Shown here piece by piece: positions 1-64,000 of a stretch of DNA of 64,000 bases. Below the pieces are notes generated by a model. The model made no database searches. It was not told where the DNA came from and saw nothing but the letters and a program-made list of their open reading frames with translations. The stretch's first letter is position 1. Every line of letters starts with the position of its first letter. The position numbers and the translations under genes are program-made. This DNA is from Candidatus Acidulodesulfobacterium acidiphilum (GTDB taxonomy: Bacteria > SZUA-79 > Acidulodesulfobacterales > Acidulodesulfobacteraceae). The stretch spans positions 1-64,000 of the forward strand of contig SHMQ01000009.1 in NCBI GenBank assembly GCA_008534395.1, read 5' to 3'.

Positions 1-178
1 CGTCGCCGTTAACGTTAAGATGAGGAAAAGCCCTGAATCTTTCGGCTATCCTTAGATGCTCCTTTGGATACTGAAACGTTACGGGTTTTTGAAAAAAAGT
101 TTTAATAGTCGTTTTAAGACCTATTAAAAAATTTTTAGAAATCTCCAAAATAGACTTTTCTTGTTTCCTGGTATTCAT
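1..178 (-). CDS. nuoI: NADH-quinone oxidoreductase subunit I, N-terminal part
   Basis: Only the first 59 codons are in the window; the gene runs off the left edge. The ATG at 178-176 lies 3 bases past the nuoH stop, and AAAGGA just inside the nuoH end is a good ribosome-binding site. The translation starts MNTRKQEKSILEI and continues through QKPVTFQYPKE and ERFRAFPHL, the usual NuoI lead-in to its two 4Fe-4S motifs, which would lie outside the window. NuoI carries clusters N6a and N6b and passes electrons from the peripheral arm toward NuoB at the membrane. Identity rests on this short match plus its position after nuoH. Confidence 0.85.
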   Translation of the reverse strand, partial: MNTRKQEKSILEISKNFLIGLKTTIKTFFQKPVTFQYPKEHLRIAERFRAFPHLNVNGD

Positions 179-181
179 TTG

Positions 182-1168
182 TTATCCTTTAAGCAAAACC
201 ATTACGAATCCTGTCACTATTATATTTGCAAGAGCTATAGGAAGCAGAAACTTCCATCCGAAATCCATAAGTTCATCATATCTAAGTCTTGGATATGTCC
301 ATCTCAGCCATAAATAAATAAGTATTATAAAAAACACTTTTATCAAAAACCATGCAACCGGCGGTAAAAAAGGTCCCTGCCAGCCGCCCAAAAACAATGT
401 TGTAATTATCGCACTGTTAACCACCATTTGGGCATATTCCCCTATGAAGTAAAAAGCAAATTCCATACTGGAGTATTCAGTGTGAAAACCTGCTACAATT
501 TCACCTTCTGCTTCTCCTATATCGAACGGAACCCTGTTCATTTCAGCAGTAGAAGCAATCAAATACAACAAAAATCCGACAGGTTGATACACTATAAACC
601 ACATATGCGACTGTTCGGAAACTATTTTTGACAAACTTAAGTCTCCTGCAATCATTATTATACCCACTATTGAAAGAACAAGTGCTATTTCATAGCTTAT
701 CATCTGGGCGGCAGTTCTTATACCCCCAAGGAGAGAGTATTTGCTGTTAGACGCCCAACCTCCTATAACTACCCCGTAAACACCTAATGATGTCAGTGCA
801 AGAATGAAAAGTATTCCGACATTTACGTCCGTTATTTGAAGAGGAACCGTATGTCCCATAATTTGTATGGGAGCGCCGAACGGAATAACCGCAAAAGTAG
901 TTAAGGCCGGTATTACTACTAATATTGGGGCTAAAATAAACAAAAACTTATTTGCGTCTTGGGGTATAATATCTTCTTTGAAGAATAGTTTTATTCCATC
1001 CGCTATAGGCTGTAAAAGCCCGTGAAATCCGGCCTCCATAGGACCCATCCTGTTTTGTATCCTTGCTGCTATTTTACGTTCTAAGAGCGTTAAATAAGCA
1101 GCGGACAATAGCAGTCCTGCAAAAACTATTAATATTTTAATAACTTCAGCAATTAGCCAAAAAAGCAT
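182..1168 (-). CDS. nuoH: NADH-quinone oxidoreductase subunit H
   Basis: This 328-residue, very hydrophobic protein has about eight membrane segments and the family's usual length. It shows the NuoH/ND1 hallmarks: an early ERKIAARIQNRMGP segment, a GLLQPIADGIKLFFKED loop, and the charged loop EAEGEIVAGFHTEYSSMEF that lines the quinone chamber. NuoH joins the peripheral arm to the proton-pumping arm of complex I in the inner membrane and forms much of the quinone pocket. It sits 14 bases after nuoG and 3 bases before nuoI, so it is translated from the nuo operon mRNA. No residue looks missing. Confidence 0.96.
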   Translation of the reverse strand: MLFWLIAEVIKILIVFAGLLLSAAYLTLLERKIAARIQNRMGPMEAGFHGLLQPIADGIKLFFKEDIIPQDANKFLFILAPILVVIPALTTFAVIPFGAPIQIMGHTVPLQITDVNVGILFILALTSLGVYGVVIGGWASNSKYSLLGGIRTAAQMISYEIALVLSIVGIIMIAGDLSLSKIVSEQSHMWFIVYQPVGFLLYLIASTAEMNRVPFDIGEAEGEIVAGFHTEYSSMEFAFYFIGEYAQMVVNSAIITTLFLGGWQGPFLPPVAWFLIKVFFIILIYLWLRWTYPRLRYDELMDFGWKFLLPIALANIIVTGFVMVLLKG

Positions 1169-1182
1169 GTTTATAATACCCG

Positions 1183-3306
1183 TTAATAATACAGTTTTGT
1201 TTTATCGTTATAGTAAAATTTACTTCTACCTTTAATTTTATTGTAATATATCACGTTTCCGTTTTTAATGGAATTCAAAAAATCTTCTGTTTCGTTAAAA
1301 TTATAAGCAATATTCATATTTAACGAAATTTTGGTAAATATATCGGTTAAATTATATCTGTAAATGCCAAAATTAAATTCGTTATTAACGTTTACAATTT
1401 TACCTTCGAAATTTTCATAATATGTATTTTCTTCCTCCAAAAAGTCTTTGACCGGCATAACCACATCCGCCATAGCAGACAAAAGGCTCGTTTTAGAAGA
1501 AAAAACGGTTAAAAATTCTAAATTGGAACTGTAGCGTATTATTTCTTTTCCGTAATCGTCGTCCTGCAAGTCTCCGATATATACGAGATTTTTAATTCTG
1601 CCTTTATCCATGCCTTCTATTATTTCTTTAAAACTGTAGGCATCGTCTAAAGGATAAACGCCTGCATGTAACAACCCTCTATAGTTTGAAGACTTAATTA
1701 GAGGAAACAAATAAACCGACTTTTCCAGCTCACGTAGAAATTTAACAATTTCCTGCAATATTAAAAAATCATTACTCATATTCATAGAAGACATTATGGA
1801 GTCGCCAATTACAAAAGATATACAACCTGCATCCGATATAACTTCTACGATAGATTTGCATACTTCGTCCATATCGGTTTGTTCTTTATGCAAGCCCATT
1901 TTCATTTTATTTAAATATGTATTAAAATAAGAACCGTCAATATCTTTTTTAGAGCAGGCAACGTCCTCAAATCTGGAAAAAGAACGAACTTTTTCTGCTT
2001 TTCCCGTTTTTGGATTTACTATAAAAAGTCTTCCTCCATGCTCTCTGCGCGTTTTTAAAATATCATATGCCGCAAACGGAATCTCATCTTCTATACTGCC
2101 AAAATATAATATAACTTCAGAATTTTTAATATCGTTTATATTAAAATTTTCTTCGGTGGGAAATAATTTTTTAAAATCAAATAAATTTTTTCTATATAGT
2201 TCTGAAGCGGCAATATCAAAATTCTTTATTTTTAAAGTATTCTTAATAAATTCTAAAGATGCTTTACCAGCGTTAATTGAAATATTCGGCGAAATCAAAA
2301 CAGCTAAAGTCTCTTCTGCTTTATTAGCTTGAATAGCCTTCATTTTCAGACCAAACTCTTCTGTAGCTTTTTCTAACACAACTTCTTCCAATACAGTTTT
2401 TTTCTTGATATATGGATTAGCAATATAATAACTTTCGCAATCGCCGTTAATTGCAGGATAGAAAAAACCGGATTTGCAAAGATATCCTCCGAAAGGGGCA
2501 TCCGTCCTGACTAAAGATTCATCGTGCGCGTATCTGTAATATTCTATTCTGCAGGCAGCCGAACATTTATCGCAAATCGACGAAAACGGATTTTCCTGCC
2601 AGTATCTTTCTTTAAATTTTGAAGGTTTTGAAACTAATGCGCCTACCGGACATACTTCAACGCAGTTGCCGCAATAATAACAGTCTAAACGGTCTGGTTC
2701 AACGGAAATTTCTTCAAAAGAACAGCCTTCCGCCGGTTTAGAGCCAAGCTGTGTTTTAGTGTCGGTTTTAAGTCCTATATAACCGTTATTCCCCTTGTCT
2801 TTCATCTGAAGAAACGGATTGCCGTACATATCGCCGCAAACTCTGATGCACCTAGAACACAAAACGCATCTTGTGGCATTATATTCTATCAAATCGCTTT
2901 TAAAAATTTTAGTCCTATCCGGATAAATTTTTTTATCTTTTTGAGTAGTTACCTTGAATTCAAAAGTTAAATCCTGTAAAAGACAGTCTCCTGATTTGTC
3001 GCAGACGGGACAGTCAAGCGGGTGATCCAATAACAGTTGCGAAATAAGTTCTTTTCTTATTTCCCATAATTTTTCTGTTTCAGTATATATTTCGTATCCT
3101 TCTTTAACTTTGGCGACGCAAGAAGGCAGAGGATTTTTTAAGTCTTTAACTTCCACGACGCAAACTCTGCATGAACCTATAGGTTTGATTCTCTTTAGAT
3201 AGCACAAAACCGGTATTTTGATTCCCGCTTGAGAGGCAGCTTCTAAAATAGTCAACCCTGACTGAGTTATAATTTTTTTTCCGTTTATAGTAATTTCTAT
3301 ATCCAT
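1183..3306 (-). CDS. nuoG: NADH-quinone oxidoreductase subunit G
   Basis: This 707-residue iron-sulfur subunit belongs to the peripheral arm. An N-terminal ferredoxin domain has 2Fe-2S ligands C35, C46, C49, C63. The His-ligated 4Fe-4S cluster follows (H95, C99, C102, C108), then two ferredoxin-like motifs at C147/C150/C153/C157 and C209/C212/C215/C219. A further CxxC group (C245, C248, C252, C277) opens the molybdopterin-oxidoreductase-like domain. The remainder is a divergent, probably cofactor-free molybdopterin fold. NuoG wires electrons from the input subunit to NuoI and NuoB. The extra ferredoxin-like pair is as in NuoG/HydA-type proteins of anaerobes. It lies 9 bases after the NuoF/GltD fusion, its presumed electron donor. 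Confidence 0.93.
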   Translation of the reverse strand: MDIEITINGKKIITQSGLTILEAASQAGIKIPVLCYLKRIKPIGSCRVCVVEVKDLKNPLPSCVAKVKEGYEIYTETEKLWEIRKELISQLLLDHPLDCPVCDKSGDCLLQDLTFEFKVTTQKDKKIYPDRTKIFKSDLIEYNATRCVLCSRCIRVCGDMYGNPFLQMKDKGNNGYIGLKTDTKTQLGSKPAEGCSFEEISVEPDRLDCYYCGNCVEVCPVGALVSKPSKFKERYWQENPFSSICDKCSAACRIEYYRYAHDESLVRTDAPFGGYLCKSGFFYPAINGDCESYYIANPYIKKKTVLEEVVLEKATEEFGLKMKAIQANKAEETLAVLISPNISINAGKASLEFIKNTLKIKNFDIAASELYRKNLFDFKKLFPTEENFNINDIKNSEVILYFGSIEDEIPFAAYDILKTRREHGGRLFIVNPKTGKAEKVRSFSRFEDVACSKKDIDGSYFNTYLNKMKMGLHKEQTDMDEVCKSIVEVISDAGCISFVIGDSIMSSMNMSNDFLILQEIVKFLRELEKSVYLFPLIKSSNYRGLLHAGVYPLDDAYSFKEIIEGMDKGRIKNLVYIGDLQDDDYGKEIIRYSSNLEFLTVFSSKTSLLSAMADVVMPVKDFLEEENTYYENFEGKIVNVNNEFNFGIYRYNLTDIFTKISLNMNIAYNFNETEDFLNSIKNGNVIYYNKIKGRSKFYYNDKTKLYY

Positions 3307-3315
3307 AATGATGTC

Positions 3316-5247
3316 CTAATCCTCAAACTTAACAAGCATAAGATAATAGCACCTCATACATCTTGTCGCTTCGTAAACCGCATCGTCGTTCGTAAATCCT
3401 TTATCTGCTTCTTCAAAACTTTTTATACGTTCTTTCACCGGCTTAATTATCTGTTTAGGCGCAAAATTTCCAGGTGGCATATCTGCATTTTTAATTACTT
3501 CGTTTTTATCGTAAACGCCTATAGCCTCAAATAGATTTTCAAAGAGACAGTCGTCTGTCGGAGTAAAAGTTCCTGTTCTTATGTATTGGTCAATTCTTCT
3601 GGCTGCGTTTTTTCCGTCTCTGTTTGAATCGACTATACTTATAGGTCCGGTTAATGCGTCGCCTCCTGCAAAAACACCCGGCATATCCGTCATAAACGTA
3701 AATTTGTCTGCTGCGATTGTTCGTCCTTTAATTATGTTTATTTCAGGTACGTCTTTTAAACAATCGAAATCCGGCACCTGACCTATTGCCATAATAAAAT
3801 CATCCGTTTCTATATCAAAATCGGAATCAGGTATTTCAATAGGGCTTTTCCTTCCGCTTGCATCTTTTTCTCCAAGCTTCATTCTTCTGCATCTTACGCC
3901 TGTAACTCTGCCGTTTTCATAAAGAATAGCAGTCGGATTAGTCAAAAATTCAAACTTAACTCCTTCTTCTATTGACGTTTCAAGTTCGTCGTATGCCGCA
4001 GGCATCTCTTCTTTACTTCTTCTGTAAACTACGGTAACGTCTTTATACCCTATCCTTACAGCCGTCCTGCAGCAATCTATAGCGACGTTCCCGCCTCCTT
4101 CTATAATAACTTTTTTACCTATATCGATTTTTTCTCCAAGATTAACCTTTCTTAAAAATTCTACTCCGTCGAAAAAGCCTTTCAAATTATCGTTTTCGCC
4201 GGGCAGATTAATATTCTGTCCTAAATGCGCTCCTATTCCAAGGAATATGGCTTTAAATCCCTGTCCGAAAAGCTCTTTTATAGTAAAATCTTTCCCGAGT
4301 TTGCTGTTTAACTTATATTCTATTCCTGTGGAAAGTATATAACCTATTTCCGCATCTAAAAAATGTTTTGGAAGCCGAAATTTAGGAATTCCAACGTTCA
4401 TCATACCGCCAAGGACAGGAAGAGCTTCAAATATAATAGGTTTATACCCCATTAATCTCAAGTAATAAGCGCAGCTTAAACCTGCGGGACCAGAACCGAC
4501 TATAGCAACCTTAATATTATTATCTTTTATTTTAAAATCAGGTTTGTGATTAGAATAAAAAACTTCGTCTGCCGCAAATCTTCTTATTAAACAAATTTGA
4601 ATAGAATCGTCTATATTTGCCCTGCGACAGTTATCCTGGCACGGATGAAAACATGTTCTTCCCAATATTCCTGCAAGCGGCGTGTTTCTTCTTGCCGACT
4701 GCAAGGCGTCTTCATACCTGCCGTCCCTGACTCTTTCTATCCAGTTAGGTATATCCAATTTTGAAGGACATCCGTTAATACAAGGTGCGGTGACGTGAGA
4801 TATATAGTCGCCTCTTTTTATTATTTCTTTATTTTTTATTACTTTTTCAAAGTCTTCCCTGTAATTATCTATAAGCTCTACTACCGAAGTGGGTCCTATA
4901 GTTCCTACGGTACACTTAGAAGAAGACATAATCCAGTCGCACTGGTTCTTCAACCTATCAAGATCTTCAATTATGGCTTTTCCGCTGCAAATATTTTCTA
5001 AAATTTCCGACGCTACTGCAGTTCCGTGCGAGCAAGGAGTGCACACTCCACATGATATTTTCTGCAGTTCCTGCATATAACATCTGGCAAGGTCAACCTT
5101 ATTATCATTTTCGTCCAATAAGGCAACACCCGTCCAGTTTAATACAGACGATATTTTTTTATGACCTGAGCGTTCAAAAAATTTCAGGTCTAACCTGTCG
5201 CTTAATTTGTCTATTATTTTCATAATTAATTTATTTTTATCTGTCAA
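3316..5247 (-). CDS. Complex I electron-input subunit: NuoF C-terminal Fe-S domain fused to a GltD-like flavin oxidoreductase
   Basis: The protein has 643 residues. Residues 60-115 match the C-terminal cluster-N3 domain of NuoF (CGVCTPC at 66-72, fourth ligand C112). The NuoF FMN/NADH-binding domain and SLBB domain are absent, and no nuoE is in the operon. From about 150 the protein is a GltD-type oxidoreductase: Cys-rich domain (C156, C160, C199, C203, C207), FAD-binding GSGPAG at 251-256, and pyridine-nucleotide motif GGGNVAID at 384-391. By inference the GltD part oxidises NAD(P)H with FAD and passes electrons through N3 to NuoG. It overlaps nuoD by 11 bases. The start is uncertain: TTG at 5247, or ATG at 5223 (MKIIDKLS), neither with a strong ribosome site. 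Domain calls are secure; the donor specificity is not known. Confidence 0.88.
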   Translation of the reverse strand: MTDKNKLIMKIIDKLSDRLDLKFFERSGHKKISSVLNWTGVALLDENDNKVDLARCYMQELQKISCGVCTPCSHGTAVASEILENICSGKAIIEDLDRLKNQCDWIMSSSKCTVGTIGPTSVVELIDNYREDFEKVIKNKEIIKRGDYISHVTAPCINGCPSKLDIPNWIERVRDGRYEDALQSARRNTPLAGILGRTCFHPCQDNCRRANIDDSIQICLIRRFAADEVFYSNHKPDFKIKDNNIKVAIVGSGPAGLSCAYYLRLMGYKPIIFEALPVLGGMMNVGIPKFRLPKHFLDAEIGYILSTGIEYKLNSKLGKDFTIKELFGQGFKAIFLGIGAHLGQNINLPGENDNLKGFFDGVEFLRKVNLGEKIDIGKKVIIEGGGNVAIDCCRTAVRIGYKDVTVVYRRSKEEMPAAYDELETSIEEGVKFEFLTNPTAILYENGRVTGVRCRRMKLGEKDASGRKSPIEIPDSDFDIETDDFIMAIGQVPDFDCLKDVPEINIIKGRTIAADKFTFMTDMPGVFAGGDALTGPISIVDSNRDGKNAARRIDQYIRTGTFTPTDDCLFENLFEAIGVYDKNEVIKNADMPPGNFAPKQIIKPVKERIKSFEEADKGFTNDDAVYEATRCMRCYYLMLVKFED

Positions 5248-6436
5248 CTTCGCCGAGCAATATATCGACGCTTCCCATTATCGCAATTAAATCAGCTATC
5301 ATATGCCCTTTAGTCATCTCGTTAAGAGCGCTTATATTACAAAACGACGGCGGCCTGACTCTCATTCTGTAAGGATAGCCGGAGCCGTCTGAAACTAGAT
5401 AAAAACCTAATTCTCCTCTGGGATTTTCTATAGAAACGTAAGCTTCTCCTTTTGGAGGTTTAATTCCTTCCATACCGAATTTAAAATTAAAAATCATACC
5501 TTCCATAGTAGTCAATGACCTTTTCTTAGTCGGTTTAACGTATAAGGGATATTCGTCATGGCTTAAATATTCGCCTTCTGGAATATTTTCTACAGCCTGC
5601 GATATTATCTTAAGGCTCTGCCGCATCTCCTCTATCCTAATTACGTATCTGTCGTATGTATCGCCGTTATCGCCTATCGGCACTTCAAAATCAAAGTCTT
5701 CGTAACTGGAATAAGGATTTACTTTACGTACGTCGTATTTAACTCCGCTGCCTCTGAGAGAAGGACCAGTAAGTGCAAAATTTATCGCGCTTTCTGCCGA
5801 AATTATTCCCAAATTTTTTGTTCTTTCAAGCCATATTTTATTTTTAGTAAGAAGCGCTTCATACTCATTTACCTTATCTGGAAAAATCTTTATAAAATCT
5901 CTGGTTTTCTCAATGAAATCACTATGAAAGTCCATTGCAAGACCGCCTACGCGGAAAAAAGAAGGCGTCATTCTTTGACCAGTAATTGTTTCTATTATAT
6001 CTAATATTAATTCTCTTTCGCGGAAACAGTATAGAAACTCGGTTAATGCACCCAAATCTACCGCATGCGTCGCAAGCCAGACGAGATGAGAGCTTATTCT
6101 GGTAAATTCGGCTAAAATAACGCGGACATATTCGGCTCTCTTAGGCGCTTTAACTCCACAAAGCTTCTCTACCGCCAATATATAGCCGAGATTGTTTGAG
6201 GCGCCCGCTACATAATCCATTCTGTCGGTAATAGTTTCAGCCTGATGATAAGTTTTATATTCTGCAAATTTTTCCATGCTGGTATGCAAATAACCTATTA
6301 TAGGCTCTGCATGAATTATAGTTTCTCCATCCAATTGAACTAAAACTCTGAGAACTCCGTGCGTAGCCGGATGAGAAGGCCCTATGTTCAATACGAACTT
6401 ATCATTTTCAATTAAAAAATCTTTCTGCGCAATCAT
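5237..6436 (-). CDS. nuoD: NADH-quinone oxidoreductase subunit D
   Basis: This 399-residue, 49-kDa-type subunit shows the family signature NIGPSHPATHGVLR near the N-terminus and the conserved ending in GSVDILLGEVDR. NuoD shares the quinone-reduction site with NuoB and descends from the large subunit of NiFe hydrogenases, though the metal-binding cysteines are lost, as expected. NuoC and NuoD are separate genes here, unlike the fused NuoCD of E. coli. It starts at ATG 6436, 19 bases after nuoC, and its end overlaps the start of the NuoF/GltD gene. Confidence 0.96.
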   Translation of the reverse strand: MIAQKDFLIENDKFVLNIGPSHPATHGVLRVLVQLDGETIIHAEPIIGYLHTSMEKFAEYKTYHQAETITDRMDYVAGASNNLGYILAVEKLCGVKAPKRAEYVRVILAEFTRISSHLVWLATHAVDLGALTEFLYCFRERELILDIIETITGQRMTPSFFRVGGLAMDFHSDFIEKTRDFIKIFPDKVNEYEALLTKNKIWLERTKNLGIISAESAINFALTGPSLRGSGVKYDVRKVNPYSSYEDFDFEVPIGDNGDTYDRYVIRIEEMRQSLKIISQAVENIPEGEYLSHDEYPLYVKPTKKRSLTTMEGMIFNFKFGMEGIKPPKGEAYVSIENPRGELGFYLVSDGSGYPYRMRVRPPSFCNISALNEMTKGHMIADLIAIMGSVDILLGEVDR

Positions 6437-6455
6437 AGTTAAATTATTTACAGTA

Positions 6456-6989
6456 TTATTTAATTTGTTCTAAATCTACATAACCGGGAGCATCCATTTC
6501 AATATCCTTCGGTTCAGGTCTCTGCCTTAAAGGATAATCTTTAAGCAGCGGATGGCCGACCCAGTCGTCGGGATTCAAAATTCTTTTTAAATCAGGATGG
6601 TCTTTAAATTTAAGCCCAAACATATCGTAAACTTCTCTTTCAAACCAGTCTGCCGAATTATAAACTGAAGTCAAACTAGGATACTCAGGTTCATCTATTT
6701 TACTCCAAATTTTTACGAAAACTCTAAAATTATTTTTTATAGAATAAAAATTGTAAATAACCTCTATTCTTTCAGCTCTTTTGGGATAATCTACCGCAAA
6801 TAAATCGGAAAGCATATCGAACTCTAATCTTGCATCGTTTTTTAAAAATAATGCAAATTGTAACAAATCTTCTCTTTTAATTCTTATATGGGTATCGCCG
6901 TTAACAATGTCTGAAGCGATAATAGATTTCGGCATTGCTTCTTTAATAACGGTTAATGCAAACATTATATCCATATCGTAGTCTTTCAT
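6456..6989 (-). CDS. nuoC: NADH-quinone oxidoreductase subunit C
   Basis: This 177-residue, 30-kDa-type subunit carries the signature ERxVYDMFGLxFxxHPDLKRIL (here in SADWFEREVYDMFGLKF) and the conserved HPLLKDYPLRQRPEPKDI tail. It is a structural subunit of the peripheral arm that packs against NuoD. Length and ending are normal for a stand-alone NuoC. It lies 19 bases after nuoB, and the ATG at 6989 is the natural start. Confidence 0.95.
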   Translation of the reverse strand: MKDYDMDIMFALTVIKEAMPKSIIASDIVNGDTHIRIKREDLLQFALFLKNDARLEFDMLSDLFAVDYPKRAERIEVIYNFYSIKNNFRVFVKIWSKIDEPEYPSLTSVYNSADWFEREVYDMFGLKFKDHPDLKRILNPDDWVGHPLLKDYPLRQRPEPKDIEMDAPGYVDLEQIK

Positions 6990-7008
6990 TAGTATTTACT
7001 TATATTAA

Positions 7009-7521
7009 TTAATATTTTTTATTGCTGTCTATATGTAATTTAGGCGGCTCTTCATGCTTTAAAGTGCCTTTTTCTATTTTTTCTTGAAGTTTTACTATTC
7101 CGTAAATAAGTGCTTCCGGACGCGGTGGGCAGCCTGGTATATATACATCTACAGGAATAATAGTATCGACACCCTGAACAATACTGTAAACATTAAAAAG
7201 ACCACCCGAACATGCACAGTCGCCCATTGCAATAACCCATTTAGGATTAGGCATCTGATCGTAAACTCTTTTAACCATCGGTGCCATTTTATATGAAACT
7301 CTGCCTGATACTATTATTAAATCCGACTGTCTTGGACTTGACCTGAATATTAAACCCAATCTGTCGAAATCGTATCTTGATGATGCAACCGTCATCATTT
7401 CTATAGCGCAACATGCAAGCCCGAATGTTGCAGGCCATATCGACCATTTTCTGCCCCAAGAAACAATTTTATCCAATGAAGCGGTAATTATATTATCGCC
7501 GAGATGCTCTTCTATTCCCAT
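7009..7521 (-). CDS. nuoB: NADH-quinone oxidoreductase subunit B
   Basis: This 170-residue subunit carries cluster N2, the last Fe-S centre before quinone. The four ligands are visible: the tandem pair C37-C38 in [12 protein letters not shown]102 in [12 protein letters not shown], and C131 in [13 protein letters not shown]. Its start overlaps the end of nuoA by 10 bases, so the two are probably translationally coupled. Length and sequence are typical. Confidence 0.97.
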
Positions 7522-7892
7522 TTAAGCGCTCCTTTTAACCATACGTAAAGCAGACCGATTACTAAGATTACTATAAATAAAAACATTTCTACAAACCCAA
7601 GTATTCCAAGATGCGAAAATATAACCGCCCAAGGAAACAGAAAAAGGGCTTCTATATCGAAAAGAAGAAAAAATATAGCTATTAGATAAAACTTTACGTC
7701 GAATTTAACGTGGGGTTCGCCGGTCGGCTCGACGCCACATTCATATGCTTTTAATTTGCCGGACTCATATGTCTTTTTTCCGATAAAATTAGATATTAAA
7801 ATGGTAAAAACCGCAAATATAATTGCTATAACAAGCATTATAAATATGGGCAGAAAAGAAATTAAACCGTTATTGTTTATACTATTATTCAT
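7512..7892 (-). CDS. nuoA: NADH-quinone oxidoreductase subunit A
   Basis: This 126-residue protein has three membrane segments. It shows the ND3/NuoA signature loop [44 protein letters not shown] (split here by domain, reading ECGVEPTG and [14 protein letters not shown]). It is part of the membrane arm near the quinone cavity. It is the first gene of the nuo operon. No clear Shine-Dalgarno sequence precedes the ATG at 7892. The 151-base upstream gap carries the likely operon promoter and a perfect palindrome. Confidence 0.95.
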
Positions 7893-7938
7893 TTAATTAA
7901 TAGTTAAGATCATATAGTTTAATGTTATTAATCTAAAC

Positions 7939-7970
7939 TTTTTGAGTATATCATATGATATACTCAAAAA
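7939..7970. promoter_or_regulatory. Perfect 32-bp palindrome upstream of nuoA (possible operator)
   Basis: TTTTTGAGTATATCAT is followed directly by its exact reverse complement, giving 16-base arms with no spacer. It lies between pepA and nuoA and covers the spacer and -10 of the candidate nuo promoter. Such symmetry suits a dimeric regulator. A cruciform or terminator is less likely, because there is no GC-rich stem with a following T-run. Confidence 0.6.
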
Positions 7971-7974
7971 TCAA
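7945..7974 (-). promoter_or_regulatory. Candidate sigma-70 promoter of the nuo operon
   Basis: On the minus strand, TTGATT (7974-7969) and TATACT (7950-7945) are 18 bases apart, a fair match to -35 and -10 boxes. Transcription would start near 7938, about 45 bases before the nuoA ATG. The boxes fall in and beside the 32-bp palindrome at 7939-7970. The region is very AT-rich, so a chance match is possible. Confidence 0.45.
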
Positions 7975-8043
7975 GTTATAAAATTATAATTTATAAAAAA
8001 AATTTAAATAAATATATACATATGCATATATTTATATTTACTA

Positions 8044-9609
8044 TTATAATTTATGCTGATTTAAATAATAAAGTAAAGTCCTCACTCCGACCCCTGTACC
8101 GCCCTTTGGATTATAATTAAAACCCGTTTTGGTAAAAGCAGGTCCGGCTATGTCTATATGACACCATTTAGCCTTATCGGGAACGAATTCTTCCAGAAAC
8201 ATTCCTGCCGTAATCGCCCCGCCGTATCTGTTGCCTACGTTTTTTAAATCTGCAATCGGACTTGAAAGTTTTTCCTTCATGTTATCGTCGAAAGGAAGTT
8301 CCCACATTCTTTCTCCGGTAATTTGGCTTACCGATATTATATTGGATATGAGGTCTTTATCGTTTCCCATAACTCCGGAAGTGTATTCTCCAAGCGCAAT
8401 TACGCAAGCTCCTGTTAAGGTAGCAAGGTCTATAATTTCGTCAACGCCTAACTCCGACGTGAAACTTAAAGCGTCCGCCAAAGTCAGTCTACCTTCAGCA
8501 TCCGTATTATCTATCTCTATAGTCTTGCCGTTTAAAGCCTTAACTATATCGTCGGGTCTTTGCGCTCCGCCGTCGGGCATATTTTCGCAAGCCGCAATAA
8601 TACCGTGAACTTCTAACTCTAAATCGAAATTTTTAATATGCTTCATAATACCGAGCACGGTGCAAGCCCCCGATTTATCGCTTTTCATGGTAGTCATAAA
8701 ATCAGCCGGCTTCAACGAAAGTCCTCCGCTGTCGAAAGTAATGCCTTTTCCGATTAAGGCGATTTTTTTGATATTTTTACTCTTAGGCTTATTTTTCGGC
8801 TTATACGTTAAATGAATAAATCTTGGAGGGTTTTTAGAACCGCGCGCTACTCCGTAAAATGCATTCATTCCTTTTTTGATTATCTCTTTTTCGTTAAATA
8901 TTTCGCAATCTAAACCGCTTTCTTTAGATATTTTCGTTGCTAAATCTGCTAAATATTCGGGGGTTACGACGTTACCCGGCTCATTTACTATATCGCGAGC
9001 AAAATTAGCGGCAGACGCCGTTTTTTTACCGAAATCAAAACCTTCATCTGCAGTTTTAAGATTATCCTTAGAAGCTTTTAAGCCGTTAAAATGAATATTT
9101 ATAACTTCAGGGTATTTTTCATCCTTGCCTGTTTTTGCCTTTCCTTTATCGATTAAAGCGCTAGACATATATTTTTTAAACTCGTACAAACCTAATTCGG
9201 CTCCCTCCGATATTGCCGCTGCCGAATAAAATAATCCTTTCTTTATATAGTATTCGCCGCTTAATTCCGGTATTATTACCGTTATTTCATAAGATTTGTT
9301 TGTCTTAGCAGTTTTAGCCGCCGCCGCAATAAAACTTCTTAAAGAGTCGTAATTAAATTTGTCCTTTTTATCTAATCCGTAAATTAATGAATAAACAGGG
9401 GATTCTATAAGAACGCTCTTTCCTTTTTTTGCTTTAAAATCTAAGCGTTTAAGTCTTTTATAAATAAATTCTAACTTCTTAAAATTTCCAGATTTTAAAA
9501 AACTATTTTCTTCTCCCTGAAAAACTCCAAAAACAAAAATATGATTTAATTCGCCTGATTTGCTTTCAGATAAGTTTTTATCGATTGAATCTGTTATTTT
9601 AAACTTCAT
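8044..9609 (-). CDS. pepA: Leucyl aminopeptidase (peptidase M17)
   Basis: This 521-residue cytosolic aminopeptidase has the M17 metal-site signature NTDAEGRLTLADAL and the catalytic lysine region GKGITFDSGGLSLKP. The N-terminal half is the variable macro-like domain of the family. It removes N-terminal residues from peptides using two metal ions and usually forms a hexamer; some relatives also bind DNA or process Cys-Gly. It lies 25 bases after acs and is probably co-transcribed with it. Length is normal, and the ATG at 9609 has a GGAGGG ribosome site (complement of ccctcc just upstream). Confidence 0.93.
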   Translation of the reverse strand: MKFKITDSIDKNLSESKSGELNHIFVFGVFQGEENSFLKSGNFKKLEFIYKRLKRLDFKAKKGKSVLIESPVYSLIYGLDKKDKFNYDSLRSFIAAAAKTAKTNKSYEITVIIPELSGEYYIKKGLFYSAAAISEGAELGLYEFKKYMSSALIDKGKAKTGKDEKYPEVINIHFNGLKASKDNLKTADEGFDFGKKTASAANFARDIVNEPGNVVTPEYLADLATKISKESGLDCEIFNEKEIIKKGMNAFYGVARGSKNPPRFIHLTYKPKNKPKSKNIKKIALIGKGITFDSGGLSLKPADFMTTMKSDKSGACTVLGIMKHIKNFDLELEVHGIIAACENMPDGGAQRPDDIVKALNGKTIEIDNTDAEGRLTLADALSFTSELGVDEIIDLATLTGACVIALGEYTSGVMGNDKDLISNIISVSQITGERMWELPFDDNMKEKLSSPIADLKNVGNRYGGAITAGMFLEEFVPDKAKWCHIDIAGPAFTKTGFNYNPKGGTGVGVRTLLYYLNQHKL

Positions 9610-9634
9610 TTTTTACCCTCCTAATTTTATTTTA

Positions 9635-11542
9635 CTAATCTTCCTCGATGGTCGATAAATCTCCTTCGCTTATGCCCATTTCCCTAGCTTTTAAAACCCT
9701 TCTCATAATTTTACCGCTTCTCGTTTTAGGAAGAGAATCGACGAACTCAATCTCGTCCGGTTTTGCAATAGGGCCAAGCGTTTTCCCGACGTTAGCTTTA
9801 ATATCGTCCATAAGAGCATCGGTTTTATCTATGCCGGGCTTCAACACTACGAAAGCCTTTATCGAATTGCCTTTAACATCATGGGGCTTGCCTATTACCG
9901 CAGACTCCGCGACCGCTTCGTGGGTAATTAAAGCGCTTTCTATCTCGGCTGTTCCCAACCTGTATCCCGAAACTTTAATGACGTCGTCTATTCTGCCCAT
10001 AACGTAAAAATAGCCTTCTTTATCTTTCTTTGCGGTATCTCCTGCAAGATATACGCCGTTAAATTTAGAAAAATAAGTTTCTTTATATCTGTTTTCGTCT
10101 TTATAAATAGTCCTCATCATTGAAGGCCAAGGCTTTTTAATTACCAAATAACCGCCCTTGTCAGGTTCTTTGACGCTATTGCCGTTTTCGTCGAAAATAT
10201 CTGCGTCTATTCCAAGAAAAGGTTTTCCGCATGAGCCCGGCTTTAGAGGCAAAGACGGCACAGGCGTTATAAGAAACATACCGGATTCGGTCTGCCACCA
10301 CGTATCCATAATAGGACATTTTTCTTTGCCTATGTGCTTATAATACCAGCGCCAAACCTCAGGATTTATTGGTTCGCCGACGCTTCCGAGAATTTTAAGA
10401 GAACTGAGATTATGCCTGTTTGGCCAGTTTTCCCCGAATCTCATAACGCCTCTTATAGCGGTAGGGGAAGTATAAAATATATTTACGGCGTGTTTTTCGA
10501 CTATCCTCCACCATCTGTCGGGGTAAGGATAATAAGGCGAACCTTCTACCATAAGCGTCGTAGCTCCGTTAATCAAAGGTCCGTAAATTATGTAGGAATG
10601 TCCCGTTATCCAGCCCGGGTCGGCGGCGCACCAGTAAGTATCTGTATCGTTTATATTAAAAACGTATTTTGAAGTTATATATGTTCCTACGGAATATCCG
10701 CCGTGAACATGCAATATGCCTTTAGGCTTTCCTGTAGTTCCCGACGTATAAAGTATAAAAAGAGGATCTTCCGCATCAAGCTCTTCCGTTTTAAGATAAG
10801 GGTTAGCTATGGGCAGTTTCATAAGTTCGTCGTAATAAAAATCCCTCGACGTATCCATAAAAACTTCTTTGCAGGTTCTTTTTACTACGATAACGGTTTG
10901 AACGACCGGAGCTTTAGTTACCGCTTCGTCGGCTATTTTTTTAAGCTCTACGACCTTACCGCCCCGGAAGGCTCCATCTGCTGTAATAAGCAGCTTACTC
11001 TGAGCATCTAATATTCTGTCTTTTAAAGCCATTGCCGAAAAACCTGCATAAACTACGCTGTGTATTGCCCCTATTTTTGCGCATGCCAGCATGCTTATGG
11101 CGATTTCAGGTATGTTTGGAAGATAAATAGTAACCGTATCGCCTTTTTTTATTCCAAAACTTTTTAAAACGTTTGCAAACTTATTTACCTCTTTATATAA
11201 AGAGAAATAAGTATAAACCCTTTCTGTACCGTCTTCGCCTTCCCATATTATCGCCAGCTTATTTTTTCTAAACGTCGTTATATGCCTGTCTAAAGCATTA
11301 TAGGCTATATTGGTTTTGCCTCCCGTAAACCATTTATAAAAAGGAGGATTTGATTGATCTAACACTTTATCCCAGTGTCTGAACCATGACAACTGTTTTG
11401 CAGTCTCGTCCCAGAATTTTTCGTTTTCATTTATGGAATATTCATGAAGTTTTTCATAATCTTCAACATAACTGTTTTTTAATGTTTCTTTAGACGGAAA
11501 AAAGATATCCTTCTCCTGAGACAGACTGTCAAAAGTACTCAT
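9635..11542 (-). CDS. acs: Acetyl-CoA synthetase (acetate-CoA ligase, AMP-forming)
   Basis: The 635-residue protein activates acetate to acetyl-CoA with ATP through acetyl-AMP. Visible motifs are the AMP-binding P-loop YTSGTTGKPKGILHVHGGY, the conserved DTWWQTESG, and the C-terminal PKTRSGKIMRR, whose lysine is the acetylation-controlled catalytic residue in Acs enzymes. The N-terminal ACAS domain (KFWDETAKQLSWFRHWDKVLD) supports acetate rather than a longer acid. It lies between the haem chemoreceptor gene (40-base gap) and pepA. This allows acetate assimilation, or acetate oxidation in a respiring anaerobe. Confidence 0.93.
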   Translation of the reverse strand: MSTFDSLSQEKDIFFPSKETLKNSYVEDYEKLHEYSINENEKFWDETAKQLSWFRHWDKVLDQSNPPFYKWFTGGKTNIAYNALDRHITTFRKNKLAIIWEGEDGTERVYTYFSLYKEVNKFANVLKSFGIKKGDTVTIYLPNIPEIAISMLACAKIGAIHSVVYAGFSAMALKDRILDAQSKLLITADGAFRGGKVVELKKIADEAVTKAPVVQTVIVVKRTCKEVFMDTSRDFYYDELMKLPIANPYLKTEELDAEDPLFILYTSGTTGKPKGILHVHGGYSVGTYITSKYVFNINDTDTYWCAADPGWITGHSYIIYGPLINGATTLMVEGSPYYPYPDRWWRIVEKHAVNIFYTSPTAIRGVMRFGENWPNRHNLSSLKILGSVGEPINPEVWRWYYKHIGKEKCPIMDTWWQTESGMFLITPVPSLPLKPGSCGKPFLGIDADIFDENGNSVKEPDKGGYLVIKKPWPSMMRTIYKDENRYKETYFSKFNGVYLAGDTAKKDKEGYFYVMGRIDDVIKVSGYRLGTAEIESALITHEAVAESAVIGKPHDVKGNSIKAFVVLKPGIDKTDALMDDIKANVGKTLGPIAKPDEIEFVDSLPKTRSGKIMRRVLKAREMGISEGDLSTIEED

Positions 11543-11581
11543 AAAGTAAATCCCCCATAAAGTAAATTAATTTTTATTAAA

Positions 11582-13369
11582 TTAATATTTAAATTTCTTT
11601 AATATACCGATTAATTTTTCGAGTTCTCCGTAAATAGAAGCAGCCTCCTTTGCCGTATTAGAAGATTTTTCGGAATTAGACACCGACAGAGTGGAAACCG
11701 TCTCGATATTCTGGGAAATCTCGTTGGTAGCCGCAGTCTGCTCTTCCGAAGCGGCGGCTATGGAACTTATCTGGTCCGTTAAAACCACAATATTTTTTTC
11801 TATGCTGTCAAGCGATTCTCCGGCTTTTGAAGCATAACCGACCGATAAATCTACTTCGCTTAAAGTCTTATCCATAGAAGTTTTAGTATTTTGAGTGCTT
11901 TGCTGCATCGTCTGGACTTTCGCTGCTATTTCTTTTGTGGCCTTCACGGTTCTTTCGGCTAATTTTCGTACTTCGTCCGCTACTACGGCAAATCCCCTGC
12001 CGGATTCTCCGGCGCGGGCAGCCTCTATAGCGGCATTAAGAGCAAGCAGATTAGTCTGGTCGGCTATATCGTTAATAACCGATATTATTTCCCCTATTTC
12101 AAAGGAACTCTGCTCTAATCCGTTTATCAAACTGCCAAGTTGCTGAGTAAGCACGGCAACATTTTTAATGCCGGATATTGATTTTTCTACTATATCGAAA
12201 CCGCTCTTTGCGCTGTCGGATGCTTCTTTTGCAACGGAACTTACATTCTGGGTATTTTTTGCAATTTCCTTAATGGTCTGCGACATTTCTTCCGAAGCCG
12301 CCGCAACATGGGTTGCAAGCTCCGCCTGCTCCTGGGCTTTAGCACTTATTTCATCTACGTGCCCCTCTATAGTTGTGCTTACGTCTACTATTGTCATAGC
12401 TTCTTCGGTAATAGACTGCACTATTTCCCTTATATCTATAATAAATTTATTAAATTTATTGGTAACAGCCGTTATTTCGTCATAAACCGAATTTTTAAAA
12501 ACATTACAACTGGTACAAATTTTACTGCCTTCTTCTCCATATCTATCTTGATGAACATCCCAGCATCTGTCTTTTAATTCATTTTCTTCTAGCTTGCAAG
12601 CTTTGCTTCTTCTAAGCTTAATTTCGTTATTTTCCAAATAATCCATTTGTATTAACTTACTTAAATCTCCATCGCCCCTGACAATTTCGTTAAGCTTGTC
12701 ATAAAGTTTTCTTATAGGCTTTTCAAAAATAAATTTTAAAGCAAGAAAAATTATTATTACAAAAAGAATAATGAAAATAATTGAAATAGTAATCATATTT
12801 CTCATAAAAATATTCGAAGCGTCAACCGCGTTTTTTAGAGAATACACAAGTTCGACGCCGCCTAAAACGGTTCCCTGCTTGACGGTATGGCACATAAGGC
12901 AGTCTATGCCCCTCGACATCTTTTTTGCAATAAAAGGAACGCCTATTTTTAAATATTCCTGTCCGTTTTTTTTGAAAGGTTTTATTATCTCTTTTTTTGA
13001 GGCGAGTATTTCTTTGTCGAATTTAGTTTTAGGCATCTCCTGTTTTAAACCGGGTCCAAATTCTTTATTGACGGGATTGCCCCTTACTAACTTAAAATAT
13101 TTAATTCCCTTGATTTTCCTGTATATTTTAAATAATTGGCGCCTGTCGGATTTATTTGCAATGGTACCGTTAAGCATCATGGCGTTCAAACTGGAAAGCA
13201 TTGTTTTTGCCGTAACTATCGCATCTAAAGAAGTAGTTTTTACGGACATCTTATTTTGAAAATATAAAGCATAATAAGTTAGCGCAAAAAGCACCAGCAT
13301 AGATGTTATCGTAGTTAGGAAAATAAGTTTAGTTTTAATAGAAGTCTTCTTAATTATAGATAAATTCAT
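11582..13369 (-). CDS. Methyl-accepting chemotaxis protein with periplasmic c-type haem motif and cytoplasmic Cys-rich domain
   Basis: The protein has 595 residues: TM1 about 15-35, a periplasmic sensor about 36-191, TM2 about 192-214, a linker, then a full MCP signalling domain with the hairpin tip [28 protein letters not shown]. The sensor ends in CLMCH at 157-161, a covalent haem c attachment motif, as in DUF3365/Tll0287-type sensors of Geobacter chemoreceptors. Just inside the membrane are four cysteines (C258, C269 in a CW pair, C285, C288) like the two-CW domain. By family knowledge it should report redox potential or a haem ligand such as NO or O2 to CheA. It has an AAGGAG ribosome site 11 bases before ATG 13369. 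No che genes are near. Confidence 0.88.
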
Positions 13370-13491
13370 ACAGGCACACTCTCCTTAAGGTATAACAAAT
13401 TATTTTATTAAAACCACAGTGTTTATATTTTAATCCAATAAAAAAAAATATGTTACAATTATTTTTTAAAACAATAAATAAACTTAATTAG

Positions 13492-14838
13492 TTAAATTTT
13501 TATACCGGCAAGTTTCCTGTAAACCGACCTTTCGCTTTCGCCTATAATATCGGCTATTTCAGCTCTCGTATGCCCCTTGGAAAGAAGATAGCTTATGTAT
13601 TTCTCTTCTATTTCTTTAATTGGTATTTTTTTTACAAACATTGCAAACTCGTCTCCGCAGTTTAAATTCTTGTTTCCGGCAATCTCTATTTGAATAGCGT
13701 CGTCCGTAATTTCTTCTTTACCTTCGGATAAAACTATAGACCTTTCTATTACGTTTTTCAGTTCCCTTACGTTTCCAGGCCAAGCGTAATCCATTAACTT
13801 ATTTAGCGCAGATTGTGAAATAGGTTTTGAATACTGAACTTTATTTTCTTTGGTCATAAAGTAGTGCGCTAAATAAGGAATATCTTCTTTTCTTTCCCTT
13901 AAGGGCGGAAGTTCTATAGTAAAGCCGCTTATCCTGTAAAACAAATCTCCTCTGAATTTCCCCTCTTCTACCATCTTTTTTAAATTTTTATTCGTTGCCG
14001 TTATAATTCTGCTATCAATAAAAATATTTTTCGACGAACCTACCCTCCTGAAACTTTTAGTATCTATTATCCTTAAAAGTTTAGCCTGTATTATACCGCT
14101 TACTTCGCCTATTTCGTCTATAAACAGCGTGCCTTTGTCCGCATATTCAAGAAGTCCTTTTTTAAGAACATCTGCGCCAGTAAAAGAACCTCTTTCGTGT
14201 CCGAACAGTTCGGATTCGAAAAGATTTTCTGACAAATTGCAGGAATCTACTATTATAAACGGTTTATCCCTCCTTGAAGATAGCCTGTGTAGAAGATTTG
14301 CGCTAAGTTCTTTGCCAGTTCCTGATTCTCCCGATATTAAAACGTTTAAATTAGATTTTGCCGCTACTGTAATATCGTCGATAACCTTAGCGGCGGCTTT
14401 AGATTTTCCTATAAAAAATTTTTTAAATATTTCTCTCTTAAAATAAGAGGCGTAATTTTTAAGCTGTAATTTTTCTACCAGTTTTTTTAAGGTTATACTG
14501 AGCTCTTCTAGACTTAAAGGTTTTACTAAATAGTCGCATGCCCCGATTTTCAAAGCCGATACCGCCGAATCGACACTGCCGAATGCGGTAAGAATTATAA
14601 TCTCTATGTCTTCCGACCTTGACTTTACGGTTTTTAATAATTCTATGCCCGTTTTTCCGGGAAGTTTTAAATCCGATATAATAATATTAAAAAAATCTTT
14701 TTCCAATCTGTCTATAGCTTCTTCGGCCGAATTTGCGGAATCAACGTCATAACCTTCGTTTTTTAAAAAATCGGAGAGAATTTTTCTGTAATTGATATCG
14801 TCATCGACTATAAGTATAGAAACTGAGTGGTTGTCCAT
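13492..14838 (-). CDS. Sigma-54-dependent response regulator, NtrC family
   Basis: The 448-residue protein has a receiver domain (phosphoacceptor D56, switch T84, K106), an AAA+ domain with Walker A GESGTGKE at 170-177 and the sigma-54 contact loop GSFTGA at 217-222 (normally GAFTGA; A to S is a mild change). It ends in a Fis-type helix-turn-helix reading RAEIADIIGESERSVYRKLAGI. When phosphorylated it should open sigma-54 promoters. It directly follows the histidine kinase gene with a 1-base gap and is its evident partner. The targets are unknown; I found no good -24/-12 site in the window. Confidence 0.93.
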   Translation of the reverse strand: MDNHSVSILIVDDDINYRKILSDFLKNEGYDVDSANSAEEAIDRLEKDFFNIIISDLKLPGKTGIELLKTVKSRSEDIEIIILTAFGSVDSAVSALKIGACDYLVKPLSLEELSITLKKLVEKLQLKNYASYFKREIFKKFFIGKSKAAAKVIDDITVAAKSNLNVLISGESGTGKELSANLLHRLSSRRDKPFIIVDSCNLSENLFESELFGHERGSFTGADVLKKGLLEYADKGTLFIDEIGEVSGIIQAKLLRIIDTKSFRRVGSSKNIFIDSRIITATNKNLKKMVEEGKFRGDLFYRISGFTIELPPLRERKEDIPYLAHYFMTKENKVQYSKPISQSALNKLMDYAWPGNVRELKNVIERSIVLSEGKEEITDDAIQIEIAGNKNLNCGDEFAMFVKKIPIKEIEEKYISYLLSKGHTRAEIADIIGESERSVYRKLAGIKI

Positions 14839-14839
14839 A

Positions 14840-16009
14840 TTAAATTTCTTTATTTTCCGAAAAATTTTTATTAATTGGAATTTTTATAGTAAATTTGGTT
14901 CCGTAATCAAGTTTTGACCTGACCTCTATTGACCCGCCCAGAGATTTAACAATGCTCATAGATATAGACAGACCAAGCCCTGTGCTTGCAGAGTTTTTTC
15001 TTTTAGAAAAAAACGGGTCGAAAATTTTTTTAATATCTTCCTGCGCGATACCGCAGCCATTATCGACTATTATTATATAAATATAATCTTTTATTTTTTT
15101 TGTTATAAAATATACTATTCCTGTTTCTTCGCGAACGGCTTGCACGGCATTTAAACCTATATTTAATAAAACCTGCCTGAGTCCGGCTTCTGAAAAACTT
15201 ATAAGCGGGATATTGCCGGCAAGGTTCTTTTTTATCATAATATTCTTTTTCCCCGCCGTGAAAGAAATAAGCGCAAGCGTTTCTTCTATTGAATTGTTTA
15301 CGTCGACTATATCGCCGGCATTGGAAACCGGACGGGATAAAGTAAGGAGTTTTTTTGTAATATCTTTGCATCTTTCAATTTCATCCTTCATTAATTCAAA
15401 ATATTTCTTTATATCGCATCCGCCTTCTTTCATTATATTTGCAATATCCTTATTTTGAATAAGTTCGGAATTACCGGCGCATATTTTTATCATGTCTATA
15501 GATGCAAGTATATTATTGAGCGGATTATTTATCTCATGAGCGACTCCTTCCGCAAGAAGTCCTACTTCGGACAAACGCTGGGAAAGATTAAATTTTAAGT
15601 GGGCGTTGGAACCGTTTCCGAGGCATCTCAAAACCTCTACGGCATATCTTTTTCCGGTTTTTTCGTTCGTATAAGGTGCAGAATTTATCTCTACGGCAAT
15701 TTCCTTACCGTGTCTTCCGTAATGGCCGTGTATAACTTTTACGGTCTTGCCTTTTTTAATAACTTCTTCTATGGAGCAGGATTCAAGCAGTGGATCGCAA
15801 GGTTCATCCCTAAAATGACTAACCTTATAACAATATCCTCCTATTATTTCGGAAGCCGGCATGTCTGAATCATTTATAAAACGCTTATTTGCATATACTA
15901 TTTTATAATTTTCGTCTATAACGATAATACCGTCGCTTATATTATTTAAAATATCGGCGGCATTTATCGGCATATCGGCATTTTCTTTAAACATACATAT
16001 AAAGTACAA
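14840..16009 (-). CDS. PAS-domain sensor histidine kinase, NtrB-like
   Basis: A soluble kinase of up to 389 residues: PAS domain about 18-125, H-box GVAHEINNPLNN with H158, and an HATPase domain with DNGCGIAQEDIKKIFDPFF and STGLGLSIS. There is no membrane segment, so it senses inside the cell. The PAS loop carries C60, H65, C71 and C78 (YCYKVSHFRDEPCDPLLESC), a pattern seen in anaerobe PAS kinases that may bind a metal or react to redox state. The first codon at 16009 is TTG without a clear ribosome site. ATG at 15994 or 15973 (MPINAADIL) may be the true start. It is the upstream partner of the NtrC-type regulator. Confidence 0.9.
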   Translation of the reverse strand: MYFICMFKENADMPINAADILNNISDGIIVIDENYKIVYANKRFINDSDMPASEIIGGYCYKVSHFRDEPCDPLLESCSIEEVIKKGKTVKVIHGHYGRHGKEIAVEINSAPYTNEKTGKRYAVEVLRCLGNGSNAHLKFNLSQRLSEVGLLAEGVAHEINNPLNNILASIDMIKICAGNSELIQNKDIANIMKEGGCDIKKYFELMKDEIERCKDITKKLLTLSRPVSNAGDIVDVNNSIEETLALISFTAGKKNIMIKKNLAGNIPLISFSEAGLRQVLLNIGLNAVQAVREETGIVYFITKKIKDYIYIIIVDNGCGIAQEDIKKIFDPFFSKRKNSASTGLGLSISMSIVKSLGGSIEVRSKLDYGTKFTIKIPINKNFSENKEI

Positions 16010-16055
16010 TAATTCAATTTTTGGATACGTAATTGAATTTCATTTCCTCAGCCTA

Positions 16056-17321
16056 TCATTGATTCATTAAATTTAAAAAGTCGGCGTTGGATTTCGTATT
16101 TTTTATTTTGTCTAGCAAAAACTCCATTGCTTCGGGAGTATCCATAGTTGACAGTAGTTTTCTTAATATCCATACCTTTTTTAAATGGTCCTTATCTACA
16201 AGAAGTTCTTCTTTTCTCGTGCCTGATTTATTTATATCTATTGCCGGAAAAATTCTTTTTTCAGAAAGTTTTCTATCTAAATTGACTTCAAGGTTACCCG
16301 TTCCCTTGAATTCTTCAAAAATTACTTCATCCATCCTTGAACCGGTGTCTATTAAAGCCGTAGCTATAATAGTCAAGCTTCCGCCTTCTTCTATATTTCT
16401 TGCCGCTCCAAAAAATCTTTTAGGTTTATGCAGCGCATTCGAATCTACGCCTCCGGATAATACTTTTCCCGAAGACGGTATAGTAACGTTATATGCCCTT
16501 GCAAGCCTCGTAATAGAGTCAAGCAAAATAACTACGTCCTTTCCTGCTTCCACCAATCTTTTTGCTTTTTCTATAACAATTTCCGCAATTTGAATATGCC
16601 TCTGAGGCGGTTCGTCGAAAGTTGAACTTATAACCTCTCCGTTAACCGATCTCTGCATATCGGTAACCTCTTCCGGTCTTTCGTCTATTAAAAGCACCAT
16701 AAGAAAAATCTCTTTGTGATTCGCATTTATTGCGTGCGCAATATCTTTAAGCAGCATGGTCTTGCCTGTTCTCGGAGGAGCGACTATCAGCCCTCTTTGC
16801 CCTTTACCTATAGGAATTAATAAATCCATAAGCCTTGTAGACATATTCTTCGGGTCGAATTCAAGATTTATTTTTTCTTCGGGATATAAAGGCGTCAAAT
16901 TATCGAATAATATCTTTTCTTTCGCAATTTCCGGATCCTCGAAGTTTATACTCTCTACTTTCAAAAGCGCATAAAATCTTTCGCTGTCTTTGGGCGGCCT
17001 TATAATTCCGCGTATAGTATCGCCGGTTCTTAATCCGAATTTTCTTATCTGCGACGGAGACACATAGATATCGTCAGGACCATGAAGATAATTTGCTTCA
17101 AGCGATCTTAAAAAACCGTATTGATCAGGTAGAATTTCTAAAACTCCTTCTCCGGAAATCAATCCGTTTTTTTCCGCCTGCTGATTCTTTTCAGTTTCTG
17201 CTTGAAGCAGAGCGTATATCAGATCCTGCTTGCGCATACCAGATGCGCCTTCTATATTGTAATCCTTGGCTATTTGCAGCAGTTCGTTAATTTTTTTTAC
17301 CGATAACTCCTTAATGTTCAT
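16056..17321 (-). CDS. rho: Transcription termination factor Rho
   Basis: The 421-residue hexameric RNA helicase ends transcription at C-rich untranslated RNA. It has an N-terminal Rho_N helical domain ([20 protein letters not shown]), the cold-shock-like RNA-binding domain beginning [15 protein letters not shown], and the RecA-type motor with Walker [12 protein letters not shown] and Walker [17 protein letters not shown]. The Q-loop/R-loop segment [20 protein letters not shown] is complete. Length and motifs are standard. A ribosome site (AAGGAG) precedes ATG 17321. Confidence 0.97.
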
Positions 17322-17345
17322 AAAGAACTCCTTTAAAAATTATTT

Positions 17346-18350
17346 TTATATAACAGCCCATCTTTTTTCTCTTTTTGCATCTATTCGACGACCTTCGGCA
17401 ATATCGAGAATAGTTCTTTCGTTACTGCCGTCCCCGGGAAATTCTGAAACGCCGGCATTCAACGATAAAATTTCCTGACCGTCTTTTTTAAAAGAATCTT
17501 CGGTTTCGTCGAATACTTTTTGAATTATCGTATTAACCTCTTCTTTTCCGATATTTGGAAATAATATTATAAATTTATTGCCATACCTTGATGCAGTATC
17601 GAATGCTCTCATATTTTTTTTGATTATATTTGCTATAATAGAAATATTTTTATCGCCCGCCGCATGCCCGCTGACGGAATTTAACTTGTTTAGCTGATTT
17701 ATGGAAATTAATCCAACGGATAACTTACTGCCGTCCTTTACCGCTTTTTGCATTTCCTGAAACAGTTTTTCATGAAAATACTTAAAATTATTCAGTCCCG
17801 ACACGTAATCTACCTGGGAACAATCCCTCATTACTTGGATAGACCTCTCCGAGTTTAAAATATATGCCAGAATGGCAAAAAAGGTATCAAAAACTTTAGC
17901 TTTATCAAAACAACAATTTTTAAAACCTTTAATGGAATATGTTATAACAAAATATGAGTCCGAATATGGCGTCTTAAGTTCATAAGCATAAAGTTCCGAA
18001 ACGTTTTCATGCTCAAATAAGACTTTGTATTCATCGTATTTTTCCTTTTCTTTTTTGAAATCTATAAAAAGTCCTCTTTTCAAACGGCTTAAGTTTTCGA
18101 TAATTTTATAAGGTGGATTCTCGTTAATTTTTTTAATAAAAAAATTGGAATAGCCTCTCGATATTTTAACGCTTTCGCCGGAATCGTATTTTTTGTGCAA
18201 AAACATAATGGCGGCTGCGCCAAAAGAATATTCGAATGCAATATTTACGAAATGCATAATCTCTTCTTTCGTTTTTTTTTGCGAAGCAAATTCCATAAGT
18301 TCTTCTATTAATTTATATCCTATATCTTCACAATTTTTATTCTCTTCCAT
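17346..18350 (-). CDS. GGDEF-fold protein with degenerate active site
   Basis: The N-terminal half of this 334-residue protein (about 10-165) looks like a GAF-type sensor fold, but I cannot name it. The C-terminal half follows a diguanylate cyclase: DYVSGLNNFKYFHEKL, GHAAGDKNISIIANIIKK and SLNAGVSEFP. The key residues are lost: the GGDEF loop reads RYGNKF (255-260), and the metal-binding DID segment reads SIN (216-218). It therefore should not make cyclic-di-GMP; it may bind nucleotide or act through protein contact. A GGAG ribosome site lies 10 bases before ATG 18350. It precedes rho by 24 bases and could share its transcript. Confidence 0.8.
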   Translation of the reverse strand: MEENKNCEDIGYKLIEELMEFASQKKTKEEIMHFVNIAFEYSFGAAAIMFLHKKYDSGESVKISRGYSNFFIKKINENPPYKIIENLSRLKRGLFIDFKKEKEKYDEYKVLFEHENVSELYAYELKTPYSDSYFVITYSIKGFKNCCFDKAKVFDTFFAILAYILNSERSIQVMRDCSQVDYVSGLNNFKYFHEKLFQEMQKAVKDGSKLSVGLISINQLNKLNSVSGHAAGDKNISIIANIIKKNMRAFDTASRYGNKFIILFPNIGKEEVNTIIQKVFDETEDSFKKDGQEILSLNAGVSEFPGDGSNERTILDIAEGRRIDAKREKRWAVI

Positions 18351-18378
18351 AAGCTAATGTCTCCTTTTCTCATTCTAA

Positions 18379-18405
18379 ATTATATTCAAAAAGCAAATAT
18401 GTCGA
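18379..18405 (-). promoter_or_regulatory. Possible promoter before the degenerate GGDEF gene
   Basis: On the minus strand TCGACA (18405-18400) and a perfect TATAAT (18384-18379) are separated by 15 bases, shorter than ideal. The start point would lie about 20 bases before ATG 18350. The flanking DNA is AT-rich, so this is a weak call. Confidence 0.3.
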
Positions 18406-18464
18406 TTATTTACGTTATTTTTATGGAGCTTATTTAATTTTATTTATTATTTTATTTTTAAGTA

Positions 18465-19100
18465 TTATATCTTATTGGAAACAGGTATATTTATCGAGAT
18501 AGATTTTAGTTTATCTCCGTATATATTTTTCAAAAATTTAACAAAATATTCAATTTGAGGAATTAAAAAGTTAAATCCGAAATTATTGTTTATTATAAAA
18601 TCTGATTTTTTAATTTTTCCCTTCTGATTCAATTGATTTTCATCTCTTTTTACAAAGTCTTCTATATCGAATTTTTTATAAGACCGCATGAGCCTTTTTG
18701 AAAAATCGCAGGTTACTACGACTAATTTATCTAAATTTTTATAATATCCCGATTCTATGATAACTGCTCCTTCAATAACGGCTGCGCTTTTACCGCTTTC
18801 GGCAAGAAATACTTCTATATTTTTCCGTAAAGCAGGATAAACTATATCTTCTAAGATTTTTTTCTTTGAAATATCCGAAAAAATTATGCCGGCAAGTATC
18901 TTACGGTCTATATCATAATCTTTATTTAAGATTTTATTTCCAAAAAAATCAACAATTTTTTTATACTCAAAGCTATTTTTTTTATAAATTTTTTTTGCCT
19001 CTTCGTCAAGATTTACCGTTAAAAAACCAAAATCCTTAAATAAATTAAGAACGGCAGTCTTGCCGGAGCCTATAGAGCCGGTCAATCCTATTTTAATCAT
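18465..19100 (-). CDS. coaE: Dephospho-CoA kinase
   Basis: The 211-residue P-loop kinase does the last step of coenzyme A synthesis, phosphorylating the ribose 3'-OH of dephospho-CoA. The P-loop GLTGSIGSGKTAVLN sits at the N-terminus, the conserved D of the DxxA motif is in NLDEEAKKIYKK, and the lid region RMKKRD-like segment appears as KRDENQLNQKGKIKKSDF. The C-terminal end is slightly longer than in E. coli. It lies 39 bases after pgeF on the same strand. Confidence 0.9.
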   Translation of the reverse strand: MIKIGLTGSIGSGKTAVLNLFKDFGFLTVNLDEEAKKIYKKNSFEYKKIVDFFGNKILNKDYDIDRKILAGIIFSDISKKKILEDIVYPALRKNIEVFLAESGKSAAVIEGAVIIESGYYKNLDKLVVVTCDFSKRLMRSYKKFDIEDFVKRDENQLNQKGKIKKSDFIINNNFGFNFLIPQIEYFVKFLKNIYGDKLKSISINIPVSNKI

Positions 19101-19139
19101 CTATTTTTATTATTTATAAAGTTCCGTAATACTTAATCT

Positions 19140-19895
19140 TTAATTTGCTATCGAGATAAAAGAAACCTGCCTTTTATCGGTCTTATTGCGTCTGTAACTA
19201 AAAAAATCTTCGTTTTCAAGAGTGCATTTATTTATGTCGTAAACATTTTTGCCGCTTAAGCCGTTTAAAATTAATTCATTTTTAATATATGCTTTTAAGT
19301 CGAAAAAAATTTTACCTTCATCGGCGTTTTGTTTAAAAAATTTAATATTTAAATTATTTTGTTTTAAAAATAAATTCAAAAAATCTTCTTTAACTTCATA
19401 GCATTTTTTACATATCGAAGGACCTATAACTGCCAAAATTGAACCTGCGTTTATATTGAATCTGTTCGTCATTATATATAAGGCATTTCTTACTATCCCG
19501 CCGTAAGTGCCTTTCCAACCCCAATGCACGGCGCCGACGGCTGCAACGGTTTTTCCTGTAAAGCATGCGAAAAGCACCGGCACGCAGTCTGCCGTCCTTA
19601 TACACAAAACTATGCCTTTCCGTCCTGTAAAAACGCCGTCTGCATCTCCGTAATCAAAAAAATTGCGTATATTTTTTTCGTTTTCTTTAAATTTTTCGTC
19701 TAAAACGTTAATATTTATACCGTGAGTCTGTTTGACTTCATATAAATAATCTTCGGAAACGATATTTAAAAACTCTTTTCTTGCCGATCCGCTTGCAGGA
19801 TTCGCAGGATTAAAATCGATAGAACCGTTCAGAAAACCATATTTGACGCCAAATTCTTCAAGATTCAAATCGTTTTTATTTAACTTATAAATCAT
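19140..19895 (-). CDS. pgeF: Purine nucleoside phosphorylase LACC1-like / peptidoglycan editing factor (YfiH family)
   Basis: This 251-residue multicopper-oxidase-like protein (DUF152) has the family zinc-site residues: IRTADCVPVLFAC, VGAVHWGWKGTYGG and IGPSICKKCYEV. Family members cleave purine nucleosides with phosphate; in E. coli loss of YfiH lets wrong amino acids enter peptidoglycan stems. Which role applies here is unknown. Its start overlaps the end of rluD by 4 bases (ATGA-type), so translation is coupled, and the rluD-pgeF pair is common in proteobacteria. Confidence 0.88.
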   Translation of the reverse strand: MIYKLNKNDLNLEEFGVKYGFLNGSIDFNPANPASGSARKEFLNIVSEDYLYEVKQTHGININVLDEKFKENEKNIRNFFDYGDADGVFTGRKGIVLCIRTADCVPVLFACFTGKTVAAVGAVHWGWKGTYGGIVRNALYIMTNRFNINAGSILAVIGPSICKKCYEVKEDFLNLFLKQNNLNIKFFKQNADEGKIFFDLKAYIKNELILNGLSGKNVYDINKCTLENEDFFSYRRNKTDKRQVSFISIAN

Positions 19896-20839
19896 AATAG
19901 CGTATTTTTATCGTCTAAATCATCTAATAACCAGAGCATATCGTTAGGAAAATTTGCTTTTAACACAATTTTCTCTCTATTCGCCGGGTGCGGAAATTCC
20001 AGCATGTAAGCATGAAGCATCTGTCTTTTGACAAAATTTAAACTTTTATATCTGTTTTCTATATCCTTTCTTTTATAAAGTTTGTCTCCTACTATAGGAT
20101 AACCTGTCCCAAAAAGAGAGACTCTTATCTGATGCGTTCTTCCCGTTTCAGGCAAAACCTTAAGTAACGTCGCAACACCTCTTATATATCTCATATTTTC
20201 ATAGCGGGTAAGGCAGTGTTTCCCCGTTTCTTTTTTATCCATTGCCATTTTAATCCTGCTTCCGGCATCCCTTTTTATAAACCCCTCTATACATCCGCAT
20301 TTTTGAGTTATAATGCCGTAAACCGCCGCAAAATAAGTTTTTTTAATTTCCCTATTTTTAAAACTTTCCGCAAGAGCATTATGCGCAAAATCGTTTTTAG
20401 CTATAAGCATAATACCCGAAGTATCTTTGTCCAACCTGTGAACTATCCCGGGTCTTTCTACTCCTCCTATTCCTGAGAGATTTGATATCTTACCAATTAA
20501 AATATTAACAAGGGTATTGTCGTAATTCCCTTTTCCAGGGTGGGACGAAATGCCTGCAGGCTTATTTACTGCCGCAATATATTCATCTTCATAAATTATT
20601 TCTATATCTCTGTCGAATATCTTTATTCCCGGTTTAATTAATTCAGGTTCCTTAAAAACTATCAGACTACCTTCTTTTAATAAATAGGCAGGTTTTTTTA
20701 CTGCGGCTCCGTTTACTTCTACCGCACCGCTTAAAATCAGCTTTTTAATGAAAGTTCTTGTTTTATCGGAAAATTTTGCAGATAAAAAAACATCCAATCT
20801 TACTGCCTGTCCTTGATAAATAAACGAAACTATTCCCAT
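19892..20839 (-). CDS. rluD: 23S rRNA pseudouridine synthase, RluD family
   Basis: The 315-residue protein has an N-terminal S4 RNA-binding domain (about 13-60: RLDVFLSAKFSDKTRTFIKKLI) and a RluA-type catalytic domain with the signature RPGIVHRLDKDTSGIMLIAKN, whose aspartate attacks the uracil ring. The later GRTHQIRVSLFGTGYPIVGD motif is complete. RluD enzymes modify helix 69 of 23S rRNA. RluC has other sites, so exact targets are not proven. The gene overlaps gpmI by 10 bases and pgeF by 4. Confidence 0.9.
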   Translation of the reverse strand: MGIVSFIYQGQAVRLDVFLSAKFSDKTRTFIKKLILSGAVEVNGAAVKKPAYLLKEGSLIVFKEPELIKPGIKIFDRDIEIIYEDEYIAAVNKPAGISSHPGKGNYDNTLVNILIGKISNLSGIGGVERPGIVHRLDKDTSGIMLIAKNDFAHNALAESFKNREIKKTYFAAVYGIITQKCGCIEGFIKRDAGSRIKMAMDKKETGKHCLTRYENMRYIRGVATLLKVLPETGRTHQIRVSLFGTGYPIVGDKLYKRKDIENRYKSLNFVKRQMLHAYMLEFPHPANREKIVLKANFPNDMLWLLDDLDDKNTLL

Positions 20840-22377
20840 AAAACGCGGCCGGTCATTTCGGCCGGCACTTCTAATCCTATTAACTTTAAAATGGTCGGCG
20901 CAATATCTGCAAGCCTACCCGGCTTTAAAGGTGAAATTTTCTTAAAATCGTTTGAAACTATAACGAACGGTACAGGATTGAGAGTATGATTAGTCATAGG
21001 CTCTCCGTTATCGTCTATCATGGTTTCCGCATTGCCGTGGTCTGCAGTTATGACGCATATGCAGTCTTCGAGGCTTAAAATTACGGGTATTATCTCACTA
21101 ATTACCGAATTGACCGCCTGAACCGCTTTTATGGCGGCATCGTAATTACCGGTATGCCCTACCATGTCGCAATTTGCAAAATTACACACTATTAATTCAT
21201 ATTTATTTGATTTTATCTTTTCTATAAGTGCGTCTTTAATTTTAAACGCGCTCATTTCGGGTATTAAATCATATGTTTTAAATTCTCTCGGAGAAGGTAT
21301 AAGCAACCTTTCTTCGTTTTTAAAAGGCTCCTCTCTGCCGCAATTAAAAAAATAGGTTACATGAGCATATTTTTCGGTTTCCGCTATCCTGAATTGGTTA
21401 AAACCGCAATTCGATATAACCTCTCCCAGAATATTTAAATAATTTTGAGGTTCTATCATATATTTATTTTTAAAAGAGTCATCGTATTTAGTCATAGTAA
21501 TAAAATTTTTGACGGGTTTGAACTGTCCTCTGGAAAAATAATTAAAATCGTCAAAAGTAAGCGACATAGTAATCTCTTTTGCCCTGTCTGCCCTGAAATT
21601 AAAGAAAAAAACGCCGTCGTTTGCTTTAATTCTGCCGTCGTTTTCCGCGCCGTTATCAATTACTATCGCCGGCATAAATTCATCCGTAATACCATTGTCG
21701 TAAAATTTCTTTACGGCTTCCAACGGATTGCTGATTTTTTCTCCTTTTGCCTGAGTCAGCAAATTAAAAGCGACTTCAACCCTGTCCCAGCGTGTATCCC
21801 TGTCCATAGCATAGAACCTTCCGCAAAGCGTCGAAATAAATACTTTACCTGCATAAGGCTTTATATGCTCCATTAGTTTGTTAAGAAAAATCGGCGAACT
21901 TTGCGGCGGAGAATCCCTGCCGTCCAAAAAAGGATGAATATAAATTTTTTTTATTCCGTTTTTATAAAAAACGCCCGTCAGGTATAATAAATGATTTAAT
22001 TCTGAATGCACGCCGCTTTCGGAAAGAAGACCTATAAGATGAACCGTGGAATTCCCCTTTTTTATTTTTTCGATAAATTCCGATAAGGCGTCGTTAGTTT
22101 TAAGTTTATCCTCTTTTATAAGCAGGTCTATTTTCGTTAAATCCTGCATGATTACACGACCCGCGCCTATGTTGGAATGTCCGACCTCGGAATTACCCAT
22201 AGTATTTTCCGGCAATCCAACATCCAGACCGTGCGCCTTTAAAGTAGTGTACGGATAATTTTTAAAAAGTTTTTCGATAAATTCAGGTTTAGCGTTTATT
22301 ATTGCATTTCCTTTAATCTTTTCGGATATTCCGAAACCGTCCATTATTATCAAAACGGCTTTTTTAAAATTTTGCAT
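20830..22377 (-). CDS. gpmI: 2,3-bisphosphoglycerate-independent phosphoglycerate mutase
   Basis: The 515-residue Mn-dependent enzyme interconverts 3- and 2-phosphoglycerate in glycolysis and gluconeogenesis. The alkaline-phosphatase-like metal site is visible: IMDGFG at the start, the catalytic serine in ENTMGNSEVGHSNIGAGR, and ITADHGNAETM near the end. The insert domain with HPFLDGRDSPPQS is present. Length is as expected. It stands first of a coupled group gpmI-rluD-pgeF, each overlapping the next. Confidence 0.95.
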   Translation of the reverse strand: MQNFKKAVLIIMDGFGISEKIKGNAIINAKPEFIEKLFKNYPYTTLKAHGLDVGLPENTMGNSEVGHSNIGAGRVIMQDLTKIDLLIKEDKLKTNDALSEFIEKIKKGNSTVHLIGLLSESGVHSELNHLLYLTGVFYKNGIKKIYIHPFLDGRDSPPQSSPIFLNKLMEHIKPYAGKVFISTLCGRFYAMDRDTRWDRVEVAFNLLTQAKGEKISNPLEAVKKFYDNGITDEFMPAIVIDNGAENDGRIKANDGVFFFNFRADRAKEITMSLTFDDFNYFSRGQFKPVKNFITMTKYDDSFKNKYMIEPQNYLNILGEVISNCGFNQFRIAETEKYAHVTYFFNCGREEPFKNEERLLIPSPREFKTYDLIPEMSAFKIKDALIEKIKSNKYELIVCNFANCDMVGHTGNYDAAIKAVQAVNSVISEIIPVILSLEDCICVITADHGNAETMIDDNGEPMTNHTLNPVPFVIVSNDFKKISPLKPGRLADIAPTILKLIGLEVPAEMTGRVLWE

Positions 22378-22445
22378 TATTTGTTACCTATTAAGAGTTA
22401 TATTATTCATACGCACGGCCAATACATAAAATTCCAAAACGTTAT

Positions 22446-23816
22446 CTATCCAAGTATAGAAGAAATATTTTTTTCATCGTCTTTGGCTGCGACTTCATAT
22501 AACGTGCCGGCAGTTTTAATATTATAAGTGTTCCATTTATTGCAGGAAGGACATATAGACGAATAATTATAAGATGTATAACCGCAGTTGGAACATACAA
22601 AAGGCAGTTTAACGGGATAGTTATTTTTAAGGGCTTTTCTAAAGTTTACCGATGCGTCGTTATATTTTCCTCTTTTAAAATAACATTCTGCGAGCAGTAA
22701 ATTTAAGGCGTTATCCTTAAAAATATTAGCCGGAATTAAAGATAAAGTTTCTATAGCGTCGTCTATCATCTCCAACCTTATATACAATTTTCCTAGAAAA
22801 AGCCTGTATTCCCATCTTTCAGGATTGTCGTAAATAAGCTCCTGATAAAATCTTATTATATTTTCGGGGTGATTGGTCTTAATCGAAACATCCTCTATTT
22901 TTATTGCGATAGCTAAATTAGACGTTTTAAGAAATGCCTTTTCCCATAATTCAAAAGCTTCGTTTATTTTTTCTTTTTTTATTAAAGCATCACCCAGAGA
23001 CAAATAAGCCGGCACAAAATTTTTGTCCTGACTAAGCACTTGATTGAAACGCTTCATTGATCTTACCGTATCGTTTTCGGTTTCTAGAAGATATTTGCCG
23101 AATTCATATTTTAACCCCAGCATAACCTGTTCTTCTTTTTTGTTTATATCTTTATCTTTAGACTGGGAAAGAAAAAGTTTGGACATTCTGTATGCGTTTT
23201 TCCATTCCTCTTTTTTTATAAAAATATCTTTTAACTGGGATATGGCGTAAAGATCGTCTGATGAATATTCAAGCGCTTTATTGAAATAAAAAACGGCTTT
23301 ATCGTACTCTTTATTAAGTTTATAAAGATTACCTGCTTCATTTAGCGCGGTAACATTTTCTTTTTCTATTTCTAATGCTTTATTCAAGGCATTTTCCGCT
23401 TCCTTAATCTTTCCTTTATGTTTATATATTTTTACAAGCAGAAGATACGCCCCTATATTATTCGGATAATTAATTGAATACTTTTTTATTAAATCTATTC
23501 CCTTATCGTACTGTCCTTTAATGTATGCTTCAAACGCTTTATTTACGGAATTGTCAAGCTCGGTTTTTATATACTGCTTTCTTTTATAAAATATATTTTT
23601 AATCTGAACTATAGAATCTTTTAAAACGTTTATTATTAAAATAATCGCTATTCCTATCAGGAATGCGGCGAATATGTAAATTATAAGATAATTATGGATA
23701 ACGTAAAGTTTCCCCGGGGCATAATGGAGAGGAATCCTCTGAGGATTAAGGGCATAAAGATATTCAAAAAATGCGACTAAAATAAGAATCGCTACTATGA
23801 CGGTTATTATATACAT
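22446..23816 (-). CDS. LapA-LapB fusion: membrane-anchored TPR protein with zinc ribbon
   Basis: This 456-residue protein starts with two membrane segments (about 2-20 and 45-66) separated by NPQRIPLHYAPGKLYVIHNY, matching the layout and spacing of LapA (YciS). A linker then leads to about 8-9 TPR repeats (90-400), and a rubredoxin-type zinc ribbon (C408, C411, C422, C425) closes the protein as in LapB (YciM). In E. coli, LapA and LapB are neighbouring genes; LapB guides LpxC to FtsH and so limits LPS synthesis. Here both parts are one chain. The LPS role is inferred; no lpxC or ftsH is in the window. It lies 68 bases before gpmI. Confidence 0.8.
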   Translation of the reverse strand: MYIITVIVAILILVAFFEYLYALNPQRIPLHYAPGKLYVIHNYLIIYIFAAFLIGIAIILIINVLKDSIVQIKNIFYKRKQYIKTELDNSVNKAFEAYIKGQYDKGIDLIKKYSINYPNNIGAYLLLVKIYKHKGKIKEAENALNKALEIEKENVTALNEAGNLYKLNKEYDKAVFYFNKALEYSSDDLYAISQLKDIFIKKEEWKNAYRMSKLFLSQSKDKDINKKEEQVMLGLKYEFGKYLLETENDTVRSMKRFNQVLSQDKNFVPAYLSLGDALIKKEKINEAFELWEKAFLKTSNLAIAIKIEDVSIKTNHPENIIRFYQELIYDNPERWEYRLFLGKLYIRLEMIDDAIETLSLIPANIFKDNALNLLLAECYFKRGKYNDASVNFRKALKNNYPVKLPFVCSNCGYTSYNYSSICPSCNKWNTYNIKTAGTLYEVAAKDDEKNISSILG

Positions 23817-23938
23817 ATTTGACGTCTGCCTTTTTTCTATATATTTATATACATCATTTATTACGGTTTATTTGCCGCATATACACTCATAGCCCTTATT
23901 CGTTTACGTTTAAAAATAACTTTATAACGTTTATATTT

Positions 23939-24331
23939 TTAATTAACGTTTAAGGTTTCGCCGAACGAAGATTCCACTATTAATTCTTTAGCCTCCGGCC
24001 ACAAGCCTTCTATATTATAATAATTTCTCAAGTCGTCGTGGATTAAATGAACCATAATACCGCCGTAATCGATGACTATCCATCTTGCGCCCGGCGTAGA
24101 AATTCCTTCCTGTCCAAGAGGTTTTTGTTTGAAAGAAGACAGCAGGTTATCGGCTATCGTGTTAAGGTGTCTGTCCGAAGAACCGCTTGCCACGAATATA
24201 AAATCGGTAATGCTTGAAATTTTTCTAACGTCTAAAACTATTATATCACGGGCTTTTTTTTCCAAAAGAAAATTTATTACGGCCCTTACGTCTTTATTTG
24301 TTCTTTTTAGCGGTTTTCTGTTTTGATTCAT
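23939..24331 (-). CDS. rsfS: Ribosome silencing factor
   Basis: The 130-residue RsfS/Iojap protein binds uL14 on the 50S subunit and blocks joining with 30S when nutrients are low. Recognisable segments are KARDIIVLDVRKISSITDFIFVASGSSDRH and WIVIDYGGIMVHLIHDDLRNYYNIEGLW. Its start lies 38 bases inside the end of nadD, so the pair is tightly coupled, as in many bacteria. Confidence 0.95.
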   Translation of the reverse strand: MNQNRKPLKRTNKDVRAVINFLLEKKARDIIVLDVRKISSITDFIFVASGSSDRHLNTIADNLLSSFKQKPLGQEGISTPGARWIVIDYGGIMVHLIHDDLRNYYNIEGLWPEAKELIVESSFGETLNVN

Positions 24332-24971
24332 ATAGTTTATTTTTTATTATATAATTAATAACGCCGTTTGGCAACAAAAAGAGGTTTGAAATATTATTTT
24401 TAAAATTATTTCTTATAACGGTAGAAGAAATATCGAGTTTAGTCGTATTAAAAAAATAAACCGCTCTTTTTTCGTCTATAACGATTTTTTCCTCTTTTAA
24501 ATCAACTTCGGCATCTTCTTTTAAATTATCGGGTAAAAAATCGATTAGCTTTACTAAATTTTTAAAACCGTATTTCGGTCTGCCTGCTACTATAAAATCT
24601 ATCGTTCTCAATATCGCTTCGGCATTCTTCCAGCTTTTTAATCCTAAGAAAGCATCTGCTCCTGCTATAAAATATAAATCGTCGTCTTTATATTTTTTTT
24701 TAAGCTCTACTATCGTATCGTAAGAATATGAAAATCCGCCTCTTTTAATTTCTATATCCGAAACTTTAAATTTTTGCTCGCCCTTTATAGCTATTTCCGC
24801 CATTTCGAGTCTTTTTTGCGGATGAGCTTCGGCGTTAATATTTTTATTGGACGTTATATTTGTAGGAACGAATATAACCTGGTCCAAAAATTTTTCCGCT
24901 ATTTCTTCGGCCGCCCTTAAATGGCCGTAATGTATAGGATTAAAGGTGCCTCCGAAAATTCCTATTTTCAT
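24294..24971 (-). CDS. nadD: Nicotinate-nucleotide adenylyltransferase
   Basis: The 225-residue enzyme adenylates nicotinic acid mononucleotide in NAD synthesis. The nucleotidyltransferase signature GGTFNPIHYGHL is at the N-terminus and ISSTVIRNN, the second nucleotide-binding motif, at about 187-195. The C-terminal Lys-rich tail overlaps the start of rsfS. It sits 39 bases after proA. Confidence 0.94.
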   Translation of the reverse strand: MKIGIFGGTFNPIHYGHLRAAEEIAEKFLDQVIFVPTNITSNKNINAEAHPQKRLEMAEIAIKGEQKFKVSDIEIKRGGFSYSYDTIVELKKKYKDDDLYFIAGADAFLGLKSWKNAEAILRTIDFIVAGRPKYGFKNLVKLIDFLPDNLKEDAEVDLKEEKIVIDEKRAVYFFNTTKLDISSTVIRNNFKNNISNLFLLPNGVINYIIKNKLYESKQKTAKKNK

Positions 24972-25010
24972 AATTTAAATTTTTTCGCCTTTACTTAAAC
25001 TGACTTAACC

Positions 25011-26321
25011 TTAAGTTCTTTTCTGATAATTCCCGAATACTACGAATTTAGTGGTAGTAAGTTCTTTTGCCCCCATAGGTCCGTATGCGTGAATCTTAGA
25101 AGTAGATATGCCTATTTCCGCGCCCAGCCCAAGCTCGAAACCGTCGTTAAATCTGGTGGAAGCGTTTACAAGTACGCAGGATGAATTTACTTTTTTTATG
25201 AATTCAAGCGCTCTCGTATAGTTTTCCGTCATTATGGATTCGGTATGGTTGGAACCGTGAAGCCTTATGTGTTTTATGGCTTCGCCGATATTTTTAACGG
25301 TTTTAACCGCCAGCGTAAGATTGAGGTATTCCGCATCCCAGTCCGCATCGGCGGCCGGAATTATAAAATTATACCTGCTTTTAAAAATATTCATTATCTC
25401 GCCGTCAACTCTTGTTTCAACCTCATTCCTTTTAAGTTCGTCAAGCATTGCAGGCATAAAATCGTTCATAATATCGGAATGGACTAAAAGCGTTTCTAAG
25501 GCGTTGCAAACCGAAGGCCTCTGAACTTTTGCGTTAATTATAACGTCTATCGTTTTTTTTATATCGGCGTATTTATCGACGTATATATGGCAGACTCCCT
25601 TGTCGTGTTTTATAACCGGAATTTTAGAATTTTCGGTTACGAAAGAAATAAGCCCTTCGCCGCCCCGCGGTATTATAAGGTCTATATATTTTCTGAGCGA
25701 TATCATTTCGGTTATAGCAGATCTGTCGATATAAGGGATTATGGACACGGTTTCCGGGGGAAGACCATTAATCCTGAGGCTTTCAGAAACTATCGAAGCA
25801 AGCATTTTATTGGAATTTATAGCTTCCGAACCTCCCCTTAATATTACCGCGTTGCCGGACAAAAGGCACAAAATAGAGGCATCTATGGTAACGTTAGGTC
25901 TCGATTCGTAAATTATTCCTATTACGCCGAGCGGTATTCTCATCCTGCCGACCATTAGCCCATTAGGCCTTACCGCCATATTTTCTATTTCGCCTACCGG
26001 ATCTTTAATCTTCATTACGTCGTCGATAGAATTAAGCATCGAAGAAAATACTTTGCCGCTAATAAAGAGCCTGTCTATCATCGGTTTGCTTAATCCCGCC
26101 GCCTTTGCGCTTTCTACGTCCTTCTCGTTTTCGGCTTCTATTGCTTTCCTGTCTTTTATCAAAAGATCTTTTAGCGTGGATAAGACGCTAAGTTTCACGG
26201 CGGAACCGGCTTCCGCTATTTTGCCGGAGGCATCGCGCGCCTTTTTGGCGATTTCTTCGATAGAAACGGTTTTATTATTATTTTTATTTGTATCTATATT
26301 AATTCTATCATTATCTGTCAT
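25011..26321 (-). CDS. proA: Glutamate-5-semialdehyde dehydrogenase (gamma-glutamyl phosphate reductase)
   Basis: The 436-residue NADPH-dependent enzyme performs the second step of proline synthesis. It has the aldehyde-dehydrogenase fold, with the catalytic cysteine in RPSVCNALETLLVH and cofactor-side motifs GVIGIIYESRPNVT and LRGGSEAINSN. The ending HAYGPMGAKELTTTKFVVFG is conserved. The gene follows proB by 11 bases, so the kinase and reductase are made together, which suits channelling of the unstable glutamyl phosphate. Confidence 0.96.
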   Translation of the reverse strand: MTDNDRINIDTNKNNNKTVSIEEIAKKARDASGKIAEAGSAVKLSVLSTLKDLLIKDRKAIEAENEKDVESAKAAGLSKPMIDRLFISGKVFSSMLNSIDDVMKIKDPVGEIENMAVRPNGLMVGRMRIPLGVIGIIYESRPNVTIDASILCLLSGNAVILRGGSEAINSNKMLASIVSESLRINGLPPETVSIIPYIDRSAITEMISLRKYIDLIIPRGGEGLISFVTENSKIPVIKHDKGVCHIYVDKYADIKKTIDVIINAKVQRPSVCNALETLLVHSDIMNDFMPAMLDELKRNEVETRVDGEIMNIFKSRYNFIIPAADADWDAEYLNLTLAVKTVKNIGEAIKHIRLHGSNHTESIMTENYTRALEFIKKVNSSCVLVNASTRFNDGFELGLGAEIGISTSKIHAYGPMGAKELTTTKFVVFGNYQKRT

Positions 26322-26332
26322 ATTTACTCCTT

Positions 26333-27523
26333 TTATATATTTGCGACCATCTTGTCCTTATGCACGACGAGGGAAGAAATGTTGTCTTTTCCGAATTTAG
26401 CTTCTATCTCTTCAGAGCTTAACCCTTTTATTTTTTTAATATCGTCCGAATCTAAATTGGATATGCCTTTAGACAAAACCGTTCCTTTTTCGTCCAATAC
26501 GTAAACTCCGTCCCCTTTTTTAAAATCGCCTTTTATTTTTATTATTCCGCCGGCAAGAAGGCTTTTGTTTTGATGCGCAATAGCTTCCACTGCCCCTTTA
26601 TCTACGATTATTTCTCCGGCTTTTTCCATTCCAAATAAAAGCCAGTGCTTTTTTTTGTTAATTTTATTGCCGCGCGAAGAAACTACCAGCGTTCCGCACA
26701 ATCTGCCTTTTGCTAAAGAATCCAAGCTTTTTTTATCTTTGCCGGAAGCTATAACGGTGTCTATACCCGTGCTTGCGGCGATAAAAGACGCATAAAGCTT
26801 AGACTTCATACCTCCCGTTCCATGAGCGCTTTTAGACCCGTCTTTAAAATTTTTTATATAATTTTCTATGTCGCTTATAACTTTAACGGGTTTTGCGTCC
26901 GAATAAACGGCTGGATTTTTATCGAAAACCCCTTTTACATTCGAAAGAACTATAAACAGGTCGGCGCAAACTAAGTTCAAAACAAGCGACGACAAATAGT
27001 CATTGTCGGAAAACTTTATCTCCTCGTAAGAAACGGTATCGTTTTCGTTTATTATAGGAATCACTCCGTTGCCGAGCAGTTCATTTATAGTATTTCGTGC
27101 ATTAGTAAACCTTTTTCTGACGGAAACGTCCTCTTTGGTTAAAAGAATCTGCGCCGTTTTAAGTCCATATTTTTTAAAAAACGAATCGTAATTTTTCATT
27201 AAAACCGGCTGACCGCATGCGGCAAAAGCCTGTTTTTGGGGAATGGAAAAACTGCCGGTTACCGGTTTTATGTCAAGCAAATCTTTTCCGGCGGCTATGG
27301 CACCCGAAGAAACAAGTATGACTTCTTTTTTCTGCAATATAAGCGAATGAACGAAAGCGCAAATTCTTTTAAAAGAATGAGGCGACAGTTTTCCTTCTTC
27401 GTCCAAAAGAACCTGAGTGCCTATTTTGATAACTATTCTTCTTTTAGAATCGAGATATTTTTTAAAATTATCTTGGATGCCTTTAATTCCTTTAGTTTCG
27501 GTAGGTTCGTTATTTTTTTTCAC
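26333..27523 (-). CDS. proB: Glutamate 5-kinase with PUA domain
   Basis: This 396-residue enzyme makes glutamyl-5-phosphate for proline synthesis. An amino-acid-kinase domain (RRIVIKIGTQVLLDEEG, LVSSGAIAAG, INENDTVS, GTGGMKSKL) is followed by a C-terminal PUA domain from about 300 (GEIIVDKGAVEAIAHQNKSLLAGGI). The N-terminus is about 25 residues longer than E. coli ProB. The first codon is GTG at 27523 without a clear ribosome site, so the start may be further in. Proline feedback is expected from the family. Confidence 0.93.
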   Translation of the reverse strand: MKKNNEPTETKGIKGIQDNFKKYLDSKRRIVIKIGTQVLLDEEGKLSPHSFKRICAFVHSLILQKKEVILVSSGAIAAGKDLLDIKPVTGSFSIPQKQAFAACGQPVLMKNYDSFFKKYGLKTAQILLTKEDVSVRKRFTNARNTINELLGNGVIPIINENDTVSYEEIKFSDNDYLSSLVLNLVCADLFIVLSNVKGVFDKNPAVYSDAKPVKVISDIENYIKNFKDGSKSAHGTGGMKSKLYASFIAASTGIDTVIASGKDKKSLDSLAKGRLCGTLVVSSRGNKINKKKHWLLFGMEKAGEIIVDKGAVEAIAHQNKSLLAGGIIKIKGDFKKGDGVYVLDEKGTVLSKGISNLDSDDIKKIKGLSSEEIEAKFGKDNISSLVVHKDKMVANI

Positions 27524-27597
27524 TTATATATCTAATTGCAATTGCTTATTTAATTTATTATAAGATAACAATATGATAATTTTATAATATCTCATAA

Positions 27598-28629
27598 TTA
27601 TACCGCAATATTTTTTTTATTTAAAATTAAATTTAATTCGTTTTTAAGTTCCTCTATTCCCGCGCCGTAAGCCGCCGATATAAAATACACCGGAATATTT
27701 TGTTCGGAAAAAAACTTGGTTGTTTCTTTAATAATTTTATTTAATGTCCTTTTGTCCGTTATCAGGTCTATCTTATTTACAGCCGCTATCCGTTCTTTTT
27801 TGAGAATATTTTCGTCGTATTCGGTTATTTCTTTAACTACCGCTTCATATGAAGCCTTAATTTCTTTAAACGTTCCTATTTCGATAAGATAAAGCAGTAT
27901 ATTGGACCTTTCTATATGGCTTAAAAACTTAAGCCCGAGACCTGCGCCTTCGGAGGCGCCTTCTATTATACCCGGAATATCTACTATAGTCAGCGTTTTA
28001 GCAGACTCTTCAGGATTATCTCCGGCATAAACGCCAAGGTTAGGGGTTTTTGTCGTAAAAGGATACGGCGCTATTTTTGCATGCGAACCGGTAAGTTTAG
28101 ATATAAGGGTGGACTTGCCGGCATTTGGAAAGCCGACTAAGCCTATGTCGCCCAAACTTTTAAGAACGAGGCGGACTTTTCTGGTTACGCCCGGTATGCC
28201 CGGCTGGGCAAAACGGGGTCTTCTCTGCGTTGACGACTTAAAGAAGGTATTGCCTTTTCCGCCGATACCGCCCCTGAGCAGAACCGTTTCTTCGCCGTCT
28301 TTAATAAGGTCGGCCATTACTTCGCCTGAATCGAAATCTACGACCGTAGTGCCGACCGGCACTGTTATCAAGATATCATCCCCGTCTCTGCCTTTTTTGT
28401 TATTCCCCTGACCGTTTCCGCCCTTTTCGGCAATATATCTCGGTTTATACCTGAAATCCAATAGGCTTGTTATATTATGAGAAGCCTTAAATATAACGTC
28501 GCCGCCTTTTCCTCCGTCGCCGCCGTCAGGTCCGCCTTTAGGGATAAATTTCTCCCTCCTAAAGCTTACTGCGCCCCTGCCGCCGTTTCCTGAAGCAATC
28601 GTTATTATAGCGTTATCGACGAATTTCAT
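27598..28629 (-). CDS. obgE: GTPase ObgE/CgtA
   Basis: The 343-residue ribosome-assembly GTPase has the Gly-rich Obg domain at 1-158 (GNGGRGAVSFRREKFIPKGG, GGDGGKGGDVIF) and a G domain with GFPNAGKSTLI (G1), a DIPGIIEG G3 motif and NKIDL (G4). The C-terminal OCT domain is missing, as in many Obg proteins. It binds 50S precursors and links ribosome supply to growth state. It follows the rplU-rpmA pair at a 453-base distance, unusual for this normally tight trio. The start ATG 28629 has no clear ribosome site. Confidence 0.95.
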   Translation of the reverse strand: MKFVDNAIITIASGNGGRGAVSFRREKFIPKGGPDGGDGGKGGDVIFKASHNITSLLDFRYKPRYIAEKGGNGQGNNKKGRDGDDILITVPVGTTVVDFDSGEVMADLIKDGEETVLLRGGIGGKGNTFFKSSTQRRPRFAQPGIPGVTRKVRLVLKSLGDIGLVGFPNAGKSTLISKLTGSHAKIAPYPFTTKTPNLGVYAGDNPEESAKTLTIVDIPGIIEGASEGAGLGLKFLSHIERSNILLYLIEIGTFKEIKASYEAVVKEITEYDENILKKERIAAVNKIDLITDKRTLNKIIKETTKFFSEQNIPVYFISAAYGAGIEELKNELNLILNKKNIAV

Positions 28630-28728
28630 TATAAAATTTTTTTATGCCGTTATTAATGGCAATTTTTTAAATATTTAATTATTTTATTTAATTATTGAAT
28701 TATTGAAATTAGTTTCAGCGTTAATTTT

Positions 28729-28747
28729 GAGAATGATAATGATATAG
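28729..28747. promoter_or_regulatory. Fur-like hexamer series (weak candidate)
   Basis: GAGAATGATAATGATATAG resembles three head-to-tail GATAAT units (5/6, 6/6 and 4/6 matches), the unit from which Fur boxes are built; 13 of 19 positions match the classical box. It lies about 100 bases before obgE and downstream of the small ORF. The AT-rich setting raises the chance of a random match. Confidence 0.25.
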
Positions 28748-28777
28748 ATATAAATAATATATATAAATATAAATTTA

Positions 28778-28867
28778 TTATAACGCATTTATTGCTATAT
28801 AAATCGCATATGGAATAGAGATAACAATAGCGCAATAAGAAAATGCCGAGAGAAACACTGCCGCCAT
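28778..28867 (-). CDS. Possible 29-residue single-span membrane peptide
   Basis: ATG 28867 to TAA 28778 encodes a peptide starting MAAVFLSAFSYCAIVIS and ending YIAINAL, almost wholly hydrophobic and long enough for one membrane helix. There is no good ribosome-binding site, and I cannot assign a family. Small one-helix subunits of membrane complexes look like this, but so do chance ORFs. It is recorded because its base composition is less AT-rich than the surrounding gap. Confidence 0.25.
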   Translation of the reverse strand: MAAVFLSAFSYCAIVISIPYAIYIAINAL

Positions 28868-29082
28868 ATTTAATATATATTCGGGATATTGGATTATTTT
28901 TTATACTTTATTCTTATTTGGAAAAATTCGGTTTATATATATGTATGGTTAATGATTAAAGAAAGGAATGTGAAAAGCCGATATCTGTATTACTGCGGAA
29001 TATTTTAACGAAGTAAAGTTTCTTAAGTCAAATTTTATATATCGCTTATATATACTTATATATAAACAACTTAAACTTATAG

Positions 29083-29340
29083 TTATTCCGCAGGTATAAT
29101 ACTGACGAACTTTCTGTTATTTTTTCCTATATGAAATTTTACGAAACCTTTTATTATAGAATAAAGCGTGTAGTCTTTGCCTTCTTTAACAAATTTTCCC
29201 GGATGAAAAGACGACCCTACCTGACGAACTATAATCTCGCCCGGTTTAACTAACTGGCCTCCGAATCTTTTTACTCCCCTTCTTTGTCCCTGACTGTCTC
29301 TGCCGTTTCTGGAACTTCCGCCTGCTTTTTTATGCGCCAT
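29083..29340 (-). CDS. rpmA: 50S ribosomal protein L27
   Basis: This 85-residue ribosomal protein starts [21 protein letters not shown], the classic L27 N-terminus that reaches into the peptidyl-transferase centre, and continues with [19 protein letters not shown]. There is no Firmicutes-type cleavable leader. An AAAGGTG ribosome site precedes ATG 29340. It lies 51 bases after rplU, the normal pairing. Confidence 0.98.
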
Positions 29341-29391
29341 AATATCACCTTTTACTTAAAAAATAAATAATATATAATATAAGTTTATAAT

Positions 29392-29706
29392 TTATGCTAT
29401 GCCCGTTATCTTGACTTCGGTAAAATTCTGCCTGTGTCCTCTTTTCTTTCTTTCGTCTTTACGGCGTTTCATTTTGAAAACTACTATTTTTTTTGCCCTG
29501 CCGTTTCTTACGACCGTTCCCTTCACGCTTTTATCCTTCAAAACCTCTTTATCGGTAACCAATAAGTCGCCGTTTTTAATTGCTATAGGCGTAAAAGTTA
29601 TCTCTTCGCCTTTTTCTTTTCCTACCGTTTCTATTCTTAAGATGTCTCCCTGCGAAACGACGTATTGCTTTGAGCCGGCATTAATAACGGCATATTCTTT
29701 ACTCAT
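29392..29706 (-). CDS. rplU: 50S ribosomal protein L21
   Basis: This 104-residue L21 carries the family pattern YAVINAGSKQYVVSQGDILRIE and the basic end KRRKDERKKRGHRQNFTEVKI, which binds 23S rRNA. An AGAGGA ribosome site precedes ATG 29706. It is first of the rplU-rpmA pair. An 82-base gap separates it from waaA upstream, enough for its own promoter, though none is clear. Confidence 0.97.
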   Translation of the reverse strand: MSKEYAVINAGSKQYVVSQGDILRIETVGKEKGEEITFTPIAIKNGDLLVTDKEVLKDKSVKGTVVRNGRAKKIVVFKMKRRKDERKKRGHRQNFTEVKITGIA

Positions 29707-29788
29707 AACAAATCCTCTTTAGCTTAAAAATTTAAGGAAAATTAAACCACACATATAAACTTGAATTATTAATTTTAATAGGTTTTGA

Positions 29789-31231
29789 TTATTTTGTCAA
29801 CGATTTTTTTGCCTTTTTTTTATCCTCGCTTTTTAACGACAGCAAATAGCCTTTATAATTCAGATACTCAAGGTTCCTAAGGGAAACGCCTTTATTGCGG
29901 GCTATAAGGTTTAAACCGTTTTTTCCGGCAGAATCGGCAGATTTATCGTTAAACAGGTAATCGGCCAACGCGTTATATAATTTCAAGGGAGAATCAATCT
30001 GTCTTCCGGCGGAATTCTTTATAATCTCCTCCGCCGCTTCCGAAAAATTTTGAACGTATCTGCCAAAAATTACCGGCTTCCCAAAAATTAAAGGTTCGAG
30101 AAGATTATGCCCGCCTGACGGAATCAAGCTTCCGCCTACGAAAGCGGCATCGCATATGCCGTAAACCATCAAAAGCTGTCCTATAATATCTACTAAAATG
30201 ACGACGACTTTGTTTTCGGACAAACCGCAACTATTATTATCTTTAATATTTTTAATATCTTTAGAGTCGTAATGAGAGGAATAAATTGAAGAAAGCTTAT
30301 AGAGTTCTATTTCGGGTAAGTAATTATTTAAAAGTTTGTAAACCTCGTCGAATCTTTCAGGATGACGCGGAGCGACAAAAAGAAAAATTTTATTTTTATG
30401 GTTAAGCTTGTTTAATTTTATTACTGAATCGGCAATTAACTCTTCTTCCCTTTTATGAGTGCTTCCAGCCGCTATAATTTTTGCGTATTCCGAATTATTA
30501 TTTTTATATTCTATGAATTTTTTGAGTATCGCGGTTTTTTCGTTTATATCTCCTGCAATAAGGGATGCATCCATGTCGAATTTCATATTGCCGGTTTGGT
30601 GCATATTTTCTTCCTTAATTCCAAGAGACGCAAATCTTTTGCAATACATATCGGATATACATAAAACAGAATCTATCTTTTTAAAGATATAACCAAAAAA
30701 GAATCTGAAACGGATATAATTTTTATAAGACTTTTCCGATATTCTTGCGTTTATTAACGCTATGGGAATATTTTTTTTATTAAGAATATTAAATAAATTA
30801 GGCCATATTTCAGTTTCTACCGAAATAAACAAAGACGGTTTTATCAGTTTCAAAATACTGCTTACGGAAAAAAGAAAATCGTAAGGAAAATAAAACGTTA
30901 AAACGTTACCGTTGTTTTTATAAAGATTGTCCGCAAAATCGAAACCTGTTTTCGTGGTAGCGGAAAGGTATATTTTCTTGCCGTATTCCGACTGCAATAA
31001 ATCGATAAAATTTACCGCCGCCCTCATCTCCCCAAGCGAAACGGCGTGGATCCAGACTCCTTCCTGAAAAGCCTCTTCCTTTAAAGGCTTGAAAGCGGAA
31101 GGGAAAAATTTATATAAGTAGCCTTCGCTTCTTTTATTTTTAGCGAGATTAAAAAAAGTTAAAGCTATAAAAAAAAATGGAAATAAAAACAATAAAATAA
31201 TATTATAAACTGTGAATAAAACTTTTTCCAT
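29789..31231 (-). CDS. waaA: 3-deoxy-D-manno-octulosonic acid transferase (Kdo transferase)
   Basis: The 480-residue GT30 glycosyltransferase has one N-terminal membrane anchor (about 5-27). It transfers Kdo from CMP-Kdo to lipid IVA on the cytoplasmic face. The catalytic glutamate is in HAVSLGEMRAA, and the donor-side segments VAPRHPERFDEV and GGSLIPSGGHNLLEP are conserved. Whether it adds one or two Kdo units cannot be read from sequence. It follows msbA by 15 bases and ends the lipid A cluster. A spacer with Asn and Ser around 300-325 is a little longer than usual. Confidence 0.94.
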   Translation of the reverse strand: MEKVLFTVYNIILLFLFPFFFIALTFFNLAKNKRSEGYLYKFFPSAFKPLKEEAFQEGVWIHAVSLGEMRAAVNFIDLLQSEYGKKIYLSATTKTGFDFADNLYKNNGNVLTFYFPYDFLFSVSSILKLIKPSLFISVETEIWPNLFNILNKKNIPIALINARISEKSYKNYIRFRFFFGYIFKKIDSVLCISDMYCKRFASLGIKEENMHQTGNMKFDMDASLIAGDINEKTAILKKFIEYKNNNSEYAKIIAAGSTHKREEELIADSVIKLNKLNHKNKIFLFVAPRHPERFDEVYKLLNNYLPEIELYKLSSIYSSHYDSKDIKNIKDNNSCGLSENKVVVILVDIIGQLLMVYGICDAAFVGGSLIPSGGHNLLEPLIFGKPVIFGRYVQNFSEAAEEIIKNSAGRQIDSPLKLYNALADYLFNDKSADSAGKNGLNLIARNKGVSLRNLEYLNYKGYLLSLKSEDKKKAKKSLTK

Positions 31232-31246
31232 ACATATAAATAACGG

Positions 31247-33223
31247 CTATTCCATCTGTTTTAAAAGAAGATTTTTATAAATTCCGTCCAATTTTATTAA
31301 ATCCTCATGGCTTCCGCTTTCGGCTATTTCGCCTTTTTCGAGGACATAAATCGTATCTGCATGTTTTACGGTGGATAGCCTATGGGCGATTATAAGGACT
31401 ATTTTATTTCTGCACAAACCGCCATATAGTCTGCCATGCGAATCTGCTTTACCTGAACCTGATATTTGATTTATTGTTCCTTCGTCTGCGTTTGAGGTTT
31501 TGTTAACAGCTTCTCCGATGCCATCTTCTTCGTATCCGAACAGCGCCCGCTGGATTTTCTTTTCCGATTCTCCGTCCAAAGAAGAAGTAGCTTCATCAAG
31601 TATAAGTATGGGTGCGTCCTTTAGAAACGCCCTGGCGATTAAAATTCTTTGCTTTTCTCCGCCGGAAAGCCTTAATCCCGCTTCATCTACTATCGTGTCG
31701 TATCCCTGGGGAAGATTTTTAATAAATTCGTCCGCAAATGCCAACTTTGCGGAGTTTACTATTTCTTCCATACTTTTGCCGCTCGTTCCGTATTCTATAT
31801 TAAATTTTACGGTTTCGTTAAAAAGAACGACGTTCTGGGAAACGTAAGATATGGAATCCCTTAAATCTTTTAAATTAAACTCTTTTATGTTTATTCCGTT
31901 AATGTCGATTTCGCCGGAAGACGGTTCGTAAAAACGCGGAATAAGCATCGATATCGTACTTTTGCCGGCTCCCGAAAAACCCACTACGGCGGCTATCTCG
32001 CCTTTATTGATTTTTATGTTTATATTTTTAAGGTCGAAATGCTCGTCGCACGCTTTTCCTCTTTCTTCGTTTGAGCCGCCGGAAATATCGTTTTTTATAT
32101 TATCTTTGGCATTATTTTTATCATTATCTACGTTATTGACTGTATCGCCTTGTCCGCCGCAAAAGTCGTAACCGAAATATAGATTTTTTATTTCAAGGAT
32201 GTTTATATCTTTTGGAACTGGCTTATTTCCTCCGGTTTCCTCCTGCTTTTCGTCTAATATGCCGAATATTCTGGTGCCGGCGGCTATGCCTTCCTGAAGG
32301 CTGTTGTTAAGCCTCGACAAACTCTTTACCGGCTCGTAAAGAAGGAGGATAGCAGTTAAAAAAGAAAAGAAATTGCCCGGCGTATATCCGAATTTTATAA
32401 CCTGAAGTCCGCCTATAAATATTATAACGGCAACCGAAATTCCGCCTATAAGTTCTACGAACGGCACTGTAAGCCCCCTTATTTTCGTCATCCTCATAAA
32501 AAATCTGTAAAGATTGTCGGAGAGCTTTTTAAATCTCTTTATTTCAAAATCTTCCATATTATAGGCTTTCACCATTCGCAAACCTGAAATGGTTTCGTCT
32601 AAAAACTTCGTTATGTTTCCCATTTCGTTCTGCGTATCGGTGCTTGTCCTGCGCGCTTTTTTTCCCAGAAGCGTTACCGGAAATATTACTAACGGAAACA
32701 AAATCAAAACGGCTATGGCAAGATAAAAATCCATATAGAATACGACGATTAAAAGAACTATCATAGTAAGAATATCTTTCATAACGGCGCTGACGGTGTC
32801 CGATACCGTTCTTTGAATGATATTTATATCGTAGGTTATTCTTGCGATAAGTACGCCCGTAGGTATTTTATTTAGCTTTGAAACAGGCAGTTTTACTATT
32901 ACCGAATAAACTTCGTCCCTGAGCGACCTTATTATATTCTGCCCTACCGACCCCGTATAGTAAAACTCGGCATAGTAAAAAACATTTTTTACTAAAAAGA
33001 TTAATATTACGAGCAAGGGTATAAGTATAAGTTCGGTATAGCTTTTAGTAATAAATATATTATTAATAAGCGGTTTTACTATATAAGCAAGCGCTCCGGT
33101 AAGAGCGGAAACTATAGCCATGCTTATTACCGCCATAATAAGCTTTTTCTTATAAGGCAGGATGTAAGGAATAAGTCTTTTTAAAACCGATAAATCCTTT
33201 TTCATATTTTTTTTATTAAACAT
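31247..33223 (-). CDS. msbA: Lipid A flippase MsbA-type ABC transporter with NBD insertions
   Basis: The 658-residue half-transporter has six membrane helices (about 27-315) and then an ATPase domain. Walker A GFSGAGKS is at 415-422, signature LSGGEKQ at 519-525, Walker B ILILDEATSSLD near 539-550, and switch H614. It should flip lipid A-core to the outer leaflet. It is longer than E. coli MsbA (582) because of two low-complexity Asn/Asp/Gly-rich insertions: about 355-394, between the first NBD strand and Walker A, and about 563-606, between the D-loop and the switch. It lies between lpxB and waaA, which supports the lipid A role over a general exporter. Confidence 0.88.
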   Translation of the reverse strand: MFNKKNMKKDLSVLKRLIPYILPYKKKLIMAVISMAIVSALTGALAYIVKPLINNIFITKSYTELILIPLLVILIFLVKNVFYYAEFYYTGSVGQNIIRSLRDEVYSVIVKLPVSKLNKIPTGVLIARITYDINIIQRTVSDTVSAVMKDILTMIVLLIVVFYMDFYLAIAVLILFPLVIFPVTLLGKKARRTSTDTQNEMGNITKFLDETISGLRMVKAYNMEDFEIKRFKKLSDNLYRFFMRMTKIRGLTVPFVELIGGISVAVIIFIGGLQVIKFGYTPGNFFSFLTAILLLYEPVKSLSRLNNSLQEGIAAGTRIFGILDEKQEETGGNKPVPKDINILEIKNLYFGYDFCGGQGDTVNNVDNDKNNAKDNIKNDISGGSNEERGKACDEHFDLKNINIKINKGEIAAVVGFSGAGKSTISMLIPRFYEPSSGEIDINGINIKEFNLKDLRDSISYVSQNVVLFNETVKFNIEYGTSGKSMEEIVNSAKLAFADEFIKNLPQGYDTIVDEAGLRLSGGEKQRILIARAFLKDAPILILDEATSSLDGESEKKIQRALFGYEEDGIGEAVNKTSNADEGTINQISGSGKADSHGRLYGGLCRNKIVLIIAHRLSTVKHADTIYVLEKGEIAESGSHEDLIKLDGIYKNLLLKQME

Positions 33224-33240
33224 TTTAATTTTACAGGAAA

Positions 33241-34443
33241 TTATCCTATTATTCCTATTATTTTATCATAAATTATGCCTGCCGACGCATCAAAAGGATC
33301 GACGCCGGCATCTTCTAATGTAGAAACTACGGAGGATATTTTTTTTAGCGCATTTTCTCTGTACTCTTCGTCTTTTAAAAATTTATCGGCTTCCTTAAAA
33401 ACGTTTTCGGGGTTAAACTTAAATTCTATCAGTTCGGGAGCAACCTCTTCTCCCGCAAGTATGTTTATGAGTCCTGCATATTTTATTCTCACTAATATTT
33501 TAGCAAGAATATAGGTTAAATAGTTTAAATAATAAAATATTATTACGGGCTTGCCGTAAAAACAGGCTTCTAAGGAAGCGGTGCCGCTTGCAGTTATTAT
33601 TAAATCGCTCGAAGACAGGGCAAAACCTATTGAATCGGTAAATATATACATATCTTTTTTTAAGGCTGGACTGTTTTCTACCGCATCTTTAAAATAGGAA
33701 AAATCAATCCCTTTTCTGAACGGAAAGATAAAGAAAGCTTCTTTATAAGCCGATTTTATCCGTAAAACGGAATCGATTATCCTTTGCGAGTGATATTTAA
33801 GTTCGGTTTTCCTTGAGCCGGGCAGAAAAGATATAATCGGATATTTTCCGTTCAAGAGTTTTTGCATTTCGGCATCTTCGGATAAATTTGCAGACAAAAC
33901 GTCTTTTTTGTTTAAGATATATAAAGGGTTGCCGAAATAATAAGACTCTATGCCCTCTTTTTTATAAATATCCTTCTCGAAAGGAAAAATAGTTATAACG
34001 AATTTTATATATTTTTTAATAAATTTTATTCTGCCGTAACGGGATGCCCATATTTTAGGAGGTATAAAATAAACTGCGGGGATTTTAAGCTTATTTGCCA
34101 ATTTTGCGATTTTAAAATTAAAGGAGGGAAAATCGACGAGAATAATTGCATCTGGTTTGTTAGACTCTATCCATAAATATAAATTTTTTAACACTTTTTT
34201 TATCGTTTTTAACTTTAAAAGCACTTCGGTGAAACCCATAACCGATAATTCTTTAATATCGGCTATCAACTCGGCGCCGGCGCCGGCGCTGTTTTTTCCG
34301 CCCATTGCGTAAATATCGACGGATATGCCATCATCGTCAAGTTTCTTAATCTTTTCAATCTTTTTAAGCGACGATATTAGTCCGCCGGCAAAAACGTCGC
34401 CGGAGGGTTCGCCCGAAACTACTAGTATTTTATGTATTTGCAT
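33241..34443 (-). CDS. lpxB: Lipid-A-disaccharide synthase
   Basis: The 400-residue GT19 enzyme joins UDP-2,3-diacylglucosamine and lipid X into the lipid A disaccharide. Family segments are VVSGEPSGDVFAGGLI at the start, GGKNSAGAGAELI, and the nucleotide-binding end region SFLPGSRKTELKYH and TASGTASLEACFYGKPV. It acts at the inner membrane face. It follows lpxI by 78 bases and precedes msbA by 17. Length is normal. Confidence 0.95.
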   Translation of the reverse strand: MQIHKILVVSGEPSGDVFAGGLISSLKKIEKIKKLDDDGISVDIYAMGGKNSAGAGAELIADIKELSVMGFTEVLLKLKTIKKVLKNLYLWIESNKPDAIILVDFPSFNFKIAKLANKLKIPAVYFIPPKIWASRYGRIKFIKKYIKFVITIFPFEKDIYKKEGIESYYFGNPLYILNKKDVLSANLSEDAEMQKLLNGKYPIISFLPGSRKTELKYHSQRIIDSVLRIKSAYKEAFFIFPFRKGIDFSYFKDAVENSPALKKDMYIFTDSIGFALSSSDLIITASGTASLEACFYGKPVIIFYYLNYLTYILAKILVRIKYAGLINILAGEEVAPELIEFKFNPENVFKEADKFLKDEEYRENALKKISSVVSTLEDAGVDPFDASAGIIYDKIIGIIG

Positions 34444-34521
34444 GATATTTGTTTATAACTGCAACCTTTAATTATGAACTATATAAGGATTAACATATAT
34501 TGCGGGGTTAAAAACGACGGC

Positions 34522-35325
34522 TTAAAAAATATATACGGCGATATCTTCGGAATCGGCCTTCTTAATAAATTCATCTTTCCTGATGACTATAGTATTGCGT
34601 TCAAAAGCAAGGCAAGTCGCGTTTACCGAAATTATCGATTCTAAAGTATCGAGTCCTACTGCCGGAATGTCGAATCTTAAATCCTGGTTTGGCTTATTAA
34701 CTTTTACGACTACGGCGCCCCCGTTTGCAAGTTTTCCGCCCCTTATTATCGCTTCGTCCGTGCCTTCTATGGCTTCGAGAGCCATTACCGATTTATCTTT
34801 AACTACCGCCGTCTGCCCAATATCCGCCCCTGCAATCAGCATTGCCGCGTTTTTTCCGAACTCTATATCTTCTTTTTCTTTTTTATTGGGCGGCCTCTTA
34901 GATGCGGCTCCAGACGGCAAAAAAACTGAAGAGATATATTTCGTCTGAGGAACTATGGTTATTCCTTCCTTTTCCAAAAATTTGCAAATAGCATTAAGTA
35001 TGGTGTCGTCTTTTTTGTCTTTAAGGGACAAGAAAAGGGTTATTGCCTTGATATCAGGTTTGACTTTTTTAAACATAAGGGTTTTTCTGACTTTACCGGC
35101 CATTATAACTTCGCTGACGTTTTCGGATTTAAAAAAATTAACTAATTTGCCGAGCTGTCCGACGCTGACGTAAATAATCTTGTCGGCGCGATATGCAAGT
35201 GATTTGTCGGCTTCTTCTTCGATTGCGCAAACCTTCACCGAATAACCAGCCGATTTTAATTCGTCGATGTATATTAGCGGAAACTCGCCGTAACCTGCGA
35301 TTATACCTATATTTTTATTTTCCAT
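34522..35325 (-). CDS. lpxI: UDP-2,3-diacylglucosamine pyrophosphatase LpxI
   Basis: This 267-residue DUF1009 protein starts IGIIAGYGEFPLIYIDEL and has the C-terminal catalytic segment EAIEGTDEAIIRGGKLANGGAVVVK. LpxI hydrolyses UDP-2,3-diacylglucosamine to lipid X. It replaces LpxH, known in alphaproteobacteria and many former Deltaproteobacteria, and attacks the other phosphate. It stands between lpxA and lpxB as expected for the pathway order. Gap to lpxA is 19 bases. Confidence 0.94.
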   Translation of the reverse strand: MENKNIGIIAGYGEFPLIYIDELKSAGYSVKVCAIEEEADKSLAYRADKIIYVSVGQLGKLVNFFKSENVSEVIMAGKVRKTLMFKKVKPDIKAITLFLSLKDKKDDTILNAICKFLEKEGITIVPQTKYISSVFLPSGAASKRPPNKKEKEDIEFGKNAAMLIAGADIGQTAVVKDKSVMALEAIEGTDEAIIRGGKLANGGAVVVKVNKPNQDLRFDIPAVGLDTLESIISVNATCLAFERNTIVIRKDEFIKKADSEDIAVYIF

Positions 35326-35344
35326 ATTTTAAAACTTCCGCTAT

Positions 35345-36115
35345 TTATCTGGTAATACCTCTTCTGGAATCGGATATAAACGAAGTGAATTTTTTTATTT
35401 TTTCGGTTTTTCCTATTTCCTGCTCTATTCTTTCTATAGCAATTTTAACCGTAGCTTTCGACCTATAAACAATTTTATATGCATTTTTTATCTGTTCTAT
35501 CTCTTCTTTGGTAAAGCCTCTTCTTTCCAATCCTATTCTGTTAATTCCGTAAATTTTTGCCCTGTCGCCGGAAGCAACGAGATAAGGAGGAATATCCTGT
35601 ACGACCATGGAACCGCCCGCTATAAGAACGGATTCGCCTATGCGGACGAACTGATGAATTGCGCAAAGACCGCCTAGTATCGCATAATCCTGAATTTCTA
35701 TATGTCCTGCAAGGGTAGCGTTATTCGCAAAAATATTCCTGTTGCCTATAGTACAGTCGTGAGCTATATGCACGTGCATCATGAAAAGATTACCTTCGCC
35801 CACTACTGTAACTCCGTTGCCGGTTACGGTGCCGGGATTCATAGTTACGTATTCTCTTATTATATTGTTATCGCCTATAATAAGTTTAGTATTTTCGCCT
35901 TTATACTTAAGGTCTTGCGGAACCGAACCTATAGAAGCGAATTGAAATATTTTATTTCCGTCGCCGATCGTAGTGTTGCCTTCTATAACGACGTGCGGCG
36001 CAATTTGATTATTTTTGCCGATTTTCACGCCGCTTTTTATAATAGTATAGGGTCCGACTTCGGTCGATTCGTCTATTATGGCTCCTGGATAAATTATTGC
36101 AGTTTTATCTATCAT
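35345..36115 (-). CDS. lpxA: UDP-N-acetylglucosamine acyltransferase
   Basis: The 256-residue left-handed beta-helix enzyme begins lipid A synthesis by adding a 3-hydroxyacyl chain from ACP to UDP-GlcNAc. Hexapeptide repeats fill residues 1-190 (PGAIIDESTEVGPYTIIK and onward). The catalytic histidine is in HVHIAHDCTIGN, and the helical C-terminal tail begins GLERRGFTKEEIEQIKNAYK. It follows fabZ by 119 bases, a gap that holds REP-like palindromes. Confidence 0.96.
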   Translation of the reverse strand: MIDKTAIIYPGAIIDESTEVGPYTIIKSGVKIGKNNQIAPHVVIEGNTTIGDGNKIFQFASIGSVPQDLKYKGENTKLIIGDNNIIREYVTMNPGTVTGNGVTVVGEGNLFMMHVHIAHDCTIGNRNIFANNATLAGHIEIQDYAILGGLCAIHQFVRIGESVLIAGGSMVVQDIPPYLVASGDRAKIYGINRIGLERRGFTKEEIEQIKNAYKIVYRSKATVKIAIERIEQEIGKTEKIKKFTSFISDSRRGITR

Positions 36116-36159
36116 ATTTTAATTTCGTATTCCATTTTTATTTTTTTATTGTTTCTATT

Positions 36160-36231
36160 TAATATCGGGGACAGAATTGAATTCTGTCCTGATACATTTT
36201 GCGTTAGTGTCCGAATTGAATTCCTGCACTA
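36160..36231. repeat. REP-like palindrome pair between fabZ and lpxA
   Basis: GGACAGAATT, one base, then AATTCTGTCC form a palindrome at 36169-36189. A second, decayed copy (AGTG...GAATTGAATTC...CACT) follows at 36207-36230. The GG-G-CAGAATT core is shared with intergenic palindromes at 41293, 42031, 44922 and others in this window. The position splits an operon that is usually tight. Confidence 0.7.
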
Positions 36232-36234
36232 CAT

Positions 36235-36717
36235 TTATTTCGGCATAAATGTTGCCATTAGTTCTGCTTCGGCGCAGATATTTCCTTCTACTTCGGCTTT
36301 GCCTGAAAAAACCCACACGAACTGTTTTCTTTTAATAAGTTCGACTTTTAAATACACCGAGTAACCGGGTAATATAGGTTTTCTGAATCTGGCCTTATCT
36401 ATTCCCATAAAATAAGTTAATTTGTTTCTTAAATCGTCATTTTCTTCCGTTTTATAAGCTAAAATGCCGCCCGCCTGAGCAAGAGCCTCTAATATTAATA
36501 CTCCTGGCATAACCGGATAACCCGGAAAATGCCCCTGAAAAAAAGGTTCGTTTATAGTAGTATTTTTAACGGCGATAATAGATTTGCCTTTTTCTAACGA
36601 TACGACTTTATCTATCATAAGAAAAGGATATCTGTGCGGTAAAAGATTTAAAATTTCTCCTATGCCTATTATTTCGCCGTCTTTCAAAACGCTTTTCTTT
36701 TCTTCTTTTTTTTCCAT
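36235..36717 (-). CDS. fabZ: 3-hydroxyacyl-ACP dehydratase FabZ
   Basis: The 160-residue hot-dog-fold enzyme dehydrates 3-hydroxyacyl-ACP in fatty-acid elongation and competes with LpxA/LpxD for their substrate. The catalytic His is in PHRYPFLMIDKV and the Glu in GHFPGYPVMPGVLILEALAQAGG. It lies 6 bases after lpxD in the conserved lpxD-fabZ-lpxA order. Length is normal; the N-terminus is Lys/Glu-rich. Confidence 0.96.
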   Translation of the reverse strand: MEKKEEKKSVLKDGEIIGIGEILNLLPHRYPFLMIDKVVSLEKGKSIIAVKNTTINEPFFQGHFPGYPVMPGVLILEALAQAGGILAYKTEENDDLRNKLTYFMGIDKARFRKPILPGYSVYLKVELIKRKQFVWVFSGKAEVEGNICAEAELMATFMPK

Positions 36718-36723
36718 TTTTTT

Positions 36724-37776
36724 TCAATCCTTAGTTTTTGAAATTTCCTTTAATTTCTTATATAATTCCGGAAGTTTCTTAAAAAGCACTACCGAGTTGC
36801 GCCATTCTTTTATAGGAAAAGCGGGCGAACCGGATAAAATCTCGCCGTCTTTTATATTGCCCGATATTCCCGACTGAGCCGCTATCATAACGTTGTTTCC
36901 GACTTCGATATGTCCGGCTATACCGACCTGTCCGCCTATAGTAACGTTATCGCCGATTTCAGTACTGCCCGCAATTCCTGTTTGAGCCGCTATAACGCAA
37001 TTTTTACCTATTATTACGTTGTGGGCAACCTGAACTAAATTATCTATTTTTGTTCCCGCTCCGATTTTGGTAAAATCTACTGCGCCTCTGTCTATAGTTG
37101 TATTAGCGCCTATTTCTACATTGTCCTCAAGCTCTGCATATCCAGTATGGATTATCTTAACGTAACCGGATTTGCCTCGTGCAAAACCAAAGCCGTCGCT
37201 GCCTATAACGGCTCCTGCATGTATTATACAGTTATTGCCTATTTTAGAATCGTCATAAATCGTAACGTTGGGGTATATTAGGACGTTATTGCCAATATTT
37301 ACTTTATTTCCGATATTTACGTTAGACATTATCCTGCAATTATCCCCTATAGAGCTGCCTTCGCCTATATAAACTCCTGGATAAATTACGGTATTTTCAC
37401 CCTTTTTTGATGTTGCTCCTATATAATATCTATTTTGGAAGTTTTTCCTGATATCATTGTAATCTATTTTATTTTTTTCGTCGATAAAATTTTTAAAAAT
37501 TTGCGTAGCTTGTGCAAAAGAAAGGTATGAATTTTTGGAATCTAAAATTATAAACTTAACTTTGGAAGGTAATTCACTTTTTAGAGACTCATAATCCATA
37601 ATAACAGCGCAAGCTTTGGTATCAATGAGCTGCTTTAAATATTTATGTCCGGCGGCAAAAGAGATTTCGTTCTCTTTTGCCGCTTTAAGCGAACCTATTC
37701 CTGAAACGTCTATATCGTTGATATCACCTATAACTTTGTTAAAAGATAAAGAAGATATTAAATCTTTTAAAAGCAT
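36724..37776 (-). CDS. lpxD: UDP-3-O-(3-hydroxyacyl)glucosamine N-acyltransferase
   Basis: The 350-residue enzyme does the third lipid A step. An N-terminal uridine-binding domain (about 1-105) precedes a long hexapeptide beta-helix ([18 protein letters not shown] and onward). The catalytic histidine is in [14 protein letters not shown] and the C-terminal helix closes with [11 protein letters not shown]. It is 54 bases after skp and 6 before fabZ. Confidence 0.96.
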
Positions 37777-37830
37777 AAATATAAATAAATATTATAAATT
37801 TCTGAAAATTAGTTAAGATTTTATTTTTAT

Positions 37831-38358
37831 TTATTTTGCATTTATCTGCCGTAAAACTTGATTGGTTATATCTATTGAATTAGCTCTGTAAACTACGCTT
37901 GGTCTGTCTATGACTAAAATATATCCTTCTTTTTTTGCAATAGAGTTAATAATCGACGTGGCTTTATTGACTATTCCCTTTAGCAATTCAAATCTTTTTT
38001 CGGACATAACGCCCCGAATATGTTTTTCCTGAGCGGAATAGTTTGATATATCCGTTTCAAATTCTCTGGTTTTTTTTGTTTTTTCCGCGGCGGACATTAT
38101 AGAACCGTTATTTTTTAAATCAGCCTGAATTGCCGCAATTTTTTTTCTCATGGCAAGAAGCCTTCTGCTATATTTGGAAGCTAACGCTTTTAATTCACTG
38201 TTTGCAGCTTTTCCTTGGTTGGACATTGCAATAACTTTCTGCATATTAACGACTGCAATGCTTGAACCTGCCGCATTTGCTTTGACTGAGCCAAAAATGA
38301 TAGTTGCCGCTAACATTAAAAAAACTGCTAAACTTAAATTGAAAATAATTTTTTTCAT
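37831..38358 (-). CDS. skp: OmpH/Skp-family periplasmic chaperone
   Basis: This 175-residue protein has a signal peptide (KKIIFNLSLAVFLMLAATII, cleavage near GSVKANAAG) and the Skp pattern IAVVNMQKVIAMSNQGKAANSELKAL, a charged helical hairpin (about 60-125) and a C-terminal ILVIDRPSVVYRANSIDITNQVL. Skp holds unfolded outer-membrane proteins in the periplasm and hands them to BamA, its upstream neighbour at 52 bases. Sequence in this family is weakly conserved, so the call leans on layout and position. Confidence 0.88.
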   Translation of the reverse strand: MKKIIFNLSLAVFLMLAATIIFGSVKANAAGSSIAVVNMQKVIAMSNQGKAANSELKALASKYSRRLLAMRKKIAAIQADLKNNGSIMSAAEKTKKTREFETDISNYSAQEKHIRGVMSEKRFELLKGIVNKATSIINSIAKKEGYILVIDRPSVVYRANSIDITNQVLRQINAK

Positions 38359-38410
38359 AAAAAATCTCCTTATTTATATTTAATTTTATATTTGCTGCCT
38401 TTTCTCATTT

Positions 38411-41155
38411 CTAAATACCAGGAAGGCCTTCTCCAAGACTAAACTGTATTCTTGTAGAATTATTACCGTTAATGGGCGACCCAAGTATCTTGCCGTAAGT
38501 GATAGTAATGGGTCCAAACGGAGAATACCAGTTAAAACCAATACCTGCCGCCTGAACTAAACTTATAGGAAAGACTGGCTCGCTTTGCAGCCAAGCATTA
38601 CCTGCATTCCACCACAAAAATCCGTAAAATTTCATCCGTTTTAGAATAGGTATAAAATATTTTGCCTGAACGGTAAACATTTTAGTGCCGCCGACTAAAT
38701 TTCCGTCTTCCGACGGACCTACCGAGTCATACATAAAGCCCAAAAGAGGATAATTGTTCATTATGCCGCCGACAAAAAACCGTTGGTATATAGGAAGAGG
38801 GTAAGAAGAGTTAGTTCCCGTTATATAGCCCAACTGAGCCCCTTGCATAAAAGAAGTTCCCCACCACAACGGAATGTAATGATTAGCCTGAATTACGTAT
38901 TTAACGAAATCGTCGTTTCCGCCTATAGGAGGTCCGGCATAACTTACTCTAAAACTGTCCATATCGCCTGCCGTGGGTACTATAGGATTATTTAACGTAT
39001 TATAAACCGTCGTCAAAGAAACTTCGCTTGTAGTAACCTTCCCCTGCGGTAAAATATTTGTAAGACCCTGTATGATAACGGAATTATCCTGCTCTAACAA
39101 GTACCTAAAATATTCCGTCAATACGTTGCCGTATAAAGGATAACCGAAAGTTACCGAACCGCCGACCGAACGGTATGCAAACTCGTAATACAGAGAGTTA
39201 AACGTATCGTACAAAGAAAGGCTTGCCGACAACGGTCTTGCGAAAATATACGTAAGATACGGCTGAAGTACATTAAAACTGTACGACTGATAAGGACCGC
39301 CCGCCTGAACGTTAATAGATGCGGAAATTCCGGTTCCGAACAGGTTGGATTCCGATATAGACGATATAGCCATAAAAGACGTAGCCGAACTGTAGCCGCC
39401 CCCTATGGTAAATTTACCGGTACTCTGTTCTTTTACATGCACTTTGACGTTTAATATATTCCTGCCCGGCACTTTTTCCGTAGTTATGGTAACATGCTTG
39501 AAATACATCAAGTTTTTTAAATTCTGCCTAGATATTTTTATTAGCTTAGGATTGTATTTCTCGCCGGGAAAAAGCACGAGCGCCCTTAAAATAACGTAAC
39601 TGTATGTAATATCGTTTCCGGTAATAGTAATCTTACCGAATTTGGCGATTTTACCTTTGTGAACTATCAAAGATACCAATACCGAGCTGGTCTTGCGTTT
39701 TATCTTAATAGACGGCTGTACGTTTGCAAAAGCATAACCCTTATAGGTAAAGTATTTAGTTATGCTTAAAATTTCTTTTTCTATATTTTTCCTGTTAAAT
39801 ATCGACCCCGGCTTTGTTATTATAAGTTTTTGCACGGCCTGATATTCTTTGGAATTTTTCTTGGTTCCTTTTATCGTAAGATTAACTTTAGATACCCTGA
39901 ATTGAGGTCCCTGCACTATCCTTATGATAATAGTTACGTATTTTTTATCTTTTGAAAATATAAACAGAGGTTTTTTTACGCTGACTTCAATATATCCGTG
40001 ATTATAATAAAAACTTAAAAGTTTAATAATCTGCGTATTTAATCTCGCTTTTTTAAATTTTCCCGCCCCCGTTATCCATGTAAGAAGGTTAACCGTCTTA
40101 ATGCCCATAACCGATGCAAGCTTTCCGGAAGTAAACGATGTATTACCTCTGAATTCAACTTTGTTAACCATTACCGGCTGATTTTGTTTTATTGCAAAAT
40201 CAACGGATACGTAGTTTCCCGGAAGAATTTTCTTCTTCACTTTTACTTTAGCGTTATAATAGCCTTCGGCAGAATATACAAATTTTAATATTTTTAACGC
40301 TTTATCGATTTCATACGAACTGTATGGTCTTTCCGGTTTTACGTTTATAATTTTTTTAATTTTTTTAACGCTTACGGAACCGTTCCCCGTGTATTTTATA
40401 GACTTTATAAGAGGTCTTTCCGATACTATAAAGGTTATTATAAGCTGATTTCCATGAGGCTTAACGTTGACTAAAACATTTTTAAAATATCCGGTTTTAT
40501 AAAGTTTTTTTACGCTGTCGTTAATTTTTTTAATAGAATATTCCCCGCCTTTATTAACTTCAATGCGATTCATTATAAAACCTTTACCTACTCTAACATT
40601 TCCTTTGACTCTTACGGCATATATAATTTTATTAAAAACAGTCTTTTTGATAGTCTTATTTTTTTCAATATTGCCGAATATAAAATTAGATACTTTTAAT
40701 GACAACAAATTGACGTCTTTATCGAACTGCATTGTACCGCTACCGGATAAATTAACGGTTTTAGACTTATAAACATTCGATACGTCTATAAACATAGCAT
40801 GGACGGTAAAATTAGAACCGAATCTCGAAATACTTCCCGTTATAATGTAGTTTGAATGATAAACTATGCCGAGCTTTTTTATCCGGACTAAGTTTATTTT
40901 TTTATCGTAGTTAAAGTAAGGTTTAGTTTTTAATTTAGTATAAGCAAAAACAAAATAAGGCTTTCCTGAATTTAAATATTTTTTAAAACTTTCGGCAAAA
41001 GATTTTTTTATGGATGTTAATGAGGGGGAGCCTTTCTGATAAAAAAAACCCGTCCAGACGTTTTTATTGTTCAGTGCCGCATAAGCGTTAATAGAATTTA
41101 AAATTAAAACGCCGGCTATAATAATTCCTAAAAATACTTGCTTAAAAAATTTCAT
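38411..41155 (-). CDS. bamA: Outer membrane protein assembly factor BamA with extra N-terminal domain
   Basis: This 914-residue protein (about 100 longer than E. coli BamA) has a signal peptide at 1-27, then an extra domain at about 28-175. Five POTRA domains follow from about 181 (VRVKGNVRVGKGFIMNRIEV), and a 16-strand barrel from about 570 ends in IQFSLGEGLPGI. The barrel L6 motif is present near LPIYQRFFVGG. BamA folds and inserts outer-membrane proteins. The extra domain reads YIITGSISRFGSNFTVHAMF, similar in layout to TolB-N or LpoB/CsgG-type folds; that match is inference. Aromatic end residues are less clear, as the chain stops in Ile. No ribosome site precedes ATG 41155. Confidence 0.93.
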   Translation of the reverse strand: MKFFKQVFLGIIIAGVLILNSINAYAALNNKNVWTGFFYQKGSPSLTSIKKSFAESFKKYLNSGKPYFVFAYTKLKTKPYFNYDKKINLVRIKKLGIVYHSNYIITGSISRFGSNFTVHAMFIDVSNVYKSKTVNLSGSGTMQFDKDVNLLSLKVSNFIFGNIEKNKTIKKTVFNKIIYAVRVKGNVRVGKGFIMNRIEVNKGGEYSIKKINDSVKKLYKTGYFKNVLVNVKPHGNQLIITFIVSERPLIKSIKYTGNGSVSVKKIKKIINVKPERPYSSYEIDKALKILKFVYSAEGYYNAKVKVKKKILPGNYVSVDFAIKQNQPVMVNKVEFRGNTSFTSGKLASVMGIKTVNLLTWITGAGKFKKARLNTQIIKLLSFYYNHGYIEVSVKKPLFIFSKDKKYVTIIIRIVQGPQFRVSKVNLTIKGTKKNSKEYQAVQKLIITKPGSIFNRKNIEKEILSITKYFTYKGYAFANVQPSIKIKRKTSSVLVSLIVHKGKIAKFGKITITGNDITYSYVILRALVLFPGEKYNPKLIKISRQNLKNLMYFKHVTITTEKVPGRNILNVKVHVKEQSTGKFTIGGGYSSATSFMAISSISESNLFGTGISASINVQAGGPYQSYSFNVLQPYLTYIFARPLSASLSLYDTFNSLYYEFAYRSVGGSVTFGYPLYGNVLTEYFRYLLEQDNSVIIQGLTNILPQGKVTTSEVSLTTVYNTLNNPIVPTAGDMDSFRVSYAGPPIGGNDDFVKYVIQANHYIPLWWGTSFMQGAQLGYITGTNSSYPLPIYQRFFVGGIMNNYPLLGFMYDSVGPSEDGNLVGGTKMFTVQAKYFIPILKRMKFYGFLWWNAGNAWLQSEPVFPISLVQAAGIGFNWYSPFGPITITYGKILGSPINGNNSTRIQFSLGEGLPGI

Positions 41156-41161
41156 TTTAAT

Positions 41162-41190
41162 AAACTATCAAATATTAGAATTTATGTCAA
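41162..41190 (-). promoter_or_regulatory. Candidate bamA promoter, possibly giving a leaderless mRNA
   Basis: On the minus strand a perfect TTGACA (41190-41185) is followed after 17 bases by TAGTTT (41167-41162), a weak -10. Only 6 bases then separate it from the bamA ATG at 41155. If used, transcription would start at or next to the start codon, consistent with the missing Shine-Dalgarno sequence. The weak -10 makes this uncertain. Confidence 0.35.
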
Positions 41191-41193
41191 TTG

Positions 41194-41280
41194 AAAAAGG
41201 TGTCAGATTAATTTTGCGCATCATCTTTTATCTTTAATTATTTTTTTTCGTATACGCAAAATAAAATCTGACACCTTTTT
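41194..41280. repeat. 87-bp REPIN-like inverted repeat; possible bidirectional terminator
   Basis: The left arm AAAAAGGTGTCAGATT continues to TTTTGCG (41194-41218), and the right arm (41255-41280) is its near-exact reverse complement with one extra base. The loop is 36 bases. The arms match those at 57207-57292 while the loops differ, so this is a dispersed element, not a chance hairpin. Ending in CCTTTTT on both strands, it could stop transcription between lolD and bamA. Confidence 0.8.
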
Positions 41281-41285
41281 CCAAA

Positions 41286-41320
41286 TTGGAAAGCCAGAAT
41301 TCAATTCCGGCACCATCACA
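41286..41320. repeat. Single REP-like unit overlapping the lolD stop codon
   Basis: GCCAGAATTCAATTCCGGC at 41293-41311, with flanks TTGGAAA and ACCATCACAAA, is an inverted copy of the 37-bp unit repeated at 44922-45015. One base breaks the palindrome. The lolD stop codon (41316-41318) lies inside the unit, so the last few bases of the gene are made of repeat sequence. Confidence 0.75.
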
Positions 41321-42014
41321 AATTGACCTCTTCTATTAACCCGTTGGAAATTTTAATTTTACGGCTCATCATGGCGGAAAAATTTGCGTCATGAGTAACT
41401 ATAGCAAGGGTTTTCCCATATTTTTTATTAAGTCCGATAATTATTTCATGAAGTTTTTCGGCATGTCGCGGGTCGAGATTGCCGGTAGGTTCATCCATTA
41501 ATATAACCTCGGGAGAGCATACGAGCGCCCTTGCAATTGCCGCTCTCTGCTGTTCGCCGCCGGAAAGCATATAGGGTTTAAAATTAAGTCTTTTTTCAAG
41601 ACCCATTTCGCAAAGATAATCCTTAGCAATTTTAAACGCCGCATTTTTGTTTTCTTTCCTTATCAGTAACGGCATTGCCGCATTTTCTAAACAGCTGAAC
41701 TCATTTAAAAGATAGTGAAATTGAAAAACGAAACCTATATTTTTATTTCTGAAACGGGCAAGATTTGCGTCGGAAAGAGAATAAACGTCGGATTGTCCGA
41801 AATATTCGATACTGCCCGAATCAGGCTTAAGAAGCGTTCCCATGATATGCAGAAGAGTGCTTTTTCCGGTACCGGATTCTCCGGTAATAGCAACGGTATC
41901 GCCTCTTTTTATTTCAAAATCGGCTTTGTTTAAAATATTTACGGTTTCATTTCCGGCCTTAAAAATCTTGACTATGTTTTTTAATGAAACGGCTGAATTG
42001 CTTTGTATATTCAT
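41316..42014 (-). CDS. lolD: Lipoprotein-releasing system ATP-binding protein
   Basis: The 232-residue ABC ATPase powers extraction of outer-membrane lipoproteins by LolC/E. Walker A is GESGTGKS, the signature is MLSGGEQQRAAIARAL, Walker B is VILMDEPTGNLD, and the switch H is in IVTHD. The conserved Q-loop segment FVFQFHYLLNEFSCLENAAMPL is LolD-like. It follows the lolC/E gene by 54 bases. REP-like DNA lies on both sides, and no ribosome-binding site is seen before ATG 42014. MacB-type ATPases are similar, but the gene partner supports LolD. Confidence 0.93.
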   Translation of the reverse strand: MNIQSNSAVSLKNIVKIFKAGNETVNILNKADFEIKRGDTVAITGESGTGKSTLLHIMGTLLKPDSGSIEYFGQSDVYSLSDANLARFRNKNIGFVFQFHYLLNEFSCLENAAMPLLIRKENKNAAFKIAKDYLCEMGLEKRLNFKPYMLSGGEQQRAAIARALVCSPEVILMDEPTGNLDPRHAEKLHEIIIGLNKKYGKTLAIVTHDANFSAMMSRKIKISNGLIEEVNL

Positions 42015-42023
42015 AATTTACAA

Positions 42024-42056
42024 TTTTGACGGGGCAGAATTCAATTATACCCCCGT
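42024..42056. repeat. Decayed REP-like palindrome between lolC/E and lolD
   Basis: TTTTGACGGGGCAGAATT followed by CAATTATACCCCCGT carries ACGGGG/CCCCGT end arms and the CAGAATTCAATT core of the window's REP family. It fills most of the 54-base gap before lolD, where a ribosome site would be expected. Confidence 0.55.
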
Positions 42057-42068
42057 AGTTATAATTCG

Positions 42069-43304
42069 CTACTCGTATCTGACGCCTTCGGCCGGGTCTA
42101 TTTTACCCGCTTTATAAGAAGGATATAAGGTTGCTATAAAACTTAAGAATATTGAACAAAAACCTATAACTACAAATTCGCCGGCTGTCATCCTAACGGG
42201 AAGCGCGGTGATGTAGTAAACCGACGACGGCAGGCTTATTATATGATACGTTTCTTCCAAATATCCTATTATAAATCCGGATATGAGTCCTAGGGCGGTT
42301 CCTATAGACCCTATAATAAGACCCTGCGCGATAAAAATAATCATTATATCTTTAGACGAAGCTCCTATGGATTTTAATACCGCTATATCTTTTCTTTTTT
42401 CCATAACGACCATTATAAGGGTTGAGATAATATTGAACGCCGCCACTAAAACTATAAGGAACAGGATAACAAACATCGTAAGTTTTTCTAATTTTATAGC
42501 GGAAAATAAATTTTTATTTAATTCTTCCCAGCTTAAAGCGTAATAAGAAGATGCCGCCGTACCCGCGTTTAATTTATCTGCAATTTTTTTCGCAAGCGCA
42601 TTAGCCGAACCCAATCTGTTTAATTTAACTTCAAGTCCGGTAACTGTGTTTGACGAAAGTCCTATAAAATTCTGGGCGTTTTTGACGGATATAAAAGAAA
42701 AAGTTGAATCGTAATTATACATTCCGCTGTTGATTATACCGCAAACGGTAAATCTTTCGGTCTTAGGCATAACGCCGAAAGGAGTGATGCGCCCTTCAGG
42801 CGAAATGATAGTAACCCTGTCTCCGACCGAAACTCCGAGATTTTGCGCTAAAACTTTGCCGAGAACTATTTCGTTTTCGTTTTTAGCGTTTAAACCGGAC
42901 AGACTGCCTTTTATCAAATATTTTTTTAAATCGGTAACTTTTTCTTCGGAATTTACGTCTATGCCTCTTAACACACTGCCGGTAGAGGTGCTTGACGAAG
43001 TTATCATAACGTCCGTGTATATAAAAGGAGAAACGTCTTTTACGCCTTTAACCGAACGTATTTTTTTTACAGCGCTTTTATAGTTGTTTACAAAGCCGTT
43101 ATAATTTAAAACTATGACCTGCGACTCTATGCCTATTACTTTTTTTTCTAAAGCATGGTCGAATCCGCTCATTACGGATATAACCACGATAAGAGCCATT
43201 ACTCCTATAGTTATTCCCATTATGGATATTAAACTGAGCAGGGATATAAAAGAATTATTCTTCGGCTTTAAATAATGCAGGGCTATTTTAGTATGAAAAC
43301 TCAT
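42069..43304 (-). CDS. lolC: Lipoprotein-releasing system transmembrane protein LolC/E
   Basis: The 411-residue permease has four membrane segments (one near 25-45, three in the last third) around a large periplasmic MacB_PCD-type domain. Typical parts are LLSLISIMGITIGVMALIVVISVMSGFD and the C-terminal TLYPSYKAGKIDPAEGVRYE. One gene stands where E. coli has lolC and lolE, so it probably works as a homodimer (LolF-like) with LolD. It detaches lipoproteins from the inner membrane for LolA. It lies 43 bases after lysS. Confidence 0.92.
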   Translation of the reverse strand: MSFHTKIALHYLKPKNNSFISLLSLISIMGITIGVMALIVVISVMSGFDHALEKKVIGIESQVIVLNYNGFVNNYKSAVKKIRSVKGVKDVSPFIYTDVMITSSSTSTGSVLRGIDVNSEEKVTDLKKYLIKGSLSGLNAKNENEIVLGKVLAQNLGVSVGDRVTIISPEGRITPFGVMPKTERFTVCGIINSGMYNYDSTFSFISVKNAQNFIGLSSNTVTGLEVKLNRLGSANALAKKIADKLNAGTAASSYYALSWEELNKNLFSAIKLEKLTMFVILFLIVLVAAFNIISTLIMVVMEKRKDIAVLKSIGASSKDIMIIFIAQGLIIGSIGTALGLISGFIIGYLEETYHIISLPSSVYYITALPVRMTAGEFVVIGFCSIFLSFIATLYPSYKAGKIDPAEGVRYE

Positions 43305-43347
43305 TATTATAATAATACTATTGATTTCGTTGATTTTGCAAGTTTAT

Positions 43348-44835
43348 TTATTTAACGGGTTTAAGCAGCGGAAACAATATGACGTCCCTTATGGAGCTAG
43401 AATTCGTCAAAAGCATAACTACCCTGTCTATGCCTATTCCGCAACCCGCGGTAGGCGGAAGTCCCTGCTTTAAAGCTTCTATATAATCGTCGTCCATTTC
43501 CGCCGGCAAGCCTTCTTTAATTTTTATTTCTACCTGCATTTTAAAACGTTCTTCCTGATCGAGCGGATCGTTTAGTTCCGAAAACCCGTTGCCTATCTCT
43601 CTTCCGGCTATAAAAAGCTCGAACCTTTCAGTCACCGAACCGTCTTTATCGTTTCGCCTAGCAAGCGGGGAGCTTTCTACCGGATAATCTGTAATAAAAG
43701 TAGGATTCATAAGTTTAGGCTCTACCGTTTCGTCGAATAGAATAGTTAATAATTCTCCAAGACTGTCCGTTTTGCTTATACCTGGGGTGTTTCTCTTCGT
43801 TAAAATATCGAAAACTTTTTCTACGGTATCTATTTCTTCGGGTTTAAACCCGCCTATGTCTACTAAACTATCTTTAAGTTTAATTTTTTTAAAAGGCGGC
43901 TTAAAATTCAATTTTTCCGTTCCATAATCTATTTCGTAATTGCCGCAAATTTTTAACGCCAGTTCCGACATCATTTTTTCGACGAATTCCATAAGAGAAT
44001 TATTTTCGGAATAAGCCGTATAAAATTCCAGCATCGTAAACTCCGGATTATGCCGGACGGATATTCCTTCGTTCCTGAAATTTCTGCCTATTTCGTAAAC
44101 GCGGTCGAATCCTCCTACTACTATCCTTTTTAAGTATAATTCCGGCGCTATTCTCATATAAAGTTCTAAATTAAGAGCATTATGATGGGTTTTAAAAGGT
44201 CTTGCGGTGGCTCCGCCAGGATTAGCTTGCATCATGGGAGTTTCTACTTCGAGAAAATCGTTCGCGTCTAAAAAAGATCTGAAAAACCTTATGGTTTCGG
44301 CTCTTTTCTTAAAAATTTCCCTGACTTCCCGACTTGCTATTAAATCTACGTATCTTTTTCTAAAGCGGACTTCGATATCTTTGAGTCCGTGCCATTTTTC
44401 GGGAAGAGGGAGTAAAGACTTCGTTAAAATATGAATACTTTCTACTTTGATAGTAAGTTCGTCGGTTTTCGTCCTGAAAAGATGTCCTTTGACGCCGCAA
44501 ATATCACCGGAATCGATATAATCTTTAAACAGCTCGAAATCATTTTCCGGTATCCCGTCTTTCTGAATATAGCACTGGATTTCTCCAAAGCCGTCCCTTA
44601 TCCTAAAAAAAGCCGCCTTGCCAAAACTTCTTATAATAATTATCCTGCCTGCGGTTTCTACTTCTGCCCTGTTGCTTTCAAAAAAATCTTTATCGTTGCC
44701 GCCGAATTTTTCTATTATATTCTTTATATTTTCCTTCTTTTTAAAATCGTTTGAAAAAGGATTTATTCCTTTTTCTCTTAATTTATTTAATTTATCCAAG
44801 CGATTATTTTCCAAAATATTTAATTCCTGTTCCAT
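43348..44835 (-). CDS. lysS: Lysyl-tRNA synthetase, class II
   Basis: The 495-residue enzyme charges tRNA-Lys. The N-terminal OB-fold anticodon-binding domain is at about 55-160 (AGRIIIIRSFGKAAFFRIRDGFGEIQCYIQ). The class II core has motif 1 in FLEVETPMMQANPGGATARPF, motif 2 in YEIGRNFRNEGISVRHNPEFTMLEFY and motif 3 in GCGIGIDRVVMLLTNSSSIRDVILFP. Length is normal. It follows prfB, a pairing also seen in E. coli. An AAAGGAG ribosome site precedes ATG 44835. Confidence 0.97.
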   Translation of the reverse strand: MEQELNILENNRLDKLNKLREKGINPFSNDFKKKENIKNIIEKFGGNDKDFFESNRAEVETAGRIIIIRSFGKAAFFRIRDGFGEIQCYIQKDGIPENDFELFKDYIDSGDICGVKGHLFRTKTDELTIKVESIHILTKSLLPLPEKWHGLKDIEVRFRKRYVDLIASREVREIFKKRAETIRFFRSFLDANDFLEVETPMMQANPGGATARPFKTHHNALNLELYMRIAPELYLKRIVVGGFDRVYEIGRNFRNEGISVRHNPEFTMLEFYTAYSENNSLMEFVEKMMSELALKICGNYEIDYGTEKLNFKPPFKKIKLKDSLVDIGGFKPEEIDTVEKVFDILTKRNTPGISKTDSLGELLTILFDETVEPKLMNPTFITDYPVESSPLARRNDKDGSVTERFELFIAGREIGNGFSELNDPLDQEERFKMQVEIKIKEGLPAEMDDDYIEALKQGLPPTAGCGIGIDRVVMLLTNSSSIRDVILFPLLKPVK

Positions 44836-44880
44836 TATATATCTCCTTTGTCAATTTTTCCCATTCATAAATTGATAAAC

Positions 44881-44913
44881 GAAGGGATTGCTTCACTATC
44901 GTTTACAATGACT
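44881..44913. repeat. Possible decayed copy of a GGGATTGCTTC...CAATGACT repeat
   Basis: GGGATTGCTTC, a short AT-rich middle, then CAATGACT resembles a dispersed repeat seen from memory in many bacterial genomes (GGATTGCTTCG...GCAATGAC). A similar GGGATTGCTTTGC string lies on the minus strand near 60334-60322. Two weak copies only, so this is tentative. Confidence 0.3.
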
Positions 44914-44919
44914 AATACG

Positions 44920-45015
44920 CGCAGAATTGAATTCTGGCTTTCCATTTTGATACAGTGCCAGAATTGAATTCTGGCTTTCCATTTTGTGACGGTGCCAGAA
45001 TTGAATTCTGGCACC
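44920..45015. repeat. Tandem array of REP-like palindromes, 37-bp period
   Basis: Three palindromes of the form GCCAGAATTGAATTCTGGC (9-base arms, one central base) begin at 44922, 44959 and 44996, exactly 37 bases apart. The connectors, CTTTCCATTTTG followed by (A/T)(T/G)AC(A/G)GTG, are nearly identical. The first copy lacks its outer C and the last ends in ACCG. The array fills the gap between prfB and lysS. The unit also occurs singly, inverted, at 41286-41320. Confidence 0.9.
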
Positions 45016-45021
45016 GTAATA

Positions 45022-46156
45022 TTATGCTCTTACGCCCAACAGATATGCGCTTATAAATTCGTCGATGTCGCCGTCAAATACACTTTTATCGTCGTATATG
45101 GTGACCCCAGTCCTGTGGTCTTTAATGACTCTGTTTGGGTTGAGGGTATAAGACCTTATCTGCGAACCCCAAGATATCTCTTTTTTTGTTTTGTTTACCT
45201 TATCTTCTTCCTCTTCCTGCTTTTTTTTGTAATAGTCGTAAAGTCTTGCCCTTAAGAGTTTATATGCCGAATCTTTGTTTTTATGCTGAGACCTTTCGTT
45301 TTGACAAGCTACTACTATGCCTGTCGGGATATGTGTCAGCCTGACGGCTGAATCGGTAGTATTGACGTGCTGTCCGCCTGCTCCGCTGGAACGGTAAGTG
45401 TCTATTTTAACGTCTTTTTCGTCTATAACTACGTCGATAGAATCGTCTATCTCGGGATAAACGAATACGGAAGCAAAAGACGTATGCCTTCTTTTATTTG
45501 CATCGAAAGGAGAAATCCTTACTAATCTGTGAACGCCGCTTTCCGCCTTAAGATAACCGTAGGCATATTTACCGTGGACGGTAAAAGTAACGCTTTTTAC
45601 TCCAGCTTCTTCGCCTGCATTAAACTCCATTATTGCCGTTTTAAATTTTCTGCGCTCCGCCCACCTTAGATACATTCTTAAAAGCATATTTGCAAAATCC
45701 ATGGATTCGGTACCGCCAGAACCTGCATGAATTTCCACTATAGCATCTAGTTTGTCGTCTTTTCCGGAAAGAGTAGTATCCATTTCTAAAGAGGATACGC
45801 TTTTTTCTAAAGATTTTACGCCGGCGAAAATTTCTTCTAGCATTTTTTCGTCATTTTCTTCTATAGAAATATCGTATAGGTCTTTTATGTTTTTAAACTC
45901 TTCGTAAACGGAATAAAAAGTTTTAATCTTATTTTCAATAGCCGATTTTTCTATCAATATTTCCTTAGAATAGCTTATATCTTTATAAAAATCTTCTTTT
46001 GAAGAAATTTCTTCTATCTCTTTTAGTCTTTTTTCGGAAATATCTACTTCAAAGCGCCCTCCGCAGTTTTTCTAATTTTTCTTCGAGGGTTTTCAGGCTT
46101 CTTTCCAAAAAACTTACGTTAAAAAGCGAATCGCTCTGTGCTGAAGCTATAGACAT
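45022..46156 (-). CDS. prfB: Peptide chain release factor 2 (programmed +1 frameshift)
   Basis: Two overlapping frames make RF2. Frame one is 46156-46052 (35 codons, starts MSIASAQSD, good GGAGG ribosome site) and meets an in-frame TGA at 46051-46049. Slipping one base onward reads GAA from 46050 and continues unbroken to TAA at 45022, giving about 377 residues. The protein has the peptide anticodon SPF in RISPFDANKRRH and the GGQ motif SSGAGGQHVNTTDSAVR. RF2 ends translation at TGA and TAA. The frameshift lets RF2 level control its own synthesis. The TTG near 45957 is not the real start. Confidence 0.95.
46049..46063 (-). promoter_or_regulatory. prfB +1 frameshift site
   Basis: The minus strand reads CGGAGGGCGCTTTGA. 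An internal Shine-Dalgarno-like GGAGG lies 3-4 bases before the slippery CTT codon, which is followed by TGA with A as next base. This is the same architecture as E. coli prfB (AGGGGGTATCTTTGAC). Confidence 0.95.
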
Positions 46157-46197
46157 TTAAAAAACCTCCGGATAAATATATCTTTTTAAATTTAACT

Positions 46198-47775
46198 TTA
46201 TTTTTCTCTATAAATATTTAATGCAGGAAACAGTTTTAATATAAAAATATATAACATTGAAATTATAAAAACAAAATCCGATATATATGCAAATATATTA
46301 CCATATAATGCAAAAAAAGTCTTTCTATTAATTAATTTAACGTAACCTATCATATAAGTACGCTTAAATATCGCGGTTTCATCTAAAATTTTACCGACCG
46401 GCGATATTATTCCGCTTATGCCCGTATTTCCGGCGCGGGCAATAAACCTTTCATTTTCTACCGCAGGAAAAACGGTCATAGACATATCCTGATAAGGAGC
46501 CGATGTTTTGCCGTACCATGCATCGTCCGTAATACTCACGAAAAGATTTGCGCCTTTTTTTGGAAAATGCCTTACAAGTCCGTCAAAATAAGCTTCATAG
46601 CATATCATGGAACCTATTTTTAATTTGCCGTTTTTTAAAATCCTGAACTTTTTGCCCGCCGTAAAGTTTCCTATACCCGCTCCCTTTAAAATATGCGCGA
46701 GAAAAGGCAGCTGTTTCTTTAACGGTATATATTCTCCGAAAGGGACTAAATGATGTTTATCGTAATAATAATACCTTCCTTTGTCGGTAAACATATAGTC
46801 CCTGTTATAATAATGGTACTTAAAATTAAAAAATTTAAATCCTATAGCGCCAAAAACCATATCTATTTTATGCTTTTCGGTAAATCTCATAACCTTGTTC
46901 CAGTAAAAAGGATAAACCGATATAATATACGGGAGAGCAGTTTCAGGCCATATAACCAGCTTAGGTTTATATTTTAAAGACTGCTTGGTCAATTTAAGAT
47001 ATATATGCGTCGTTCTTTTTTTAGTAATTTTCCATTTTTGGAACATACCTATATTTCCTTGAATAAGGGCGACCCTTAAAGGTTTTTTATGTTTAACGAG
47101 TTTATTTATCGAATATATATTGTAATAACCGTATAATATAACTAAAATAAAAACCGATATAACAAAAAAAAGCTCAAATAATGCCTGTTTTTTTGAAAAC
47201 CTGTTTTTTTGAAAAATAAAACTGAATATTGAATAATTAATCAGAACTATTATAAAAGATAATCCGAAAACGCCGATAATATTGGAAATTTGTATAAAAG
47301 GAATATTTAAATACTGCGAGTATCCCAAGTTTTCCCATGGAAAACCCGTTAAAAGCTTAGATTTCAAAAACTCGAAAAAAACCCAGTTTGAAGGTATTAG
47401 AATAAAGCTTAATTTCTTATATCGGTTTAATATAATCTTTGAAAAACCGGCAAACAGAGCTACGTAAAGAGCAAGATACGAAGCAAGAAGAATAAGCGCA
47501 AAAACCGCTATATAGTAAGGAAGGTCGCCGAATTTACTTACGGTGTAAACTATCCAGTAAAGTATAATTACGTATGAAATTATACCTGCAATAAAACCGT
47601 ATAAGAAAGATTCTTTAAAACCCTTAGATTTATGTACGGCGTATAAAAGAGGGATTAATGCAATCCATGCAAGAAATTCAAGGTTAAAAACAGGAAATAA
47701 AAGGGCTGTTATAACGCCGGACAAACCAGCTAAGCATAGATTTTTTATTTTATCGTTCGTTAATATTGTCTTCAT
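46198..47775 (-). CDS. lnt: Apolipoprotein N-acyltransferase
   Basis: The 525-residue inner-membrane enzyme adds the third acyl chain to lipoproteins. About six to seven N-terminal helices (10-210) precede a periplasmic nitrilase domain and one last helix (about 495-518). The Glu-Lys-Cys triad is visible in VIWPETALPY, the lysine near LPFLAHILK-type loop after PFGEYIPLKK, and MICYEAYF. This triacylation prepares lipoproteins for the LolCDE system encoded downstream. It follows mazG by 2 bases. Confidence 0.95.
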   Translation of the reverse strand: MKTILTNDKIKNLCLAGLSGVITALLFPVFNLEFLAWIALIPLLYAVHKSKGFKESFLYGFIAGIISYVIILYWIVYTVSKFGDLPYYIAVFALILLASYLALYVALFAGFSKIILNRYKKLSFILIPSNWVFFEFLKSKLLTGFPWENLGYSQYLNIPFIQISNIIGVFGLSFIIVLINYSIFSFIFQKNRFSKKQALFELFFVISVFILVILYGYYNIYSINKLVKHKKPLRVALIQGNIGMFQKWKITKKRTTHIYLKLTKQSLKYKPKLVIWPETALPYIISVYPFYWNKVMRFTEKHKIDMVFGAIGFKFFNFKYHYYNRDYMFTDKGRYYYYDKHHLVPFGEYIPLKKQLPFLAHILKGAGIGNFTAGKKFRILKNGKLKIGSMICYEAYFDGLVRHFPKKGANLFVSITDDAWYGKTSAPYQDMSMTVFPAVENERFIARAGNTGISGIISPVGKILDETAIFKRTYMIGYVKLINRKTFFALYGNIFAYISDFVFIISMLYIFILKLFPALNIYREK

Positions 47776-47777
47776 TA

Positions 47778-48620
47778 TTATGACCCTCTTTTAGATGATT
47801 CCCATAACTCGTCCAAGCTTGCGGCATCTAATTCCGAAAGCGGTTTTGCAGCTTTTTCCTCAATATATCCGAATCTTTTTATAAATTTATCCGTGGATTT
47901 ATTTAAAGCCGAACAGGGATGTATATCTAAAAGCCTTCCCATATTTACTATTGAAAATAGAATATCGCCGTATTCTTCGGTTATTTTATTTTTATTTCCG
48001 TCTTTATCCGTATTCAAGTTATTACCCAGTTCCTCTTTAAATTCTTCTATTTCTTCATATACTTTTTTTAAAGCCTCTTCGGCGTCCGCAAAATCTAAAC
48101 CCTGCCTCTTAGCTTTTTCCTGAACCATATATGCCCTGTGCAGAGACGGCATGGATTCAGAAATATATACAGACGGTTTTTTCGGAACGTCCGGTTTATT
48201 TTTCGATTTTTCCTTCTTTTCTTCCCCTTTAATCCTTTCCCAATTTCTAAGGATAGCGTCTTCAAGGCATTCGCCTTCTTTCAAAGAAAAATTTTCGTCG
48301 AAAACGTGAGGATGTCTTCTTATAAGTTTTTTGTTTACCGTCTCTATAACGTCGTTTATAGAAAACTCTTTTTTATCTGCATATATGTCCGATAAAAAAA
48401 CAACTTGAAGAAGAAGGTCGCCGAGTTCTTCCATTATTTCGATTTTATCGCCGGAGCCTATAGCCTCTACTACTTCGTAAGCTTCTTCTATAATATACGG
48501 TTTTAAGGTTTCTTCAGTCTGCTTCCTATCCCATGGACAGCCGGTTTCCGACCTTAATTTTTTAACTATTTCTATAAGCTCGTTGAGTTTATAGGTTTTT
48601 TGCTTTTCTTTTGCAGACAT
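47778..48620 (-). CDS. mazG: Nucleoside triphosphate pyrophosphohydrolase MazG
   Basis: The 280-residue protein has two MazG modules. The first has the metal-binding EExxE/D pattern (IIEEAYEVVEAIGSGD, MEELGDLLLQVVF) and CPWDRKQT before it. The second has YEEIEEFKEELG and EEYGDILFSIVNMGRL. It hydrolyses NTPs to NMP and pyrophosphate, cleaning damaged nucleotides and, in E. coli, lowering ppGpp. A Lys/Pro-rich linker (GEEKKEKSKNKPDVPKKP) separates the modules. It lies 30 bases after the DgkA-PAP2 gene. Confidence 0.94.
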   Translation of the reverse strand: MSAKEKQKTYKLNELIEIVKKLRSETGCPWDRKQTEETLKPYIIEEAYEVVEAIGSGDKIEIMEELGDLLLQVVFLSDIYADKKEFSINDVIETVNKKLIRRHPHVFDENFSLKEGECLEDAILRNWERIKGEEKKEKSKNKPDVPKKPSVYISESMPSLHRAYMVQEKAKRQGLDFADAEEALKKVYEEIEEFKEELGNNLNTDKDGNKNKITEEYGDILFSIVNMGRLLDIHPCSALNKSTDKFIKRFGYIEEKAAKPLSELDAASLDELWESSKRGS

Positions 48621-48650
48621 TATTCTCCTTATTTAAAATTTTTACAATTA

Positions 48651-49358
48651 TTAAAAATAAAACAGCTTAAATATAAGCACGGTAATTAAAATTCCTATAA
48701 TGCTTCCGGTTAAAACCTCTATTTTAGTATGAATTCCGCTGCTAATTCTGGAAAGAGCTATCGTTAGCGCAAGAATAAACGTAAGCAGGGAAACTACAGG
48801 ATTTAAAGTCAAAAAAGATACTATAAGCCATATAGAAAAGGCTATAGCGGCATGGCCGCTCGGAAAACCTCCCCTTAAGGGTGTGCCTTTATTAAACATA
48901 GCCTTTATTATTATAATTCCTACAAAAACAATCGATATAATTATTACGGATATATCGGAACCTTCGGTTTTAATCATATTTATCGTATAGTATATCAAAT
49001 AATAAAGGTATTTGGAAAAAATTATGTATCCGACTACGAACGAACCGAAGGCGGATAAAAGAACCGCGCCGGCGGCTAAATTTTTAACGGCGGCAATTTC
49101 TTCAGAATGCTCTTTGGATATAAAATCGGCAAGATATTCTATGGAAGTATTAAGAGTTTCCGCAAATAAAACAAAAAAAACGGAAACAAGGACGAATAAG
49201 ATATCTATTTTCGATACTTTTAAAAAAAGAGCAAGTATTATGGCGGCAAGAGCTACGGAAAAATGTATTTTCATATTTTTCTCGGTCTTGGTAGCTAAAA
49301 TAATGCCCTCTATAGCGGCGTTAAAAGATTCCAAGCGGCTCTGCGTTGTTTTTTTCAT
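48651..49358 (-). CDS. Fusion of DgkA-type lipid kinase and PAP2 lipid phosphatase
   Basis: The 235-residue membrane protein joins two enzymes. Residues 1-125 are a DgkA/undecaprenol kinase domain (SFNAAIEGI, ETLNTSIEYLAD, KNLAAGAVLL). Residues 130-235 are a PAP2 phosphatase with GFPSGHAAIAF and SRISSGIHTKIEVLTGS, the catalytic histidines of motifs 2 and 3; motif 1 may be the K..R in KAMFNKGTPLRGG. The kinase should phosphorylate undecaprenol or diacylglycerol, and the phosphatase should reverse such steps or dephosphorylate undecaprenyl pyrophosphate. It starts 4 bases after ybeY ends. The link to lipid-carrier recycling is inferred. Confidence 0.85.
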   Translation of the reverse strand: MKKTTQSRLESFNAAIEGIILATKTEKNMKIHFSVALAAIILALFLKVSKIDILFVLVSVFFVLFAETLNTSIEYLADFISKEHSEEIAAVKNLAAGAVLLSAFGSFVVGYIIFSKYLYYLIYYTINMIKTEGSDISVIIISIVFVGIIIIKAMFNKGTPLRGGFPSGHAAIAFSIWLIVSFLTLNPVVSLLTFILALTIALSRISSGIHTKIEVLTGSIIGILITVLIFKLFYF

Positions 49359-49362
49359 ATAA

Positions 49363-49929
49363 TTACAATTTCCAGTTTAACTCTTTATATAAAAAATTCT
49401 GCATATTTTTCATATCTTCATCATAATCTTCATCGTCTAAATTCATTTTGTGTTCTTCGTCGTGAACGTATCCGAAAAGGTGAAGAATACCGTGTATAAC
49501 AAGCAGAGCGATCTCCCTGCGAAAACCTTTTAGGTAATAATATCGGGGTCGGCTTTCTTTATTTTCGTCTTTATATTCGTAATTATCGCCGTTCAGGGAT
49601 ATCCACTCTGATTTTTCCCAAAACTCGCGGTTTTTGAGGTAGTTTTTTTGCGCAACGGACGGCGATATATATATTTCGCCGATATGATAAACGCCGTTTT
49701 CCCATTCTTTAATCTCAAACGACAGTACGTCGGTAGCTTTATTTTGATTCCTGTAAGTTTTATTCAATGTTTTAATATAATTTTCTGAACAGAAAATTAT
49801 ATCTATTTCATAATAACCGCAATAAAGTTTGTTTACGGAATTTTTAACGATATAGCGGACTAACCTTTGGTTTATTTTCGATTTTCTCTGAATATCCGTT
49901 ATATTTATTATCGACTTTGCCTGCTTCAC
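49363..49929 (-). CDS. ybeY: Endoribonuclease YbeY (16S rRNA maturation)
   Basis: The 188-residue metalloprotein has the zinc motif HGILHLFGYVHDEEH (H-x3-H-x5-H) and the family strand TDVLSFEIKEW. It trims 16S rRNA 3' ends and helps ribosome quality control. Its start overlaps the end of the HD-domain gene by 86 bases, in another frame. The ATG at 49929 gives a plausible N-terminus (SIINITDIQRKSKINQRLVR), and later starts would cut the first strand. The order phoH-HD-ybeY is conserved widely. Confidence 0.93.
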   Translation of the reverse strand: MKQAKSIINITDIQRKSKINQRLVRYIVKNSVNKLYCGYYEIDIIFCSENYIKTLNKTYRNQNKATDVLSFEIKEWENGVYHIGEIYISPSVAQKNYLKNREFWEKSEWISLNGDNYEYKDENKESRPRYYYLKGFRREIALLVIHGILHLFGYVHDEEHKMNLDDEDYDEDMKNMQNFLYKELNWKL

Positions 49930-52162
49930 TTTTATCGGCTCCTCCGGTCTGCCTGTCTATATATGGAATTCTTTGATGAAAAACGGAATTCAAAACTTTC
50001 ACGAAAGCATCGCCTATAATATGAAGATCTTTCAGCGTCAATTCGCATTCGTCAAGCTGTCCGTCGGTATAAATTCTATTTATAGTTTTTCTGACCATCT
50101 GTTCAAGTCTCGACGGCGATATATTCGACATCGATCTCGATATAGCTTCTACGGAATCGGCCAACATAATTATTCCAGCCTCTTTAGTCTGCGGTTTTCT
50201 ACCTGCGTATCTGAAAGCGTCGCTTGAAATATGCGCACCTTTATTTTCGTTATACGCCTTTTCGTAAAAAGACCCTATCATAGAAGTACCGTGATGTTCG
50301 GCGATTATGCTTTCTATTTTATTTCCTAGTTTATATTTTTTTGCAAGTTCCTGTCCGTCTTTTACATGCGAAGCTATAATCAAACTGCTCATAGTTGGAG
50401 AAAGTTTGTCGTGCGGATTTTCGGAATTTACTATATTTTCTATGAAATAGTTGGGCTTTGTTATTTTCCCTATATCGTGGTATAGGCTCGCAACTCTCGC
50501 CAGAAGAGGGTTGGCTCCCACAGCCGTAGCGGCAGATTCCGCAAGGGTAGAAGTCATTATCGAATGCTGGTAGGTGCCTGGAGCCGCTATAGAAAACTGC
50601 CGGAGCAAAGGGTTGCCGGCGCTTGAAAGTTCAAGCAGTTTAAAATCGGTCGTAAAGCCGAATATGCTTTCCAAAACCGGAATAAGCCCTATAACCATAA
50701 TAGAAGAAATTACGCCTGATAAAAAAGCCGAAACGACGGCATAAAGAGTTTGAACGTTTATAAGATTAAACCCTATTAACGCAAATGCCGATACCATTAC
50801 TACGTTTATCGAACCCGTAATAACGCCGGCCCTTATTACTCTTCCCCAAGAAGAGAAGTCGAAAACCTCATAAGACGCTATAAAACTTCCGGCGAACGTA
50901 TATACCATAAAAAAAATAGAATTTTTAAAAATTATAGAAGTCAATATTGAGAAAAGCGCAATATAAACAACCGAAACTTCCGAATTTAAAATTATCCTTA
51001 CAAGCATTGGTCCAAAAGCGAAAGGAATCAGGTAATATAAATCGTTTTTATCTATAAAAGGGAAATATAAAGCAAGCGCGTTGGAAAATATAATTCCCGC
51101 TTTTATCAATAATATCGAAAAAAGTAAAATCGTGATAACAAAAAGTATATTTTTGAAATCTAACGTCGTCCTGAATTTTTTTATGTACTTGAAAGGAAAA
51201 ATATATGATAACCACAAAAGTGTAGTTATTACCAAAAACAATCCTATTAAAGACGGTATATTATTTTTTAATTTAAATTTAGAATCGTACGTATTTAATT
51301 CAAGCGCTTTCGACTTAGCTATCAGCTCTCCCGCCTTTATCAGGAGCGAGCCTTTGTTTACATGTATAAAAATAGGTTTATTTTCTTTTTTTATTATTTC
51401 TATTTTTTTTAGCGTAAGATATTTTGAGTAAACTATATCCGGTTTTATAATATTGTAAGAAATATCGTAAATATACATACGCATATAATTAGGCAGGAAA
51501 TATAAATATTTTACGGTATAATAATAAGCGAAACTTTTTGCTTTTTTGGCAGTAAAAAAAATTTGAGGATAGCTTACTATTTTTTGTGTATCCGTTACGG
51601 TGTTTTTTATTTCCATGTTTTTGCCCGACGACGGCAGTTTAGAAATAACCCCCGTTTTGTAAACGCTCGAAACTATATTTAAAACATATTTTTCTAAGTT
51701 TTTGTTGTAATTTAAATAATAAAATTCGTTAAGAACGTTTTTATTTAATTTTGCTCCTAATTTAGACTCGAATATGTTTTCCGTAATACTTTGATTTTTC
51801 TTATCGGGCTTGTGTTCGTCTTTATATGTTCTTGCTAAGGAAAAGGATTGTTTTATTCTCCTATTTATATTTGTTTTAATTTCAGGATAATAAAAATAAA
51901 CATCGGGGCTTTTGGCAATCTTCTTTTTTAAAATTGCGTTGGTTGCTTTTGTATTTACATATCTAAAATTTCTTTTGGCTATTATCGTTTTTGTTGCTAT
52001 CTCTCCTGCTTTATACTTATTTTTTATAAATTCCAAACCGTTATAAAGCAGAAAAGTCAATAATACCGAAGCTATTAAAAGAATGATTAAAAGAGCGGAA
52101 TAACGGCTTTTGATTTCGATAGAATTATTTTTTAAAAATTCTAAAAATTTAGTTCTTTTCAT
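49844..52162 (-). CDS. 7TM-HD family membrane phosphohydrolase (PgpH-like)
   Basis: The 772-residue protein has TM1 at about 22-44, an extracytoplasmic 7TMR-HDED domain (45-300), six or seven helices (about 303-500), and a cytoplasmic HD domain with SLYHDIGK (H562, D563), HHGTS and a distal D. Listeria PgpH of this layout degrades cyclic-di-AMP; the nucleotide used here is not known and no c-di-AMP cyclase is in the window. Its start overlaps phoH by 14 bases and its end overlaps ybeY by 86. The Lys-rich extracellular domain and normal length suggest an intact protein. Confidence 0.9.
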   Translation of the reverse strand: MKRTKFLEFLKNNSIEIKSRYSALLIILLIASVLLTFLLYNGLEFIKNKYKAGEIATKTIIAKRNFRYVNTKATNAILKKKIAKSPDVYFYYPEIKTNINRRIKQSFSLARTYKDEHKPDKKNQSITENIFESKLGAKLNKNVLNEFYYLNYNKNLEKYVLNIVSSVYKTGVISKLPSSGKNMEIKNTVTDTQKIVSYPQIFFTAKKAKSFAYYYTVKYLYFLPNYMRMYIYDISYNIIKPDIVYSKYLTLKKIEIIKKENKPIFIHVNKGSLLIKAGELIAKSKALELNTYDSKFKLKNNIPSLIGLFLVITTLLWLSYIFPFKYIKKFRTTLDFKNILFVITILLFSILLIKAGIIFSNALALYFPFIDKNDLYYLIPFAFGPMLVRIILNSEVSVVYIALFSILTSIIFKNSIFFMVYTFAGSFIASYEVFDFSSWGRVIRAGVITGSINVVMVSAFALIGFNLINVQTLYAVVSAFLSGVISSIMVIGLIPVLESIFGFTTDFKLLELSSAGNPLLRQFSIAAPGTYQHSIMTSTLAESAATAVGANPLLARVASLYHDIGKITKPNYFIENIVNSENPHDKLSPTMSSLIIASHVKDGQELAKKYKLGNKIESIIAEHHGTSMIGSFYEKAYNENKGAHISSDAFRYAGRKPQTKEAGIIMLADSVEAISRSMSNISPSRLEQMVRKTINRIYTDGQLDECELTLKDLHIIGDAFVKVLNSVFHQRIPYIDRQTGGADKSEAGKVDNKYNGYSEKIENKPKVSPLYR

Positions 52163-53159
52163 ATGCTTTTATTATATCGCGGACTAATTTATGTCGCAGG
52201 ACGTCTGTTTCGTCAAAACTTACTACTTCTATGCCGTCTATATTTTTTAATATCTTGCTTGCTTTTATAAGGCCGGAATCTTTATCGGAAGGCAGGTCCG
52301 TCTGGGTAATATCGCCGTTTACTACTATTTTAGATCCGGAACCTATTCTGGTCAGCATCATTTTCATCTGTTCGTTAGTAGCATTTTGCGCTTCGTCAAG
52401 TATTATAAACGAGTTATTTAAAGTCCTTCCTCTCATAAAAGCTATAGGAGCGATTTCTATAACATCCGTTTCTATAAGTCTCATAGCTTTTTCAAACTCC
52501 GTCATTTCATAGAGTGCATCGTATAGCGGACGCAAATACGGATTTATCTTTTGCGCAATATCTCCAGGCAGGAAACCTAATTTTTCTCCTGCCTCCACAG
52601 CAGGACGAGTCAAAATTATCCTGTCAAAAACTTTATTCTGAAATAAAGATATAGCACAAGCCATTGCAAGATAAGTTTTTCCTGTTCCTGCAGGACCTAT
52701 GCCGATAACTACGTCGCTTTTAAAAATTGCATCAGTGTATTTTTTCTGATTTGGAGTTCTCGGAGTTATATTTTTCTTTCTTGGAGTTAAAAGAATAGAC
52801 GGATATAAATGAGCGGCTACGTTAATTTCCGGACTGTCTATTTTTAATTTAGCCAATCTTTTTAAATCTGCATCGGCTATAGTTTCGTTTGTTTTAAACA
52901 GATTTATCAAATCCTTTATAAAAAAAACGGCGGTACGTATATTCTTTTTTAATCCTTTTACGATTACCGTATTGCCCCTGACCGACATATCAACGTCGAA
53001 CTCAGATTCTATAAGACTTTTAATGCCGAAGGAAGGATTTGAAAATTTATTGAAAAGTTCTAAATTTTCAAGCGCTATCCTCTCGGTATCGTTCTTTTCA
53101 TGCTTTATCAAGGTTAAAGAACCGCTTTCGGCCTTTAAGCGTTTATCGTCTCTGCGCAA
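52149..53159 (-). CDS. PhoH family protein (PhoH-like ATPase)
   Basis: The 336-residue protein has a KH-like RNA-binding part (about 40-85) and a P-loop ATPase with GPAGTGKTYLA, IILTRPAVEAGEKLGFLPGD and FIILDEAQNAT. Members are thought to act in RNA metabolism, often with YbeY, whose gene lies two genes downstream. The reading frame opens at TTG 53159 after an in-frame stop. No ATG exists before the conserved region, so a TTG start (53159, or 53111 at LIKHEKND) is needed. A distant AGAGGT makes the start uncertain. Confidence 0.9.
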   Translation of the reverse strand: MRRDDKRLKAESGSLTLIKHEKNDTERIALENLELFNKFSNPSFGIKSLIESEFDVDMSVRGNTVIVKGLKKNIRTAVFFIKDLINLFKTNETIADADLKRLAKLKIDSPEINVAAHLYPSILLTPRKKNITPRTPNQKKYTDAIFKSDVVIGIGPAGTGKTYLAMACAISLFQNKVFDRIILTRPAVEAGEKLGFLPGDIAQKINPYLRPLYDALYEMTEFEKAMRLIETDVIEIAPIAFMRGRTLNNSFIILDEAQNATNEQMKMMLTRIGSGSKIVVNGDITQTDLPSDKDSGLIKASKILKNIDGIEVVSFDETDVLRHKLVRDIIKAYEKN

Positions 53160-53198
53160 ATTTTATTTTTTAATTACCTCTTAAAAAAATATACGAAA

Positions 53199-53231
53199 AA
53201 TTATACAATATTACTTATATATTGTATAATT
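53199..53231. promoter_or_regulatory. 13-bp inverted repeat in the phoH leader
   Basis: AATTATACAATAT and its exact reverse complement flank a 7-base loop. It lies between the phoH promoter and start codon, about 25-57 bases after the predicted start point, so it could be an operator or an RNA hairpin near translation initiation. It is all AT except two bases, so hairpin stability is modest. Confidence 0.55.
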
Positions 53232-53262
53232 ATAATAACTTAAAAATTATCCGCATATTTCG

Positions 53263-53290
53263 ATTATAACATTATTGTAAAAAAAGTCAA
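53263..53290 (-). promoter_or_regulatory. Strong sigma-70 promoter of the phoH operon
   Basis: On the minus strand TTGACT (53290-53285) and a perfect TATAAT (53268-53263) are 16 bases apart, with TGT before the -10. The start point should be near 53256. This drives phoH and probably the genes after it down to prfB or beyond. It is the best promoter match in the window. Confidence 0.75.
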
Positions 53291-53366
53291 AAAACTATCT
53301 GCGGCGACTGAATTCATACTGCGCTGCCGCAAAACGGATAACAAAACAGTTATAAGGAATATATAA

Positions 53367-54524
53367 ATGAACTTAAATAAAAAACATATATTTTTATTAA
53401 CCGTCTTGATCACGGTTTTTATTGCGGGAACATATTTTTCGATGAAATTTATTTTTTTTCCGTCGCCCGTTTCGGCAACGCGGAATAAACGAATAAAAAT
53501 TAAAAAACCTAGTTTTAATCAAATTATGGGCATAAAAACGGTAAAACCCAAACTTTCCAAAACAATCGAAAAACTTGCAAAAAAAAAGCGGACTATTAAA
53601 ACTTTAAATTTGAAAGTCTATAGGCCTGATATTACTAAACCGCTTGATTGTACTAATCTTGACGTATTTCTTTGTACGGTAAAATATTTGCAATATTTAA
53701 AATATCTTCCCATTTCTTTAACGCCGGGAGGCAAATATAAGTTTGCATTTCCTTTGCAAAAAAAACTAAAAAAAATTGTTTATTCTTACGCTTGGAATGA
53801 ACAAAATCCTTTTATTATCGGTTCTATTGCAAGATATCTTAACGAATCGGGCAGGGTTAAAGATTGGGGATACGACAGACCTGAAATAACGGACAAACTT
53901 TTATGCGAACTGGAAAAAAGCGCCCGAAAAAAACAGTTTAATCGGCAACCGTGGGACTGGATATTAGTAAAACAGTCGAAAACTAACGAGAAAGCAGAGT
54001 TATACGAAAACGGCCGTATAATTTTTTCTTTTCCCGTTAATACCGGCATACTAGGGTTAACGCAGGACGGCACCTGGTATGTTTTTTTAAGGCTTCCAGA
54101 CACCACTATGACCGGACTTTTTCCTGTGCCTATTACGAAAAAACTTTATGCGTCTTTAAAGTCAAAACATTTTAAAAACATAGAGTGTTTGGACGGACAT
54201 CCGGTCAAACTGGTTCATTATTCCGATTCCGGAATAAAATATATAGACTATTTCCATAAAAGCGTAGCTCTTCACTATATGCATCGCAAATATTACGGTT
54301 TTCCTCAATCGGCCGGATGCGTCGAACTTTCGGAGCAAGACGCCCTTCTATTATATAAGCAGATAGGCTATGGAACTATAGTAACCGTCACGGGTTCTAC
54401 TATTAGCAAAAAAAATAATAATGCCGCTAAAAACGATGCCGAAAATAAAACAAATAGAACGGTACTAACAAAACAGCCTTTAGAAAAAATTAAGAATAAG
54501 AAAAATAAAAAATCGAAAAGTTAA
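53367..54524 (+). CDS. L,D-transpeptidase (YkuD domain) with variant active-site motif
   Basis: This is the only plus-strand gene. Its 385 residues begin with a membrane anchor or uncleaved signal (about 8-30), then a Lys-rich region and a middle domain (90-190) unknown to me. A YkuD domain (about 197-342) has H303 and C318 in SAGCVEL; the usual motif is SHGCVR or SSGCIR, so the small residue fits but Arg is replaced by Glu. It should crosslink peptidoglycan stem peptides 3-3 or attach proteins. AAGGA precedes ATG 53367. Its stop overlaps the murJ stop (TTAA shared). The Lys/Asn-rich tail after 345 looks disordered. Confidence 0.85.
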   Translation: MNLNKKHIFLLTVLITVFIAGTYFSMKFIFFPSPVSATRNKRIKIKKPSFNQIMGIKTVKPKLSKTIEKLAKKKRTIKTLNLKVYRPDITKPLDCTNLDVFLCTVKYLQYLKYLPISLTPGGKYKFAFPLQKKLKKIVYSYAWNEQNPFIIGSIARYLNESGRVKDWGYDRPEITDKLLCELEKSARKKQFNRQPWDWILVKQSKTNEKAELYENGRIIFSFPVNTGILGLTQDGTWYVFLRLPDTTMTGLFPVPITKKLYASLKSKHFKNIECLDGHPVKLVHYSDSGIKYIDYFHKSVALHYMHRKYYGFPQSAGCVELSEQDALLLYKQIGYGTIVTVTGSTISKKNNNAAKNDAENKTNRTVLTKQPLEKIKNKKNKKSKS

Positions 54525-56077
54525 TTTTTTTTAGCAATTATGTTTTTTAATATATCTGCAGAATCGTTCTTAAAAATTAGCGAAGCGGCTAAGTAAATAA
54601 TTAATCCTGCGGCTATAGAAATTAAAACTACCGATAACCGGCCAAAATGCATTTTATTTGAAGCCGCTATTATCAATTCAACTGCAACCCCCATAACTAA
54701 ACTTGCCGCTAACGTTTTCAGGAAAGATTTAAAAAAAGTTGTTTCTAAGCCTATACCTTTCCTGCGATGCAGTTTTCTCAAAAGAAACAGATAATTGAAA
54801 ATTAAAGAAATACTGGAAGCCAGCGCAAGTCCGTATACTCCCATCACCCGCATAAGAATAACCGCAAATACGATATTTATAAACAATGAAATTATCGCCG
54901 CATTAACCGGCGTTTTAGTATCTTTCATAGAATAAAAAACGGGGACCACCGTTTTTAAAAGCGCAGACGCCCATAAACCTATTATAAAAAACAGAAGAAC
55001 TCCGGCAGTTTTTTGAGCGTCTGCCGCATTAAACAACCCGTGCATATATATTAATTTTACGAGCGGGCTTCTTAAAAGTATTAGCCCTATGCTTGACGGT
55101 ATTATAATAAAAAACATAAGCGAAGACGCAAAATTAAAAGCTCCGTCCACTTCTTTTATATTATTTTTTGCAAACGAAGCGGAAAGCGTAGGAAAAATAG
55201 CGGTCTGCATAGCTATTGCAAAAACTCCGAGAGGAAACTGATAAAGCCTGTCGCCGTAATAAAGATAAGATATACTGCCGGAAGGAAGAAAAGAAGCAAG
55301 GAGCGTATCGAAAACGAGATTAAGCTGAATTACCGCCATACCTAAAAGCGAGGGGGTAAGCAGTTTAAAAACTGCCTTTACGTCCGAACTTTTAAAATTA
55401 AACTTGAAACCGAGGCGTATTTTCTTTTTTTTAATATAATAAATCTGGGATGCAAGCTGAAGCGCTCCTCCTATCATAACGCCCGTCGCAAGAGCAAAAA
55501 TAGCCGGGTGAAAAAACCGCTTTAAAAAAACTGCCGATAATATAAGCGCTATATTTAATATTATCGGATACATTGCGCCGGGAGCATAAGAACCATGAAC
55601 GTTTAACGCTCCCGATAGAAAGGCGGTAAGTCCTATCAAAAAAATATACGGGAACATGACCTTAGTTAGAATAACCGCAAGATTAAACTCAAAAGGTTTA
55701 CCCAAAAAGCCCGGCGCAGTAACGGCTACAAAAACAAACGAAAATAAAAATCCTATAAGAGAAAGGAATAAAAGGATAAAAAAAAGTATCGCGAAAACGG
55801 TTTGAAAAAGGTCTTCCGAATTTATTTCGCTTTTTTTGACCAAACTTTCCGAATATACGGGAATAAAAGAAGCAGATATCCCTCCTTCTCCGAAAAGCCT
55901 CCTGAACAGATTGGGTATCCTGAACGCAACAAAAAACGCATCGGTCGTAATTCCGGCGCCGAAAAAGTATGCAATGCAAACGTCTCTAAGTAAACCCAGA
56001 ATTCTGCTTATTAAAGTAAAAAACGAAACTACGGATAAATTTTTAATTATCTCATGGTTTCGCAATTTTAAAGACAT
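54521..56077 (-). CDS. murJ: Lipid II flippase MurJ
   Basis: The 518-residue membrane protein of the MVF/MATE-like fold has about 14 helices. Family segments are the N-terminal SFFTLISRILGLLRDVCIAYFFGAG, DAFFVAFRIPNLFRRLFGEGG, and the central conserved arginines. It flips undecaprenyl-linked peptidoglycan precursor to the periplasm. The DgkA-PAP2 and L,D-transpeptidase genes nearby touch the same pathway. It converges on ldt, with the two stop codons sharing TTAA at 54521-54524. I see no terminator between them. Confidence 0.95.
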   Translation of the reverse strand: MSLKLRNHEIIKNLSVVSFFTLISRILGLLRDVCIAYFFGAGITTDAFFVAFRIPNLFRRLFGEGGISASFIPVYSESLVKKSEINSEDLFQTVFAILFFILLFLSLIGFLFSFVFVAVTAPGFLGKPFEFNLAVILTKVMFPYIFLIGLTAFLSGALNVHGSYAPGAMYPIILNIALILSAVFLKRFFHPAIFALATGVMIGGALQLASQIYYIKKKKIRLGFKFNFKSSDVKAVFKLLTPSLLGMAVIQLNLVFDTLLASFLPSGSISYLYYGDRLYQFPLGVFAIAMQTAIFPTLSASFAKNNIKEVDGAFNFASSLMFFIIIPSSIGLILLRSPLVKLIYMHGLFNAADAQKTAGVLLFFIIGLWASALLKTVVPVFYSMKDTKTPVNAAIISLFINIVFAVILMRVMGVYGLALASSISLIFNYLFLLRKLHRRKGIGLETTFFKSFLKTLAASLVMGVAVELIIAASNKMHFGRLSVVLISIAAGLIIYLAASLIFKNDSADILKNIIAKKN

Positions 56078-56143
56078 TATTTAAATACCTTGAGCCTGTA
56101 TAGAAAAAGGTTTTTTTGCTGTTATATTGAAGGATTAAAGGTA

Positions 56144-57187
56144 TTAAAGATATTTTTTAATTAAAATTTCCGCTATCTGCACGGCGTTTAAAGCCGCTCC
56201 TTTCCGAACGTTGTCGGCTACTACCCATAAATTCATGCCGTTAGGAATGGAAAAGTCCTTTCTTATCCTGCCGACATATACTTCGTCGTTTCCTGCGACG
56301 TTAGTCTGGTAAGGATAACGCTCTTCTGGATTCTCGCTTAATACGTCGTCTATAATTTTAACTCCGTTAGTTTCCGAAAGCATTTTCTTTATATCTTTAA
56401 TATCGAAACTTTTTTCCGTTTCGATATTAACGGATTCGCCGTGTGAGAAGAAAACCGGAACTCTCACCGTAGTGGCAGACACGCCTATATTTTCGTCATG
56501 CATTATTTTACGGGTTTCGTTTACCATTTTAATCTCTTCTTTGGTATATCCGTCGTCTGCAAAAACGTCTATTTGAGGAATACAGTTAAAAGCTATTTGC
56601 ACGGGAAATTTTTCCGGAAATATATCGCCTTGCGCATTTATAATGCCTGTAGTCTGGTAAAAAAGTTCGTCCATAGCTTTTTTGCCGGCTCCCGAAGTGG
56701 ATTGGTAAGTCGATACCACTATTCTTTTTATCTTATATTTGTCGTGAATCGGTTTGAGTGGAACTAGCATCTGAATGGTCGAACAGTTAGGATTTGCGAT
56801 TATATTTTTTTTGGAATAATATTTTATATCGTCGGGGTTAACTTCAGGTACGACTAAAGGAACGTCTTTGTCCATCCTGAAATAAGACGTATTGTCTATA
56901 ACTACCGCTCCTTCTTTGGCGGCGATAGGCGAAAATTTAGCGCTAATCTGGCCTCCGGGACTCGACAATACTATGTCTATATTCTTCTTTTGAAAAGAAT
57001 CTTCCCTTAAGGCATCGACTATATATTCGTCGCCTTTAAAATCTATAGTTTCTCCGATAGAATTTTCCGATGCAAAAAGATAGAGTTCTCCTACCGGAAA
57101 ATTCCTCTGCTCCAGTATCTCTAAAAACTCCCTGCCGACAAGACCCGTAGCTCCCGTTATGGCAACATTATATTTTTCTTTTTTCAT
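56144..57187 (-). CDS. asd: Aspartate-semialdehyde dehydrogenase
   Basis: The 347-residue NADPH enzyme of the aspartate pathway has VAITGATGLVGREFLEIL at the start, the catalytic cysteine in IANPNCSTIQMLVPL, and the active-site histidine near VRVPVFFSHGESVNIET. It feeds lysine, diaminopimelate, threonine and methionine synthesis, so it also supplies the peptidoglycan. Length is typical of the short Gram-positive-like type. It follows leuB by 128 bases that hold a REPIN-like element. Confidence 0.96.
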   Translation of the reverse strand: MKKEKYNVAITGATGLVGREFLEILEQRNFPVGELYLFASENSIGETIDFKGDEYIVDALREDSFQKKNIDIVLSSPGGQISAKFSPIAAKEGAVVIDNTSYFRMDKDVPLVVPEVNPDDIKYYSKKNIIANPNCSTIQMLVPLKPIHDKYKIKRIVVSTYQSTSGAGKKAMDELFYQTTGIINAQGDIFPEKFPVQIAFNCIPQIDVFADDGYTKEEIKMVNETRKIMHDENIGVSATTVRVPVFFSHGESVNIETEKSFDIKDIKKMLSETNGVKIIDDVLSENPEERYPYQTNVAGNDEVYVGRIRKDFSIPNGMNLWVVADNVRKGAALNAVQIAEILIKKYL

Positions 57188-57206
57188 ATTGTGCTTTCCA
57201 ATTTTA

Positions 57207-57292
57207 TAAAAGGCGTCAGATTAATTTTCCGCTGTCAACTATCATATTAATTCACTTTTTCATAAGCTAAAAATAAAATATGACACCTTTTA
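57207..57292. repeat. 86-bp REPIN-like inverted repeat, second copy
   Basis: The left arm TAAAAGGCGTCAGATT ends in AATTTT (57207-57228). The right arm (57270-57292) ends TGACACCTTTTA. The arms match the element at 41194-41280, and a GCTTTCCAA flank is shared with it in inverse order. The 41-base loop is unrelated. It lies between leuB and asd and may act as a terminator or stabilising hairpin. Confidence 0.75.
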
Positions 57293-57315
57293 CTCATGTT
57301 ATTTTATCCAAATTT

Positions 57316-58395
57316 TTATTTTTTTAATTCTTCAATTACGGCAAGACCCATTTCTTTTGTGCCCACAAGTTTTGTTCCCTGTTCTTTTGAATAGATATCG
57401 ACAGTCCTATAACCGCTTTTGATAACTTTTTCTACGGCTTTGTCAATTTTGTTTGCAAGCTCGTCCATATCGAAACTGTATTTCAACATCATTGCGACCG
57501 ATAATATTGCGGCTAAAGGATTTGCTTTATTCTGTCCCGCAATATCCGGAGCGCTTCCGTGAATAGGCTCATACATGCCTTTTTTGCCGTTAAGGCTTGC
57601 TGAGGGCAGCATACCTATAGAACCGGCTACCATAGAAGATTCATCGCTCAAAATATCGCCGAACAGGTTGGTAGTTACGATAACGTCAAAATTTTTCGGC
57701 TGTCTTATTAACTGCATAGAACAGTTATCGACGTACATATTGGTAAGTTCCACTTCAGGATAACTCTTAGCTGTTTCCGCAACTACGTTGCGCCATAATT
57801 CCGTGCATTCCAATACGTTTGCTTTGTCCACCGACAAAACTTTTTTTCTTCTTTTCATAGCAATTTCAAAAGCTATTTTTGCTATCCTTTCTATTTCTTT
57901 AGTAGTATAAACAAGTGTATTAACGCCTTTTTTCTGTCCGTCCTCCAAGTCGGAAACGCCTCTTGGCTGACCGAAATATATCCCGCCGGTAAGTTCTCTC
58001 ACTATCATCATGTCCGTCCCCTGAACGACATCTTTCTTTAAAGGGGAAGCATCGATAAGTTCGTCATAAATTTTAGAAGGCCTTAAATTTGCATATAAAC
58101 CAAGTTCATATCTTAAAGAAAGCAATGCTTTTTCCGGTCTAAGTTCAATTGGCAGCGATTCCCATTTATAACCGCCTACCGCTCCAAAAATTACGGCATC
58201 AGCTTCTTTTGCTATTTTAAGGGTTTCCTCGGTTAAAGGCTTTCCGTATGCATCATAAGATGCTCCGCCGACGAGTCCTTTTTCTATTTCATATCTTACC
58301 GAATGTGAATCAAATAAAAATTTTAATACGTTAACGGCTTCTTCGGCTACTTCTGTTCCTATTCCGTCGCCAGGGAAAAGAGCTAACTTAATCAT
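57316..58395 (-). CDS. leuB: 3-isopropylmalate dehydrogenase
   Basis: The 359-residue NAD-dependent enzyme of leucine synthesis has the N-terminal [28 protein letters not shown], the substrate-side [14 protein letters not shown], and the metal/cofactor segment [26 protein letters not shown]. Length matches the family. It starts 2 bases after leuD, so the two are coupled. Isocitrate or tartrate dehydrogenases are close relatives, but the leu neighbours fix the role. Confidence 0.97.
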
Positions 58396-58397
58396 GA

Positions 58398-58895
58398 CTA
58401 TTTCTTACCCTCCTTAATCTTTTTTTTAGCATAAGCTATTAAACCGCCCGCATTAACTAATTCCGACATAAATTTAGGAATAGGTTTGGCGTTAACAACT
58501 TTATTTTTAGTTAGATTTTTAATTTCTCCCGTATCGGTATTTACTTCAAGCATATCTTCGTTTTCTATGCCGTCGGTATCAGCGGAAAGAATAAATAATC
58601 CTATATTAAATGAATTACGATAAAATATCCTGGCAAAGCTTTTAGCTATTACTATTGTAACGCCGCACGATTTAATGGCTATAGGAGCATGCTCCCTCGA
58701 AGATCCGCATCCGAAATTATTTCCCGCGACTATAAAATCGCCTTTTAATACTTTGGAAGAAAATGTTTCGTCGGCATCTTCCATGCAGTGTTTTTTTAAA
58801 TTTTCTTCGCTAGAATCGTTCAGATATCTTGCGGGTATTATAGCATCGGTATCTATATTGTCGCCGAATTTAAATACTTTTCCTTTGAATATCAT
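58398..58895 (-). CDS. leuD: 3-isopropylmalate dehydratase small subunit
   Basis: The 165-residue swivel-domain subunit has [18 protein letters not shown] and the substrate-loop [13 protein letters not shown]. This is the short LeuD2/archaeal-like type that pairs with a roughly 420-residue LeuC. With LeuC it isomerises 2- to 3-isopropylmalate. It lies 64 bases after leuC and 2 before leuB. Confidence 0.96.
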
Positions 58896-58959
58896 AAATA
58901 ATGCTCCTTTATAAATATTAAAAACCTTTTAACTTAATTATTCCGTTTAATATTTTGAA

Positions 58960-60237
58960 TTAAGATACTACTTCTTCTGGACCCGCAATCTTGCCGAGTA
59001 TGGCGGACGCAGCGCAAACCGCGGGATTTGCAAGATATACCTCGCTCGTAACGTCGCCCATCCTTCCTTTAAAATTCCTGTTAGTCGAAGATATCGCTCT
59101 TTCGCCGTCTGCAAGTATTCCCATATATCCGCCGAGACAAGGTCCGCAAGTAGGCGTACTCACAACTCCTCCGGCATCCAAAAATATATCTATAAGCCCT
59201 TCTTTTTCAGCCATTCTGTAAATATCGGGAGTCGCCGGAATTACTATAAGCCTTGTGTACTTGGCTATCTTTTTACCTTTTAATATCTCCGCCGCAACTC
59301 TTAAATCTTCTATTCTGCCGTTAGTGCAGGAACCTATAACGGATTGGTCTATTTTTATATTTTTTGCGGACGCTTCGTTAATATCTACGCTGTTTTCCGG
59401 AAGATGCGGAAAAGCAACCTGAGGATTGATAGTTTCGGTATTATAATTTAATACTTTCGCATATTCCGCGCCTTCGTCGCTCTTATAGAATATATAGTCT
59501 CTTTTTGCCCTGCTCTTGACGTAACTTTCGGTAATTTCGTCCGGCTCGAATATTCCGCTTTTTGCTCCGGCTTCGATAGCCATATTGGATATAGTAAGCC
59601 TGTCCGCCATACCGAGATGTTTAAACGTGCTTCCGGTAAATTCCAGCGCCATATAGTTTGCGCCTTCTACTCCTATCTGACCTATCAGATAAAGAACTAA
59701 ATCTTTGCCGGACACCCATTTTTTCGGTTTGCCCTCAAAAATAACTTTTATCGATTCCGGAACTTTAAGCCATAATTCACCGAATGCCATAGCATAGGCT
59801 AAATCGGTAGAACCGACTCCTGTAGCAAAAGCTCCAAGCGCTCCGTATGTGCAGGTATGCGAATCGGCTCCTATCACTAAATCTCCCGGAAGGACTATGC
59901 CTTTTTCGGGAAGAAGCGCATGCTCGACGCCGGCTTCTCCGCACTCAAAATAATTTTCAATATCGAATTTTTTTGCAAACTCCCTCATCATTTTCGCCTG
60001 CTTTGCGCTCAATATATCTTTGTTGGGAACGAAGTGGTCCGGAACAAGCGCTATTTTTTTTCTGTCGAATACCGTATCTACGCCTATTGCGGAAAACTCT
60101 TTTATGGCTATAGGCGCGGTTATATCGTTACCTAAGGCTAAATCCACCCTTGCGTTTACTATGTCTCCCGAAGATATTTCCTGCAAATCGGTATGATTTA
60201 AAATGATTTTTTCGGTAATGGTTAATGGTTTTGCCAT
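58960..60237 (-). CDS. leuC: 3-isopropylmalate dehydratase large subunit
   Basis: The 425-residue aconitase-family protein holds a 4Fe-4S cluster. Ligands lie in [18 protein letters not shown] and the pair in [15 protein letters not shown]. The active-site segment [24 protein letters not shown] is intact. Its length marks the LeuC2/HacA-like class, as does its small partner. Homoaconitase is an alternative in some lineages, but the full leuABCD set supports leucine. An AAAGGAG ribosome site precedes ATG 60237. Confidence 0.95.
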
Positions 60238-60279
60238 TTTGTTCTCCTTTTATATTTCTTTATGACTAAATGAATTTAT

Positions 60280-60334
60280 ATTGCGCCGCAATGAATATCT
60301 TTGAGCGTCCGCATAAATGCAAAGCAATCCCGCG
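60280..60334. repeat. Small palindrome and possible repeat relic between leuA and leuC
   Basis: ATTGCG-C-CGCAAT at 60280-60292 is a perfect 13-base palindrome, and GGGATTGCTTTGC reads on the minus strand at 60334-60322. Together they resemble the tentative repeat at 44881-44913. The 127-base leuA-leuC gap shows no T-box, attenuator or terminator that I can recognise. Confidence 0.3.
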
Positions 60335-60364
60335 TTTTGCGTAATTACTTACCGACGTAAAAGT

Positions 60365-61927
60365 TCAAGCGTTAATTTCAATTTCGCAGATTGTTTTATT
60401 TGCGGCGTTTTTATTATGAACGTATAGCTTATTCAACGCGTTAACGTAAGCCTTGGCGCTGGCGGTAACTATGTCGGTATGAGCGCTTCTTCCGGTAATG
60501 CTCTCGCCTTTGTGTTCTATGGTAATGGAGACGTTTCCCTGTGCTTCCGTAGTTCCCCTTATAGATTTAACTTCGTAGCCGATAACTTTAGCCTGAGAAT
60601 TTACGATTTTTTCTATGGCGTTAACCGCTGCATCTACCGGACCGTTTCCGCAGGAAGAATCGTGTTTTAACTCTCCGTCAACTTTAAGTTTTACCATTGC
60701 AAGAGGCGAAACGGTATCGCCGCAAACTACGTTTACGTATTTTAATTCGTATTTCTCTACTAAATGATGCGAATTAGAAACAAGGGAATCTATGTCTTCA
60801 TCATATATATCTTTTTTTTTGTCCGCAAGGTTTTTGAATTTTACGAAAGCTTTTTCTATCTCTTCGTCGTTCAATAAATAACCTAGAGAATTAAGTTTTT
60901 CTTTAAATGCATGTTTTCCGGAGTGCTTGCCCAGAACAAGTTCGTCCGGCTGTCTTCCGACGCTCTCGGGAGTCATAATCTCATACGTAGTTTTTTCTTT
61001 AAGTACTCCGTCCTGATGAATTCCCGCTTCGTGCGAAAAAGCATTTTTGCCGACGATAGCCTTATTCGGCTGAACCGATATACCGGTTATATGAGTTAAA
61101 AGCTGTGAAGTTCTAAATATCTCCGATGTATTTATAGATGTTACGGCATTATATATATCTTTCCTGACTTCTAAAGCCATAACTATTTCTTCCAGCGCGG
61201 CATTGCCTGCCCTCTCGCCGATACCGTTTATAGTGCATTCGACCTGATTTGCTCCTGCAAGTATCGCCGACAAAGAATTTGCTACGCCGAGACCTAAATC
61301 GTTGTGAGAGTGTACGCTTAAAACAATATTTTCTATTTCTTCGACTCTTTCCCTGATATTTTTTATAAAATTAAAAAATTCGAAAGGCGTCGCATATCCT
61401 ACCGTATCCGGAATATTAACGGTAGTTGCGCCTGCGTCTATAACTCCTTTAATTACTTTGCATAAAAAATCTAAATCGGATCTGGAAGCGTCTTCGGCAG
61501 AAAATTCTACATTTTCTATGAACGATTTTGCGTATTTTACCATATTGACTGCGCGCTCGTATAATTCATCGCGAGTCATTTTAAGCTTGTATTTAAGATG
61601 TACGTCAGAAGTAGCAATAAATGTATGTATAACCGGTTTTTCTGCATGTTTTACCGCAGAATACGCCCTGTATATATCTTTTTCGTTTGCCCTTGCAAGA
61701 CCGGCTATTTCAATGCCTTTTATCTCTTGAGCTATAGCGCTGACGGCTTCAAAATCGCCCTCGGAGGCAATAGGAAAACCGGCTTCTATGACATCCACGC
61801 CGAGCCTTGCCAACTGTCTCGCCAAGTTTAGCTTTTCGTCTATATTCATGCTGGCGCCGGGAGACTGCTCGCCGTCCCTAAGGGTAGTATCGAATATTTT
61901 TATTTTTTTAAAAGCATCGCCGCCCAT
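60365..61927 (-). CDS. leuA: 2-isopropylmalate synthase
   Basis: The 520-residue enzyme condenses acetyl-CoA and 2-oxoisovalerate, the committed step to leucine. The HMGL-like barrel has FDTTLRDGEQSPGASM, the metal-binding HSHNDLGLGVANS and GIGERAGNAALEE. The C-terminal LeuA regulatory domain (about 395-510) suggests leucine feedback. Length is normal. Citramalate synthase is a related alternative, but this length and context favour LeuA. It lies 20 bases after pssA. Confidence 0.95.
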   Translation of the reverse strand: MGGDAFKKIKIFDTTLRDGEQSPGASMNIDEKLNLARQLARLGVDVIEAGFPIASEGDFEAVSAIAQEIKGIEIAGLARANEKDIYRAYSAVKHAEKPVIHTFIATSDVHLKYKLKMTRDELYERAVNMVKYAKSFIENVEFSAEDASRSDLDFLCKVIKGVIDAGATTVNIPDTVGYATPFEFFNFIKNIRERVEEIENIVLSVHSHNDLGLGVANSLSAILAGANQVECTINGIGERAGNAALEEIVMALEVRKDIYNAVTSINTSEIFRTSQLLTHITGISVQPNKAIVGKNAFSHEAGIHQDGVLKEKTTYEIMTPESVGRQPDELVLGKHSGKHAFKEKLNSLGYLLNDEEIEKAFVKFKNLADKKKDIYDEDIDSLVSNSHHLVEKYELKYVNVVCGDTVSPLAMVKLKVDGELKHDSSCGNGPVDAAVNAIEKIVNSQAKVIGYEVKSIRGTTEAQGNVSITIEHKGESITGRSAHTDIVTASAKAYVNALNKLYVHNKNAANKTICEIEINA

Positions 61928-61947
61928 TAAAATCCTCCCGCAAAAGC

Positions 61948-62754
61948 CTATTTAATTTCTTTATTAATCTTTTTTATCTTAACATTAACGAAATAAAAAT
62001 ACAATAGCGGAGAAATAAATGAATATAGTATGAAAATAGTAAAAATAGATTCGACAGGCTTTATTATAATAATTATTAAAATAAATAATATAAGTATCAA
62101 AAACTCGAAAGCCCTGCGTTTAAAAACCGAAAAATCTTTCATGGCAAAGTATCCAATGTTGCTTATCATCAGCAGTCCTACTATTACGGTAAGAACAAGC
62201 ATAATTTTGGTTGTAAACAAAGTGCGTATCGAAAATTTAGTAATAAAAAAAAGCGTAGAAACTATGGTTCCTGCAGCCGCAGGAGACGGAAGCCCCGTAA
62301 ACTTTTTATATTCGACCGAGTTGACCTGCACGTTAAATCTTGCCAGCCTCAACGTCGCCCCTAGAAGATATACGAACACAACCGCCCATCCTATTCTCCC
62401 CATATCCATAAAAAACCATTTGAACAGCAGAACGGACGGAGCAGCTCCGAAAGCAATTAAATCGGATAGCGAATCATATTCTATCCCAAATTTAGAGCTT
62501 GTATTAGTCAGCCGTGCTACCTTGCCGTCTATTCCGTCGAAAAATATAGACGCTATTATAAGCCATCCGGCTATCCAATATCTGCCGTCTATTGAATTAA
62601 TTATCGAATAAAAACCGGACAAAAGCGAAAGGCTGGTTATTAGATTAGGTAAAAGAAAAACGCCTTTTGTCATACTGTTTTTGTATAACTCATTAGTATT
62701 TAGGGCGGTTTTTATCGGAGAATAATTCTTTTTTTGTTTATTAGACGCTATCAT
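61948..62754 (-). CDS. pssA: CDP-diacylglycerol-serine O-phosphatidyltransferase
   Basis: The 268-residue membrane enzyme makes phosphatidylserine. The CDP-alcohol motif D-G-x2-A-R-x8-G-x3-D-x3-D appears as GIDGKVARLTNTSSKFGIEY ending in DSLSD. About seven helices follow from residue 30. It is the Bacillus-like class II enzyme, not the soluble E. coli type. Its first codons overlap the end of psd by 14 bases, so substrate maker and user are coupled. Confidence 0.94.
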   Translation of the reverse strand: MIASNKQKKNYSPIKTALNTNELYKNSMTKGVFLLPNLITSLSLLSGFYSIINSIDGRYWIAGWLIIASIFFDGIDGKVARLTNTSSKFGIEYDSLSDLIAFGAAPSVLLFKWFFMDMGRIGWAVVFVYLLGATLRLARFNVQVNSVEYKKFTGLPSPAAAGTIVSTLFFITKFSIRTLFTTKIMLVLTVIVGLLMISNIGYFAMKDFSVFKRRAFEFLILILFILIIIIIKPVESIFTIFILYSFISPLLYFYFVNVKIKKINKEIK

Positions 62755-63436
62755 TTATTTTTCCAAGTATGGTTTTGCCAGAAAAAACTGTACCGCCTAT
62801 TTCGACGTAAGGAGTAAAACCTGCAGGCAGATATATATCTAATCTGGAGCCGAACTTAATTAAGCCGAATCTTTCGCCGGACTTTACGGCATCTCCTTGC
62901 TTAATTTTGCAAACTATGCGCCTTGCTATAAGTCCCGCTATCTGAACAAAAGCTATTTTTTTATTTTTTTCTTTTAAAACTCCGCCCGCATTTAAAATTA
63001 CCGCATTAAACTCGTTTTCGGAAGATGCCTTATCTAAATTTGCGGAAAAAAATCTGCCCTTATTATAAATTACTTTTTCTACTATTCCGCCGAACGGAAT
63101 CCTGTTGACGTGTACATTAAAAAGAGACATAAAAATGCTAATTTTAAAAACTTCTCCTTTTAAAAACCTTTCGTCAAAAACTCTCTGCAAAAATATAATT
63201 TTACCGTCGGCGGGAGAAACTATTTCGTCTTCTTTTAAAACAGAATCGGGCTTTCGTTCAGGATCCCTGAAAAAATATATACAGAAAAAAAAGAAAAGGA
63301 CTAAAAGCGCAAACATCGAAAAATATACATATTCCAAAATTATATTTTTTGCATAAAAGCCCAGAATTAAAAAAAGTAGCGAACAGATAAATGCGGCTGC
63401 TATAAACTGAATGCCCTCTTTCGCTATATATTTCAT
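62741..63436 (-). CDS. psd: Phosphatidylserine decarboxylase, short type
   Basis: The 231-residue protein has two N-terminal helices (about 10-55) and a catalytic core with SPADGKIIFLQ, FMSLFNVHVNRIP and GLIKFGSRLDIYLP. The GS of KFGSR is the self-cleavage site that makes the pyruvoyl group. The short (proteobacterial/archaeal PSD-A) form is usual next to this pssA class. It produces phosphatidylethanolamine. It follows ilvC by 54 bases, which hold a GGGGCAGA palindrome. Confidence 0.94.
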   Translation of the reverse strand: MKYIAKEGIQFIAAAFICSLLFLILGFYAKNIILEYVYFSMFALLVLFFFFCIYFFRDPERKPDSVLKEDEIVSPADGKIIFLQRVFDERFLKGEVFKISIFMSLFNVHVNRIPFGGIVEKVIYNKGRFFSANLDKASSENEFNAVILNAGGVLKEKNKKIAFVQIAGLIARRIVCKIKQGDAVKSGERFGLIKFGSRLDIYLPAGFTPYVEIGGTVFSGKTILGKINDSV

Positions 63437-63448
63437 TTTTTTAATATT

Positions 63449-63472
63449 GGGGCAGATATATGAGTCTGCCCC
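63449..63472. repeat. GGGGCAGA/TCTGCCCC palindrome between ilvC and psd
   Basis: Eight-base perfect arms flank an 8-base loop. No T-run follows on either strand, so it is not a standard terminator. The TTTTGAC...GGGGCAGA context on the minus strand matches the relic at 42024-42056, which suggests membership of the same REP family. Confidence 0.55.
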
Positions 63473-63490
63473 GATGTCAAAATTTATGTT

Positions 63491-64000
<510 letters not shown>

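Follow-up and report, generated by a model that had tools for sequence, protein, structure and literature searches.

The 64,000-nucleotide stretch of the Candidatus Acidulodesulfobacterium acidiphilum genome analysed here (the window) carries, over the promoter of its nuo operon, a perfect 32-bp palindrome whose inverted symmetry exceeds chance. The element resembles an operator, but when the sister species are compared, an origin by the copying of one arm onto the other is no less likely. We hold, with a confidence about midway between doubt and acceptance, that the -10 region may have been mirrored in place by template switching during replication, in which case the palindrome would be passive and a regulator unnecessary. 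The species comparison also suggests that the mirrored -10 copy comes and goes among close relatives, and it serves as a warning against calling operators from symmetry alone.

On the minus strand, pepA is followed by a 151-nt gap and then by nuoA, nuoB and further nuo genes (Table 1). A promoter scan of this strand found TTGATT (7974-7969), an 18-nt spacer and TATACT (7950-7945), preceded by TG in the extended position. Both the spacer and the -10 lie within the palindrome, whose end is near the inferred transcription start; the interval 7939-7974 given in the first-pass annotation corresponds to the palindrome plus the -35 hexamer. The scan returned 7 promoter-like sites against 5.4 +/- 2.6 in shuffled sequences, which proves nothing alone, and it was conservation within the genus that provided the better evidence and made the promoter credible. 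By eye, a TTGATT-like hexamer (TTGACT in G008, TTGCTT in G002) was followed after 16-18 nt by a -10-like hexamer with TG ahead in 14 of 14 genus loci upstream of nuoA, namely 13 loci plus that of G010, with G007 and G013 left out as they had no NuoA match. Elsewhere in the family, the three g5 loci shared this pattern with the g3 locus, g4 was similar and g6 weaker, and in the seven g2 loci it was not clearly seen. The relatives compared were metagenome-assembled genomes (MAGs), one genome per species. The promoter that the first-pass annotation had placed under the palindrome was thus recovered, and it is believable as an ordinary sigma70-type extended -10 promoter conserved in the genus. Within the same gap, the second palindrome, behind pepA, is perhaps a weak pepA terminator; it is not listed by the terminator scan. 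Its length varies in the sister species, and other DNA was found in its place in G014.

Table 1. Features of the pepA-nuoA region (positions in the window)
Feature	Position	Strand	Basis
Perfect 32-bp palindrome, two 16-nt arms without spacer	7939..7970	none	Repeat search, sampled-genome statistics
Arm with extended -10	7939..7954	-	1/16 columns variable in six species
Promoter-spacer arm, inverse of the other arm	7955..7970	-	6/16 columns variable (one an indel) in six species
-35 hexamer TTGATT	7969..7974	-	Promoter scan; kept in genus by eye
Extended -10 TG-A-TATACT (TATAAT in G012, G002, G014)	7945..7953	-	Promoter scan, sister-locus comparison
Expected nuo leader, start about 7938	7893..7938	-	Start inferred from -10 distance; leader conserved in six species
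nuoA, first gene of the nuo operon	7512..7892	-	PF00507, E 2.4e-36
pepA, M17 aminopeptidase, upstream gene	8044..9609	-	PF00883, E 2.4e-121
Second, imperfect, almost purely A+T palindrome behind pepA, then minus-strand T run	8009..8040	-	Repeat search

The two exact arms without a spacer described in the first-pass annotation were confirmed by repeat search, the arms being 100% complementary with 0 nt between them. How far such symmetry departs from chance was judged on a sample of 418,201 bases (G+C 0.354), composed of the 64,000 of the window and 20 further stretches of its genome that total 354,201. This sample held 13 perfect palindromes with arms of at least 11 nt and a loop of 0-2 nt, the longest of which was the one on the nuo promoter (arm 16), and the next two (arm 14) were REP-like. 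No arm above 12 nt appeared in 20 first-order Markov redraws of 42,098 intergenic bases, and a chance origin of the 32-bp palindrome was rejected on these grounds. As had been stated at first pass, it does not resemble the REP-type repeats found at 44922-45026 of the window. A REP or mobile element was rejected since the palindrome is single-copy, its inner 26 bases had no exact match in viral contigs, and the promoter spacing is unchanged relative to the sister loci; this spacing, 17-18 nt in the six species that carry the palindrome and 16-18 nt in the genus, indicates that nothing was inserted. Dispersed REP-like palindromes with the core CAGAATTGAATTCTG were observed in the genome itself and in sister species, at 44922-45026 of the window, at 1215-1259 of locus L041 and in loci L043, L156 and L164.

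Among the 30 family genomes compared, the pepA-nuoA gap matched over most of its length, or over its promoter half, in six. An identical palindrome was found in the source genome (G000), G010 and G005, three species about 7-9% apart in the DNA around nuoA, and G012, G002 and G014 retained 14/16 Watson-Crick pairs in the same register, with a spacer one base shorter in G012. The palindrome was not seen in 21 of the 26 family loci read (G010 lies outside these 26), including that of G015, the next relative by NuoA identity. The first-pass annotation had tied its proposal to the presence of the palindrome in close relatives, and the comparison divides on this point: beyond the six closest species it is absent, and within them it is perfect in three and keeps 14/16 pairs in the other three.

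The two arms differed in how they vary (Table 1). Nowhere in the promoter-leader region was variation higher than in the spacer-side arm. The leader up to the ATG varied at 4/49 columns; comparison of the spacer-side arm with the leader gave a Fisher p of 0.011, and with the -10 arm a p of 0.083, which is not significant. In the 40 columns upstream, 13 were variable in the six species and 4 when G014 was left out. At fourfold-degenerate sites of nuoA, 12/45 columns were variable (five species), and the spacer-side arm varied no less, from which it follows that this arm probably drifts at a near-neutral rate and that the -10 arm is held.

A single pair of alignment columns, 10 and 27, was altered on both sides, with G-C in G000, G005 and G010 and T-A in G012, G002 and G014, so that the paired change on the -10 reads TATACT versus TATAAT. 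The same was reached in 124 of 500 shuffles, and with 4 distinct sequences this is a weak statistic. The DNA tree of the nuo side (seven genomes, without G010) joined G000 to G002 with a support of 99, against the G-C/T-A split, and the promoter-only tree grouped G002 with G012 (68). This conflict would be accounted for either by one paired change with exchange of promoter DNA or by two such changes, and the trees leave both.

In the first-pass annotation the geometry was taken for that of a repressor operator, by which a single dimeric regulator would govern the whole respiratory complex. Bound to the palindrome over the spacer and the -10, such a repressor would block RNA polymerase and so control the nuo operon. 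Dimeric repressor operators over sigma70 promoters are symmetric and lie over the spacer and the -10, and the nuo palindrome is like them in symmetry and position. Its length and symmetry beyond chance, its place over the promoter, the paired T-A/G-C difference and the 14/16 pairs kept by the imperfect versions in three sister species are all consistent with such a hypothetical regulator. Unlike these operators, the palindrome is present in a single copy and its spacer-side half-site is not conserved: upstream of the orthologues, it was perfect in 3/6 species and the spacer-side half varied at 6/16 columns. The further copies that would have made up a regulon were also not seen, since the source genome held no second copy within 3 mismatches. 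A looser pattern allowing 2 mismatches, searched in 61 relatives, matched in the nuo gap of 4 genomes and at four further sites that are not palindromes, and it missed G002 and G014. A single-target regulator would need no further genomic sites. The geometry described at first pass was borne out in symmetry and position, and the operator drew no support from half-site conservation or recurrence in the genome; it is weakly plausible, and we consider it possible but rather doubtful.

A regulon defined by a looser core was likewise rejected. With 2 mismatches allowed, the 16-base core had 19 sites in the source genome against 9 for the reversed control, and 10 of the 19, nuo included, were put in context (L181-L190). 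Three of these lay in reading frames (L182, L187, L190) and one at a gene start (L184), three held single boxes of the TATGATATA type (L183, L185, L189), and two were longer palindromes of other sequence (L186, L188). A pattern search with a set spacer length gave 3 matches, one of which was the nuo site.

Palindromes of other sequence were found both on this promoter in the genus and elsewhere in the source genome. In G009, a different palindrome of 47 nt, with 23-nt arms and a 1-nt loop, spans the nuo promoter and leader (locus L048, 2948-2994) and consists of TGTATCATATGGTATATTTTATA, one base and the exact inverse. G011, G004 and G001 have less DNA than G009 between the -10 and the leader, both of which are conserved, so the right arm of the G009 palindrome looks like an added inverted copy. 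When up to 3 mismatches were allowed, G009 held one more site for the arm sequence, which had 2. Across 13 family nuo loci (L040-L052; 81,098 bases), the only perfect palindromes whose arms reached 11 nt were the two promoter ones and two REP-like ones. A longer perfect palindrome occurs in the source genome outside the 418,201-base sample (L186 1490-1527, near 104870 of contig C5). It measures 38 bp, has arms of 19 nt, is unrelated in sequence and contains only two bases other than A or T. The two genes that flank it are both read from the minus strand, one being bipA/typA-like and the other encoding a carbon-nitrogen hydrolase. A minus-strand promoter-like match, TTGTAA-17-TACAAT (9/12), overlaps this palindrome and is one of 2 sites in the stretch against 1.3 expected; the bipA/typA gap may thus have the same promoter-palindrome geometry, although the match is weak. 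Together with the one in G009, this palindrome indicates that long A+T-rich palindromes are not peculiar to the nuo site. In the nuo promoter of G001 (L010), the extended -10 stretch TTCATATGATATAT was found twice in tandem.

We return to template switching, the most likely of the origins considered, which would account for the perfection, the paired change and the turnover without a regulator. During replication, a switch at a quasi-palindrome would copy one arm onto the other, and in the six-species group the extended -10 would in this way have been mirrored into the adjoining spacer. Such arm copying would both perfect the palindrome and make its arms change together, and RNA polymerase would use one arm, leaving the other as spacer DNA under little constraint. 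Two studies describe the process: template switching makes quasi-palindromes more perfect in Escherichia coli (PMC7202029) and homogenises the arms of short inverted repeats in yeast, in one example with 16-bp arms (PMC8604942). The nuo site resembles the products described there, from the E. coli reporters and from yeast, in being a near-perfect short inverted repeat with imperfect versions in relatives and one pair changed on both sides, and differs from them in lying on a conserved promoter and in that the event is deduced from sequence (PMC7202029, PMC8604942). This mechanism predicts imperfect versions at the corresponding site of relatives, and such versions were found in G012, G002 and G014; the single copy, the unchanged spacing, the conserved -10 arm beside a variable spacer arm and a T-A/G-C pair such as arm homogenisation would give also point to it, as do the added-looking inverted copy of G009 and the unrelated palindrome with 19-nt arms in another gap. 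Against it, the two-sided change fits selection on symmetry equally, and the perfect form is common to three species 7-9% apart and so is not merely fleeting. Moreover, PMC8604942 cites earlier work in which the short inverted repeats of proteobacterial non-coding DNA tended to be better conserved than the sequence around them. In general this would speak for function; at the nuo site, the spacer arm is less conserved than the leader.

The presence of two different palindromes on the same promoter in one genus also counts against template switching and could mean convergent function. It would then be supposed that two lineages of the genus each acquired a -10 palindrome on their own, of 32 bp here and of 47 nt in G009, as the symmetry was useful, with the -10 box serving as a half-site for a fast-evolving single-target dimeric regulator or within a supercoil-sensitive cruciform, which we judge unlikely. 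Cruciform extrusion is conceivable for any perfect A+T-rich palindrome that lies on a -10, and a cruciform or supercoiling sensor at the nuo promoter itself could be proposed on this general ground; nothing specific in the data points to it, the palindrome is imperfect in 3/6 species, and we regard it as scarcely credible. An element acting at the RNA level, in which a hairpin in read-through transcripts from pepA would serve for termination, end protection, processing or attenuation, is quite improbable, albeit favoured by a fold that is very stable for its composition (-15.8 kcal/mol, z -6.1). A loose scan listed the palindrome as a minus-strand terminator-like site with 14 pairs and the tail GTTTAGATTA; the kilobase held 2 sites of this kind, and shuffled sequences 0.7 +/- 0.8. 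The stem, however, is A+T-rich (3/14 pairs G-C), no run of more than three T follows it, and the long T run stands before the stem. In addition, the nuo transcript would start past the palindrome, and an Rfam family was rejected, with no match in 7500-8400 up to E 1.

The palindrome also puts TG-A-TATACT on both strands, from which a symmetric bidirectional promoter might be imagined, with an extended -10 in each arm and RNA polymerase firing both ways. This likeness to bidirectional promoters with a symmetric -10 does not extend to their layout, since these most commonly share one -10 and have starts 18, 10 or 23 bp apart (PMC10268837, PMC12825309), and the nuo site has two separate -10s (7950-7945 and 7959-7964) with inferred starts 33 bp apart. 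The opposite-strand -10 is degraded in G014, its TG is lost in G012 and G002, and the scan listed no plus-strand promoter using it; such firing is very unlikely. Promoters of the G000, G002 and G014 types provide a clear test set for whether symmetry over the -10 box matters.

Other observations concern the genes downstream and one of the core-site loci. After nuoD, the minus-strand gene at 3316-5247 of the window joins the NuoF iron-sulfur region (PF10589) to a GltD-like pyridine nucleotide oxidoreductase (PF14691, PF07992), and its protein had no Pfam match to the NuoF flavin domain. According to PMC6776010, nuoE, nuoF and nuoG were not found in four Candidatus Acidulodesulfobacterales bins; taken with the fusion, this suggests that complex I may receive its electrons in an unusual way. 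The minus-strand gene at 1183-3306 encodes a NuoG-like protein of 707 aa, of which Pfam recognises only the N-terminal iron-sulfur domains. At 395-3011 of L190 (contig C10 of the source genome), a reverse transcriptase of 403 aa (PF00078) is encoded by a gene of its own directly after those for Cas1 (PF01867) and Cas2 (PF09827).
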